DNA from: Fragilariopsis cylindrus CCMP1102
Lineage: Eukaryota > Bacillariophyta > Bacillariophyceae > Bacillariales > Bacillariaceae
NCBI GenBank assembly: GCA_900095095.1
Contig: FMBT01000507.1
Location: 1 to 64,000, forward strand
Length of the DNA: 64,000 nucleotides
Reading direction: 5' to 3'
The position numbers and the translations under genes are program-made. Positions 1-64,000 of the stretch are shown here, one piece after another (the first letter of the stretch is position 1; each line of letters starts with the position of its first letter). Below the pieces are notes generated by a model. It worked only from the letters and a program-made list of their open reading frames with translations. It was not told where the DNA came from and did not search any database.

Positions 1-205
1 TGGTACCTTTCCTGTTTCTTCATACAATTTCAGACATCGATCCAGGACGTGGTGCATATATATCTTCACTATTCGAATCAATTTCTTTTTTTTGATGACA
101 ATAACAGAGAAATCGTTGTTGTTGTTGTTGTCTTTCTCGTCGCTGTAGATTATTCGACAACGGTGCAACGAATGATGCCGATGTGGATGCGTTAAGCAGT
201 ACAAC
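1..205 (-). other. Possible partial coding segment at the left edge
   Basis: On the minus strand one frame stays open from about position 205 to the window edge. It reads through a short Asn run (near 120) into a protein-like stretch containing HVLDRCLKLYEETGKVP at about 50-1. A second frame is also open over most of the region after a possible splice acceptor (CTACAG near 145). I cannot choose between them, and no family is recognised. If real, this is an internal or N-terminal exon of a gene continuing left of the window. Confidence 0.2.
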
Positions 206-814
206 TACAAGCAGGATGAAACCCCAATTGCGACATAGTTGAAAAATTTCTTGCTTGCATTATTGTATCTAAAGTACTGCTTTGCAACTGCAATGATATC
301 AACAATAATGATGGCTAATAGTACTGTTTCTTGAAACGACAAATTAGAATATAATATGTACTGTAAGACGATAAGAAGAAAGATACTCTTCACGTACTCA
401 GTACATGTAGTTCTTGTGTTGATGACATGTGTGATGTGTTCATATTGTGATGCTGTTGTGAAAGAAAAAAATCTTTCGGAGTTTTACACGCAATGGAGAA
501 TTGCGTGCGTCGCTGCGTTCACACATTTGAGTCCCAGCGAACATTCAGTCCCGAGTACAAAAGATCCAACAACAAACTGACGTTTATGTGAGATCATGCT
601 TTTGCTTGCCTGCCTTCTATTGTGTTTGGTGTTTGTTGTTAGTTGTCGCCATGCTATCAATCCTACTGTACACTTATTACCAGCGGCGCAGCAAAGAGTT
701 GAAAGGACTACTTGTACGATAGCTCAGCAAGAACCTCTATCCTTCTTTCTCTTCTCTCACCAAAGTCGACTACGAGGAAGATTCGATTCGGTTTTCATCA
801 TCGCTACTCTCTCG
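206..814. other. Intergenic and 5' flank
   Basis: No convincing gene is seen. A longer reading of the next gene would start at 596 (hydrophobic MLLLACLLLCLVFVV). The internal start at 815 gives a more typical targeting peptide, so 596-814 is treated here as 5' untranslated sequence. Confidence 0.4.
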
Positions 815-2041
815 ATGACAGTAACAATGACAACGACGACAAGTATTAGAGTTCTACTATTTATATCATCTATCTGTTTCGGTGGTTTGATGTCTTTTTC
901 TGATTCCTTCGTTGTAATTCCTCTGACAAAAACAAGAACAAGAACAACGAAGACTGTGGATTCTTTCTTTTCTTCTTCCCATCATCGTCAAAATACAACA
1001 CCGAGCCAAGTTTTGTTACAGAATAGTTTTTTGGATGATTTATTTAAGAATGATAATGCCTCGAAAACATCATCTCGTCGTGGTCGTCCAAAAGTTGAAA
1101 GACCTATCGATTTTGTTCAACCAGAACCAAAACCATTACAAATATCACCCTCGACTGATTTGATAAAATTTACAAAAGCTGCTATATCATTTGCATTACG
1201 TTTAGGAACAGGTACATTTGTTCTGGGATGGAAACTCGATACATTGTTTTATGATAACAATAACAATAATAATAATGACGACGATGACAACAGTAATAAT
1301 AATGACAGTGATAATCCTTTACTGTACAGTTTACGTCTTGGTCCATTTTCTGTAAGAGATACAAGTTCTGTTCTATCAAATAAGGAGGATGTACCTCGAC
1401 CAACTATTCCTTTAGTGTTGTATGAATATGATTCCAGTCCATATTGTAAACGTGTCCGTGAAATGATTAATTTATTAGATTTAACAGTGGAATATCGTCC
1501 ATGTCCCGGTGCACGGGATGGTAACTTTTCAACTGAATTATATGAAAAAACTGGACGACGAACTGTACCATATTTGTATGATCCAAATACCGATCAAGGT
1601 TTATTTGAATCCAATGATCAAATTGACTATTTATTAACAAATTATGGTCCCCAAGATGTAAACAGTTATGATCGTAAAGCATTATGGCCAATCACATTTG
1701 AGGGATTTTCAATTTTTACATCGTCATTATGTGCTGTAGTATTAGGTATGCCATGTAAAAGAAAACAACTGAACGCACGTCCCGATAATGAAGAGATGAT
1801 ACCAATTGAAATATGGGGTAATGAAGCATCACCATTTGTACGACCGGTACGTGAAAAATTATGTTCATTATGTCTACCACATAATATGATCAGTTGTAGT
1901 AGAGGATCACTTAATAGAGATATAATGGTACAAAAAACTGGACGATTTCAGGTACCATACCTAGTTGATCCAAATACTGGTATAGAAATGTATGAAAGTG
2001 AAGAAATTGTAAAATATTTGGATACTGTTTATACGGTATAA
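815..2041 (+). CDS. Tandem thioredoxin-fold (GST N-terminal/glutaredoxin-like) protein, probably plastid
   Basis: A protein of 408 residues from the chosen start; an upstream in-frame ATG at 596 would give 481. The start at 815 is preferred because it opens a signal-peptide-like helix ending near SFSDSFVV, with a Phe at the junction as in diatom plastid presequences. After a low-complexity Asn/Asp stretch come two copies of a GST-N/glutaredoxin-like domain, at about residues 198-277 and 329-406. Copy 1 has the active-site-like SPYC motif (Cys about 211) and VPYLYDPNT. Copy 2 has VPYLVDPNT, but its cysteine position reads SPFV. Both keep the cis-Pro VPY and the E-S-x-x-I end helix. Paired domains of this type occur in plant and algal plastid proteins of poorly known redox function. 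A single exon, followed by an AATAAA-like signal near 2138. The family call is firm; the substrate is unknown. Confidence 0.8.
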   Translation: MTVTMTTTTSIRVLLFISSICFGGLMSFSDSFVVIPLTKTRTRTTKTVDSFFSSSHHRQNTTPSQVLLQNSFLDDLFKNDNASKTSSRRGRPKVERPIDFVQPEPKPLQISPSTDLIKFTKAAISFALRLGTGTFVLGWKLDTLFYDNNNNNNNDDDDNSNNNDSDNPLLYSLRLGPFSVRDTSSVLSNKEDVPRPTIPLVLYEYDSSPYCKRVREMINLLDLTVEYRPCPGARDGNFSTELYEKTGRRTVPYLYDPNTDQGLFESNDQIDYLLTNYGPQDVNSYDRKALWPITFEGFSIFTSSLCAVVLGMPCKRKQLNARPDNEEMIPIEIWGNEASPFVRPVREKLCSLCLPHNMISCSRGSLNRDIMVQKTGRFQVPYLVDPNTGIEMYESEEIVKYLDTVYTV

Positions 2042-2315
2042 ACTAACTTACTACAAGTATTAGAGCAGTACTATAAATTGAAGAGGACAAGTCTATTTAT
2101 TACCATTATTTTACCATCACGTACTACTACTATATTCAATAAAGATCTGATCGATTCTTAATTCATTACGTATGTTTGTCTCACTTTCCACACATGCGTA
2201 TATATTCTCAACAATTGATCCGATTTCCTCTTTGTGTCTATGTATTCTCGACGACCACCATCCATTGTCCTTTAGTTAGGTCTGTACTTTCTTTTTTTAC
2301 TTCTGATCGTTACTC

Positions 2316-3073
2316 CTAAATTACTGCCGGAGTCGAGCCGATATGTACAGTACCATCATTTCTCGCAATACAATAGGCGTGAGGACGATTAGGACTACCG
2401 TTAATTGCTTTACGAGGAAGGTCCTTCATTGGTACTAACAAATGTTGGTATTCTTCTTTTTCCTTGTTAGACCTAATCGATTGCGTAATCGTTCCAATGC
2501 TGGTATTTGTTTATCACCACGAATTGTTGCCTCGCGAATTTGTTTTGCGTAAGGTTTGTGATACTTGTCTAAGATCTGGAGATGTTTGCACTCATTTCTG
2601 TGCTCACCTTCTTTCCAATGAGTTTGTTGACACTCTACACTACAATAGTGATACATTTTACAATTATCGCATTTTCGTACGGTAATGCCTTCCCTCCAAA
2701 TCGACTTTGAAGCAAGTGCAACGCGGTCTGCTAGATACCCCTCATCGCCTTAATATTTTTCTTCAAATCTCTTTCGTTTAACAATGAGTCATGGGTTTTT
2801 GCCCAATAAGCCCGCAGAGCTATAGGAGAATTATGTATGAGGTAACTTGGTATGTGAAATTGTAAATGTCATTGTTTAATAAACGTAGCAACCACAGTGA
2901 CCACGGAGAGCTCCCTCTAACGCCCATGGAAGAGACAAATGAAGGTTAGTTTTATGTGCACCGGTCATAAGGACAAATACGTCAAAACCAGTAGAGGTTT
3001 GTCCTCTTCCAAGAAATAAAGATAAGGAAATGCCTTATCACTGTATAAGTCTAGGGTTCACCCTCCTGTCCAT
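2316..3073 (-). pseudogene. MYND zinc-finger protein, frameshifted/decayed
   Basis: On the minus strand several frames join into one protein-like path. It runs from an ATG at 3073, through a segment with FDVFVLMTGAHKTNLHLSLPW (about 2990-2920), then LRAYWAKTHD (about 2815), then the zinc finger (about 2683-2605), to a stop at 2316. The finger keeps the MYND spacing: CDNC, then HYC, VEC, H and C. At least four breaks are needed: two stops near 3040, a gap near 2870, a one-base loss in GGGG near 2738 and a one-base shift near 2470. Only a 73-residue piece (2435-2656) is open with an ATG. MYND fingers usually bind proline-rich peptides. The number of breaks favours a pseudogene, although sequence errors could explain the single-base ones. 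Confidence 0.6.
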
Positions 3074-5373
3074 GATCCGTCCATTAGCCCTTGCTGTCGC
3101 CGTTGTTGATATAGCGCGGTTGCGGATGATGAAGACGACGACGACGACGACGCGTCCTTCTTTTTGTTCTTGCGGTTTCTCTTTTGTTAGTCATTCTTGA
3201 TATTTAACAAAATAGCTAATAGGTATTCGTATATCGTCTTCTATCACACCAGACTGTTGTGGTCGTCTTCGCTATGATATTTCTTCAGTTTTGATGGTTT
3301 CAAATTCTCATTTCGCTGTTTGAGTGATTTCTGATTTCTCGTTTTTGAGTTTTTATGTTACTGCCTGTACTGTTGATTGATTTGCGACAGGAAATCAAAT
3401 CCCGCGACTTCAAAAAATAAGGACCTTAAACAATCAGTTAATCGACAGAATGTAACACAGAATGTAACATAGAAGATCAGACAAGTAACAGTGTATTAAA
3501 AATACTAGACTCTACCTTTCAGCAGCACAAAGTCTCCTCTTACTGTCACTTGTTGTGCTCAGGCCACATAACACTGATATTTTGAACCACACAAAACTCA
3601 GTCAAAAACAACAATAATGATATTATTACTGCTTGATCCAGCCAACCAACAGATACTGCAGCAAGAAGGCAACAAGTAAGCAATAATGTAAAGTAAAGTC
3701 TACATAAATATATTCTCTGTTACATAATACATACAAAATCTGTAGTCCATCAATGTAACTCTCAACAGCAGTATTATATAGGTGTTATTTACGCAAATCA
3801 CAACTCAAAGATTCAAAGATCTTCTTCCCACCAAATTAATACAAGAAAGGTGTGTGCCCATAGTAGTAGTACAACAGTTTTTTTTCTGGCTCAAACTTTC
3901 TGCACTGTACTGTATTTTTGACCTTTTAAAGCATGGCAACAACAGGAAATATTGGATTACATCATCATATTATATTATATATCACACTCTGACTGGCCAG
4001 TCAGAATGGGTTCCCTCCCTCTCTCTTATGTAGAATACATTTTCAACAAAAGTGTGTCCATTCTATTTAGTGTCCTAGAGCACTAGATATTGATGATCCA
4101 GCTTGTTCATGCTTTATTAGTGAGATAGGACTGAAAAAAAACAGAATCAAAATAACTCCAATCACTAGTGTTATTCTCAAACCTAGAGTATTCAATAGTA
4201 GTAAAACAAAACAAGAACACTGCAGCACAAAGAGGAACAGCAACAGTAGCAACAGTTGCAACAATTGCAACAATTGCATCAATAATCTAAGTAATTATGA
4301 CCCCATCCTGATACATCAGCAGCAGCAGCAGCAAACCAGTTATGTTATCCCTCCTTTGTATTGGTATCCGGAAAATATCTACTGCTCTGCCTACCTATAA
4401 ATCCAATTAAAGAAAGAAGATATGATAATGGATCAACACCAACAAACAATATAAAATCAGTAGATTTAGGTATTTACCTCTGCTTTCATTAGTACCAGCA
4501 GTAAACAAGGCACCATCAAAATGTTAAGCCTTTGCATAAATTAGAAATAATACACTATTAATGCAATTAGAATACCAGGATTATGTGATGCTGAGTGCAA
4601 GGTAAAATTTAACCATTTAAATACAACATGTTACAGCCTCCAGTAACAGAAGCAAGATGTAGTAATTATTGGTAAACAGGGTTACACAACAATTCTACAT
4701 TCCAACACGCAACAACTGCTCAGAAAATACTCATACTACAAGGTTCCAAGCCTCCAGGCAAAGCACATCATGATCGGACTTCTGTTGATAGAATCAAAAC
4801 TTTTTGACAGTAGATATCTTTCACTCATGAATATTGCTGATGGCTTTGAAGTAAAGTGATGCAGAGCACTTAGAGAATGACATCAAACAATGCAATACTG
4901 TTAGATGAATATATATCTCAGTTGGGAGTAGAAGGAAAGAAAACTGCCTACTGTACATCCATATCAGGGCTACAGTAAATTGCATTTACTGTGGTGGCAT
5001 TGTTTGAGTGTGTAGGATGCTTGCTTTGTTTGTATTATTTATAAAAAAATGATTGATTCTCAAGATATTATTGTTTACCGCAGCGCCTCAATGGGGGTTG
5101 GACGAAAACGAGAAAAAATGGAAAGGCAAACAGCAACAACGACTCCAAAAAATATACATGACATGACACAAACAAAACGCGACAATTCAACAAATGCTCT
5201 TCCTCTTTTTGAAATAATAGAGTTTCACACAACAAACAAACAAAAAACTTACTCCTACAGTACAGTCATCAACTAAAAAAGGAAAAAGGTAAACAACATC
5301 ATTGATATATTCTGGTAGTAAGAGTGCATACATAACATATATTACGACGGCAAGACAAGACAAGACAAGAACA
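3074..5373. other. Gene-free stretch
   Basis: About 2.3 kb with no coding signal I can support. It holds a short GAC-repeat tract (3130-3150), AT-rich sequence, CAG/CAA-rich runs (about 4240-4335) and scattered TACAGTA-type words. The short open frames here have no recognisable domains or codon pattern. The last few hundred bases probably include the Sec5 promoter and 5' leader. Confidence 0.5.
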
Positions 5374-8300
5374 ATGGCAGAAGAAGACGCCGCCGATAAA
5401 GCGACTTACGAAATCAAGGTATGTATATATATTTTTGAATTGATTTTTAGAATAATAATATATATGCATTCGTTTTATGTCGTCGTCGTCGTCGTCGTCG
5501 TTTCGTTCTTTCGTTTGTCTTTTCCCCATGTAAGCATTTCTTTCTTTCTAACACACACATACACACACACGCACGCACACACCTTTGCTTTTTGTCCTAT
5601 AAAATAAAATCTGAATTAAATCCCAAAACAAAACAAAAGGCTCTCTTACGAAGGCTTGATCCTAAGGGTAAGTTCATTCATTTTCATGTCATTGTTGTCA
5701 TGTGCATACCATGCAGCCACTAACTGATTGCTGTGTCTAACAATTTATTCATTCTATTCTATTCTTTTTATTTATTTACTTATATTAGATTCATCACATA
5801 AGATCGGATCAGACGATTAAATAAATTTCGTAATTATGTCACAGGTGAAAGTAGTGCCGGTACACCGAATTTTATGATGATGATATACCATTACTATTAT
5901 TAGGATCAGCGGCACCGGCGCATTATTAGCAGGATCTGATTTATTAGAAGAGATGAGAAATGGTCCGAATGGTGAAGGCGGCGGGGGTGGGTCATCCGCA
6001 ATATATGGTTTATTACAGGGATGTGGTACACCCTCGGTGGAGCATGATCATATGTTAAAACGTTCGGCACGGCATGCTATGTCATTATTTTAGTCTAGTC
6101 ATTGATTTTATTGAAGAAGGTGATTCGTCTGGTCCAAATAAATTGAATTTATTTGCACAAGCATTTTGTTCCTTTCCACAAGAGAAGTACCGATATATGA
6201 GTTTAGATTTACATTTGATTGGTGATCAACGTGGTGGTGCACAAGAGGACGCCTGTGAAGTGATAATTTTGTTGTTAACAAAACATTTACAGGAAGATGG
6301 TGAAACGTTCAGTCCATTATCAAAAGAAGATCTATTAGCATCCCAACAGGCTCAACAGGCATTTGATTCCTGGGTTGCCAAAACATGCCAGTAAATCACA
6401 ACAAGAATTAATCAAGATTAATGGACAAAAACGGAAAGAATTATTAAAAAAGGAAGATAAAAAAGCATCCTTATCCTCTGAATTTAAAACAGGAGACGAG
6501 ACAGAATTTAATGACGACGAATCCGACAATAATAATAATGATTCGAACGATGATCTTTCGGATGACGATATGGAGAATGGTGATGATGCATTAGCTGGAA
6601 TGAAACGACGTAAAAAGGCACATAAAAAGGATATATTAGAAGCGGGACGATATGAAGAAATTTCTGGTCCAGCATTGCGATGGGAAGATTCTCAATTATA
6701 TAGAGAACAACAGGCACGGATGGCAGCACAAGAACGTTTAACAACTTCCACATCAACAACAGCACAGGTTGGTGGTGGTGGTGGTGGTGGTTGGTACTGT
6801 ACGTGATTCACAAGAGGCTGCTGCTGAATTAGCAGAACGTGAGGAAGAAAAATCTAAAATATTACGGAAGGATCCATTAGGATTACATGGTACCGAATTT
6901 GATTTACGTGCAATGGAAATGGACCAAGTGGATCATTTAGAACAGGCATTAAGTGAATTACAGGAAGAATTAGTGAAAGCAGAAGCATCGGGTGTTGGTG
7001 AAGACGATCAAGCATTACGTGCTAAGAAGGAATCATTAGAAACGGTCTTAGATGGGATTATTGGTGTAGCGGGTGTTACTGTTCCAACGGAACAGCAGCA
7101 GCAGCGACAAAATGACAATAATGTTGATACAGGAAAAAGTATTTTACCAACCGACGGTAGTTTCGATCCTATTCTATTTTTAACACTCGTCCATCGTGGG
7201 CATCCTATGAAGAATTAGTTGGTTCTATGAACCGGTTGAGTAGTAAGTAAAAAAGACAAAAACAAATATCGTTGCTGTTGCTGTTGCTGTTGTTGTTGTT
7301 GTTGTTGTTGTTGTTGTATGATATGACATGATATTATGTTGTTTCTGCAGTTTTACCTAAACCATCCGTGATAGATTTGATTGATATTTAATGCATGTAC
7401 GCTAACAAACAAATACATTACCCTCCATATTTATTATTCATTTCATCGCGATACATAATCAACAACAGCTGATACACAAAACCAGGTCGCACAACTACAA
7501 GATATGGTTCGTGAAAACTTTGCATTATTTCTACGGTGTGCCGATGGTATCGATACCTTTAACGAAAAGACACTTTCTCAATCTGGACCGGGAGTGGTAG
7601 ATCGTCTTAATCGATTGGATGCATTGGCTGAATCGTGTGCACATCAGGCTAAAAAGTCGTTCAAACCTTTATTGGACAATGCCAATGAGGTGCACAAAGT
7701 CCAATCGGCATTAGCGGTCCTACATCGTGTAGAGGGTGTTCTTCAAGCACCGTACCTGATGCGACAGCATGTAGAAAACGGAAGGTTTTCGGCTGCATTA
7801 AAAGCCTACCGGCGTGTACAAGTCATTGACGATTCAAATAAAATCGAGATACTTATTCACGTGAAACATCAAGCAATGGAATGTGCCAGGGAAGCTCGAC
7901 GTGAATTGGAAAGTCGGTTAGCTCAAGACGATAAGATCAGTGTAACTGGTTTATTGGATGCCATACGAGATTTGGGAGAGCTTCTTGAACTGGACATTCC
8001 TACTGACCCAAAAGAGGCCGAAAAGATTGGTGGGTCACGGTATCGTCGACAGGCCGTGGGAACGTATAATATTGGTGGGATATCTATCAATGTTCGTGAT
8101 TTTCCTCCTGCATTAGCGTGCTTGTTACTACAAGCGGCACACTTTACCTGGTTGGTTTCAAGTACTATAGAAGAGGCTGATAATATGACGCAACGTATAT
8201 ATGAAGGAGAATCGTTGTCATCCCAGAACAAAATAGACGTCGTCGACAACAATGTTGGAGATGGGAATAAGGACGACAACAAGACACCACCACCAAGACC

Positions 8301-9774
8301 TAAATCATCATCGTCGAATAACAATCAATGGAAGTACGATATTTTAGAGGCACGTAGTATTGTGACGATTCGAGCTGTTAAAATTCTTTCAAAGTGGCTA
8401 CCTCGTCTATTAGAGGTAGCTATTGCAGCTCGTGAGGATGAAAAACGACGAGCCGCACGTGTCCATATTAATAGTATTAAAGAACAACAACTTACTCCCT
8501 TTGAGGTGTTCCTTACCAATATCGCTCCTGTTGTTACAAAACTCGTCGAGCATGCTGCATTTTGTGGCTTGGGTAGTGCACCTCGGGGAAGTGGGATGGA
8601 TATCAAAATGACATTCGGGAAGAAGTCTCCTGAAAAACTACGAGCTCTGCTAAAATCACCTCTTCCACCCAACCAGAGTTCTCGCGTAGGGAAGGAATTA
8701 GCGGCAATGGTGGCTGTTCTCGGTCAGAGTAGTATTACTGTGAATCAGCTAAAGCCGTTACCGGGTGAGTCACCTACTACTGGGAAGTCTGTGTTCACAT
8801 TATCTCCACTCGATGAAAGTCGTACTTTAGGAGAACAATCTGTTATGACTATTGAGCGTCGACGATGCATTTACGCCTTTGATATTTGTGCTCGTGGATG
8901 TTCGAATCGTGCAACCGGAAGTGGAAAGTTCGATGCCGATGCTCTCTTGACGTGTCTTCATACCCTATCTGAGGAATTGACCAGGCCAGAAGAATGTTCG
9001 AGTGAAGTTGAGAAGGGTTGTGAGATTGTTATTCGTAAATGTTGTGACGGATTAGCCTCCTATGTTCGAGACCGAGGCGATATTGCCCGGTTAAGTGCTG
9101 TAGCAGAATGTGCCGATGTATTACAGGACCGCATGTCGGATGTTGTCCGTGAAATCGGATATTTAACAAGTAACCAAGAAGCTGTCGAAGAGGTTATGAT
9201 GGAAGACATAATGGGCCTTGAAGGTGCCATGTTTGATGAATTCCTAGACAGTATCCGAGAATCTGCATCGTCGTGTTGTCGTATAGGATGGCTGGATGTG
9301 CGGACAGCTGATTTATCGTCCAAAAAGGATGACAACAACGGTAATCCACCAACGATGGCGTTCCCACCATATATGTCAGCATCTCTCTTGTCGATCGTAC
9401 GATGTCGTGCTCAGGTAGAACAGGCATTAGGAACAAAAATTCGTCGATCGGAAGGGCAGACGTATCAACACATTGCTATGGCCACCGTTGCTGAAGGGAT
9501 AGCAGAAGGGATTTGTGAACAAATCCAACAGCGTAAAATGACATTAAAGGTTCGTCAATCAGATCGACTAGCAAACGAATTGCAATTCTTGATGAATACA
9601 TTGAAAATATATCTAAGCCCTGAATCGATTAGTTTATTGGATGGTACACGACGAATGTTATGTTCTAAAGCGGGTAGAGGAGCAGGAATACAAGGTGATG
9701 GACCTGATGGCCTAGCTGCTTTAGAAGACCTAGAAAGACTCGGTCGGGTTTACGTTCTGTGCTTAGGAGTCTAA
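5374..9774 (+). CDS. SEC5: Exocyst complex subunit Sec5 (EXOC2), N-terminal half frame-broken
   Basis: Sec5 is a subunit of the octameric exocyst, which tethers secretory vesicles at the plasma membrane. Diagnostic parts are the RKDPLGL motif (about 6865), the FDPILFLTLVHR and SYEELVGSMNRL segments (about 7160-7235), and the long helical part VAQLQDMVRENFALFLRC (from 7486). The exon model is: exon 1 5374-5418 (MAEEDAADKATYEIK), exon 2 5640-5667, exon 3 5845-7242, exon 4 7351 to about 7396, exon 5 7486-9774. Donors are GTATGT, GTAAGT and GTAAGT; acceptors are AAAG, ACAG, GCAG and CCAG. Exon 5 is fully open (756 residues from the internal ATG at 7504). Exons 3-4 need about seven single-base corrections, near 5866, 5925, 6090, 6386, 6790, 7200 and 7389. 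A GTT/GCT microsatellite fills the 7243-7350 intron. The family call is strong; whether the breaks are real or errors is open. Confidence 0.8.
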
Positions 9775-10293
9775 GAATTAATTATTATAATCAATAATTA
9801 TATTTTAAAAGTGTATGTGTAGATAAAATATGGTATTAAAGTAGTCCTGGCAGTAGTAGCGCATATTATATCCATCCTGCTTCCTTACTGTCAAAGACGG
9901 ACATCATTCCTCGTACTCGTATTTCATATACAATTCTGGCGACACCAAGTCAACACAATTTAATGTACACGTATGGTTCTGAACCCGTCTCTGCAAAGTG
10001 CAGTTGTCACTGCCGATGCTAGATTTAATTTGATTTGTTTGATTTGAATTATTCAATTATTCAATTAACCCTAACCCTACATTAACTTGATTGTTGCCAA
10101 TGCGCGCTCTCAAAACAAATTCAAAATCTGAACATCAATCATCATTATTGCTAGTACACACTCCTGCAGTACAGTATTTGCTTACTATCGACAACAGCCT
10201 CAACAAAGCGAAATAATCTATATTCTGAAGCATACACTTGTATAGATAGGGGGGGGAGACCGGGTAAGCGTAGATCGACGTCAAATAATCATC
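9775..10293. other. Intergenic, with short telomere-like repeat
   Basis: No gene is seen. At 10064-10080 there are two to three CCCTAA-type units (AACCCTAACCCTA), too few to call a telomere relic with confidence. A G7 run lies at about 10249. The stretch should contain the Sec5 polyadenylation region and the MUS81 promoter. Confidence 0.45.
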
Positions 10294-13200
10294 ATGCCGC
10301 CAACTACGTATCGTACAACTACGATTGCCTTAGCGAAAGTGAAGGCGAAACATATGGCGAATCAAGCTGGATTGAATCGATTACAAGAATTGTTAGTAAA
10401 GGCTGCATCCAATCCAAACAATGGACAGAATTATTCGATAACTATTAAACGTGCATTAAAATCATTACAAGAATGTAAGGAACCGATATTAACTCAAAAG
10501 GAGGCAGTGAAACTTAAATTTGTCGGCCCAGCAATGGCAAAAAAAATATGTCCTCAATCGACGGGTGTAAATACCGTGAATAATACTACTACTACTACTA
10601 CTGCTAACGATGTTGATGATGATGATAATAACAATGCGAAAAAGAAAAAGGCTATCCCAAAGAGCAAGAAAAAGAATAATAATAGTAATAATAATGAAGA
10701 TGACGCTTACAAACCAACAACAACAACAACAGCGACTTCGATTATGCAGCAGCAGCAGCAGCAGCAGCAGCAACAACGCAGTGTTCCAATGGTTTGTCCA
10801 AGACCGGCATCATCAGGAATCTCATCGTCGATGGCCCGATCTGCATCATTATCATCCTCTATGTCATTCGGTGAAATAGGACCAACCGCAAAGCAATCCG
10901 CATATGCTAGTGCTAAGGCCGAAGCGGAACGATTGGTGTTACCATCCAGAGGACCATGGAAGATTATATTGTTAATTGATGGTCGAGAACATAAATCGAA
11001 GCAGGTTGTTAGCTCGTGCAAACAAGTTGGTATACCTTGTGAGGAACGACATCTTGCAATTGGTGATATGGCCTGGATTGCGAGATGTGTCCTTCCTAAA
11101 GATAACAGTAGTAATAATCAACAACAGCAACAATCGACGGCGACTACGACTACGACTACGACAACCTCGAAGAAGAAAAGGAAAAAGAAGAATGCTGACG
11201 ACGATGACCGTATCATCGAGATCCTTGTGGGGACTATCATTGAGAGAAAAGATGTTGCTGATTTAGCCTCCAGTTTGTATGGAACACGATATGCCGAACA
11301 ACGATTACGGCTGAGTCAATGCGGACTACCACAGGTGTTGTTTTTAGTGGAAGGGGATCTACATTCCTGTTCAAATTGTCCATCCGAAACATTACAAATG
11401 GCAATGATGGAAACCAGAGTGAATCTTGGATTTCAAATCGTCCAAACGAAACATTTAACAGACACAGTGAGTGTATTAAAAACATTACATGCACGGATAG
11501 TGCAACGGACATTCCCGGAAGCGTTCGGTAAGACATCTAAAAATTCAATGGCACTACCCACCTTTGGTGGAGGGAATAGACGTGATCGTGGTCGTGGTGA
11601 TCGACGTGCCTCGTCTTTATTAGAAATGTCATTCGACACACCTCCTGTTCCACCCTTCGGAACGAAAAGATTTATTACATACCCTGAACTGAAGGCAAAG
11701 GTTGAAATTGATCGAGAACGTGGTACACGAAGTATCCGTGCTATAACATTAGCAATGTTGAAACAAATACCAACATTGTCACACAAAAAATGTACAGCTA
11801 TGTCCAACGCATATCCGACTATGAATAGTTTATTAGATTCATTATCATATTATAATGATGGTGATCCAAAAACACTTATACGGAATATTGAAATAGAAAA
11901 TGGTAGAACGATCGGTCCAAATTCTGCATCGGAAGTATATACCGCATGTTGTACATTAGAAGATGGATCGACGGTTGCATCCCATGGTGTGAGTGTACCG
12001 TTATTAGCAGATCCGCCGATGATGATGAAGAAGAAACCACCACCGTCTGCAACTGCACCACCACCGCTTTCTGTGATCAACAGCAACAATTTTATAAACA
12101 ACAGCAGTAACAGTAACAATAGAAATAAAAATAATAGAACGAAAACAACAACAGCGGTGGCGGCGGTGGCCAACACCACCAAGAAGCCTCCACCGGGAAT
12201 GCCAGCGTCGTCCGTTGTTACTGCTCGAGTAATCCAGAAAAGTGGCACAAACAACGGCGACAACGGCGTTGAATCCCCTCCAAAAAAGATGCGAATGGAA
12301 TCGATAAATGCCGCTGTTACCATCACCACCAAAAACAACAATAATGTTATCGTTAACAAGAATATTACTAAGTCTTCGTCGTCGTTACCGGGAAAAAGTT
12401 CAAGGAAACGTCCTGCCGCTGACGACTGTTGTGATTATGATTCCGACGTCATCTTTGTATCGTCTCCTGCTGATAAAGAACGATTGAATAGAGAAACTAC
12501 TACGAAGACAACAACCGCACCAAAACAGGAAATGGTGGTAGATCTCTTGACACCTGAATCAAGTCCAAAATCTAATACTACTAAGCGCATCGCGATGTCG
12601 CGGTCGTCGAATTTAACCGAAGGTACCTACTCCAACAATGCAACTACAGCCACTGCCACTGTGAAGTCAAAACCCTTGTGCGTAGTGAAAAGAAGAACTC
12701 CTATATCTACTCGAGGGGATGATTCCTTCCTTTTTTCTTCATCTGACGATGATACTCCCCATCGTCGTCCAGTTGCTTCCCGGAAGTCGGCAATAACAAC
12801 CACCATCATTATCAATAATAATAATAATAAAAGTAAATCCGCATTCATCACGGGAATGCCATCCACAAAAAACGATGACACTATAGATAATATGAAATCT
12901 GCATCATCGTCGAAACGGAGAAAAACTCCAGCGAAAACCTCTGGTCGTCGATCATCATTGTCATCTTCAGATGGTAGTTCATATCTATTTTCATCTCCAG
13001 AAGAGAGTCCTTTTCCACCTGCTCGCAGCATCGACAACAGCAATGATAATGTTAATGACAACTTTGACACCGAAGAACGAAAAATGTCTCCGGCCAAAAA
13101 TCTTTCTTTTCAGAATCTTAAATCTAACAATAATAATAATGACGTTGGCGTAACTGGTGTCGTAAGTCTTCTTGATGATGATGACGACGATGATGATGAT

Positions 13201-13719
13201 GATGACAAAAAGGCTGGTATTGGTAATCAAAAACAACGATACGAAAATGAAATGCAAGAAGCAATCCGAGCGAGTCTCAATAATGACACCCCATCAACGA
13301 CTTCTTCATCATCACCACCATCAGCCGATACGATCATAGCGCGAAAAGTCTCGAACGAATCATTATCACCGTCATCATCACCATCGTCATCGCAATCTTC
13401 TTCTACCATTGGCATTAAACGAGATGATGAGATCAACGATGGTATCGGAAGTGCACATACTCCTCCTGGTGTAACGACTAAGAGGAGTGGTGGTTGTGGG
13501 AATACATTTTCCGCCGCGTCGAGAACATTTACTTGTAGTAGCGATGGTGTTGATAGCAATAATAATGATCCAGCTGCTGCTGTTGACACTACTACTGATA
13601 CTGATACAGATGGTAGTCCACAACTTTATAAAAGTTTACGTGAACGATTGTGTAGTAAGATACCAGGGAAAAAGAACATAATACAAGAAGTAATCGAACT
13701 TGATTTTGATTCCGACTGA
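10294..13719 (+). CDS. MUS81: MUS81 crossover-junction endonuclease with a long Ser/Asn-rich tail
   Basis: MUS81 is the catalytic subunit of the MUS81-EME1 structure-specific nuclease that cuts 3'-flaps and branched recombination intermediates. The single exon encodes 1141 residues, roughly double the usual length. Residues about 25-90 match the N-terminal helix-hairpin-helix domain. Residues about 222-402 form the ERCC4 nuclease fold with IDGRE (D229, R231, E232) and GTIIERKDVAD (E317, R318, K319, D323), so catalytic residues are intact. Residues about 459-550 form the second helix-hairpin-helix (QIPTLSHKKC). Inserts of poly-Q, poly-T and Lys-rich sequence interrupt the domains. The tail (about 570-1141) is disordered and carries basic patches and candidate SUMO-interacting motifs at 719-722, 747-752, 956-960 (followed by 11 Asp) and 1133-1137. 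It also has a UIM-like helix at 983-998. No frame breaks are present. Confidence 0.9.
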   Translation: MPPTTYRTTTIALAKVKAKHMANQAGLNRLQELLVKAASNPNNGQNYSITIKRALKSLQECKEPILTQKEAVKLKFVGPAMAKKICPQSTGVNTVNNTTTTTTANDVDDDDNNNAKKKKAIPKSKKKNNNSNNNEDDAYKPTTTTTATSIMQQQQQQQQQQRSVPMVCPRPASSGISSSMARSASLSSSMSFGEIGPTAKQSAYASAKAEAERLVLPSRGPWKIILLIDGREHKSKQVVSSCKQVGIPCEERHLAIGDMAWIARCVLPKDNSSNNQQQQQSTATTTTTTTTSKKKRKKKNADDDDRIIEILVGTIIERKDVADLASSLYGTRYAEQRLRLSQCGLPQVLFLVEGDLHSCSNCPSETLQMAMMETRVNLGFQIVQTKHLTDTVSVLKTLHARIVQRTFPEAFGKTSKNSMALPTFGGGNRRDRGRGDRRASSLLEMSFDTPPVPPFGTKRFITYPELKAKVEIDRERGTRSIRAITLAMLKQIPTLSHKKCTAMSNAYPTMNSLLDSLSYYNDGDPKTLIRNIEIENGRTIGPNSASEVYTACCTLEDGSTVASHGVSVPLLADPPMMMKKKPPPSATAPPPLSVINSNNFINNSSNSNNRNKNNRTKTTTAVAAVANTTKKPPPGMPASSVVTARVIQKSGTNNGDNGVESPPKKMRMESINAAVTITTKNNNNVIVNKNITKSSSSLPGKSSRKRPAADDCCDYDSDVIFVSSPADKERLNRETTTKTTTAPKQEMVVDLLTPESSPKSNTTKRIAMSRSSNLTEGTYSNNATTATATVKSKPLCVVKRRTPISTRGDDSFLFSSSDDDTPHRRPVASRKSAITTTIIINNNNNKSKSAFITGMPSTKNDDTIDNMKSASSSKRRKTPAKTSGRRSSLSSSDGSSYLFSSPEESPFPPARSIDNSNDNVNDNFDTEERKMSPAKNLSFQNLKSNNNNNDVGVTGVVSLLDDDDDDDDDDDKKAGIGNQKQRYENEMQEAIRASLNNDTPSTTSSSSPPSADTIIARKVSNESLSPSSSPSSSQSSSTIGIKRDDEINDGIGSAHTPPGVTTKRSGGCGNTFSAASRTFTCSSDGVDSNNNDPAAAVDTTTDTDTDGSPQLYKSLRERLCSKIPGKKNIIQEVIELDFDSD

Positions 13720-14287
13720 TTCTAATTCATATATAGAATTATTGTCTGATAAACTTATCATGGAATGACTATATGGACTATAATCTTACGTTAAAGAGAC
13801 CACAGTACCGTGAATAGATTCGATTTCGTTTGGGGGGAAAAGAATGAATTCGTTTGGGGGGAAAAGAATGAATGGATAAACGAATTCACGTCTACAACAG
13901 GAAGAAATGGTATCACATATAATTTAAATCAATTGAAGTTTAAAAATTTAGAATAAATTTATAAAGAACTCTATAAATTTATATTTGTATGCATTTATTT
14001 TTATTAGGACTACAGTAACTATTTTATATATTCTTTTGTGAATAAATTTCTAAACTACAAACCGATTATTACACATATATGTACAATACCTAACTCCTGC
14101 TGCGTCATATCATACAGCGCTTGACTACTACTTCCTGCTGCTATTACAACACTTTATACTTTCTTTCTGTTCTTCATCCATTGCTTGCTTGTTTGTTTGT
14201 TTGTTCGATTGTTTCTCTCTCCCATCCTCTTTTTTTTAATATTTTTTTTTAGATTTTAGTTATTTAACTTGTCTGACAATTTCTTTA
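13720..14287. other. Convergent intergenic region
   Basis: Lies between the 3' ends of MUS81 (plus strand) and the roadblock gene (minus strand). It is AT-rich, with AATAAA-like words near 13953 and 14040. Apart from the 24-bp tandem duplication described separately, nothing coding is seen. Confidence 0.5.
13825..13872. repeat. Perfect 24-bp tandem duplication
   Basis: Two identical 24-bp units (13825-13848 and 13849-13872), each containing TTCGTTTGGGGGG followed by AAAAGAATGAA, lie just after the MUS81 stop codon in its presumed 3' untranslated region. This looks like a recent slippage or duplication event. Confidence 0.9.
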
Positions 14288-14938
14288 TTATAATGATGAT
14301 ATAGTTGGATCATGTAATGCAATTAATGTATAACCTAATTTAGGTGCGATTAAAATTTCATCACATTGTGTACGAATACGAACAAATGATATATCTTCTA
14401 ATGGATTTTTATTGTTCTTTGATTTTCGTGGTTGTCGTTGTCGTTGTCCTTCATTCTGCTCTACTTCTTCTTCTTGTTGTTGTTGCTGTTGTTGCTCTTC
14501 GTTGTTACTACTATTACTGTTGCCGTTACTGTCCTGATGAGCATGACCAGAAAGACTTTGTACGTACAGATTTGCATTTTTCATCATTTGTATTAATAAT
14601 TTTGGATTGCCTAATACATTATTACTACTACTGCTACTGCTACTAACATCGCTGCTGCTATTCTGTTGTGACGATGCTACTGCTGCTGCTCGTGCCGTAC
14701 CAGCAGATGTAATTTGTTGTGTCACAATATCACCTTCGGAATTTAATATCGATACTGCTAATACACCCTTATGAGATGCTAATCGTGATACCGTATCTTG
14801 TACTTCGGACCAATTAGCACCACCACCACCACCACCAGTAGCGGTAGTTGTGGCACCGGTAGCTGTTGATGTTGATGTTGATGTTGTTGGAGTTGTCGAT
14901 TGATCAGCATTGGCGTTGCTGTTGTTGTCTTCTGTCAT
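14288..14938 (-). CDS. Roadblock/LC7 dynein light chain
   Basis: Roadblock/LC7 proteins are homodimeric light chains of cytoplasmic or axonemal dynein and of related GTPase regulators. The protein has 216 residues from the ATG at 14938 (MTEDNNSN). A longer in-frame reading to 15103 runs into the neighbouring inverted-repeat element and is unlikely. Residues about 42-70 (WSEVQDTVSRLASHKGVLA) and the C-terminal EDISFVRIRTQCDEILIAP with YTLIALHDP match the LC7 strands and helix. The fold is stretched by Ser, Gln and Gly low-complexity inserts (a poly-Gly run near 14820, a Gln run near 14480), so the protein is about twice the usual length of roughly 100 residues. Single exon. Confidence 0.8.
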   Translation of the reverse strand: MTEDNNSNANADQSTTPTTSTSTSTATGATTTATGGGGGGANWSEVQDTVSRLASHKGVLAVSILNSEGDIVTQQITSAGTARAAAVASSQQNSSSDVSSSSSSSNNVLGNPKLLIQMMKNANLYVQSLSGHAHQDSNGNSNSSNNEEQQQQQQQEEEVEQNEGQRQRQPRKSKNNKNPLEDISFVRIRTQCDEILIAPKLGYTLIALHDPTISSL

Positions 14939-15085
14939 TTTGATTTTGTCTATGATGGCTATTGATAAATATTTTTGATTGACTATGGACTGTAGATGGC
15001 TATGGGATGAAATGATAGAGGTTGATGATACTAGTAGATAATTAAATAATGTCTTGCTACTAGTGAAAAACTGAAAAACTAGTAC

Positions 15086-15456
15086 AGTACTTCCTCCGTG
15101 CACCGGAAAGTGTTGAGCGGGCTATGGTGTCAGGTCAATCTTGATTTTTAAACGTGCATTTCACACATGCTAATTTAGTCTATCAATTTGCCTATTTTAC
15201 ATGCTAGAGTAAACCCTTAGGATGTTGATATATGAAATCTGTGTAGAATAACAGTTTAGATGGAACCTTCAAATTTTGAAAGATATTCTTTATTGATAGA
15301 GTTGCGCACAATTGGATGATGTACTAGTATAGTTTTACTAGTATTTGCAAGTTATTTTTTGGGCATTATTTAGTTTTTTGAATTATATCGTGCTTTAGCG
15401 TTTGTAATTTTCAAGCAATAGCCCGCTTGACACTTTCCGGTGCACGGAGGAAGTAC
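15086..15456. mobile_element. Short non-autonomous inverted-repeat element (MITE-like), 371 bp
   Basis: The ends are near-perfect terminal inverted repeats of about 39 bp. The left arm begins GTACTTCCTCCGTGCACCGG at 15086, and the right arm is its reverse complement ending at 15456, with about two mismatches (in AGTGTYRAGCGGG). The roughly 290 bp between them is AT-rich and has no open frame, as expected for a miniature transposable element. The outermost bases (GTAC) are self-complementary, so the exact boundary and target-site duplication (possibly TA or GTAC) cannot be fixed from one copy. It lies in the 5' flank of the roadblock gene and upstream of the 2-oxoglutarate oxygenase gene. Confidence 0.8.
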
Positions 15457-15632
15457 ATATCCCGTAGTCCATAGTAGTGGAAAGGAAGAAATGAAGGACG
15501 AAAGAGTAGTTTGGTGATACCGTAATACATCCGTCGCTCAATTGATACGAGGCTGAAAGCGAACTTTCTGATAGTTATCACATAGAAACTACTACGTTAC
15601 GACGTACGGCATTTACTGTATTTCCACTAAAC

Positions 15633-16793
15633 ATGCTAGTACTAGGCAGAAGAAGAATGATGATAACCGCAAGACAGAATTTATGTTGTTGTCTCATCAT
15701 CATCATCATTACTTGTTCAACACAGTATCATTCTGCCTCCTCCTTCATATTATCATCATCATCATCATCATCATCATTATCGCTAGTAACACAACGACGA
15801 CAACCACCCCATTTTATTCGTCATTATCATAATACAAGATCATTGATAAAGATCTATGTATCATCCTCATGTGATACTACTGCTGCTGCTGGACCATCAT
15901 CATCCGAATCTCTCTCAAGCAGCAGCAGCAGCAGCAGTAGCAGCAGGTCGCAGTATTGGATTAATGATGAAATATTGAAGGCAGATGAAATCATTGAACT
16001 GCTTGGAGTTGTTGAAGACAGTAGTACGTGTACTACTACTACTGAAGAAGAAGAACAACAGCAACAACAGCAGCAGCAACAACCAACTGCTACAACTATT
16101 CATCGAAATAAAGCTGGAAAAGCAATTGCTGTCGAAGTAACATCTGCCATTACAATGGACAATGTAAAAAGTATTCGTGCACTATCTAAAGGTATTCAAG
16201 AAGGAATTTCATCTACTTCTTCTACTTGTCTGGATAAGAAAAAACTCAGTCCACATTTTAAGCATCGTGGTTTTGGTGAGGGACAGGGTGGTAACGATTG
16301 TACCTACCTGGCCCCATTCTTACAAGTATTTTGTCCAACTATTGCCACATCGGTGAAAGATATTGCTACTTTGGCATGGAAGGCTGCATCGTGGGATGTT
16401 CTTGATGACAATGAGGAACATCCTGATCCAATGTCTTTGGGGATACGTACCTCGGAATACTTATCCTATAAAGGCTGGCCCAGTCTGGAAGCACATAAGG
16501 ATATTGGATCGATCTATACCATCATGATTTCAATAAAGGATCCAACAGAATATGAGGGTGGTGAATTCTTTGTACATACTTCAATGATTGAAAGTACTAA
16601 TGTAAAACTTGAGATGTTATCTGCTATTGTGTTTAAGAGCAATACGATTCATGGTGTACGACCAATAATTACAGGTCATCGTGAATCGTTTGTGACAGAA
16701 CTTTGGTCGAATAATGATTCACCGATAGGGATATGTCGACCAACAGAAGAACAATGGGACAGTTTTTTACTAGATACGACGACGGCAAAATAA
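15633..16793 (+). CDS. 2-oxoglutarate/Fe(II) oxygenase (prolyl 4-hydroxylase-like)
   Basis: These enzymes hydroxylate substrates using iron, oxygen and 2-oxoglutarate. The protein has 386 residues. The iron triad is visible as H288 and D290 (EAHKDIGS) with distal H340 (NTIHGVRPI), and R350 is the likely 2-oxoglutarate-binding basic residue. EYEGGEFF at about 306-313 is the conserved strand between them. The N-terminus is a signal peptide (LIIIIITCST) ending in SASSF, which resembles the plastid ASAF junction of diatoms, followed by Ser-rich and Gln-rich low complexity. An alternative start is the Met at residue 9. Single exon with no breaks. The substrate cannot be predicted. Confidence 0.75.
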   Translation: MLVLGRRRMMITARQNLCCCLIIIIITCSTQYHSASSFILSSSSSSSSLSLVTQRRQPPHFIRHYHNTRSLIKIYVSSSCDTTAAAGPSSSESLSSSSSSSSSSRSQYWINDEILKADEIIELLGVVEDSSTCTTTTEEEEQQQQQQQQQPTATTIHRNKAGKAIAVEVTSAITMDNVKSIRALSKGIQEGISSTSSTCLDKKKLSPHFKHRGFGEGQGGNDCTYLAPFLQVFCPTIATSVKDIATLAWKAASWDVLDDNEEHPDPMSLGIRTSEYLSYKGWPSLEAHKDIGSIYTIMISIKDPTEYEGGEFFVHTSMIESTNVKLEMLSAIVFKSNTIHGVRPIITGHRESFVTELWSNNDSPIGICRPTEEQWDSFLLDTTTAK

Positions 16794-17379
16794 AGGCAGG
16801 CTAAGCTAAGCTAAGCTATTAGTATATATTAGTTGGTACATGGTAAGAAAGGAATGGGGGGAATGCAAGTCATGTCATCAAATTGCTTACGTCAATCTGA
16901 AGAAGTAATGGGGCATACACATTTATCTCTATATGACGAGGAAAGAATACATGCATCAATTTACTCTCATAATTGTCTTAAAAACTGTTTCACGGGTCTT
17001 CATTATTCAGAAACCGATCGGTGATTATGGACTTTTGATATGGGATCGTTATGTATGCATTGGCGAGCCCCAAACCAGACATGCATTGGATACACATGTG
17101 GTGTGATACTGTATCTCGATTCCTACATCATAGATCTGACGTATGTAGTAGAAAGGCAAATGCTCCCCCCCCCCCCCCCCCCATGTGCGTATAACATGTG
17201 CATCTTCTACTGTAGTATAGTACGCTCTGCTAGTCAAGATATTGATGCTATTCGCAAGGGTACAATAATGTAGCGATATAAACAAAGTTCTGTGGGTAAT
17301 ATATTTTATAAGATATGTTTTATTGCTATATTTAATGTTTTCTTTTTTAAACATAAAAAATGATATACAAGCCAAGTAA
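16794..17379. other. Convergent intergenic region
   Basis: Lies between the 3' ends of the oxygenase (plus) and the membrane protein (minus). It holds a short CTAAG tandem (16800-16818), a run of about 18 C near 17166-17183 and several AATAAA-like words. No gene is supported. Confidence 0.5.
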
Positions 17380-18453
17380 TCAAAAATCATTATTTGTAAA
17401 TATATAATGAGCAACATGTGGAATCTTCCATAAAATATAAAATTGTGTAATCATTGCCATCGTAAGTGCTACAGCAAAAATAGGACTTGTTTTAGACTCC
17501 GACCATAATGCTTTCGCGTACTCATATGGAATAAGAAATGCATTCTGAACACCAAGTGATGATACATCACTACCACTACGTCCACCTTGACTCTTACTTG
17601 TGGATATTAAATTCTTCTGAAAGAATGCTAAACAAAATAATATTGCTGATAAAACAGTACCTGATGCCGCTTTTGCTATTACAGGACAACTAATACTAAT
17701 CCATGCCCTGACCCCTAATGCAGCTAGGAACATTAGTATACCAGACCAAAAATGGTATCGTACTGCAATTGATTCTAAAAAGAAATATTTTTTATCATAT
17801 AATAATTCACGTATACTTGTTGTTTTAAAATAATCACCGATGTTGTCATCAGCACTTGCACCAGCTACTGTTAATTCCATTCCAGTTAATGTCGCAATAA
17901 CAACAGTAATAATTTCATTTGACAATGAACCAATCATTAATAAATAATATAAACGTTTCGCTAACCCAATTGTTAATGACTCGTTACCAATTATTGGTAA
18001 AACAAATGCAGAACTTGCAGCTGCACCTGCAAATAACGATGCAGGGATACGAATTGATCCAAATATACCACTTGCTTCTTTACGATAATCTTTTTTCTTC
18101 ACTACCTGGTCAGTTTCGGATGATGACGACGATGATGATGAAAGTAATGGATGAATCCGTTCACGACGTTGTGCTAATATCATAGATGATCTTTCCGACG
18201 ATGATGAAGCTACTCCTCCTTCTCCTCCTCCTCTTATAATATAAGTATAAGTAGTAAATGAAGAAGAACGATTATTTGGGAAACGCATGGACGACGACGT
18301 AAATGCCCTCATGCCGGTAGTTCTCCTCCCATTAAAATCGCCACTAGCAGTCAGACTACTACTGCTACTGCTACTGCTACTACTTGCAGCAGCAAATGCC
18401 ATTGTTGCCACCACAGATCGGAACAAAAGATGCATCATGATGACAGTTTTCAT
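17380..18453 (-). CDS. Predicted plastid multi-pass membrane protein, family unknown
   Basis: A protein of 357 residues from the ATG at 18453, chosen because it opens a signal peptide (MKTVIMMHLLFRSVVATMAFA) with an A-F-A junction suited to plastid import. Upstream in-frame Met codons reach 18567 but add a polar, basic extension. After Ser-rich low complexity, four to five hydrophobic segments follow: around ASLFAGAAASSAFVLPIIG, the LYYLLMIGSLSNEIITVVIA segment, HFWSGILMFLAALGVRAWI, GTVLSAILFCLAFF and IFAVALTMAMITQFYILW. A soluble loop contains DYFKTTSIRELLYDKKYF. I do not recognise a named family; it resembles conserved stramenopile-only membrane proteins. Single exon, no breaks. Confidence 0.65.
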   Translation of the reverse strand: MKTVIMMHLLFRSVVATMAFAAASSSSSSSSSSLTASGDFNGRRTTGMRAFTSSSMRFPNNRSSSFTTYTYIIRGGGEGGVASSSSERSSMILAQRRERIHPLLSSSSSSSSETDQVVKKKDYRKEASGIFGSIRIPASLFAGAAASSAFVLPIIGNESLTIGLAKRLYYLLMIGSLSNEIITVVIATLTGMELTVAGASADDNIGDYFKTTSIRELLYDKKYFFLESIAVRYHFWSGILMFLAALGVRAWISISCPVIAKAASGTVLSAILFCLAFFQKNLISTSKSQGGRSGSDVSSLGVQNAFLIPYEYAKALWSESKTSPIFAVALTMAMITQFYILWKIPHVAHYIFTNNDF

Positions 18454-18996
18454 TACAAATCTGCGTGCGTGGACTCGATCCTTTCTTTTCGATTTTGATG
18501 TTGGTATGTGAGGCGTCTTTAACCAGTAAGGCCCACTCGTTGTTTCTTGTACCTGTTGTTGCATCAATAGTTCAGCCGTTCAGCCAACTTTCGTGTCTAA
18601 CGTTATCTACTGTATCGCAACAGCAACAGGAAAAGATACTATTCACTGGACCATCCTTTCATTACTTGTGGGACTCTACAAGTACCATCTCGGACTGAAA
18701 AAGTTTATTGAACATCATGGACTCATAAATAAGCTTGTTAAGTAAAAGTAGTAGGATCAATCGGAGGAACTTGAAAACGCACTAGTTGTTTTAGAGTTCA
18801 CGCGACAAGTACTTCACGTAAATTCGCGAAACCACGGTCACGGATGTGAAAGATGTGAAAAAAAATCTTACACCACATTCAAAACTTAACTCGCTCATTG
18901 CCACAATAACCTACTACCGGTCTTTTATATTCAAACAACAACTTTTTCTTCCTTTTTTCTTTGTGTAACTTTGCTAAACGACCAAATAAAGCAACC
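18454..18996. other. Divergent intergenic/promoter region
   Basis: Lies between the starts of the minus-strand membrane protein and the plus-strand MFS gene. No coding signal is seen, so it presumably carries both promoters. Confidence 0.45.
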
Positions 18997-21072
18997 ATGG
19001 AGGCAAAGGTTCTAATCACGATCTTACTTCTGGTACGTCTAGTAGTTGTAGAATTATATTGATATATTATGCATACTGTATTCAATTTTCTTTTGCATTT
19101 GACTTACATGAAATCCTTCTCTTCTGTCGTTTCTCAACTTTCACCGTCTCTTTCTTTTGATAATGAACAAAAATTAAATTATCGTCATGACGTTTCTCGA
19201 AGATTTCTATCAATGTGATGGACGCAGTTATGTCGGCTGTTGTCGGCCCGACATTAATTTTTTACGTGCTCGGTACGTCCTTATTCGTCACCGTCGGAGA
19301 CTTCACTTCCATTGTCTTCTATCACTCTGTCTCTCTCTCTGTATTACTCTCTCTCTCTCTCTAATCTATTTCGGAAGCGAATTATCATAATCAACTCACC
19401 ACAAACAAAAATTGTTTCTCATTTTTACGCAGAACTTGGTGGCAATAAAGACCAATATGGGATGATGTTAAGTGTTGCATTTTTAGCAATGTTTTTAATG
19501 ACAGGTGTATACGGTAAATGGATTGATTCGAATGGAAACAAATATACAATGCCATACATTGCATCATTTGTATTCGGTATAGCATCCTACACAATTTATT
19601 TTCTTGCTATTTTAATCCCACCTGGTCCAATTGCTGTCTACACGTTAATGTTTTCACGATTCCTTGAAGGGATGTCCGTTGCTGGTAGAACATTATCATA
19701 TAGTTGGATCCATTCAATGGTTCCGCATGATAAACAAAAAACTGTATTAACTATACTTTCTATGTCACGTACAATCGGAACGATTGTTGGACCTATTACG
19801 AATTTATTAGTTACTGAAATTAATACAGAATGGCATATTTTTGATGTGACAATACCAGTTAATCCTAACAATTCAATTGGGCTATTAATGGTTGGATCTG
19901 AATTCGTCCTTCTTATTCTTACTCTGATTTTCTTACTGGAACCACCAGATGAAAAGAACGACGAAGATGCTGTATTAAAAGATAAGGATAAAAAGGAAGA
20001 TGATGAAAAGATAGGATTTTTATACGCTCTTGGGCATATAGAACTCTGGTACGTGTCCTGCAAAATCAGGTCAATCCATTAGCATAGACCTCTTCTCATT
20101 ATTTCTGTTCTCTGACTAACGCTGATCTCTTTTTCCTTTCCATCTTCTTTTCAAATTTTTCACCTACAGGTTTCCTATCTTTGCCATGTTCTGTGTGATT
20201 ACTAATTTTTCCGTATTCATTACCGCATTTTCACCAGTTGCGAAACATGCATTGCAATGGAATTCGGTTCAAATTTCACAGGTTTCAGCTGTCGGATCAG
20301 CTATTACATTTTGTGGTATGCTCATCGCGATAGGATTATCGATGAAGGACACTCCTGATAGATTGATGATTTCTTTTGGTTTCGCATCCTTTGCGGTTGG
20401 AGGATCATTTATGTACTATAATTGGACTGAAAATACTACCTATTGGAAATTTGCAGCACCAGCATACGTACTCTTTTTTTCCTATCCCTTTATAGGACCA
20501 TCCTGTAGAAGTATGTACTCAAAAGGTATTCATTCCCATCCAGAGTTGAATGGTAGCGTTGGATTGATGATGGGCCTTATGAATCAAGCTGTTGCAGTCG
20601 GGGGCATGGTAGCTCCTACCCTTGTTGCAGTTTTTGTTCTACGTAGTCCAGACGAAGTTGATGCTGATCCTAATAGTAAAAACGAATTGAATATTGGTGC
20701 ATTGTACGTTCCCGTTTTATCTGCTGCAGTTGTTGCTGGATTGACGTTTCAATATTATTACTTCGAACTACCTAGTAAAAGAGAAGAAGATGATAGTGCT
20801 GCTGCTGCTGCTTCTGAAAGTACTAAATTATTAGGAGGAACAAAAAAGAAAAGCAGTCGTATTCCTCGAGCTAGTATCCTAGAAATTAGTGATGCATTTT
20901 CAAGATCATCTGAGGTTAGCCGTCGTTTATCATCTTTTGAAATTGCGGTATAGCACCTAATCCATTTGATACGAAAGATGAAAAGGAATATTATAATAAA
21001 CTTTGGAAAGATAGGCTGGAAATATTGAAACTCAATAAGAAAATGGAAGATGATGATGATATTGAAGTGTAA
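18997..21072 (+). CDS. Major facilitator superfamily transporter (MFSD8-like)
   Basis: Exons read as 18997-19032 (MEAKVLITILLL), 19203-19272 (ISINVMDAVMSAVVGPTLIFYVL), 19433-20048 and 20170 to about 20945. Donors are GTACGT and acceptors are GAAG, GCAG and ACAG; joins keep the frame (L|I, L|E, W|F). Joining exons 1-2-3 gives an uninterrupted first membrane helix and the MFS loop YELGGNKDQYG-like segment with VYGKWIDSNGNKY. About 12 hydrophobic segments follow, split by an acidic/Lys-rich central loop near 19960. The frame ends at a TAG (20951-20953), but a neighbouring frame continues with APNPFDTKDEKEYYNKLWK to a stop at 21070-21072. A one-base loss near 20945 is therefore likely. The pattern resembles lysosomal MFSD8 and SPX-less vacuolar MFS proteins; the substrate is unknown. 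Confidence 0.8.
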
Positions 21073-21112
21073 AATATTAAGTAGTAGTCTTAATTGATTA
21101 ATTAATTACTAT

Positions 21113-22624
21113 TTACCTTCTATTTGCTGTTGATGTTGTTGCAGAAGAAGTTGAGTCGAGATGTAATAATGATAATGCATATGTTGTGGTCCATTTAACT
21201 TCTTGAAATTTACCAGCAATTAATGCAGATTGAATTTCAGTTTTAGATAATAGTTTAATTTTTTGATATTCATCGTCACCAGTAGATTTAAATTTAGGCG
21301 TACCACCATTCTTTAATAGTGGTACTGCATTCTTTAAAAGATATGTATAGGCAAATCCAGCACCACGATTTGCGGCTGATCTATACCGGCCTAAAAAAAT
21401 CCAATCATCATCATCATCTTGGTCATTATTATCATCTATACCACCTATCGCTAAATTATATTCATCAACAGTACGTTTCTGTTTTGGTATTAAAGTAAAA
21501 GCTTTCATAATAATCGTTTCATTATCATCATCTGATAATGATGATGATAATGGTGATGATTTTTTGATAACAGTATCAATTTGTTGTTTTGTTTTACGTG
21601 ATCCTACTCCAAGTTCTTCAAATACTTCACGTTTTGCACATTCCCATGGTGATTCATTATCATGATCAATCATCCCACCAACTATCATTACCAATATAAA
21701 AAAACGATACAATACATTATGTTATGAGATGAGATGCGATATACAATATACAATATATGAAATTCAATAAATAGTAATAGTAATAATAATAATGAAGTAA
21801 CAACAACAAGAATACATACATACCTGGACTTAATGTTATTCCTGGGATTGCATACTTATTTTGTTCAAATACAGGAAATATCATTTCTTATCATTATTAC
21901 TATCTGAAGTATCTGAAGTATCATTGTCATTATCATCCGTCATCATCATAACTGCTATATTCACAGCATCCAATTCTTCTAAAAATAACCAATCATTAAT
22001 AATATTAACGTCGTCGCCGCCACCGTCACCTGATTTTTGTGTTTGTGGCTGCTGCTTTTCACTTTTCACTGTATGTATATCACATCGTGCAAATTTAGTT
22101 TCACTAATTGTTTGAACAGATATCGTTCTTTCATTATTGAACCATGGTGTTCCTTTGTATATGCTGCTACTTTTTCCTCCTCCTCCTCCTCCTCCTCCTC
22201 CTCCTGCTGCTGTTATTAGATGCAATACTATTGTTATTACACCAACTAAATAACAACAAACGATACTTATACTACCAATTATCGTCAAGAATATAGTAGT
22301 CCTTCTGTGACGATGGATCATAGCAGCCGTAGTAGTAGTAGTATGTTTCACATTATTACGATCTTTGTAGAATATTTGTTGTTGTAGGAATGATGACAAT
22401 GACAATGACGTTGTGGGCAATTGACTTATTCTTTCATTATCATTGCTGATATTATTATTGTCATCATCTTCATTATCATCATTGTTATTAGTATGCATAC
22501 TACTACTATTACTACTACAAGGATAACAATCTAAGCCTTCTGTAGGGTTATGATTGTTATGCGATCTCTTTTTCATTATATTTGTTGTTTTGCGACAACA
22601 CGTCGTCGTCCTCTTCCTCGTCAA
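21113..22624 (-). CDS. Membrane-anchored Nudix hydrolase-like protein
   Basis: Nudix enzymes cleave nucleoside diphosphates linked to another moiety. Exon 1 is about 21824-22624 and exon 2 is 21113-21681, with a GT/AG intron 21682-21823. The N-terminus is Asn/Asp/Ser-rich, then has a strong helix (IFLTIIGSISIVCCYLVGVI), a poly-Gly run encoded by a CCT repeat (22173-22204), and Nudix-fold strands (FARCDIHTV, DWLFLEELDAVNIAV). A one-base shift near 21885 (AAGAAATG) separates this from MIFPVFEQNKYAIPG. Exon 2 holds the Nudix box GGMIDHDNE followed by SPWECAKREVFEELGV. REVFEELG is intact, but the first spacing has one residue more than the standard GX5E, so activity is uncertain. A late Nudix segment is LGRYRSAANRGAGFAYTYLL. 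Confidence 0.75.
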
Positions 22625-23538
22625 AACGATGAAAGTTCTTCTTAGGAGATGGGTCCTACTGAAGAATGAAGAAGATGGGCGATGTCAATGGGGGGATTTT
22701 GTTGTTGTTGTTGTGTTGTCTGTTGTCTTTTTATCTTTTGTAAGATGAATTAGTATTATGAATTGTGAAAATGAAAATACTAACTTAGTAGAATAGAATT
22801 CTTCAAAGCAAGAATGTTCAAATAAAATGTTACATTCGCGTTTTTTAATCACGAGCAGGAATTCAATCACGTGCTGGAGATAGATAGAGAGAAAAGAGCT
22901 ATAACTACTATATTTCCTATTTAGTTCACATGATTGACCATCAAGATTTCAAACAACAGCAACAAAATCAACAACAGAAAGATTAATCATGATATCTTTA
23001 CTCTACTACATGTTCACATATAATGAGCTATTTAGAGGACAATGCATATGATAAGTAACAAAACAACATGTACTACTACTACTACTACTACTGCTAGTAC
23101 CAATAAAAAAGAAATGGAATTCCATTCCATTCCATTCAAGTTTGTCATTCCCTTTGATTCCAATCCTATCCATTCTACTGATTAATTGCTTTTTGTTTTT
23201 TTCAGTTTCCTTTAATTTTGTGAAGAAGAATATTGCTTTCATTTTTCTACAACTTTTTTTTGGGGGGGGGGGGGGGAAACGTCATTCCAAACTTCAATCA
23301 ATAAATCAATAGATCAATAAATAAATCAATCAAACAATAAAAGTACGAAGTACTTCACTGTTATTATCCCATATGTTATCGTGTATACAATATAAACATT
23401 CCTACTGAACAAAGTATCGTATCGTAGGAATAATTCGTATATGTTATGGATCTTGACAACTTGTTTTTTTGTTTTTGCTGTCTTCATCTTCATTTTCTTC
23501 GCTGCTGCTGTTGCTGCTGCGGTTGTTGTTGTATGCAT
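22625..23538. other. Intergenic, simple repeats
   Basis: No gene is supported. It contains an ACT tandem (about 23071-23093), a direct ATTCC-type run (about 23119-23137), a run of about 15 G near 23262-23276 and AATCAATAAAT-type repeats (23296-23340). Confidence 0.45.
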
Positions 23539-23946
23539 TTATTTGTACAAAACTAATATTGATACTGGTACCAATAAAAACATTAAACATAAAATAGGTA
23601 ATGCATACGTTCCCTCTGATGTTAAATATCACCAGACTTCATCACGAATATATTGCCATGAACAATAATTACTAGTATTGTTAATTTCATCATCGATATT
23701 GTCAATACGGTATGCATTATCGAAAATGACATCGACGTTGTTGTCGTCTTGACTATTACTATTAGTGTTGTTGTTGTTGTTGTTGTTGACATTGACTGGT
23801 GATGCTGGTGCTGGTGCTGGTGCTGATGACGTCACTACTGATATCAATGCTTCATCGTTGTTATAACGGTTATAATGCTCCTGCTGCTGCTGCTGCTGCT
23901 GATGTTGTTGCTGCTCCTGTTGCTGATATGAGATCGTCATCGTCAT
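23539..23946 (-). CDS. Possible small tail-anchored protein with an in-frame TGA
   Basis: A minus-strand frame starts at 23946 (MTMTISYQQQEQQQ), runs through Gln, Ala-Pro and Asn low complexity to NYCSWQYIRDEVW, and meets TGA at 23629-23631. The same frame then stays open for 29 more codons (YLTSEGTYALPI, then LCLMFLLVPVSILVLYK). These form one clear membrane helix ending at TAA (23539-23541). The layout looks like a single tail-anchored protein broken by one stop. The stop could be a sequence error, a real truncation or, much less likely, readthrough. No family is recognised. Confidence 0.35.
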
Positions 23947-24616
23947 TCGTCACGCGCCGTCGTCGTCGTCGTGCCTGTAGAGAGATCCTGCGTATGTCCT
24001 TTCGCAACAACGTCCGCTCGTTTTTTTTTCTTCTGCTGTACGTCCGATTTTAATAATCCTTTCCCTGTTTAGACCACCGTCGATGAGCGTTTTTCCAGAT
24101 CAATAGAAATTGTTTTACTCTACTAGCTAGCTAGCTATCAAGTTATAGCTAATAGTACATTGTAGCTGATGCTGAGTCAATCGCTTCTTATGTTGTGATT
24201 GTGTGATTTCGATACAGTAGCCAATAATTTCGATCACGTGGATAAAAATGTATATAAAATATTAAAATAATCGCAACTCCCAACTAACATTCACGAATCA
24301 ATTAAAATCTTTCCAGGACACAATTTAATATGCCCACGACCTTTACGGTGGTACTGTATATGTGTGAATGAACCAACGATTTAAGTGTAATAAAACTGAA
24401 TATCTACAAAAAAATTGAAAAGTAGTAGATATCACATCCGTCCTCACATCTTTTGCTTACTAAAACGTAACATACTTTTCTAAAACTATGATCAGAAACG
24501 GCTCGAGTAGAATAACATAAGACAGAAATCAATCCATTCTTTCCTTTATAGAACTATTTGTTGCTGGATCTACTATCCCGCACACATTATATTGCAGCCC
24601 CAAAAGAAAGTATCTT
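23947..24616. other. Intergenic region
   Basis: A short GTC repeat lies at 23956-23973 and a CTAG tandem at 24123-24136. No convincing gene is seen; this is the presumed promoter of the downstream plus-strand gene. Confidence 0.4.
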
Positions 24617-25957
24617 GTGCGTTTTAATATGACTGTCGTTGTCGGCAATCGTAATAAAAGAAAATCTAAATCCAAGGACGACGATGATGATAAGAGAAAG
24701 AAGGAGCGAAGCAGTTCAAGGAGCAGCTCAAGGCAAAAGAGAAAGAAGACGAAGCAAAGCAGCTCCAGGAGCAGCTCAAGGCAAAAGAGAAAGAAGACGA
24801 AACAAAGCAGCTCCAGGAGCAGCTCAAGGCAAAAGAGAAAGAAGACGAAGCAAAGTACAGGAACAAACGATACAACTGACAGCATGTTACAGAAGCTACG
24901 AATTACAGCAGAAATCACACCACCAAAAAGTCTAGTTATTATATGGATATTAATGGCAGCCGATTAGTTTTGATTTAATAACGACAGGTATAGCATTTTT
25001 TTCATCAATGGCAGGTAAAACTGAATGTTGTGGTTCAAATGCTAGTATGGACCATTTCCAATGGCAACAACAGTACCATTCTTTTTGTTAATTGTTGCAG
25101 AAATTACCTTCTTAGGTCGTGCAATTTTACTAACATTATGGCCAAGAACTTATGAAACAAGTCGGATTGCTACTCATGGTGGAACGGACGACGACGACGA
25201 CGATGACGTTGAAGGTGGAAATAAAACAGAACCGAAACGTGATGACAATGTACAGGAACTGTACAATAGTGAAATTCCTGAATTTAGTAACGGCAGGAAC
25301 AGGAACAGCAAAAAAAGTCGTGGTGGTTGTTTTTGTAGTTGTTTGAAATGTTTCTGTTCTTGCTTCTTACGATGGAATGCAAAGATGGTATTGTGTATAT
25401 TGAATTTACTGACATTATTAAATCCATTCTTTGGTTGTTTAATTGCATGGATATTATTATATCAATCTGATAAGACTGAATCATTTATTGTTTTAGGTAT
25501 TGAATCATTATCAATTATCTTACATTTTATTTCGGTACGAATGGAAGGTGGATTACGTACATGGTATTCAAAACTATTACATTCAATTGCAATATTACCA
25601 TTTTTAGTTACTGTTACATTGGTGCTAGTATATATCAGAGAAGGTGGTGTTTGTTATTCCGTTGAAAAGGAAATGTTTTCATTTTCAGGATGTGAAATCT
25701 GTCCTGATACATTACTACCACCTGATATAAACGGGATGTGTTTTGAAAGTACTGTTGATGGTGGTGGAGGCAATTATACGTCATCGTCTATATATTCATT
25801 AGCAGGATCTGGTGGTTTCCTACAGGATATTCAAAATCTCGGTAATATTTCTGGTATGAAAGATATTCAAAATAATTTTGCAAATCTTATTGATCGCGGT
25901 GCAGATCAAGATTCGTATTGTTCACCGGATACTAATTTTTGTTTCTATAAATTTTGA
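24617..25957 (+). CDS. Coiled-coil repeat plus multi-pass membrane protein, frame-broken
   Basis: The well-supported part is 25061-25957. It has four or more membrane helices (FFLLIVAEITFLGRAILLTLW, LCILNLLTLLNPFFGCLIAWILL, the FIVLGIESLSIILHFISV helix and LLHSIAILPFLVTVTLVLVYI), a Cys-rich CFCSCLKCFCSC stretch that may be palmitoylated, and a C-terminal lumenal part with paired cysteines. Upstream, FDLITTGIAFFSSMAGKTECC (about 24968-25030) continues the same protein after one-base shifts near 25050 and 24965. Further upstream a Lys/Asp-rich start (24617) and three 48-bp repeats precede it. Whether repeats and membrane part are one gene or two cannot be decided here. No known family is recognised. 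Confidence 0.5.
24709..24852 (+). repeat. Three 48-bp coding tandem repeats
   Basis: Units at 24709-24756, 24757-24804 and 24805-24852 are nearly identical; the first differs slightly (TTC for CTC). Because 48 is divisible by three, all plus frames stay open. One frame reads EQLKAKEKEDEAKQLQ per unit, a charged coiled-coil pattern. The other two give Ser/Arg/Lys-rich or Ala/Gly/Arg-rich peptides. The coiled-coil frame is the most natural one. Confidence 0.9.
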
Positions 25958-27109
25958 TAATGATAGAATAGAATCATAAAAATCTTAAATATCGACCATC
26001 GCAAAACGGAAGAGAGAGAGAGAGAGCATCTACGCTCAGTAAAACCATGAATATCTTAGTATTATTTACCTACTCAACTATTTTTAGTTTGGTTTAGTTT
26101 AGTTGATACAAAAAAGAATGTACCAATACAGCTCACTTCTGCAATAAAAATAGAATAGAAGAATATTCTTTTTCATTCATAGGATTACAATGTGATAGTA
26201 GACAAAAAAATGTAATTATACCGGTAAAAGTATCATACTACTACATTATACTCTACTACCCCCAATATGATTGAATTCCCCCATATTGTTTTACCTTCAA
26301 GCAAGACATGCTCTTGAGATAGTACAATGTACCACAAAAGCCTGTTATCATTTTAAGTGATTGATTCCAAGTACAAAGACACTAAGTATAACCTTATATG
26401 TGTACGTACTCTATAGCTGATTTGGTTGGGTAATTTTTCAACAAAGCCAACCATCATACAATATCCTTACTGAAATTTCCGTGTCCATGAGTATCCCTTT
26501 TCTACTCAGCTCAGTAGAAATCTTCTACTGATGGGAGCAAATTAGACCCCATCAATTCCTCCTGCTTTGCTGTATCTAATTGCATCTAAACCTGTGCCAA
26601 TCCTTCTACTTTGTATTCATTAGATCACAGTAATGTGAGTAAGGAGAGTTCCCATCATGCATGGTGGTATTTATTGTGTAAAGGATAATCGAACCATCTC
26701 TGCCTGTCAAGAAAATGTTTCAAAATGTGTAGAGGATCGTCAAATCATGTCTGTCTGTCAAGAAATTTCTGATCTAGCTCTGGTTCTGGCATGCACCATA
26801 AAGGTGACACCCATATGTAATGTATCCCGGATTAGCTATGTATTGCAATTGACCACATTCTTGTGCCCACCCATTCCATTCCTGATGCTGAGTATCTAGT
26901 GACTCGCGGAATGGTGACATTTTAAAAACTCAAATCACAGGCTACCACGAGGACAGGGTAGTATGTTTTTGGAAGAGCTGTACCAGCAGAACTAACGATA
27001 TTTACAGCACAACCCCCTATCCTGAGCCAAATGCACAGCTCTTCCCTATATACACTCAAATGAAGGAAATTCAGGCTCCGATCCTACCATAGGTAAATCA
27101 TTACATTGA

Positions 27110-27151
27110 TATTTATTTTTCAATTGCGCATGATACCTCGTGCTAAGGAAA
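27110..27151 (-). repeat. Inverted partial copy of a segment of the 28.2-29.8 kb gene
   Basis: The reverse complement of 27110-27151 matches 29230-29270 with one substitution and one inserted base over about 41 bp. On the minus strand it encodes the same peptide LSTRYHAQLK as the gene, then the frames diverge. Confidence 0.8.
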
Positions 27152-27368
27152 ATTATATACAGTATGTGATCAATTTGAGTAGTCCTACAGTATACATACA
27201 TGATGAACCATGAAAGCTGTGCAAAGTACAGACACCCCACATAGTATTTTAACAGCTGCTACTATGACGTTCTACACTTCACTCTACCAGAACTTTCAAC
27301 TATGGACTGAACAATAGCTCACGATTAAAGGGCTGTAGTTCTTCGCGCTCACAATGACGAGCAAATGA

Positions 27369-27638
27369 GAACACTAAAAATGAGAAGTGTAAACTGAAAT
27401 GAGAAGTGGGAATGGCTGTATCACACAATATTATAATTAATTGAGTCACGATGTCTCATACCGGTAAGATAGATAATGTCAATGTTTTAGTATCGAGATA
27501 AAAATATTATTTCCATTAAATAAATATATTACAGTATCGAGGCACGATTACAATAATGCAAGACTTCAATGAGTACCGTAAGTTATGATAGTAAACATTA
27601 CTGAAATTAGAAGTGTAACACTGAAATGACAAGTGTGA
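27369..27638 (+). repeat. Two copies of a dispersed 40-bp repeat
   Basis: Copy A (27369-27408) and copy B (27601-27638) share the pattern ACTGAAAATGAGAAGTGTAA followed by CACTGAAATGAGAAGTG, which is itself a two-fold tandem of a 19-20-bp unit. A third copy in the opposite orientation lies at 63342-63381. Confidence 0.75.
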
Positions 27639-28170
27639 ATGTATCACACATGATGAAGAGCAATTGCATACGGAAAGGAACACAATTGTATTCGTAAAGA
27701 ACAACAGTATCGGTGTTCGGTTCTAATAGTAATCGATATTGTATTGGATTTACGATTACGGTAGCATAGATGTAAGCAAATAATAATAGAAGACTGCTTG
27801 TACACTCCAGTAGTATGTATACGATTACAAATACCGATACAAAACTACAATTCTGGTAGCGGTTACAAACTACAATTCTTATTATTTGTATTAGTTCAAG
27901 TCTTGTATCACCTCTATTACCAAGATCAGTTTTACTTGATACAAAAATAAAAACTCCCCGAGTAGAATAGCGTTACAAAAGAGTACGGGCCTAATGACTT
28001 ACAACGAGTACAACAATATATATAACATAATGCATAAGAACCAAAGTTCTTGTGTTCTTACAATTTAGGAATAGTCTCATCAGAATATACACATAATATC
28101 AACTCTTATAACATAATAATACAATTTAGCAAAAACGCAAACAAAAGAATCAAAAGAAGAAGTGCGTATA

Positions 28171-29773
28171 ATGGGTGATTGTAAAATCGAATATGATTTA
28201 TTCCCTCCGAGGGATGAATTAATGAAAGCGGTAAGAGATGTGGATCCTTTTGGAGTAGGAAAAGAAAAAGGAGAAGGAACAGGCAGAAAAGGGAAGAACA
28301 AGCACAGCGGTAGATATGATGATGAAGACGATGATGATTGGGGATTTTCATTGCTACCATCGAAAATAGACACGCCACCAACGTCAGCATCAACCTTTTA
28401 TCATCCGACGACGACGACGACGACGACGTTGATGTTGGCAATAATATGATAATTGGGGAAGGTACAAACTTAAAGTCATTCCCAATCGTCCTCATCATCG
28501 TACTCCACGACGTCAATTGAGTTTGCCCAATAAGCCGACAGCATCAACAACAACAGCAAAAACAACTCCAGGAGGAGGAGGATCAAGAACAACGCCGAAA
28601 GGGCGAATGTTTCTCGTTCCGAGTAAGGCACTATTATCATTACCTCGTACTAAACCGCCACCGAGAAGTATTTCTTTTAGTGCCGCTATCGCTGCGGCTG
28701 CGGCTGCCGCTGTGAGTGAGAGTAAGAGTGTGAGTGAGAGTGGGAATGGCAGTAGTCAAAAGAGTAAGGAAATATCGAAATCATCGAGCGGTAATGCTCT
28801 CAGGCGTTGCAGAAGTAGAAGTCGAGGCAAGTACAGCGGTGGGAGTGGGAGTAAGAGTGTGAGTGAGAGTGGGAATGGCGGTAGTCCCAAGAGTAAGGAA
28901 AAATCGAAATCATCGATCGGTAATGCTCTCAGGCGTTGCAGAAGTGCAAGTCGAGGCAAGTACAGCGGTGGGAGTGGGAGTAAGAGTGTGAGTGGTAGTG
29001 ATGCTCTCAGTAATAGTTGCCACTCATCGTCCTCATTAGATCAGAAATTAGGAGGAAGAAGAAGAGGAAGAAGAAGTACAAGTCGAGGCAAGTACAGCAG
29101 CAGAAATGGAGAACGCAGTAAGAGCAGAGGAAAATATAGTAAAACGAAGGATAATAAAGAAGATTCGTCAACCCCGGCAACCTCGACAACCCTGTTACCA
29201 AAAAAGGAAAGTACTACGAAGGATAATGGTTTCCTTAGCACGAGGTATCATGCGCAACTGAAAATAAATAGTGAAATCGTCAGCACTGCGACTAAACGAA
29301 AAAATGGTACGAAGAAATCTACCAGTAACAATAACAAGGACGACGAGCAAGAAGAAGGATCAGACAACAGTATCGAAGATAGTTTGATGGGTTGGCTCGA
29401 AGGCGTGGCTCGACAAAACAACTGCGATAACATTTCCTCCAATTCTTCTGCTTGTGGACAAACTACAAAAAGTGCACCACTACCACTTAAAGTTACTGCT
29501 CTACCTCGTCGTGCGAGACGTCGTAATCCTGTTGTTACCTCAAAATGCCGTCATTCGAAGTCAACAATCGGTAGTAGTACTAACAACTCATCACCATCAT
29601 ACAAGACATCGTTAAACTTGTTATCATTAGATGTTGGAGAATTAGCACAAAAAGGTTTGATTCGTTTCGATGAAGATGGGAAATTAAAATTAGTTGTTGA
29701 TCGTGATTTTGCTGCTGCCGCTGCTGCTGCTGTTGCTGCTGCTACTGCTGCGGAACACAAAGAACAAGAATAA
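28171..29773 (+). CDS. Ser/Arg/Lys-rich repeat protein of unknown function, two frame breaks near the start
   Basis: The N-terminal piece starts MGDCKIEYDLFPPRDELMKAV at 28171 and continues past a charged stretch to DDDDWGFSLLPSKID. A poly-Asp frame (LLSSDDDDDDDVDVG, about 28400) and the frame WGRYKLKVIPNRPHHRTPRR (about 28454-28515) must be joined by shifts near 28392 and 28445. From there the frame is open to TAA at 29773. Features are an Ala run (about 28690), two 43-residue repeats with GNALRRCRS and SRGKYSGG, several further SRGKYS boxes, a folded-looking C-terminus (SLNLLSLDVGELAQKGLIRF) and a final poly-Ala tail. The SR-like, basic composition suggests a nuclear or RNA-binding role, but that is only inference. 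Confidence 0.55.
28721..28978 (+). repeat. Two 129-bp coding tandem repeats
   Basis: Units start at 28721 and 28850, and a partial third starts at 28979; the period is exactly 129 bp (43 codons), so the frame is kept. The units differ at only a few positions, implying recent duplication. Confidence 0.9.
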
Positions 29774-31010
29774 CCACTACGCATACCAACATAAAATATA
29801 ATCATAAAAAGAACAATAGAAGCACATTAATAACCACACTAGAAGCACAGCATCAGCCAGACGCAGCAGCATGTCTAATTTTCTAGTCCTATAAAGTACC
29901 ATACAAGAGTATAACCAAACGATTATGTCGCGGCGTCACTAAATGGGCGTGTTTAGTAAGAAATTCCTATAGAAATAATCCTACCTCGCAATCAAACAGA
30001 AAGAGGTGGAGCCTTCGATTCTGATTGTATCGGACAGCTTCTCCTTGATGTAGAATAAGATTTCAGAAAGTAAAACCATACGAATTAATTAGATGAATCA
30101 GTTGAACGAAATAGTAAATGAACCAATGAATGAATAAACAGACGAGCGAACGAATGAATGAATGAACGAACGCATCCAACTGGAAACATACACATAACTG
30201 TATATGTAAAGTTAAAGCAGGTAGTCAACCCACTTAAACAAAGCAATATATAGGATAATTTTAGTCATAACTACTTTATAACTTCAATGTAAAGTATATC
30301 ATTGCTTTTGTATCAGATCAGATGGCTTATCACTATCGCCTCGAGCTTGATTTCTCTTAGCTCGTACACATACTATCCAAAGCTAAGCGAAGAAGTAAAA
30401 GTAAGCGTTACAGCAGAAAGATAATATAAGGAAGGAATGTTATTTTGCATCATCATTAAAACTAACTGCCCACCAAATCGCAACTATTATTGCTCTATGT
30501 TTCGTTGCTGTTGTTGTTTTAAAGCAATATTCCACCGAGTGGAAGAAAAACAATGAGGGATTGTAAGATATTTAGGCGAATCGAGTGACTCGAGTGAGTC
30601 AAAGATCCTAGGATAAAAAGGGCATATATCTTTTGAATTAACAAAACATCTTTTTATGCCGAGGAGAAGTCGGCGAATTGAAACAAACAAAACAAGTGAC
30701 ACATCATCACATCGTCAATTATTGATCAATCAACACATACACTGTACATTATCCACAAACCATTAATGCCGTAGGAAAATTTCCAGTAAGCTACGTTCCG
30801 AGACAAAAAGTCGCCACACTGCTCTTTGACCAAGAATCAATCTCACGACCTTCGTTACGTTCGATCGCTCTTCTCTACAGCTGCAAGCTATACTACTGCA
30901 GCCTCACTCATCTCTCATTTATTTGTGGTTTTCGAATTCGAAAAAGAATTGTTATTTACGCTTTGCTTTTTGATAATACCTACTAGCTACTATACATCCA
31001 TCTTTCTATC
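29774..31010. other. Intergenic with AATG/AACG microsatellite
   Basis: 1.2 kb with no supportable gene. A degenerate GAATGAAC/GAACGAAT satellite lies at about 30105-30175 and a near-palindromic GAGTGACTCGAGTGAGTC at about 30583-30600. Promoter of the SDR gene at its right end. Confidence 0.45.
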
Positions 31011-31886
31011 ATGTCTACTGCAACCAGTAATACTACTACTTCAAATAATGATGATACATCAGTATCAAATTTGAATGTGTTGGTAACAGGTGCATCATCG
31101 GGGATTGGTAAAGCAGCGTGTATATTATTATCATCACGTGGTGCCACTGTTATAGGTGTTGGTAGGAATGAATCATCCTTAAAGGAATTAAAGTCCAATA
31201 ACAGTTTATATGATTATATTATAGTTGATTTACTTGAAGAAAAGGATGCAGCAAAACGTGTCATCAATCAAGCTGCATCATTACTACCTACTGGTCATGT
31301 ATTGACAACACTCATCAATAATGCTGGTATATTAAAAGGTGGTGGTGCTGGTAGCTTTATCAATACTACTGATGATGCCGATAACGATGATGGTAGTAAA
31401 GAAATGATATCCAATTACAATGATACAATGACAATGAATACACAAGTTCCTTATGAATTAATGAATTATGCTGTACCACATTTAGAAAAACATCCTAACT
31501 GTATATCATCAATTGTTAATATTAGTAGTGTTAACGGGAAACAATCCTTCAAGGGTATAATTGCATATTGTATGTCTAAGGCTGCATTAGATATGATGAC
31601 AAAATGTTCCTCAATTGATTTAGCATCAAAAGGTATACGTGTTAATAGTGTCAATCCTGGTGTAATTAAAACAAATATACATACCTCTAGCGCTGGTATG
31701 AATGAGGAACAATATGATGCATTTATGAAACGTAGTGTAGAAGTGACACACCCAATAGGACAATCTTTAGGACGCATTGGTCAACCTGAAGAGGTCGCTG
31801 AATTAATTGCATTTTTAGTTAGTGATAAAGCTAAATTTTTAACAGGTGAATGTATTGCAATTGATGGTGCAAGGTACGAAGAGTAA
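31011..31886 (+). CDS. Short-chain dehydrogenase/reductase (classical SDR)
   Basis: NAD(P)-dependent oxidoreductase with a Rossmann fold, 291 residues. The cofactor motif TGASSGIG is at residues 26-33, NNAG at 103-106, catalytic Ser about 173 in NISSVNG, and the YxxxK pair Y186/K190 (YCMSK). The C-terminal FLTGECIAIDGARY is the usual SDR end, and VNPGVIKTNIHT follows the active site as normal. GVGRNESS after strand 2 suggests possible NADP preference (Arg after strand 2), which is inference. No targeting peptide is obvious, so it is probably cytosolic. A variable insert (TTDDADNDDGSK) sits in the substrate loop. The physiological substrate is unknown. Single exon, intact. Confidence 0.9.
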   Translation: MSTATSNTTTSNNDDTSVSNLNVLVTGASSGIGKAACILLSSRGATVIGVGRNESSLKELKSNNSLYDYIIVDLLEEKDAAKRVINQAASLLPTGHVLTTLINNAGILKGGGAGSFINTTDDADNDDGSKEMISNYNDTMTMNTQVPYELMNYAVPHLEKHPNCISSIVNISSVNGKQSFKGIIAYCMSKAALDMMTKCSSIDLASKGIRVNSVNPGVIKTNIHTSSAGMNEEQYDAFMKRSVEVTHPIGQSLGRIGQPEEVAELIAFLVSDKAKFLTGECIAIDGARYEE

Positions 31887-32299
31887 AACGATTGATTGCA
31901 TTTTCTTTTCTATTGTATTATGATACTTGTACTTTTTTATTGGTTTCAAAAATTAATGATTGCTCCTATATTGGTTATTGATCTTTGCTTTCTTCTTCCT
32001 CAACATTTTTAATATCTTTCATAATATTATTATTTTCTTTTTTCGAAGACAAAATCTCGGTGCAAGATAAGTATAAGGACTGATACAGTAGATGGAGGAG
32101 TAGAATGGAATACACCAATGTGTCAGGTCGTACCTTTTTCATTAGATTAATAAATTGTATCAGCTGATTGATTCATATTCCTATCTCACCAATTATTTAG
32201 ATGCATATTTATATTATATATCATTGCGCACTTTCTTTTTTTCTTTTTGGGTTTACTTTATTTCATGTTCGTACTACAAATTTCATTCTTCTTCTACCG
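31887..32299. other. Convergent intergenic region
   Basis: T-rich stretch between the 3' ends of the SDR (plus) and the following minus-strand gene. Nothing coding is seen. Confidence 0.45.
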
Positions 32300-33121
32300 T
32301 TAATGCAATGCATATGCATTATCACATGCTATACATTCGTGCACTAAAAAATGACCCTGCCGTGGTGGTCTTCTTTCTTTCATCAATGTCCATAAAAATC
32401 TTCTTTCATTATTATTATTATTTCGGTTTGCTTCATCATCATCTATATCTTTGGTTATTATGACCTCACCCCAACTATTTAATTTGGTGACATATTATAG
32501 TTTTTGGTATAACATAATTAATACTGTTTGCATCGTACCACGTGTTTGTGTACCTTGTATTTCAGGTCCAATGTTTAATATTTGATAACTTTGACAATTA
32601 ACTAATGTTTGAAACACTGGATTATTTGCTTTTACTAAAAATGATTCGAAGGAACCACCATTTGCCATCCTACAGGAATCCGATGAAAAATTGTAACATA
32701 CCTCTAATCCAGAATCAGGATGTGGTTCATTATGTGTTTGTAAATAATTCATACATGTCTGAACGACTTGTACTGGTGTCCAATCTGTATTCGGTATAGG
32801 TAATTCAATACAATTTTCATTGTTAATATCATCTGGTGTAGGAGTAGGGATTCTACCAGGAGTGTCGAAATCACAATATTCATCACTATTTTCATTGTTA
32901 TTGTTGCTATTATTTCCAATAGCATCGTAGTCAATACCTCGAAGAGAAGTAGTAGTAGTACTTGTACCAGAATTATACGGCTGCCTTCTTTCAATAATTA
33001 TTCGGTGTTGATGTGTTACTACAAAAGAGAATGAAAATGAAGATTCAGTCATTGCCATCAATATCATCATCATTGTCATCATCATTGTCGTCGTCATCGT
33101 CGTCATCACTAGGAGCGTCAT
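32300..33121 (-). CDS. Uncharacterised conserved protein (DUF4864-like), frame-broken near the C-terminus
   Basis: The open part (33121 to 32495) begins with a Met-rich hydrophobic signal-like helix. It continues with WTPVQVVQTCMNYLQTHNEP, GLEVCYNFSSDSC and GSFESFLVKANNPVFQTLVN, the layout of a small NTF2-like/DUF4864-type domain found in plants and algae. The frame ends early at TAA (about 32495). The same frame continues beyond it with NNNNNERRFLWTLMKERRPP and HFLVHECIACDNAYALH to a stop at 32300. That matches the expected end of this family. Another frame just before the stop reads IMVIPKT. One to two single-base errors or a real break therefore lie at about 32490-32510. The family name is tentative and the function unknown. 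Confidence 0.5.
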
Positions 33122-33707
33122 TGCATCGGTATCAGTGTTCTTATTGGCGATTTGCTATAATCTCTCTACCTATCTATCTATCTTTACCTACCTACCTCGT
33201 GTGTGTGAAGGCAAATACACTTGCCAATTACAGTACAGAAGTAAGATATTATCGACTATGTTACTGGCACTAGACTAATAGCTAATACGATACTAATAGG
33301 ATGGCTCTCTCGTCTCGTTGTATTGCTTCGCTATCAACGTTTTTGAGTTTGATGCATCCAGTAACGTAGTAACGTTTGCTAGCATGTTCAATGCAGATGA
33401 TGTGATGAGAGCGATGATGGACTCATTATAATTGAATATAGTAGTTATGGTAAAGAATAACGAAGAACACTTTTGCCGTGACTGAATTCAATCACGGACG
33501 GCATTGTCAGTACGTTTTCTTTTTGAAAATTTTGTCATCGGTAACTTAGTTAGTGTAAGATATTATTATATCATTGCATATCCTAACCTGCCTACTATTA
33601 CTGTACAATAGAGAGTGGTGTGCTGACGACAGGAGGTCATTACATCCACAATCCCTATCAACTTATAAAAAAATCTGCTCGACACGAAAACTCAGTCGAG
33701 GGCAAAA
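33122..33707. other. Divergent promoter region
   Basis: Lies between two genes transcribed away from each other. It contains a short CTATCTAT/CTACCTAC tract (about 33168-33198). No gene is seen. Confidence 0.45.
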
Positions 33708-34712
33708 ATGGACATCGTTACGTTTATTACATCACGTACCATGTGGATGATCATGGGAGTAGCAGCGATATCAGCATCTTGTTCGCTGTCGTTTGCGGAA
33801 GCATTCGTCGCACCAGCATTGCCATCCACCACAAATCTCATGAGGATGCTAGGAACAGGACCTCGGCGGCGAATAAGTTCGAGGAAATTCTTCTCTGTTG
33901 GACAACTGAATAATAATAATAATAATAACAACAACTATATGCAGGTGCAGAAGCAACAACCACATACCACACAACTAAAGGCGTCCGCTGTTAGTCTGAC
34001 TAATATGACCCCTTCCATCACATCTTCTACTGTTCCGATTCGGATGCAAGTTGTCCTAGTTATATCGTCCATTTGTATTTTAGCTGGGTATCATATGAAT
34101 TTATTTTGGAAAGAAAATCGTGGTGGAAAGAAAACGTGGAGACAATACCAAGCAGATATACGTGAAGATTGGTCAAAACATGTACGACAAACAGAGGGTT
34201 GGTTATATGCAATCCAATCATTACGGAATGCAATTACTGCGCAAACGTTCCTCGCAACGACTGTATTAAGTTTATTAACACTCATAACAGGAAAAATATG
34301 GGATATATTACGATCGATTGAAACAATCCATGTATTGGAACGTCGATTATTAACGATCCAACTTGCTTGTATTGCATTACCTATGTTATTTTCAGCGTAT
34401 CAATTCTTACAGGGTGTACGATTAATGACACATGTAGGATTTATGTTCCCTGTATATGGTAGTAGTAATGACAATAATAATAGTAATAGAGATAATACAG
34501 AAGTTGATAAAATTATGAGACAAACCGAACTTTGTCAATGGCTTGGATTACGATTCATGTATATAAGTTTAGGTCCAATTTCTTGGGTTGTTGGTGGTAG
34601 TCGTGCATTTTTCATAAGTTCAATTGGTTTATTACAATTTTTTAGATCAATTGATCGACAACCAGAGGGTATGTGTATGGTTCATGGGGAATGGATCTGC
34701 TCAATTGACTGA
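33708..34712 (+). CDS. DUF599 family membrane protein, probably plastid
   Basis: A protein of 334 residues. The N-terminus is a signal peptide ending SFAEAFVAPALP, close to the diatom plastid ASAFAP signature. After an Asn/Gln linker come the DUF599 hallmarks: a first helix (MQVVLVISSICILAGYHMNLF), the conserved basic/Trp loop, QSLRNAITAQTFLATTVLSLL, then helices around RRLLTIQLACIALPMLFSAY and LRFMYISLGPISWVVGG. DUF599 proteins occur in bacteria and plants as four-helix membrane proteins with no established function. The end (SIDRQPEG, then MCMVHGEWICSID) could be slightly shifted, since other frames are open beyond it. It converges on the minus-strand pectinacetylesterase, whose end is about 107 bp away. 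Confidence 0.75.
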   Translation: MDIVTFITSRTMWMIMGVAAISASCSLSFAEAFVAPALPSTTNLMRMLGTGPRRRISSRKFFSVGQLNNNNNNNNNYMQVQKQQPHTTQLKASAVSLTNMTPSITSSTVPIRMQVVLVISSICILAGYHMNLFWKENRGGKKTWRQYQADIREDWSKHVRQTEGWLYAIQSLRNAITAQTFLATTVLSLLTLITGKIWDILRSIETIHVLERRLLTIQLACIALPMLFSAYQFLQGVRLMTHVGFMFPVYGSSNDNNNSNRDNTEVDKIMRQTELCQWLGLRFMYISLGPISWVVGGSRAFFISSIGLLQFFRSIDRQPEGMCMVHGEWICSID

Positions 34713-34818
34713 ATGGAGTTGGGAAAGTTGCGTTGTAGATTGGAGAGTCTCTCTCAAGAAAATCGAATTATTTGGGGTTTTATTCTTTTTCCATTTCTTG
34801 GAGAAGAAGTAATAATCA

Positions 34819-35953
34819 TCACCGTACAACATAACGCCTAACATCGTTAGCATCTATTGTTACTTTATTAGTTGCAATTGATATAATTGGAGGACTTCTT
34901 TTTCTTTCATTGTCATATTCAGTAGTAGCAGTAGTATTATCATTAAGTATCCATGATTCGATCCAATTTGCAACAGCAATATTAACGTGTGATGATGAGC
35001 GTCGTGGAATGCTAATTCCAGTACTGTCCTCATATTTTTTACCACTAACATTACTACTATCACTATCATCAATATAAATATGCTCATAACACGATTCCAG
35101 TTTATGAAAAGAATGTAGGAGACATCTGTGTAAGAATAATCCATATTATTGGTTGCTTGTTTTCCTCCTCCTCGCTGTTTTTCTTTATGCTGTTGTCCCC
35201 AATCAAATGCATGTAATAAATTATGTTCCAATCCATTCGCATAATTGATGATATCAACGTCGGCATATGTTTCTTCACCTTCATTCCAACTATTATAGTC
35301 CAATGGTAATGATAGTTCATGTTGCAATTGCCATTTATCAAATTTTGACTGTCTTGCAAAATACGGTACCGTCAGAAATGAGATAACATTTTCAGCAAAC
35401 ATACAATGAGAGTATTGTTGTTGATCATGATTTTGATTTTGTTGCTGTTCTAAGAAACAATCCGATGGCAATATATCGGTAGCATTATTCAATATATAGA
35501 TTGATTTCATCCAATCAGAATATGAAGTTCTTGAACTGTTAGTTATACTGCTATCCACAGTTGTACTTTTAGCTGGTACTTCATCCCAATCACGAAAGAA
35601 TCCAGAATCAACAAATAAATCGAACCAATATTACCATGATCATAATTATTGCTGCTAGTATAGATGTTGTTGTTTTTGTCATGCGCATCATAAACCGTTT
35701 GATTGATCCAATCAATACTTTGATGGGCGTGTAAATATGTAGCAAGACCACCCGCAGATGATCCCGCAATGATAACGTGTGCTATATATGTATTGTCTGC
35801 TTTCCTATCAATGCGGTCGTCGTCGTCGTCGTCGTCGTTGCTGTTGTTCTTATTCAAGTTAGAAGAAGAGAAAAAATCCGTAACTATCGCCTCAGGAATA
35901 TTCTCTACGATCTTAGGGATCTTTTCTTTTCTAATTTCCGCGCGCCCCCTCAT
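34819..35953 (-). pseudogene. Pectinacetylesterase/Notum-type hydrolase, N-terminally truncated and frame-broken
   Basis: Family members are secreted alpha/beta-hydrolases that remove acyl groups from polysaccharides or proteins. The first reading is 35953 to 35543 and contains RGRAEIRKEKIPK and the nucleophile elbow GSSAGGLATYLHAHQSIDWI (catalytic Ser). A shift near 35550 leads to DSGFFRDWDE and the middle part with CMFAENVISFLTVPYFARQS. A second shift near 35110 leads to SCYEHIYIDDSD and a C-terminus NIAVANWIESWIL ending at 34819. The His side of the triad may lie in the HHH-like middle or in the SCYEH segment. The first third of the family, with the GGGWC oxyanion region and its cysteines, is missing. 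Only 210 bp separate the start from the oppositely oriented TupA-like gene, so there is no room for it unless it lies elsewhere. Confidence 0.65.
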
Positions 35954-36163
35954 AATTTACCGTTAGCAACTAGCAACGTGTTCGTTATAATTTAAATCGA
36001 GTTGGCAACTCCTAAAAACCTTCCGATACATACTTTTATTTTTGAAATCGAATGAGCGAATAAATCCATCGTGATACAACTTGTACAGTAAGGAGCATAC
36101 GAGGTAGAACTCTCCAACTGAGATAGAGACAATCACAATTCACAGTAGCATACTATTATAGCG

Positions 36164-37624
36164 ATGACGAATCAATCAGCATCATTGTCGTTACAACAAA
36201 AGAAGCATTCCTCGATAGGGAGGAACGCATTGTTGATGCCGTTCCTAGTCGCTTCACTGCTGGCATCACTATCCGCGACATTTCATTCCACACAGATCGA
36301 TCAATTATACAACAACAATCCATTTTCGACGACAAGTAATTCGACGTCTTCTTCAAAAAGTAGTAGTGTTGGGCCACGGTCATCAAAGTCTTCACGAGAA
36401 GTCCAGCAATTATTATTGCAAGAGCGACCAAATTTTGAAAGGAATGAATTCACTTTTAGTTCCTTTATAGTTGCTGGAGTAGATCTTGCTCAGTTTGGCC
36501 TTTTAAATGAGAATGATGATACGATAAAAGTCACAGTGGCAGTAATAAAGCAAGAAGAAGAACCTCCATTCGAATTGTTTGAAGACTTCGATTTATCTTC
36601 CCAACTTATTGGGAACGAAACATGGGTAGATCTTATTGGTTACCGTCGAGATGCCGAACATCCTAGTCTTTCATTTTATGTGGATAAGATTGCAAGAAAA
36701 CGATGGTTGCCTACCACAAATATAAATCCAAATGGACTTGAACCATTTGTACTACAATACGGTTCAGAACTTATTAGTGATCCGAACGCATACTACCAAA
36801 TCTGGAACCGAGAATTGTTGGAGGAAGAACAACAGAAGGCTTTACTGCGATTGCTTCCAATTGGGATAGACTATGCTGCAAAACCGACCCATCTGAGTTG
36901 TGCCGGTGGTGTTTGGTTGACAAAAAATGTTGGTAACACTACATTTATTGGCAATGGAAAGAAACAAATGGAAGAAAGTCCAGACTTTTCAATCGATTTA
37001 GTGGCGAAGGATCTAGCCGGACAGCTTCAAATAGTACAGGAAAGTTGTGGAAAGAGTGTCAAGGAATCAATTGCATTACAACGTGTTAAGCCTGGAATAG
37101 TCGTAGAGGAACGCTTCACATCGTGGGAGGAGGTTGCAGAAAATCGTGGAGGTACAGAATTTAAGGTCTTTACAATTTGGGGGCGGATGTGGCTTGCTAT
37201 ATGGCGTCCTGGCATGGATGGTGCTACTGCAATCATTCATCGTAACGGTAGTAATCTTGAGTGGGCCGGGAAAAGTGAACCCCTCCCTGATTGGATCGAT
37301 TGGCAACAAATAGTAGATATCGCTGAACGATCGGGTGTTAATAAGGATATGTTTCGTACTGATATTTTTGTTGGAGTACCTTCGGGTTCAACCGTCCTTC
37401 GAAATGGTACGTCTAAAGAAGAACGACTGAAAGCTGTCCGATATGTAATATCCGAAAATGAGATACACCCGACAGAATATTTTCATTACAAAAAGATGAA
37501 GAACATTTTTGATGAAGGTAGTAGACTCTGGCTTGCCGGGTATACGAATGGAAACTATAGAGTTGTACATAATTCCGAAGTACCGACAGCATTTGTAAAG
37601 AATGGATTTCTACCAGTTATATAA
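36164..37624 (+). CDS. TupA-like ATP-grasp protein
   Basis: TupA-like proteins carry an ATP-grasp fold and in bacteria help make teichuronopeptide or polysaccharide; related genes are common in diatoms. The protein has 486 residues. Near the N-terminus a hydrophobic helix (LLMPFLVASLLASLSATF) suggests a type II membrane or signal anchor, giving a Golgi/secretory location. Recognisable parts are GIDYAAKPTHLSCAGGVWL, the VAKDLAGQLQIVQESCGK and ESIALQRVKPGIVVEERF stretch, WGRMWLAIWRP, and DMFRTDIFVGVPSG near the C-terminus. These form the nucleotide-binding and metal-binding parts of the fold. Single exon, intact. The start is the first Met; no upstream in-frame alternative was found. The acceptor substrate is unknown. 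Confidence 0.75.
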   Translation: MTNQSASLSLQQKKHSSIGRNALLMPFLVASLLASLSATFHSTQIDQLYNNNPFSTTSNSTSSSKSSSVGPRSSKSSREVQQLLLQERPNFERNEFTFSSFIVAGVDLAQFGLLNENDDTIKVTVAVIKQEEEPPFELFEDFDLSSQLIGNETWVDLIGYRRDAEHPSLSFYVDKIARKRWLPTTNINPNGLEPFVLQYGSELISDPNAYYQIWNRELLEEEQQKALLRLLPIGIDYAAKPTHLSCAGGVWLTKNVGNTTFIGNGKKQMEESPDFSIDLVAKDLAGQLQIVQESCGKSVKESIALQRVKPGIVVEERFTSWEEVAENRGGTEFKVFTIWGRMWLAIWRPGMDGATAIIHRNGSNLEWAGKSEPLPDWIDWQQIVDIAERSGVNKDMFRTDIFVGVPSGSTVLRNGTSKEERLKAVRYVISENEIHPTEYFHYKKMKNIFDEGSRLWLAGYTNGNYRVVHNSEVPTAFVKNGFLPVI

Positions 37625-37992
37625 AAGAGAGGGAAATCATCTTTAAGAAAGGGAATTGAAAACGCGGGACTGCCGGTAGAGTGTATGTTAATCGAAATAT
37701 TTGTTTAGATATTAGGAAAAATGTTTTTCGAAACGTGTTTTTTAACATTATTTAGTATCATTACTATTATTGTCATCATCATCATCATCATCATATATGT
37801 AGCAGAAAGAATAAACATATTGACTCGACTCGTTGTTCTCATTCCTAATTGACAGTATTTTTTCTTTTCATACGTAGCACTAGTTAGTAGCGTTAATTAT
37901 CTATTTTTGCTTGACTGGTAGTGTGTTAGTCTGTCTGTGTGTCAATTCGTATTGACCGTTTTTGTTTCATCATCATCCCATCCTTTTAATTA
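37625..37992. other. Convergent intergenic region
   Basis: Contains a CAT microsatellite near 37777-37795 and otherwise no structure. It lies between the 3' ends of the TupA-like gene and the phytol kinase. Confidence 0.45.
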
Positions 37993-39354
37993 TTATCGTA
38001 ATAATAATGCTGCTAATACAGCAGCACTTCCTGGTACGGTATAATTATCATCACCTAATGGAAGTATTTCAATAAAGGCACAGATCCAACCAATTAAGAA
38101 AATCCGACTGGCTAATTCCACTACAGATAATGAAGTTGACGTTAAGCATCCTGTGGCTATTAACCACATCACTACACCAAATGTACAAACAAAGGCCGAC
38201 AATGCAAATGCCACCGTACCAATAATAGATTTTTTTTGATCGGTGATCATAAAATTTGGTAAATAGGAAGACCATTTTTGATTTTCCTTTCGTCCATACT
38301 TCCGTCCAATTATATCTGCCATACCATCTCCTGCCGCCATTGTGGTCATCGCCACCACACCCACAAATGAAGTTCTCCAAAAGATAACTAAAAATAATTG
38401 AAAACAACAGACATAGATAAATGGTCCACCTAATACCTCCGCTTGATCACCACTTCTGGATATGGATTTTGCTAAGGAGGATTCCGCAGCATCACCGGTA
38501 CCCGCTAAATATAAACGTAGTATGTTTGTTAAGGTGACTAAACTAGCAAAATATTTTGCACCTTGTGCATTGGAAAATAATGGCCAGAAGACAATAAATA
38601 ATGGTGCGGATAACGTATGAGTTAATTTGCGTGCAAATTTAGAATCATATTTTTGATTTTCAAATCCCCATGTGATGCATCGATTCAAAATAACTGCTAG
38701 TACACTGGCAGACATTGTGGAAATCACATCACGAATTATCATCGAATTTGTATAGATACCAAATGTACTACTTGCAGTAGCAACATCTATTATTGGTGGA
38801 CCTAACAAATAGCCCATCTTAGCAGCACTTGCTGTAACAATAATAGAACCAAGTAGACCTAATGCAATTTGTTTACGACGATTCCATCTTGTACGTGTTG
38901 AACTTTCTATTGATGAAGCGCCGTCGTTAACGTTGATAGCAGCAGTAGCAGTAGATAAAGAAACTTCACTACTTTTGATCGTCATTGATTCTAATATTTC
39001 ATCGACAATATCCGTATTCTGTTGATTTTCATCATTGTCCTCGTGATCAAAATCAGATGATTCAGATAGTTCTATTTCTTCACTTGTTGGTGATCTGAAT
39101 AGAACTGACGACGACGACGATGAAATAGAAGAACGCTTATTCGTATTCATGTTAGTCGTGCCTGTCCTCTTTGAAAACGGTACATGATGTGGTGATAGTG
39201 GTGATAATGCTTGAGCACTACTTCTTGTAGAAGCAGAAGTAAAACATATCAACACAGCCAGACAATACTGTAAGACCAGAAATTTTATACAGGAATACGC
39301 TGCTGATGTCGCAGTTTTTCTACTAGCTTGACGACGATTATGGACAAAAATCAT
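37993..39354 (-). CDS. Phytol kinase (VTE5-like), plastid
   Basis: Phytol kinase phosphorylates phytol released from chlorophyll, feeding tocopherol and fatty-acid phytyl ester synthesis in the plastid. The protein has 453 residues. Diagnostic motifs are KFARKLTHTLSAPLFIVFW (first conserved membrane helix), AGDGMADIIGRKYG (CTP/nucleotide-binding motif) followed by a KW, and KKSIIGTVAFALSAFVC. About seven to eight membrane segments are visible. The N-terminal part (about 1-60) is a hydrophobic signal followed by a Ser-rich transit-like region. An acidic spacer (about 85-130) precedes the membrane core. The C-terminal DNYTVPGSAAVLAALL matches the family's last helix. Intact single exon. Farnesol or dolichol kinase relatives are the main alternative. 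Confidence 0.85.
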   Translation of the reverse strand: MIFVHNRRQASRKTATSAAYSCIKFLVLQYCLAVLICFTSASTRSSAQALSPLSPHHVPFSKRTGTTNMNTNKRSSISSSSSSVLFRSPTSEEIELSESSDFDHEDNDENQQNTDIVDEILESMTIKSSEVSLSTATAAINVNDGASSIESSTRTRWNRRKQIALGLLGSIIVTASAAKMGYLLGPPIIDVATASSTFGIYTNSMIIRDVISTMSASVLAVILNRCITWGFENQKYDSKFARKLTHTLSAPLFIVFWPLFSNAQGAKYFASLVTLTNILRLYLAGTGDAAESSLAKSISRSGDQAEVLGGPFIYVCCFQLFLVIFWRTSFVGVVAMTTMAAGDGMADIIGRKYGRKENQKWSSYLPNFMITDQKKSIIGTVAFALSAFVCTFGVVMWLIATGCLTSTSLSVVELASRIFLIGWICAFIEILPLGDDNYTVPGSAAVLAALLLR

Positions 39355-40419
39355 TGTTATAATTGTACTGTACTGTAGTAGTTTTGTAGCTTTCCTTTCC
39401 TAACCTCCTACTCGATATTGATTGACTGATTGATTAATTGATTCAACGACGTTTCGATAGGTGACATATATAAATAAATAAAAACTCTGTGCTCCCGTTG
39501 TTGTTACTGTATAATTTTTGGGTTTGTTCTTCGTTTTACTTTTGGACTTCGAGTACCGTACAATGTGTCATTGTGATTGATGAGTGGAACAGGAAACCAT
39601 AAAAGTCTGTTCAGCAGACACCGCGACACGACAACGCGTGTCGTCATGACACCGATTTGTTCTTTCGCGCGATTACAATATTCTTGCTCATTGCTTAAGC
39701 ATCATTAAGCATAAACATCATTAGGCATACATCATTCAGCGTCATTCAGCGTCATTAAGCAAGCATGATCAGCAGCGAAATAAGCATCATTCAGCAATCC
39801 GACTTGTTAGACTAACAACCAGTAGTTTTTTTTTCTGCCTGGCCCTGCCTGAAGACATGGTTTCACTTGACTCACTTCAACAACGAAAATTATTCGGAAA
39901 CAAAAAATAACAATTCTAGCTATTTTCGGTTGACCAGCCAAGAAAAAGATAATACAGTACAGTATGGCCGATTTCAATGATCATTAGGATATATTTATAT
40001 TATATGAATGTTGTAAGATGCTCGAACGTGTTCCGATTCGATTCATTCGGAACATGAAATGGAAATATTTCCTCCAGAGTCTCACGACGAACCTAAAATT
40101 GTATTTCACAAAATTCCTTGATCAAATCTGTTCGGAATGGCATGCTCCACCATTCCTGCGTTGTTTTCGTAGTAGTGATTTATAAACTCAGAAATCGGTA
40201 ACTTTGAATATGCATAATTGTTTCTAGTATGTAAACTTATTTACTAAAGTACTATCACTAGGTTATAAAGTGTCCTGTCTCAAGCACGTACCGGTACTGC
40301 GCAGTACGTAGTATGGTATCGTGCTCCTCGCAGCATAGCACAGCCTAGCCATGACAGTGACTTATGGGGTATAATAGTATGACAAATCGTCTCAGCTTAT
40401 TATTATTAATAGTAAAGTT
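39355..40419. other. Intergenic with CATTAAGC/CATTCAGC satellite
   Basis: About 1.1 kb without a gene. At 39695-39797 a degenerate tandem of ATCATTAAGCAT and GTCATTCAGC units is present. Near 40290 there is a self-complementary stretch (GTACCGGTAC, then TGCGCA). The right side is the 3' flank of the helicase gene. Confidence 0.5.
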
Positions 40420-42504
40420 TTAATACGATCCATCACCACCAGCAGTTTCTCCTGCTGCTTCTCGTCGTAACTTTTTACGTTTTTTCGTAAATCCACGTTT
40501 CCTCGAAAATGCCTTTTTGACCTTACCTTTCCCATCTAGCTCGTCGTCATCATCATTCTCGCGATCATCCACGTCTTGTGAAAGTTGCATCTTTTCTTGT
40601 TGACGTTCTGCATCCTGTACAACTTCAATCAATTCGGTTTCATATTCATCATAAAAAATTATTCCACGTCCTGATTTATTTCCAGCACGGCCACATCGTC
40701 CCATACGATGTAAATGTGAAACAACATTACCAGAAAATTGCAATTGAACAACAGCAGTTACACCTGGAACGTCTAATCCACGACTCGCTAAGTCGGTACA
40801 AATCAAGACAGGGACGGTATCACCAGCATCAGCATCAGCATTATCGCTATCATATCGTCGGAAACGATCTAAATTTTCAGATCGTTCATTTAAAGATATT
40901 TTCGCATGGTAAGGAACAGCATTGATACCACGTTGCACCAATGCTTGATGGACACTTTCAACATCATCCACACTATTCAAAAAGACCATAGTCTTTTCTC
41001 CTTTCAAACTATCAACATCCGCGTTGTCTTCGTCACTACTAAGTAACATTTCTACTAAACGTTCCATGCGTTCCTTCTTAGTTTCAACTTGATACCATTT
41101 CGTTTCTTGAGATAAACCATAATGTTTTGCATTATGCATATCATTAGTATTGATACGATTCGCATATGGGAATTTCTTTTGTAGGTACGCATCCACACTT
41201 TTTAGTCCAACATCTGGTAAGGTTGCTGCAACAAATACATGTTGTGTCTTTTTTACATTTAAATCTGCACTTAATCGATCAGCACGCTTGAATCCCATTA
41301 ACACATTTTCTAAGGAACGGATGTATCCGCCATCTAATAACATATCAGCTTCATCCACAACTAGTGTTGATACGTCTGCAAATAAATCAATAAATTTAGG
41401 TGGTAAGCCCATTGGTGCTAATGCTGCAGGTGTGGTTATAACAATATCCACGGGTGGCTGGTCACCACCAAAACCAATCGAATCACGGAATGGTTTAAAA
41501 TCTAATGGTTCACGAAGTCCACCTGGCATAACTGCTAATCGTATTAAGGTTGATGGATCATTATTGGATTGTTGTAATGCTAATGGTTTGAGTGCTTCCA
41601 TTGTAGGATTATTGTATTCACCATCACCACCACCACTATTGGGTGCCCAAACAATAGTTTCATCAATTGTACCACCACAAAGTGGAACAGCCATCCGTAA
41701 TACCTGTTGAACAAGTTCTTTATTGGGGACTAAGATAAATGCTCGTGCATAATCATAGGTAGGTAGTAGTAATCCATTACTACTATCTGTTGCTTCTGCT
41801 TTTGCCTTTTCCTTTTGACTTAAAATATCATCCAATAATGGTAATAGATACGCCAATGTCTTACCACTACCAGTTTCGGCACCAATGGTGACATCCGTCG
41901 ATCGTTCATAATTTTGCTTTTGTTGTTTTTCTTTATTAGTATTGTTGTTGACATCAGTATCAGTATCAGCACCGTTGTCGTCCTTACTTGTTGTGCCACG
42001 AATTTCAGTGAAGGCTTTTTCTTGTATTTGTGTTGGTCGATTCAATCCAAGATTAGTTTGTAACCGTTCTAATAAAATTGGTGATTGTATCCCAATCGAT
42101 TCAAATGTAACATCCGAATTAGCAAAAAATGATGATTCGTGATCATCATTCGATGACATTGATAGGGGACTCGATGATGAAAAAGATCGTCTCTGATGGA
42201 AGAAAGAGGAAGAACCATACTTTAATGACGATGACAATGAGGTTATTGATGATGTCGTTGCTTTTGAAAATAATTGTTGTTGACGACGATTTGATTCCCC
42301 ACTTGCTAATCGTGTCGATCTTTCTACAACAAAGGCAGGAGTTATTAGAGATGATGACGATGACGACGATGACAAAAATCTTGTATTTTTTGTTGATTTT
42401 GCAGCCGTTGCTACACTGTTCCTTATTATACTCATCATTGCGATTGTCATTATTATAATTCTTGTTCTTCTTGCTGCAACTTGTCCTGCCATTTTCACTT
42501 CCAC
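40420..42504 (-). CDS. DEAD-box RNA helicase, organellar type
   Basis: ATP-dependent RNA helicase of 694 residues. Motifs in order: Q motif (F134 and RPTQIQEKAF at about 156), motif I AETGSGKT 209-216, Ia around LVPNKELVQQ (258), motif II DEAD 384-387, motif III AAT 426-428 (usually SAT), motif V CTDLASRGLD 569-578, and motif VI HRMGRCGRAG 599-608. Acidic and Asn inserts separate the domains. The N-terminus (MEVKMAGQVAARRTRIIIM, then a Ser-rich region) looks like an organelle presequence, and the C-terminal tail is Lys/Arg-rich (RKRGFTKKRKKLRRE), typical for RNA binding. It resembles plant plastid RH22/RH39-like helicases involved in rRNA maturation, but orthology cannot be decided by eye. 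Intact single exon. Confidence 0.88.
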   Translation of the reverse strand: MEVKMAGQVAARRTRIIIMTIAMMSIIRNSVATAAKSTKNTRFLSSSSSSSSLITPAFVVERSTRLASGESNRRQQQLFSKATTSSITSLSSSLKYGSSSFFHQRRSFSSSSPLSMSSNDDHESSFFANSDVTFESIGIQSPILLERLQTNLGLNRPTQIQEKAFTEIRGTTSKDDNGADTDTDVNNNTNKEKQQKQNYERSTDVTIGAETGSGKTLAYLLPLLDDILSQKEKAKAEATDSSNGLLLPTYDYARAFILVPNKELVQQVLRMAVPLCGGTIDETIVWAPNSGGGDGEYNNPTMEALKPLALQQSNNDPSTLIRLAVMPGGLREPLDFKPFRDSIGFGGDQPPVDIVITTPAALAPMGLPPKFIDLFADVSTLVVDEADMLLDGGYIRSLENVLMGFKRADRLSADLNVKKTQHVFVAATLPDVGLKSVDAYLQKKFPYANRINTNDMHNAKHYGLSQETKWYQVETKKERMERLVEMLLSSDEDNADVDSLKGEKTMVFLNSVDDVESVHQALVQRGINAVPYHAKISLNERSENLDRFRRYDSDNADADAGDTVPVLICTDLASRGLDVPGVTAVVQLQFSGNVVSHLHRMGRCGRAGNKSGRGIIFYDEYETELIEVVQDAERQQEKMQLSQDVDDRENDDDDELDGKGKVKKAFSRKRGFTKKRKKLRREAAGETAGGDGSY

Positions 42505-43197
42505 CTCGATAACTTGCTTGTTTGTTACTTGTATATAGCGTCCACTATAAATCTGCTACACTCTACTCTAGCTAATATCTGCTACAGTATCGATCTTTCT
42601 CTTTTGTCGTTCTACAGTTAGAGGAGGAGGATAAGAGACGGAGTTCGAAGAGAAAACAAAGCGCAGAGAAACAAAAAGTGATTTGTGAAATGTTTTCTTG
42701 ATTTTGCTGATGCTTTTTGTGCGTGTGATGGTGGAAAAAGGGTTACACGTGGAACTTTACAACGGTGTACGACGGGCGAAGGCAAGACCCGAATCTATGA
42801 GCTAAAAAAAGCTAGCACATCATAACGTTAGTGTTATAACTGAATCAATCCTATTATTTTTATATATATACCTAGCTATGTTATGCTAAGTCACTCAAAT
42901 TCAAGTTAATGTTAATACACTTATATTAAATAATATTTTTAGCTAGTCATTTTGTCCTTTCCCCGCATACTTTTTTCGTTCGCCAATTCACAAAATACGA
43001 ATTCACTCTCACACACCGCAACACTCATTCAATTCGATCAAAAGACAATACGAATCGTACTACATATTGTATCGTATCGAATTCCAATTTAAACCTTTTC
43101 CCGGAATTATTTTCAACTCTTTTCTGCAGTATTGGCTGCGCCATCTTTTAACTGCATCCCATTACATTCCATTTAATTACAGTGCACATTTTGCATC
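42505..43197. other. Intergenic region
   Basis: Promoter side of the helicase gene and 3' side of the armadillo-like gene. It contains a TATATATA tract (about 42860). No gene is supported. Confidence 0.45.
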
Positions 43198-44613
43198 TTA
43201 CATCAATGAAACAATTACTTTTAACAATTCTCTTGCTTTTTCTTTGGATGATGATTGAACTGTACCATCCGCCAATAATGTCATTTCAATTGCACTAAGT
43301 ATACCTGATTTTTCAATAATTGTGGAATCATTATCATTTTCCAGAACTGTAGTACATGCCGCCATCATTAAATCAAATACATCATGACGACGATCTTGTG
43401 CACGTGAATTGGATGAGGCATCCGAAGAATTTCTTTTTATTGTTTCCACACATAATGGTATAATTTCTTCATAGTCCTTTGATGTTTCGAATACACTATT
43501 TCTGAAACATGTCACAAAAAATGTTTTTGTATTTAAATATATTGTGGCGTCATCTCTGTAGAAAGATGGTATAATTTTGGTCGATGATTTTGTCATAGTT
43601 TCCCATGTCACCACCGTACGGGGTTTAGTACGTGATGCTGCATGACAACGTGCAAATAATAGTTTCTCATCAATTTCTGTTCGTGTTAATTTCACATGAT
43701 CGGTTAAATAATTCAATGCTCTATATACATTATGTAATGCCTTTGTAGCATTTGTATTAATAGCGATCCTTGATGGATTTGATGAGTAAAACATGACACT
43801 GCTGTTGTCATCGTTACTACTGTTATTGCTACCGGAGTGCGATGAGTATCTACCATCGTTATTATCAACGCTACTGATGTTGCTGTTCTTCCGATTTTGT
43901 TCTTCTTCTTTTTCTTCTTTCACTTTTTGATTGTATGTATTTGTTATATCCCCAAGTTTGTCCATACTTGATAGGATTGAATCGATTGATGATATATGCT
44001 TTTCATTATCCATTTCTTTACCTGCCTTACAAAAAATCATGCCTAATGCATGCCAAATATCAGATGATGCTTTGTATCGATTCTCTTCCTTTTGTAGTTG
44101 TTGTTCGATACTATCCCCCTCATTCTTGCCTTCCTTGTTGTCATTAAGTACGAAAATAGAATTCGCTTCCAGGAGTATTTGAACACCATCATTTTCAACA
44201 AATGCATCAGCAACTTGTTTTGCTGTAGCGCCACGCATGATACATAGATACGTCAAACTTGCTACAGTAGAGACACATGTTGGATCTTTCAGATTATTTT
44301 TCTCATCGTCGCCACTTTTTAAAAAAGTTAATAGTTGTTGGATACCATTAATTTCATAAAAGTCTTTAGAGAAACTATTATCAGCTGTGGAACTCATCTT
44401 TGCTAATTCAAAAATATTTTCCAGAGTACTGCGTTTCGCTGCCTCATCTGCATCAGCTGATGTCAAATTTGATAATTCATCTTCCAGGACAGAAACACGT
44501 TGTTTCTTTGCTTTTCTTGTCTGTTTTGGCGAGGAGGATGTTTCACCAGCCAAATCACCAGCAGTCCCAGTAGATAGGTTCACCTCCTCGAGTCTGACTA
44601 AATTCTTACTCAT
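43198..44613 (-). CDS. Armadillo-like alpha-helical protein of unknown function
   Basis: A protein of 471 residues, soluble, with no targeting peptide. After a basic, Ser-rich start (about 1-40) come consecutive helices of the armadillo/HEAT type: TLENIFELAKMSS, INGIQQLLTFLKSG, CVSTVASLTYLCIMRG and VENDGVQILLEANSI, then a charged coiled region, IWHALGMIFCKAG, ATKALHNVYRALNYL and a C-terminal AIEMTLLADGTVQS. The pattern 'leave this unit out, next neighbour is the index case' (DGVQILL) is typical of armadillo scaffolds. Ser/Asn inserts interrupt the middle (about 245-280). I do not recognise a named protein; stramenopile-specific relatives are likely. Intact single exon. Confidence 0.65.
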   Translation of the reverse strand: MSKNLVRLEEVNLSTGTAGDLAGETSSSPKQTRKAKKQRVSVLEDELSNLTSADADEAAKRSTLENIFELAKMSSTADNSFSKDFYEINGIQQLLTFLKSGDDEKNNLKDPTCVSTVASLTYLCIMRGATAKQVADAFVENDGVQILLEANSIFVLNDNKEGKNEGDSIEQQLQKEENRYKASSDIWHALGMIFCKAGKEMDNEKHISSIDSILSSMDKLGDITNTYNQKVKEEKEEEQNRKNSNISSVDNNDGRYSSHSGSNNSSNDDNSSVMFYSSNPSRIAINTNATKALHNVYRALNYLTDHVKLTRTEIDEKLLFARCHAASRTKPRTVVTWETMTKSSTKIIPSFYRDDATIYLNTKTFFVTCFRNSVFETSKDYEEIIPLCVETIKRNSSDASSNSRAQDRRHDVFDLMMAACTTVLENDNDSTIIEKSGILSAIEMTLLADGTVQSSSKEKARELLKVIVSLM

Positions 44614-47454
44614 TCTGTACGTAGTATTTTGTTTGTTTATTTGGTGTGTACTGTATGTCTGTATTCACTGGGGTTGTGATGTACAGTACTGTATGTAATG
44701 ATTTTTAATGTGATGTGACGGGATGTGATGTGATGGATGTGATGGGATGTGTCAGATTGCTTTAACGAAGATTGAGATGAAAAATTATTGTTCGAATTAG
44801 GAATGTCCGGGTGTTAACACGGGCGGGTGGGAGAACCAATTTATTTAAGTTTTTTTGAATAAAATAATAATGTACAAGTACGAGCGTGAGCCTCTGGCGG
44901 CAAATTCAAATCGATCCTACCTGCCTCCTCATACCTAACGTACTAGTACAGTAAGTAAGTACTAGTCTCTACTTCGCTCGCCGCTTACAACCCTACTTAA
45001 ATAATGCATTTGCTTTTGAAAGGAAGTAAAAGGAAATTTTTGAGAGAGTGACAGAGGAGGGAGGTGGAGGGTAGGGAGAGAAAGAGATAGTGCATTATCT
45101 TTACCTTGTACATACCTGTAGTAGGTTCTACATAGCATAGATGTCTAGTACTATTTTCTTCTAGCTACTAGTAAATAGTAGCTCCCTACCCAATTGAGTG
45201 GGATCTTTTCTACTTCTATGTCTGCTTAGTACAATATACCATTGTAGGACGTAAATAAGCATGTAGTGCAGCCATTTATTCTCATACTAACAATTATGGT
45301 AGTATATATTAAATAAGCGTAACATCGCCTTCTACCGAGAAACATTATGTCTAGAAGAGTGGGACGGATTGTCTTCTTTGAAAGTAGTATTACTCATAAT
45401 ACAATTAATTTCTGATTTAGTTTCTCCTCCAGCTTTCCTGCTCATCATTAGGCAGATCATGCAGTTATCATATTTGATTGAGTGCGCATTTGTATGATCT
45501 TCATTTTTTCCTTTCTTCCAAAGCAAAGCTGAATCTTGACTGGCTGTGGAGGTTGGGAGGTTGTGATTCTTGCTCCATGAAAGGATTTTAAGGAGACAGT
45601 TATTGTTGGTTAGACAGTTGTTTGGGTTCTAGCAGGTGAGAATCAAAATTTGTCCACCATAATTTCTATTATCACAAACTGAATTGAGAAGTACAGTATG
45701 CTTCCTTTTTTGAGTAACAACATCACATAAAACACGAGAATGCAAATAAAGTATAAACAAACACCTACCTACTGAATCAAAATCTTGCTTGATGATATAT
45801 GGCTGACTATGCAGACTATGTGATAATTGTGGAAGAAGGACTGGTCTGGCTACTAAGCGTGTTTGGACCTATTGAAGTTTTTAATTTGAGTCTCATGAAC
45901 TCACGCAGGGCAAGTTTCCCAACACTTGTTTATTCTCTTTTTTTTTGCCATTGTTACACTCAACAAAAACACCATAATTAATAGCCAACAAAAATGAGCA
46001 ACCTGGGATTGAACCCGTTGAGGGAGTACAAACAAAAAATCCAAGGACTGTTATTAGACAAGTTACAGCCGGTTGAAGACAATGCATACACCAAAAGCTA
46101 TCATAATCTTTAAATGCAAAGGTAGTTGAACAAGTAGTATCTTGACAATAACAATTTATAAATCAGCATTGTCTAAGCTTCACAAGATCAATGTTATGAG
46201 TAGTTCACAAGATCAATGTTATGAGTGGTGGAACTTACTCCAACATTATCATTAAACTGCACCAACAAAACAGAAGTGAGGTAATTTCATATTATAGATT
46301 TTGTGTAGTAGTTGAATAGGAATGGGGTGCACACATACCTACAAAGTGCGCACAAAATAACCAGTTATTCAACAAAACTTGAAACAATGTGTGACCACCT
46401 CCCTTATGAACCATCAGCCCTCCAAAACTACTAGTAGACACATGAAACATCATCATCTAGTTACACCCACCAACAAAAACAGGAGTGGGTGTGTTCACGC
46501 GGTTCTTGATATGCTTATGGAACTCAATGCGCAATCTACCTTGCAACAAAGGAAAATTCTTTTAAATAATTATATTAAGAGTTGAAATGGAAAATTGTTC
46601 ACATCCTCATGACAACGGGAATATATTGAATTGAACCTCCATGGATATTCATCTATTTAACAAAAGCTTATAAGATGAAATATAGATTTATATACATACA
46701 CGCTTAGTAGGGGGGAAAATTCGGTTGAATGTGGTCATTTGGGGAAAATTGTATGAGGTTATATATCGGTGGCAGGCGAATTTCAAATTGCCACAAGAGG
46801 TGCATAACAGAGGAAAATTAAAAATCAAATAACAGAGTAATAGATAAACTAGTACAACAGTTGTCTCTATAAGTATTATATTAGTTAATGCTATAATTTT
46901 TATTGTTATTAGTATATTAAGAGAGGGCCCATTTTCAAAGAGTATGTTGGATGTGTTTTCTCGGAAAATCCGGTCATGTGTGTCTTTTTCTAGAAGAGAG
47001 TTTATGTAGTTGAAAAATTGTTTAAGCGTCCCAATATTTATATTTTGTTCTATAAGTTTGTATAAACAGATCTATATCCATGGATTGTCATGTGTTAATA
47101 GGGAATTTTCCACCTATTACTGCATAGGTGCGCCATAAACAACTTTTCAGCTTTGGGTGTTGTATTGAATCTTTTGGGAATTGATTTGGTATGGTGGTAT
47201 GTCAACCACACAATACTACCTAGCCCACGCATTAAGTTGGAATCTGTAGATTTGTGTGGGATAGGTGATGTAGAAGGTTTGAGGAGCCACCATACATAAA
47301 AAATTCCTACAAAAAATGGTACTCTACTGCATTCCTCGCGTTGTAGGTCTGTGCACAGATGGGATTTCGTAACACAGTTGGCTGTCCCAAACCACATTGA
47401 GCCGGAATACGCCAGTGAAGTAAATTCATATTATATTTTTATGCAGTGATTCAC
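44614..47454. other. Accessory stretch without a supported gene
   Basis: 2.8 kb. A GATGT/GATGG satellite lies at about 44708-44752. Near 45985-46075 a tRNA-like B-box (GGGTTCAATCCC on the minus strand) is present. Short open frames such as 45332-45526 and 47095-47397 (minus) have no recognisable domain but could be worn transposon sequence. Codon-like structure is weak throughout. Confidence 0.4.
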
Positions 47455-48104
47455 TAACCAGCACAGTACATATATAACTTATTATTCAAAAGCTGCCGCT
47501 TTGCTCCTCTACATCTTAGAAAGATGAAAGTCAACAGTCGGCCCGCCTATTATTCTACATTATGGTACTGTCATTACATTGGTTCATAATCTCCAAATTT
47601 GTCATCAATCTTCTGCTTCTCTATTTCTGTTACTGTCTTTGCTCTACTAGTTGATCTTTTCTTTCCTAGTTTGGTGTACAATTTCGATATCATGTGATTC
47701 ATTTTATACTTCTTTTTCTTTGCTTGTATTACTCTACTTGATGACCTTATCTTTCCTAGGCGTTTGAATACATTTGTCAGAGGATTGTTGAAGTATTTCT
47801 TTGTTTTCATTCGTTGTGGTAATTTCCGTGACACTTTTGTTTTTGCTGGTTTGGTTTTCGTATAGTGTCTCCATATTGGTTTGCTGTTTTCCTTTGCTAG
47901 TTCCTTTACTCTCTTCATGCTATGATATATGACTCGCCTCCATCTGTTTATCCACTTTTTCAATTGTTGATTTGTATCATCCAATCTTGTTGCTAGTGGT
48001 TCGTTGTATATCTTTAATTCGTCTTCTGGCAGTACCATTTCTTTCAGTGTATATAGATGGGTGATTTTCTTGGTGAGTGAATCATATTAACCAGCACAGT
48101 ACAT
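47455..48104. repeat. 17-bp direct repeats flanking a 616-bp segment
   Basis: TAACCAGCACAGTACAT occurs exactly at 47455-47471 and again at 48088-48104, same orientation, enclosing the minus-strand open frame at 47574-48038. This could be an insertion with a long duplication, a segmental duplication, or repeats used in recombination. Confidence 0.8.
47574..48038 (-). CDS. Hypothetical basic protein, probably a fragment
   Basis: A frame of 154 residues beginning MVLPEDELKIYNEP. It continues open upstream to about 48084 without a stop (TKKITHLYTLKE), so the true start or an exon junction lies further up. It is strongly basic (many Lys/Arg), with WINRWRRVIYHSMKRVKELA, then IWRHYTKTKPAKTKVSRKLP and two similar blocks (FKRLGKIRSSSRV and YTKLGKKRSTSRA). 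No catalytic motif is visible. It could be part of a transposon or plasmid-derived protein, but I do not recognise it. Confidence 0.35.
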   Translation of the reverse strand: MVLPEDELKIYNEPLATRLDDTNQQLKKWINRWRRVIYHSMKRVKELAKENSKPIWRHYTKTKPAKTKVSRKLPQRMKTKKYFNNPLTNVFKRLGKIRSSSRVIQAKKKKYKMNHMISKLYTKLGKKRSTSRAKTVTEIEKQKIDDKFGDYEPM

Positions 48105-49366
48105 TGGGGATATAGATTGGGGGGAAAGGGTGGTGATGACTGGAATATAATTAGAGTATTGATAGAGAGGAAAATGTAACTTTGATATTTATTATAGTGT
48201 GTATATTATTATTATTACTATATCCTGTTGTTTATCTTCTTATTTCTTGCTTTGCACTTGCAGTTAGAAGATACTTCTACAATGGCAACATCAATGATGG
48301 AATCAGAATCAGAATCAGAACTAGAACTAGAACTAGAACCAGAACCAACAGAAACAGGATAAGAATCAGAATTTGCGTTGGGTTCAGGTCCGAGCTCAGA
48401 ATTGGACTTAGGCTCATCAGTAGGTGGGGTTGCAGTGGTATGTGCATCATCAGATTTAGGACTGGGAATATTTGTCTTGTTCGATTCGTCCTTGACCAAT
48501 TCACCAACAGAGAGTCCAACACAGGTATGTAACTATGATAGAAAGTGTGCAGAGAGAAGCATGTTCTTGGGAGGACCAGAGACTGCACCAACAGATATAA
48601 CTCCACCGCCAACAACTTGTACTGTGCAATTAGAACCAGTTGGAGAAGATGCTTGAGGACCAGCTGCTTCAATAACAATTGCAGCCGGTTTAGCACCAGC
48701 AGCAGGAAGGTTAATAGGATTTCGGTAATGGCGCCGCATGGCATACGGCGCCACTTTTTGGTTTCCCCCTAAAATGGGACTTAGCGCCCCATTCTGAGGC
48801 CATATACCCCCTTTCATAGGCACGCGCTTTCTTATGAAGATAAAATACGCTCCGATCGCTTTGTATGGGCCGCGACTACGCTGTAATAGGCCCGTAAAAA
48901 ATAATTATTGGTCTCCAAAGGTGCGACGTGGGGTGGTGTCAACCAAAAAGAAGAACGGGCGGATAATCTTTATGATTTTTTTTTTTTTTTAATAAGGGAA
49001 GAAAATTGCTCCTTGAAAACACAAAAATAAAAAATGTATTATTTAATAATTAAATACTAGTCTAAAAATCGAAGTTCCAGTCGTCGAAGTTCCAGTTGTC
49101 GATGCTCAAATTTTCTTGGGCTATAATAATCCGGTACTGTAACAGGGGATACTGTACTCACTTATCATTATTATCAGCAACGTTAACTGCAGAAAAGAAA
49201 GAAAAGAAAAGTCAACCGAAATACGGTACTGACACAACACATAATCCTAACAACTTCATACGGCAATCTTCCCACCAAGCATAGAGTGCAAAAGCGGAGT
49301 GAATAGGAGTGCGTCGCAGGAATAGAGAGAGAGTTCAATTGTCAAGAATTAACGAAACGAAACAAA
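48105..49366. other. Ambiguous coding-like stretch and intergenic sequence
   Basis: At 48218-48823 both strands have long open frames. Minus reads Pro/Gly/Ser-rich (NCTVQVVGGGVISVGAVSGPP, then an acidic Ser tail). Plus reads ELELELEPEPTETG and SPTESPT. Codon structure does not let me choose a strand. At 48720-48900 GC content rises and a hairpin is present (see separate entry). 48955-49366 is AT-rich and is the presumed promoter of the GPCR gene. Confidence 0.35.
48729..48753. other. GC-rich hairpin (8-bp arms, 9-nt loop)
   Basis: TGGCGCCG (48729-48736) pairs with CGGCGCCA (48746-48753) across a 9-nt loop. It sits in a locally GC-rich patch unlike the AT-rich surroundings. Confidence 0.7.
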
Positions 49367-52300
49367 ATGATGATGTCTACCGCCCCTCCTAGATCTAGTA
49401 TAACATATCATCATGAATACCACCGTGATGGCCGTAGCCGAGGTCGTTGTCGTGGTGGCCGACATCTTAGAATTATCGTAGTTTGTTTCATTGCACTCCT
49501 ATTCTCGATTCAAACGAGCATGGGGACTGCTCAAGACTTGTCAACTAATACTAATATGTCTCTTTCCAGTATCGATATGTGTTCTGATTCTAGTTATAAC
49601 ATGTCAACGTATGGACCCGATGATATCCTTGAACCATGTATTCTATACGATATTCGTGATATTATTGTCGGTGCTGATTCTGCTGCTGCTCGTGATCCCC
49701 AACAAACAGCTCTAGATCTAGAACTTTCGTTGATGAATGTGCCAACTATTTCTGCAATGATTGCAGCGACGACATCAACGGATACTACTACTAATAGTGA
49801 TGGTGTCGGTACAAGTGAAAGTCGAAGTGATAATGACGACGACAATACAAGTACATCAGAAATAACATTGGTACAGATAACACCATCAAAATGTAATAAT
49901 CATCGCGATGGAGCTGTTACAGCTGTTAAATTACTGAATGCTAATAATGACGGTAATGGTACATCCATCGGATACAACCGTGACAAGCACAACTACATCA
50001 AATTCCGTCTTATATCAATTGTTGGGGGGAATGCAAAAATATTGGTAGTGATGCCTACAGTGAAATTCATAGTATATTATTGGATTCAGTACTGGAAACA
50101 ATTAATAATGCGCATTATATATTGGGTAGTTGTTCATCTGCAGCAGCTGCTGATAAACCAATTGCACTCAAACATAGTAAGGTTGTTATATCACAAGTTG
50201 GTCCACCTGGTTTTTATATGGATGTTGTTACAAATCCATATGTATTTGGTATACATGTTAATAGTGATACGTATCCATTACCTGCACTCCAAACATTATT
50301 ATTTCATTTGAATTCTATTAATGAAAAAACATCGAATCAACAAGTTAGAGTGGTATATCGTGATAAATCTGAATTCTTTTATTCAACATGTAAATCAGTT
50401 ATTGATGTTGCAACATCGCAAGGTTTTGATGTAACTGATATTATGTATGATCCTGATGGTATTACTGGAGATGAGGATAATGAGGATGGTATCCCCAATA
50501 GTCAAAATATTCCTTTCCTTGAGGGTCTTGCCGATCGTCTTTGTCCACCATCAATAGATTATATAGAAGGACAAGAACAAAAATATCTCCTGCAATATTT
50601 GCGTGCGTAAAGGATGGCGAAGCTGATGCTATCCTATCTAAGATTCGTTTAAATGGTTGTCGTCCATCTCTTTCGTGGTTTACAACTGCAACATGGGCAT
50701 GGGCAAATAACAATCCTGATGTAATTCCATACTTCCAGGGCGGGGGACAATGGCATAAAAACTTTGCATATTCGGATCAATTTTTTGATACTGGACAGGA
50801 TGTATTAGATTATGGACTCGAACATTTGGATATGCTGGTAATTATGATCATGTTGTTTCATACGCCATACCAAATCTAATTGCAGATTATATTGGATCAT
50901 TTTTTAGAATTGACGACTATCCAGACGTCGACAATGCATTCTTAAATAATTACGAAGGATTGCGACGTGCATTAATAAATTTCAATGCACATACAATTTT
51001 TGGCCTATTGCTTCAACGAGTATCAACGAAACAGTGGACGAGGTGCCGCCGGTATGCAATGGATAGAACCAAGTGCAAGTATTTCATTAGCCAACGATAA
51101 AATAGTTCTGAGGAGGGCGCCAATAAGACAGCGACATACGAGGAAGAAGTAGACCGGAATTTGTACTTGATGTATGTCACCACTCGATCAGGCTGATGCA
51201 GCTATCGTTATTCCATCGCCTAGTGCTTCTCTGTGCGTACCTGGATATTATGTCAATCCAATCATTGATTGAGATCGACCTGCACTTCTCGGAAACAAGT
51301 GCTCCTCGTGTCCTATCAACACATACATGGCGGTAGAAAATGAATATATGCAATGTGTTGCATGCCCGATAGGAAGCAGTACCATGGATAAAAGTGGAGC
51401 GACCTACTGTGTTCAGGAGAGTCCAAATCTAATCCCAACTGGATTAAAAGTTTTGGGGTATCTATTCGTAATTGTTAGTTGGTCTTTAGCAATCGGTTAT
51501 ATTATATGGATGATTATTCATAGGGAGGACTCTGTGGTAAAAATCGGACAACCAGAATTCTTACTCTTTATTTGCGTTGGGGCAATCATGTCTACCTCGG
51601 CAATTATTCCGCTTACCCTTGCTGACACTAATGTTGGGGAAGATTCATATGCGGCAGCGTCAAGAAGTTGTCAAGCTATTCCGTTCTTCTATTCTCTCGG
51701 TTGGGTTCTAATGTATTCCTCGATAACGGCTAAATCGTATCGATTAACAAAGGTTGCAGCTGCAGCTAGTCGCTTTTCGAGGAAAAAGGTTACCGCGAAA
51801 GAAATGTACAAAATAATTGTTGCATTTATGGTACTAGATCTTATTGTTCTAATTGCCTGGCAGGTTGTTGATCCACTTATGTACGTTCGGAGTGAAGTAA
51901 CAAAGAGTGTCGATGATGATTCTGGTGTTGTAACTATCGAAACAGTCGGACAATGTGCAAGTACTTCGATGTGGTATTTCCTAGGTCCCATTATTGGAAT
52001 CCATGTTTGTCTGATGGTAATTACCAACGTATTGCTTTGGCAGGTTAAAAACATGAGTGACAGGTACCAGGAACAAAAATACGTTGCTCTTGCGTCACTA
52101 TATATTTGCGAGTTACTACTTCTTGGTATACCGATTCTAATCGCGGTCCAAGGTTCTGCAGTCGCTCGGTATACTGTCATCGCAGGAGTTATCTTCCTTA
52201 CAGACACGGGTGTACTATCACTCATTTTTATACCAAAAATCAAATTTCAGAACGAAGGCCTTCCAGAAGGGATGTCTGTAGTGCAAAGTATGAATATTCG

Positions 52301-52580
52301 ATCAAGCGTGCAAATGAAAGCAAGTCGTAATCTTGGAAAGTACAGTGGTGCCGAGATTAGTGAAAATAAAAGTTCTACCGACTTTACCAGACACATGAGC
52401 AAGAACGGAAGCTCAGGTAGACTATTCGGCTCGATGAGTTTTAGTGCCGTCGATGAAATCAGTGACGAAAATGTAGCAAAGAACATAAACTCTACTACTT
52501 TCGATGGGGTCAATGAGGTGGAAGATAGTAGTGATAAGGATGTTGAGCAGCCATCGACGGGGAAAATCATAAGTTGTTGA
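49367..52580 (+). CDS. Class C (GABA-B-like) G-protein-coupled receptor, ectodomain frame-broken
   Basis: Class C GPCRs join an extracellular Venus-flytrap ligand domain, a Cys-rich linker and seven membrane helices. The N-terminus at 49367 has a signal/anchor helix (IIVVCFIALLFSIQTSMG). Ligand-domain segments are visible in several frames: CNNHRDGAVTAVKLLNA, ECKNIGSDAYSEIHSILLDS, KVVISQVGPPGF, the CRPSLSWFTTATWAW segment, and AGNYDHVVSYAIPNLIADYI. Then come CSSCPINTYM and CVACPIGSST (Cys-rich linker), and from 51327 an intact 417-residue frame with seven helices (GLKVLGYLFVIVSWSLAIGYI through VIAGVIFLTDTGVLSLIFI) and a Ser-rich cytoplasmic tail. At least five one-base shifts are needed between about 50025 and 51300, for instance in a G6 run near 50023. 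The family is firm, the ligand unknown. Confidence 0.75.
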
Positions 52581-53796
52581 AAGAAGTTTTACGCTTGATC
52601 ATAATAAGAAGTGGGGAAAATTATCAATACCCTGCTACTTAGTCAAGTATCGAAGCTCATACTCTGGATTCTGTAGAAATGTGTAGATTTATACTAATAT
52701 ATAAGGTAAGAATTTTGTATATACAAATTGAAAACTAGTAGAATTTTAAAACTATATAATGCAGTCTGTAGTACCACATCATAAAAATTTGGGTTTATTC
52801 ATTCCATGTCTTTGCTTTAATTGATTGAGTTCTCTATTGAAAATTCAAAATCACAGAACAAGATAAAACAAATCTCTCTAATATCTCATACACAAACTGC
52901 ACCTTCACCCATATCATCACCCTCTCACTTCCTCTAGTACTGCACGAAAGGTGTCACAACCACCCACCCACACATTAGAGCTCACTAGTTTACAATGTAA
53001 TTCATTCACTTCACATACGCTAGATGATCTCATGCACACTACCACTGCTGCACCCATACCATTATATACACCAATTTCTCTTCAGAACTAGCACACCAAC
53101 TACAGTGCCACCCATAGATCACTCTCATCATAATCTTCTGATATCATCATGGGGCCAGCTGCCTCTCTCTTTTGAAGTCATAGAATGAAACCATAATACT
53201 AACAAATCTAATGATTTATAACAAATGCACAACAATCAATGCGCATTGTTTTACTAGTGAATATATACATGTGTAAATATAAAGAAGTGTATACATAGTA
53301 TATATACAATGCATTGAGTCTTTTTTGAACTACTTATATCAACTCAAGTTGCTTGAGTGTACAATGATAATTCTGTAGCAGTCAAGGGCCATGCACACTA
53401 TTTTAATCGAATGAATCAAATGAATGAATTTCAGGGACAAAAAGGAGGAATGTTTGACAAACAAGGGAACACCGTGTTCCCTTGTTTCAGGTTATGCTGC
53501 CCCCAATATGAAGAGCTCCCCTAAATAAAAATTTATCTCTAAAACTAGCGGGGAGGACATGATCATGCTCACATTTCAAATAATCGTGCAGGAATCAGTC
53601 AGTAAAGTCGAAAGAGAAAATCATGGAGCGATGAGCAAGAATCTACTAGGAATAATCTAAGGAAAACTTCATTGTAATTGCATGCCATCAGTACTACAAT
53701 CCAATCCATGATAAGTTCGAAAACCAACCTAGAAGAAAAGAAAAATAGGTTTGCAAAAACACACACACACCACACACCACACACGAAGGACTTACA
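52581..53796. other. Intergenic region with palindrome and CA repeats
   Basis: 1.2 kb without a supported gene. It is AT-rich with ATATAC words (53250-53310), a perfect palindrome at 53459-53487, and a CA/ACACC microsatellite at 53757-53785 just upstream of the next start. Confidence 0.5.
53459..53487. repeat. Perfect palindrome, 14-bp arms with one central base
   Basis: AAACAAGGGAACAC (53459-53472), C (53473), GTGTTCCCTTGTTT (53474-53487). The arms are exact reverse complements. It lies in a gene-free region. Confidence 0.9.
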
Positions 53797-54956
53797 ATGG
53801 AAAAGACAACAGCAGGATCTGATGATGATCCAATAATTACCACACTGGATCGGAATTGTGCTGCATTTGTGCGTGATATTTTATTTCCATTACGTCGAGA
53901 TTGGGGTAGTGGTCATAATCATCGTCAGCATAGTACGATCCATCCAGCATTATATGCCTTAGATCGATTACGTACCGATTTAATTGAGAAACGTAATACA
54001 ACTATGTCCTATTCTGGTATATTTCCTCGTGGTGTATTGTTGGTACCGAACAAAACGAGTAGTACAACAACAATGGCAGCAGCACTGTTGATAATAATAA
54101 TCATAATAACAACCATGGCAGTATGGAATGGAATGGACAACCGACTATTGTGGAATCCACAGTCGAAGTTATTCCTAATGTTTTATCCGTGAAGTGTGTA
54201 CGATGCGATGCATATATTAACAATAATACTAGCAGGAAGTACACACCATCCTCCGCCAATAATAGCAAAGCTTTCATGCGTCAGATAAGAATGACACCAG
54301 AATCAACAGGAGGAGGAGGAGGAGTACAGCATGAACTAGTGGTGTGTAGTGATCGTATTTTACAAAATGATTATTATCGTCAATTCGGTGGGAAGTGGGA
54401 ATGATGAGTCGTTATTGAAGGAACAACCACAACAGCGTCGTGAAGATATGCCAATTCAATCTACTAGAGCTATTGAAGAAACTTTGATACGTGAAATAAC
54501 TAAATTAAAAGTAAACACTGATGATGAGAATAATAAACAGCGAGTAGTAATACTAATGATGTATTGACTTATTCTCATTATCATCAAATAGATCAGCATC
54601 GCCATCATCGCCATCATCAATGTGTGACGAGTATGCAAAAGTTGAACTAATGGCGGCAAAGGTATCCGAATGATGTTATTACGAAATCAAAAAGAAACAC
54701 GGATGGGATCCGCATTAAAACCATCCTCATTATTCTTCTTTTCAATGTTACCGACAGGGATACAACATAATTTTGTCCATCGTTGTATCCAATCGTAGCA
54801 ATTAAATATACAACAGATGCTGTGAATGTCTTTAATAGTGAACAACAACAAAAATCAAATTTGAACGATTCGTATGCGAATGTCGTGCCTAAAGATGCAT
54901 CGAACGAGCTTGGAAGAACATCAATCCAATCCCAGTCAACAATAACAATACAATAA
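53797..54956 (+). CDS. ATP23/M76 metalloprotease-like protein, frame-broken, HExxH not seen
   Basis: ATP23 is a mitochondrial intermembrane-space metalloprotease and chaperone for ATP synthase assembly; its animal relative is XRCC6BP1/KUB3. Fragments in three frames follow the family order: a start MEKTTAGSDDDPI with NCAAFVRDILFPLRRDWG; LSVKCVRCDAYI (Cys pair); QHELVVCSDRIL; AIEETLIREITKLKVNTDD at the place of the usual HELxH helix; MAAKVSE followed by CYYEI (the conserved AA...EC segment); and GIQHNFVHRCIQS with DAVNVFNSE at the C-terminus. At least five frame shifts are needed (about 54070, 54383, 54560, 54665, 54800). The active-site helix reads REITK, without the two metal-binding histidines. 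Either a divergent non-catalytic paralogue or a decayed gene. Confidence 0.55.
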
Positions 54957-55059
54957 CAGATAAATCTCTATTTTAAAAAAAGTTGAATTATCTGAACGCA
55001 CAACCCAAAATTTCTGAGGTTTTTTTTATAGTATTTTTTCTGTCCATTATAGAAATCTT

Positions 55060-58000
55060 CTATCTACTTTGTTCTGGTGATGGAGCTTTGCATTCACGAT
55101 CTCCCATGGTCATATCCTTTCTCTTTCCTTTAGGTTTGGGAATCACAACCGGTTCTTCTTCGATCCATTTCTTTAATTCTACAATCGCACGTTCTAATTG
55201 TCGATCTTTACCTGCATAGGCCTCATGTGGGTCATTATCAACTACAATATCAGGATCAACGCCCATCTGTTCCACACCTAAACCCCAATTAATATGCTCA
55301 TTGAATGTCCAATTTCGGGTGCGGTTGCGATACCACCATCGACTAAATGATTGTCTGATGATAACCATATCCCACCTCCCCACGTACGGGTGCCAATCAA
55401 TTTACCCAAACCAAGTTCCTTGATCCCTCTCGAGACGCCTTCTCCGTCACTGGATGTTTTCTCGTCCAATAAAACAATCACATGTCCCCGAAAGGCAAAG
55501 TGCATGTCCCAATCGAGTCCGCCATTCGTTGCATCGAAATCACGAGATTGCCAATACATCCATGGTTTTCGTTGCAACACATCCAGCACCCACGAGTCGA
55601 TGTTCCCACCACGATTGTGACGAACATCCAAAATAAAACCTTGTTTCTTGTAATTAGGGAAAAATCCTCGTGCGAATGCATCTTCGGCTTGAGCACCTGA
55701 CATATCCCTCATATGGACGTATCCGACCGAAATTCCTGCCTTAGCTGCCAGTTCTTCGGCCTTCTGTTCTGTCTTATATTCCCAAGCACTGTATAATAGA
55801 TCTGCATTCGCACTTGGAGATATTGGAACAGTAATCAGTGACTCGACGGGAGCTTCTGTACCATCATCATCTGTAGTTGCAGCAGTCCCAGATGTCAAAC
55901 GCAAAACATCTAATCGGATACTTCTACCGGATGTACCACGTAGCAGCATATGTATATCTGGGACTGACATCACAGACTCGCCATTGACTCCAACAATGAC
56001 ATCCCCAACTTGTAATCCACGTTGACCACTTAGTCGAAGGGATTGGTCACTTAATGGACTGTATATCGTAACCGAATGATCAATCTTGGTAAAGTCCGGA
56101 TCGGCTTCTGGAATATTCATGACAGTGTATCCTTTCCAGGCAGGAGTGCGTTTCAAAATTGCTCCCAAACTACCAACTTCGTTGACATACTCCAAGTCGT
56201 CATCACCGTGTGTTGGGGAGTTATATTCGCCACCGTAAACGAAGACATGCAATGCACTAAGCTCCGATGCCATTTGAATTAGGACGTCGTCTATTTCTTC
56301 TCGCTTCGTACAGCGCTCTACTAGTGGAAGGAAACGTTCGTGGATCGCAGACCAATCAATACCAGTCATATCCGGATCATAAAAGTAATCCCGAAGCATC
56401 CGCCATGCATCATCGTACATTTGACGATATTCGAGAGAAGGCCAGATACTTAGATGCATCCCTTCCTTATCAACGACATTCTCGTCCAGTACATCATCGG
56501 CCAACAATGATGCGGTCCCTGCGGCAGTATTGGGAACCACACGAATAGCTCCGTCAGGAGAGTATACAAGATAGATAAACTTTCGCGATGCGCTTAATCC
56601 GTAATCGGCAAGACGTCGACTTGTAGCCTGGAAACTCTTGCTTTCGTACTGATCCGATGGATAACCCTCTGCCTGGAACACTTCTACGTGTGTTCCGTCT
56701 TTAGTTAATAGGAGACTACCATCAGGATTCTGACAAAGAATATCATTATAAGCACCCTCTGGGATGGTTGAAAGTCGATAGGCTTTTCGTGCGAATGTCA
56801 GATCGACAGGACCGAAATCAATATCCATGTCAATTGGAAATTCAGCTTCCTCCAAGTGATCCGCATTGATCATCTCATCGTTCTCGTCGTCCTTACTTCT
56901 ATCCTTGCTATCTTCGCCGAGTTGACGATGAATAGTGGTGCTCCTTCGCTTTTGTTTCTCAAAGGCTTTTTCAGCAAAGCCAAAAGCACCAGCTAGAGGA
57001 TGGAGCGTTTCGGCAAGTTTACGCCTTTCACGACGTTCTACCGCAGATGCTGTTTTCTCATCCAACAAGGCTTGGATTAGATCCATACGCTCCAGCAATG
57101 TCTCCACGTGCAATTCTGAAAAGAAGAGAAGATACAAGTTGTTTTGAAGTAGACGTCAAAGACAAAACAAAACAGTTGTGTAAGATTAAACAGGAAAGGG
57201 AAAAGGACACGGTATGTGACGCACGGCTGAGTAATCGCCATCATCATCATCATACACACGTACCTTCGACACCACCACCTCGGAATTGTCCATAGTGGGA
57301 GTCTGATGCTTTGATGTACTTTGCTTGGAATGGAAGTGCGTATACACCATACGTATTAACAAAATGTGGCATCCGTTGCCGGCTACCCCACGGATTAGAT
57401 ACATCAGTCATAATATCACGGTCAGATAAATAGTATAATGTTGTGGCGACATCATCTGGTTCGTCCACTGAAAACAATTTTGACATTGTTTTATTTTGTA
57501 CAAAATTATGTATATCTGTAGGGGTTTTACCCCAATACGCGCTAACCGAATTGAATCTGGATGGCGTTGCTTGAACAATCCGACCAAGAACAATATCGGC
57601 AATCTTATTCTCTTCACCGAGAGGATCACCAAGGTCTGCAATGCTGATAATTTGAAACTGATTACGTGCATTATGTTGAATTGATAAATATCTTCCACCG
57701 GGACTAAATACAAGATCCACCTCATCCCCGACCATAGATTCGTCCAATTCATTTTTCTTGGGTAATACAACGAATTTGACAGATTGCTTTAGTGATGAGG
57801 ATGATTCGCCGCCATCCAGTTCTTGGTATTGAGGTAAGTTCATAACAACAATTCTACCGTCGGTATCCGACCAGGCCATTCTATTACCACATGGGCTCAT
57901 TGCTAACGTATCAGGTTTGATACTACCCAATCCACCATCTTTCGTACTGCCACCTGAAACGAATCCACCAAGAAAAGGTTTTGGTAAACGTTCCATATCA

Positions 58001-61000
58001 ACAAAGAGTGGTGACACACCCGGTTGAGTTTCAACTAAATAGAATGCATGTTCCGCCGTGGACGTTAATGGGTCCGTGGCGAGGATGACCGCAAGACGTC
58101 GATCGGACGTATCATCTTCAACAGGGTTAGGGACGTGCATAGATGCTAAAATACGAGTAACACCGCCCATCATAGCACCAGGTGCGATACGGTACCGTCG
58201 TGCTGGCATATTCTTTCCTGAATCCTTGTAGGATGATATCTCATCATCGACGACGGGTGCAACCCACAACTGCCCCCTTAATGTCATTAACATTTGAATT
58301 GAACCGGTAATAGTTTCAAAAACATCACCGTACTTAAAATGATCTATAATATTAACAGGAACGATCCTTTCTTGTACATTCTGAAAGTCAGAATAGACCA
58401 CAATCGGTAAACGTTTCAATTCGGTAGAATGACCCGAATAATGATCAACATTTAGGTCATCAGCGGCGTTAACGGCACTACGAGAAACAAGATCAGGAGA
58501 TTCGAAGTCGTAATAGTACTTAGCTGGTGGTTCGGTACTGTTATCAATATTGTCAAAACTTGTAATGTTAATTCCCAAATCGTCATCAATTTCCAATGAT
58601 TCAACAGTTACGGTGGTGGTGGTGGTAGGACTTCCATCATCATTTTGATCTACAGGGTAGTAGCATCTATGATGGTGTTCTTTGTAGTGACATTGTCTTC
58701 CTCTGTCGTATCAGGAACAATTGCGGGGACCGTTTCAGGAAGCTTATCATTATCTTCCTCCTCCGTTGCTTTTTCCTTGGATACCGTCCCGGTATCGTCC
58801 TCATTGGCAGTATCACTCGTATCAGCAGTATTACCGCTCGTTAATGTTGATGACGTAGTTGTTGTTCCTGCAAGTGCGTTCTCTGTATTCTTCGCTACAG
58901 GAGAAAGATCCTTCTCGGCAGTAGTGGTCGTCGTTACCGATGATGATGTATTGTTGGTATCGTCCTCCATAGCAACGGCACTTTTGGTTTTATTGTTATC
59001 CGATTTTTCCTTTACTCCTACTTTATCCTTTAATGCACCGGTTGTCATCGTTGTCGTATTATTTTCTTCCTTTTCTCCTTTTTCGTCGTTATCGTCACCG
59101 GTACTACCATCTTCCTGTTCTAAAGATCTTTGCCTACGATTATTATTCTCAGCAGAATTAGAATCATTATATTTTTCAATTTTAGATTGTATATCATTAT
59201 TGGACATGAAATATAAATCAGCACCAATCCTTACAACTAAATTTCCTGTAATGGAATCAACAGTATACTCTCGTATTGTCCTTCCTTCAAAATCACAGGA
59301 TGTATCAGTAATTTGTATTAAATCATTTGTGGAATACAATTCTATATTATCATTCAAACGTAATGCCCAAACATTCATCCGATCAGGGACCCATACTGGA
59401 TGTGATTCAACAGTATTCCGTCCACGATCGGATAAGAAGAATAAGTAATGATGATGATCTTCACCAATTTATGATGATATAATTGTGGTGATTTACTTGT
59501 TCCTTTATATCCATCATCAGTAAATAATCGTTGTGACGATAACGATAATGACGAATTAGAGTCATCGTCATCACTATTGTCATTATTGTCACAATATTTC
59601 CATAAATTTTCTGCAGTACCGCCAACATATCGAATAGTATGTGATGATTGATTAATCCGGACAAAGTACCAACATTTATTATATCGTGTTGCATCAATTG
59701 CCTGTGCTAATGGGATTGGTTCAATTTCAAGTACTGATGGTGAATTTGCATTTGCATTTGCTGAATTTGATGAACCTGTTGCTTTTGTTTCTGATGATGA
59801 TGATACTAATGCTGATAGATGAATTATATATAATCTATTATCAGGTAATGATGAATCATTTGATAATGCACGAAATACTAATGCATTATAATTACCATCA
59901 TTATTTGTTGACGTCCAACCAATAATACCACTAACACCACCAGCACCAACATCCCAATATGTTAATCGGATTGGTACTTGTAATGATTTCTTTTTCATTT
60001 CATTACCAGATGATAAATCCATTAAATACACATCTCTACGTCCTGAATATGTTGCTGTATACGCTATTAACGGTAATGTTGGATGCCACTTAGGATCAAT
60101 TATATTACCAATTGTTGTTGTTACTTTTGATGCTGATATCATTGAATCAAAAGTATTCGTATTAGTATTAGTATTAGTATTAGTATTAGTATTAGAACCA
60201 GAATTAGAATTAGTAGAAGAAAGTTGGGTGACGTAGATATCTCCTTCGGATAAAAATACTAAACGATTATCCACTAGATGTGGATGTGTTAAAAATCCAA
60301 CACCACCAGCACCAATAGCGGAGGAGTCGTCACTATTGAACTGCGGTGGGGTAAGGAAAAGATTATTATTCCCTGTTCCTCCTGGTGGAATATTGAATGG
60401 ATTATTATTATTATTCGATGCATCATTATCATCATCAGTATTACTATTAGCAAGTACAGTATTCGGATCGTATCGAACTGTGATCGATTTCTTTTTCTTT
60501 TTAATTTCTGTTCAATAATATCAGTAATCTCAGTTTCATTCATCATTGTTAATGTTTCATTTATAGTTTGTTGTTCGTCACACATACTAATACTATTGTT
60601 CGGTGGTGTTGCAATTAATAAATCAGGTTTGGCACTCCCTAGTAGAAATCCAGTCGTACCAATTAACATCATTGCTGTGACAATCACAATAGTTGACATA
60701 AAAATGAACAACAGGAATTACCAAGAATCATACTACGACCTACAAAACTACTGCTTGAGTTGTTATTTGATTGTTGTGGATTATTATTTGTCAGAACACT
60801 TTCATAGGAACCTCTTGTACGACGTGTAGTACGCATTAATCCTGGGTTTTCATCATCACTGCCGTTGCCGTTGTTTTCGTTTCCTAGTACTGCTCCTCCA
60901 TCTTCCAAATCATCAGAGGCATGTGAATCGGAATAATCGTCATTACCGCCGTTCATGGTGGTGGTGGTGGTGGTGTTGTGGTGGTGGTGGTGGTTGTGAT

Positions 61001-61067
61001 TGATTGAAGAATAATTCTCGTGCTGCTTGTATTTGTTTTGAGTTTGACGTTGATCTTCAGAATTCAT
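55060..61067 (-). CDS. Tricorn protease homologue with N-terminal membrane anchor
   Basis: Tricorn is a large self-compartmentalising serine protease of archaea and bacteria, with homologues in some algae and plants. The start is taken at 61067 (MNSEDQRQTQ); an alternative ATG is at 61154. A type II anchor (STIVIVTAMMLIGTTGFLLG) at about 60700-60620 is followed by beta-propeller repeats (FLTHPHLVDNRLVFLSEGDI; IDPKWHPTLPLIAYTATYSG; PHYLFFLSDRGRN-like near 59460; MNVWALRLND; SPCGNRMAWSDTDGRIVVMN). After a GT/AG intron (57116-57263) come a PDZ domain (GLQVGDVIVGVNGESV, about 56000) and the S41-type core: LDVRHNRGGNIDSW, the Ser motif SSDGEGVSRGIKELG, and GVDPDIVVDNDP. Single-base breaks lie near 60700, 60515, 59468, 58665 and 55310. 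Confidence 0.8.
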
Positions 61068-61586
61068 AAGAGGACGATGTCGACAGTAAAAGCGTATGGC
61101 GAGTAACCGCTGGAGTGACCGAGGATACAATTGTGATTGTATATTGATTGCCACACGTTGTTGTGTCTTTTTTTTATTTTTTAAGGGAATGAATGCTTTA
61201 GAGAGTTTCCTCTCAAAAATTTTCAGGGAAAATCGTTTTCCAAATTCAAATATATGAGATCGCTCTCCTGTGTTTGTCTTATTGTCTTCGTTTTATATAG
61301 TATGTCTGATGAAATAGAGTACAGTAAATGCTTCTTGTACAGCTTTGAAAGTTTGAGAAGCTTTGCTTTGTTAGATGATGTGCATTTACGGCTATCTGAA
61401 TAAATTTCAAAAATGCCTTTTTTTTTTAAAACGTGATCTTCTCTTTAAATTATTCTGAAAAAATCGAGCAGCGTAACACAAAATCACCCCCTCCCCCTCC
61501 TGAATCTCAACTCAATTTATTTCATGGCATGATAATATTCAAATATTGGTGGGTGCTACAGTAGTACTGTACTCCATATATAGATT
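61068..61586. other. 5' flank of the Tricorn gene and intergenic sequence
   Basis: AT-rich with CCCCCTCCCCCTCC near 61486. Nothing coding is supported apart from a possible 29-residue N-terminal extension of the Tricorn homologue up to 61154. Confidence 0.4.
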
Positions 61587-61742
61587 ATGGTATCCGTGAC
61601 AAGATCACTTCCGATTCTCAGTCGGGACCTTACTCCACTCAAGCGGAAAGCAAAGGATGCATTTAGCAAATTGAATGAGGATACAGAGAATTGGCTTTAC
61701 GAAGATGGGTTCGATGTGACAAAGAAGTGGTATGTAAGATAA
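61587..61742 (+). pseudogene. Orphan HSP110/HSP70-like C-terminal fragment
   Basis: A 51-residue frame from ATG at 61587 to TAA at 61740-61742. It contains AFSKLNEDTENWLYEDGFDV followed by TKKWY. This matches the lid/C-terminal helix of HSP110-type HSP70 proteins, where the segment reads as a conserved 'N-E-T-E-x-W-L-Y-E-x-G-x-D' pattern. No nucleotide-binding or substrate-binding domain lies nearby. GTAAGA directly follows the last Tyr codon, so an exon ending at 61733 is possible, but no downstream continuation is visible before the next fragment. Most likely a gene remnant or captured exon. Confidence 0.5.
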
Positions 61743-62144
61743 TGTTCAATATTTGGTACTAGTAGAATTGCAAGATGTGAACTAAAAGGAGGATGAGCAA
61801 TCAAAGATATTAACAGCTTTCAAGCTATAACGAATTTTTCGGCTTTTTCTTATTTTTTTTACTAGTAAATTCAAACGCTAATTTTCCAAAAAAATAAATA
61901 ACTTAGAATATTATCCTAGGTGGAAACCTAGTAGAAGACAAAAGCATTCACCCTATTAGATTGCACTAGATCGACTCGGACTAACGACCTCAGTTACTAA
62001 TAATATCAATCTAGCCAAATCCATTGGAATCTGTGGAAGATTTTACTACACTGAAGATTTACAAGCAAATTGAGTACATAAACCATAAAGTGCGCTAAAT
62101 TAGCACGCACTAAATACAGTGATTTTCGATCGAAATCAATATTG
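61743..62144. other. AT-rich intergenic
   Basis: No gene is supported. A short inverted pair (GTGCGCTAAATTAGCACGCAC) lies at about 62089-62109. Confidence 0.4.
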
Positions 62145-62910
62145 TTAATGGGAAATACAACAAAGCCAAAAAGGGAATCCTTTTTCCACAGTACACTGCT
62201 CACATTGATAGACTGTTTTATAAGGTCTTTTTACTATGGCTTTGCTCTTGAGATCTGCACATTTTTCGTATTTACAGTAGGGTCCACTTCCAGGTTTATC
62301 ATTATCCTTACTCCTTACAAGACATGGCATTGGTTGATGAACACAATCAGGCTGTAGCTTCTGTCGCTTCTTAAAAGCTTGTTGTTTTTGGAGCTTATTC
62401 CTACTACTAACCTTGAGCAGTAGTTGAAGATGAACGAGGTGTACCAATATCAGTTAGAATTCTAGTTCCTTGGGCTCCTGGAGAAGAAAAGGGTTGGGTA
62501 AATGAATCAGATCTTATACTTCTACCATCAACTGAAGTAGAAGTAGTAATATCCTTTGTGGCACTTGGTGGAGGTCCTATATCCCGATGTCACATAGGAT
62601 CACCTCTTTGAAGAAGAGAGTATGTCAGATTATGTATACATTCTTTCAAAGGCATCTCTTTCCTTCCAGGATGGACCATCTTATAAATTGCGCGGCTCAT
62701 TTTCGCGTCTCTCCGATCCAAACACTGGTGGGCCGAAATTAAGTAGGTACAGGCAAGTGAGGGTGTCCGTTGGACTGTTACAAATCCCAAGGGAGTAGTA
62801 TTAAGTATATAAAAAGACACGTGCCCTTGAACGGAGATGCACTGTGTCTCAATAGGGGGTATAAGACCATTTTTTGACTGAATAACACCCCAAAGAAAAA
62901 AGTACCCCAA
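62145..62910 (-). pseudogene. Transposase-derived fragment, PiggyBac-like zinc ribbon (degenerate)
   Basis: Two minus-strand frames lie in series. The first (62910-62590) contains CLDRRDAKMSRAIYKMV. It is followed by a stop and a readable Ser/Thr-rich spacer in a neighbouring frame (STSVDGRSIRSDSFTQPFSS, about 62530-62470). The second (62447-62145) has paired Cys motifs (CVHQPMPC, YCKYEKCADL) and KTVYQCEQCTVEKG followed by WLC. Such a Cys-x2-Cys array after a basic linker is typical of the C-terminal zinc ribbon of PiggyBac-type transposases (DDE_Tnp_1_7). The catalytic Asp residues are not seen and several stops interrupt the reading. A decayed element is the best guess; the family assignment is tentative. 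Confidence 0.4.
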
Positions 62911-63341
62911 ATACCTGCGCCATTAATGGAGCAGTAGCTTGAAAGCTGTTAAGACTTGAAGTCTAAACAGCAACAACAGCAATCAACAAAAGCACATGAT
63001 GTGACAGTGTTGTCTGCTTTTGATACAAAAATAATATCCAACAACGCAAATAGACTATGTATAATCAATAACGTGAAACAACAAGAACTGTTCACAAAAA
63101 CATTTTTTTTTAAATACAGTACCGGTAGGAGAGATAAAAGGGGAATAGGGTTATTTAGGGGGAGAATTGGTGAAATGGATAGGAATCACCATCTCGAACA
63201 GCGTTACAGTCTGAGTCAGTCGTCGTCTTCCCGTAGTATCTCGTGGTAAAGTATTCTTGTCGCGTGCCAATACTTCAAGCTTCTTCAACGGAACCTAACT
63301 TATTTATTAAAAAATCCTACTTTTTAACTTCAATAATTTAA

Positions 63342-63381
63342 ACTTCTCATTTCAGTGTTACACTTTTCATTTTCAGTGTTC
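63342..63381 (-). repeat. Third copy of the dispersed 40-bp repeat
   Basis: The reverse complement closely matches 27369-27408 (GAACACTGAAAATGAAAAGT, then GTAACACTGAAATGAGAAGT), with only a few differences, some 36 kb away and in the opposite orientation. Confidence 0.75.
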
Positions 63382-63457
63382 TATTTTTTGTTCTCTTTCA
63401 TATTATTATTATTAAAATAGGCTATGTGATGTACTTCAAGTAGTTGAATGTTGTGAT

Positions 63458-63631
63458 TCTTCGCGTTTACTATCACAACTCCAATTACTCTAAAGCAAGA
63501 TATCTTCGCGTTTACTATCAGAACTTCAAGACTAAAGCAAGATGTCTTCGCATTTTACTTTCACAACTTCCAGACTAAAGCAAGATGTCTTCGCGTTTAC
63601 TATCACAACTTCCAAGACTAAAGCAAGATGT
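63458..63631 (+). repeat. Four tandem units of 42-45 bp
   Basis: Units start at 63458, 63503, 63545 and 63588. Each begins TCTTCGCGTTTACTATCA and ends CTAAAGCAAGATG, with small indels between units. Not coding, as unit lengths are not multiples of three. Confidence 0.9.
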
Positions 63632-64000
63632 TACTCGTAGTTTTTCAGATACAAGTAGACACAACGATAAACCTACCTTGTATGCGGGAATACTCTAATT
63701 ATTACCACCCCCCAGTCGCACAGAAGAAAAATCTAAACTTCGGTTGCCTAGTAACTTTCTAACTATCTAGTGACTCAGAATAATATCAACATCGAGATTG
63801 AAGCTTAGGAGTTGTTGTTGTATGAGGTACTTAATACTGCTCAAGCTTTAGATCGTTTTCGACCTCATTGGCCGAGCTAATATCAAAATGATTCAAAGAA
63901 GGAATACCGTCACGTAGCGGTCCATAATATCCAAAACGATAAATTCTCTACATCGTACAGGCAGACACCACGATAAACTTTTTTAAAACGAAGAACGTTT

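Follow-up and report, generated by a model that had tools for sequence, protein, structure and literature searches.

The analysed stretch of DNA (the window) comprises 64,000 nucleotides of contig FMBT01000507.1 of Fragilariopsis cylindrus CCMP1102. A search of the genome for silicon transporters gave 27 matches (best E 1e-226), in keeping with a diatom. The window carries a MUS81 gene, the main features of which are given below with residue numbers of the encoded protein.

10294 to 13719, + strand: MUS81 gene, 1141 amino acids in a single uninterrupted frame
10354 to 10548, + strand: N-terminal helix-hairpin-helix, residues 21-85 (HHH_8, E 9.3e-7)
10975 to 11484, + strand: ERCC4 nuclease domain, residues 228-397 (Pfam)
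11242 to 11262, + strand: catalytic motif ERKDVAD, residues 317-323, aligned to MUS81 structures
11755 to 11913, + strand: putative C-terminal helix-hairpin-helix (HhH) region, residues 488-540 (EME1-MUS81_C, E 0.027)
11956 to 13716, + strand: C-terminal tail, predicted disordered, residues 555-1141, lying past the point where the vertebrate MUS81 chain stops

By its sequence, the gene at 10294-13719 is a MUS81. A Pfam search with the 1141-residue protein returned ERCC4 at E 1.5e-18, the nuclease domain contains the ERKxxxD motif, and all four PDB sequences retrieved at E up to 0.001 belong to MUS81; the intact 1141-residue MUS81 claimed in an earlier note, made from the letters of the window, was thereby borne out. 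The N-terminal HhH domain typical of MUS81 is present, with an HHH_8 score of 29.6 bits that narrowly misses the cut-off of 30; in mammalian MUS81, this domain is described as binding the SAP domain of SLX4 (PMC8599992). The putative C-terminal HhH region, of the type that MUS81 shares with EME1, scored 15.1 bits with EME1-MUS81_C, below the cut-off of 27.4, and was aligned weakly to the PDB chain 2ziu_A, close to the C-terminus of that chain. For the winged helix, no MUS81-like_WH match to the protein was obtained with Pfam up to E 1. Beyond its own genome, no relatives of the protein were found in the viral contigs and prokaryote genome contigs searched.

The tail measures 587 amino acids; in the best PDB alignment, query residue 554 is aligned to residue 306 of a 311-residue chain. 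AlphaFold2, run with two sequences on residues 703-1141, yielded a mean pLDDT of 39.4, and this part of the tail is predicted to be disordered, as had been proposed. A second MUS81 copy, on contig C420, has the same neighbours, about 94% identity over 7.7 kb and 1161 amino acids in a single frame, and we infer that it represents the other haplotype. Between the two, all eight indels in the tail (counted from residue 561) are multiples of three, as compared to four of six in residues 1-560, where the remaining two, of 5 and 1 nucleotides, sum to 6, and 10 of 22 in the two flanking spacers. The dN/dS ratio of the tail is 0.67 (dN 0.036, dS 0.054), that of residues 220-420 is 0.20 (dN 0.034, dS 0.173) and that of residues 1-90 is 0.10; the high value of the tail is due in part to its low dS, as its dN is close to that of residues 220-420. 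Because of the in-frame indels and these ratios, we regard the tail, on sequence grounds, as translated coding sequence under loose constraint. A separate gene or an intron at this place was considered and rejected, as there is one open frame in both haplotypes and all tail indels are in frame.

Seven motifs had been named in the tail, and all were confirmed at the residues given for them, each being present once. They are listed here together with the best-predicted helix of the tail; 14-mer and 15-mer denote the windows compared between haplotypes.

12448 to 12459, + strand: SIM-like 1, VIFV, residues 719-722, in the context YDSD-VIFV-SSPAD; two haplotype changes in the 15-mer, core unchanged
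12535 to 12549, + strand: SIM-like 2, VVDLL followed by TPESS, residues 748-752; 15-mer identical between haplotypes
12724 to 12753, + strand: box A, SFLFSSSDDD, residues 811-820
12979 to 13008, + strand: box B, SYLFSSPEES, residues 896-905
13159 to 13206, + strand: SIM-like 3, VVSLL (residues 956-960) followed by 11 Asp (961-971); one haplotype change in the 15-mer, core unchanged
13219 to 13281, + strand: best-predicted tail helix, residues 976-996 (274-294 of the modelled fragment), pLDDT 83 for the block 983-992
13243 to 13287, + strand: UIM-like motif ENEMQEAIRASLNND, residues 984-998, assigned by profile, pattern and predicted helix
13690 to 13704, + strand: SIM-like 4, VIELD followed by FDSD at the C-terminus, residues 1133-1137; 14-mer identical between haplotypes

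The UIM consensus consists of an acidic stretch, a hydrophobic residue, xx, Ala, xxx, Ser and a further acidic stretch, carried on a helix. The MUS81 motif conforms to it on a predicted helix, with Asn at position S+3 and the acid at S+4. This helix is the only one in the tail model (703-1141) with a pLDDT above 70; four more were predicted at lower confidence, the best of them (residues 1109-1122) at about 62. With a profile built from five UIMs of the same genome, residues 986-996 scored 2.8 bits, compared to a maximum of 2.0 across 2000 shuffled tails. The tail contains one match to the UIM pattern, whereas shuffled tails average 0.035 (P 0.034); in 43 background ORFs (17,661 amino acids), the pattern had five matches, all within three loci that had been fetched for their Pfam UIM. 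The Pfam UIM profile itself reported the MUS81 motif neither genome-wide nor in a 38-residue fragment at E up to 10, a result that is not a score, as the HMMER filters drop weak matches. The UIM-like helix proposed at about 984-998 is thus confirmed in its position and supported by the own-genome profile, the pattern and the predicted helix, but not by Pfam UIM.

The SIM is described as a loose motif without a single consensus, comprising an aliphatic four-residue core and an acidic or phosphorylatable flank (PMC12751080). Four cores in the tail have this composition; whether they are enriched depends on the pattern. A strict pattern, [VI][VIL]x[VIL] with an acidic or phosphorylatable flank, which was written post hoc, after the motifs had been seen, retrieved exactly the four strings, compared to a mean of 0.39 in 20,000 composition shuffles (P 0.0004), or of 0.65 when residue runs were kept in the shuffles (P 0.0017). 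From disordered residues of the same genome, 0.82 would be expected (Poisson P 0.0099, Fisher P 0.018). This background amounted to 10 matches per 7072 disordered residues in 43 other ORFs, the tail itself being unfiltered for disorder; it included ubiquitin-like and UIM proteins that had been selected deliberately, left out 16 ERCC4-gene loci, and kept L030 (XPF region), L051 (EME1 candidate) and L022 (SLX1-like). An ELM-type pattern gave three matches in the tail versus 1.3 expected (P 0.14), and a looser pattern four in 735 disordered residues versus about 2.7 expected (25 matches in 6882 background residues), neither of which is a significant excess; the latter four include one match at the ERCC4 domain and do not include SIM-like 4. 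The claim of four motifs of the SUMO-interacting type therefore holds for their positions, and an excess is seen under the strict pattern, but not under the looser ones. The SIM evidence in MUS81 is weaker than the UIM evidence and hinges on the pattern chosen.

A search of the genome for ERCC4 gave 11 matches, two of which, on contigs C41 and C649, have ERCC4 together with a low-scoring match to the MUS81-like winged helix (E 0.006 and 0.055, respectively). The C41 linker contains five strict SIMs against 0.56 expected (P 0.0003); in its copy on C652, the fifth core reads VIDS in place of VIDL. The UIM pattern is passed by FQKAIKES of C41 and FQKAMKES of C652, and failed by a second repeat, FQRAIEEP and FQRAIEES, respectively. 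Pfam RAP80_UIM matched the C41 linker weakly (E 0.09), neither copy was among the 14 Pfam UIM matches of the genome, and the C652 string scored -0.9 with the own-genome UIM profile, below the shuffle maximum of 2.0. C649 has a single strict SIM, VIDLMDSSDDE (P 0.21), and the tail of C98 none. A SIM position common to C41 and C649 in a global alignment is suggestive only, because the SIM-bearing linkers do not align significantly (score 46, equalled or exceeded in 250 of 500 shuffles, whose mean was 46.6); the AlphaFold model of the C649/C41 family had a mean pLDDT of 32.7. By pattern, the pairing of SIM and UIM thus appears to recur in one other MUS81-type gene (C41/C652), not in all.

The unequal strength of the two kinds of motif could mean that only the UIM is functional: the helix at 976-996 would genuinely read ubiquitin, and the four SIM-like strings would be mostly accidental in a tail that is long, disordered and of low complexity. 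In favour of this, the UIM is supported by the own-genome profile, by the pattern and by the helix prediction, and no significant SIM excess is seen with the looser patterns; the strict-pattern excess over disordered sequence of the same genome, the complete identity of SIM-like 2 and 4 between haplotypes over 15 and 14 residues, and the richness of C41 in SIMs speak against it, and we regard it as unlikely.

SIM-like 1 may itself be a phospho-box, a third copy of the SS-box, instead of a SIM, because VIFVSSPAD fits the box common to SFLFSSSDDD and SYLFSSPEES. All three fit one pattern, to which 5000 shuffles averaged 0.001 matches; S[ST]P sites number 5 versus 1.7 expected (P 0.02) and SP/TP sites 16 versus 10.7 (P 0.04). 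Polo boxes are encoded on C210/C440. The tail could accordingly be a phospho-regulated docking segment in which VIFVSSPAD, FLFSSSDDD and YLFSSPEES, together with the S-S/T-P sites, serve as Polo/CDK docking sites, like the N-terminus of fission-yeast Eme1, and in which SUMO is secondary. We consider this quite improbable: the box pattern was written post hoc, clustered Ser raises S-S-P counts beyond the plain shuffle expectation, and neither CK2-type sites (14 versus 17.3) nor SQ/TQ sites (1 versus 2.3) are enriched in the tail.

Least probable of all, and in our view very unlikely, is a neutral expansion, in which the tail would be an extension rich in repeats and drifting fast, of a type often seen in this genome, and its motifs would do nothing. 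This reading is favoured by the indels and the runs of N, T, S and D in the tail, by the dN/dS of the tail and by an SLX1-like gene that also has a long disordered tail, and opposed by the uniformly in-frame tail indels, by the predicted helix at the UIM and by the motif cores, which show no amino-acid change in 54 columns. The latter figure refers to all seven cores and compares to 5.7 changes expected by random placement (P 0.009); for the four SIM cores alone, P is 0.18. In the 14- and 15-residue windows of all seven motifs, 3 changes were counted versus 10.8 expected (P 0.015), and in those of the SIMs and the UIM 3 versus 7.8 (P 0.095); the small divergence of the haplotypes in the tail (dS 0.05) limits what any of these counts can show about conservation.

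For a partner of MUS81, a candidate EME1 is found on C90, with 31.1 bits to EME1-MUS81_C, over the cut-off. In PDB searches, its C-terminal piece matched MUS81 best (E 1.5e-5), with the best EME1 at E 0.0027, and its upstream piece matched no chain at E up to 1. As neither an ERK triplet nor a strict SIM occurs in the three pieces of it that were read, it was named EME1-like. As far as could be taken from its available text, a survey of six diatom data sets lists MUS81 models for five of them and found Eme1/Mms4 in none (PMC4647503); with the candidate on C90, we think it unlikely that this diatom is without EME1. Further genes of the machinery include a SUMO-like exon with Gly-Gly near its end on C740, named by eye and belonging to a family that also includes ubiquitin, and two adjoining SUMO-like stretches on C28, which we take to be a Rad60-like layout. 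The SLX1-like gene, of the GIY-YIG type, lies on C577 and was likewise named by eye. A genome search with the SLX4 profile (Pfam PF09494), which had no working control, gave no match.

Taken together, the motifs suggest that MUS81 itself may read SUMO and ubiquitin tags that other organisms read via partner proteins. In the reading we prefer, to which we assign an even chance, the protein is a diatom MUS81 nuclease with an EME1-like partner, and its tail a docking arm that would read both ubiquitin and SUMO. MUS81 would pair with the EME1-like protein to form the nuclease, the UIM helix (976-996) would bind ubiquitin, and the SIM-like motifs would attach weakly, and in concert, to SUMO or a SUMO-like domain. 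The enzyme would thereby be kept where proteins marked with ubiquitin and SUMO collect, at stalled forks or recombination joints, and phosphorylation of the SS-P boxes by CDK- or Polo-type kinases could tune the docking. In a wider version, the MUS81 at 10294-13719 and C41/C652 would each recognise combined SUMO and ubiquitin marks directly, in the role that SLX4 and RAP80 have in animals, and recruitment would be built into the nuclease. We consider this version rather doubtful, because the UIM of C41/C652 is identified by the pattern only.

If the tail does bind SUMO and ubiquitin, recruitment of diatom MUS81 might need no separate reading scaffold. The same signalling logic would then be found on Eme1 in S. 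pombe, on Yen1 in budding yeast, on SLX4 in animals and on MUS81 in a diatom, and regulatory motifs would have moved from one component to another within a single type of machine.

RAP80, which is not a nuclease, carries a SIM beside tandem UIMs and reads mixed SUMO-ubiquitin chains. The closest RAP80-like layout in this genome is that of C41/C652, not that of the MUS81 at 10294-13719. Within the same nuclease complex, S. pombe Eme1 resembles the diatom MUS81 in having SIMs and phospho-sites on a disordered arm, and its SIMs are reported to matter in cells without Rqh1 (PMC9032445). There, however, it is the partner Eme1 that bears the arm, at its N-terminus and with two SIMs, and no ubiquitin motif is mentioned in the available text (PMC9032445), whereas in the diatom the arm is the C-terminus of MUS81. 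The same study discusses the SUMO-like domains of Rad60 and Esc2 as possible partners (PMC9032445), and by analogy such domains would fit as partners of the diatom tail, too. S. cerevisiae Yen1 is likewise a nuclease that cuts junctions, and its own C-terminal region has two functional SIMs that are dispensable for catalysis, but it belongs to the XPG/GEN1 family, and the available text describes no UIM of its own (PMC8986097). Human SLX4 is a single scaffold that reads ubiquitin (via UBZ4) and SUMO (via SIMs) and brings MUS81 (PMC8599992); it is, however, a separate protein with zinc fingers, whereas the diatom motifs are on the nuclease itself and the ubiquitin-type motif is predicted to be helical. 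A literature search on MUS81 with SIMs, UIM, diatoms, stramenopiles or a disordered C-terminal extension returned, among the matches listed and as judged by titles and the beginnings of abstracts, no such MUS81 tail. The earlier note had called the placing of these motifs within MUS81 a different wiring, which is overstated, as SIMs are described for S. pombe Eme1 (PMC9032445) and for Yen1 (PMC8986097). By comparison with these systems, the arrangement is a variant of the wiring known from S. pombe Eme1, Yen1 and human SLX4; what would be new is the placement of SIM-type motifs on the C-terminus of MUS81 and their pairing with a UIM.

Between the window MUS81 and its second copy on contig C420, dS was 0.17 over residues 220-420 and 0.01 over residues 420-560 (window 11551-11973), with almost no synonymous difference in the latter stretch. 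This C-terminal HhH region looks as if it had been homogenised by recombination or conversion. The neighbour of MUS81 and further loci on other contigs of the genome were as follows:

Window 7504-9774: exocyst Sec5-like protein gene (Pfam E 8e-14)
L025 (C41) and L026 (C652): two copies of an ERCC4 protein gene, with a weak MUS81-like winged helix
L010 (C657) and L004 (C98): further ERCC4 protein, its tail carrying VDLLSDSDGDE and PIDLDE
L022, C577:29389: GIY-YIG protein, SLX1-like, whose disordered tail is long
L051, on the minus strand at C90:1009500-1015500: candidate EME1 that carries an EME1/MUS81 HhH domain at its C-terminus

Many SIM-like and UIM-like strings crowd the linker of the L025/L026 protein, and at this linker the frame of the C652 copy is split, giving two overlapping ORFs of 462 and 830 aa. 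Both tail strings of L010/L004 are SIM-like in appearance and do not pass the strict pattern, which was written after the motifs had been seen; in L010, a SAP domain follows (Pfam E 7e-6). VISIDDSNS in the disordered tail of L022 is also SIM-like.

The ERK triplet was absent from the pieces of L051 that were read. For each of its six diatom data sets, a published survey (PMC4647503) lists Eme1/Mms4 as not found, with which the EME1 candidate on C90 stands in contrast.
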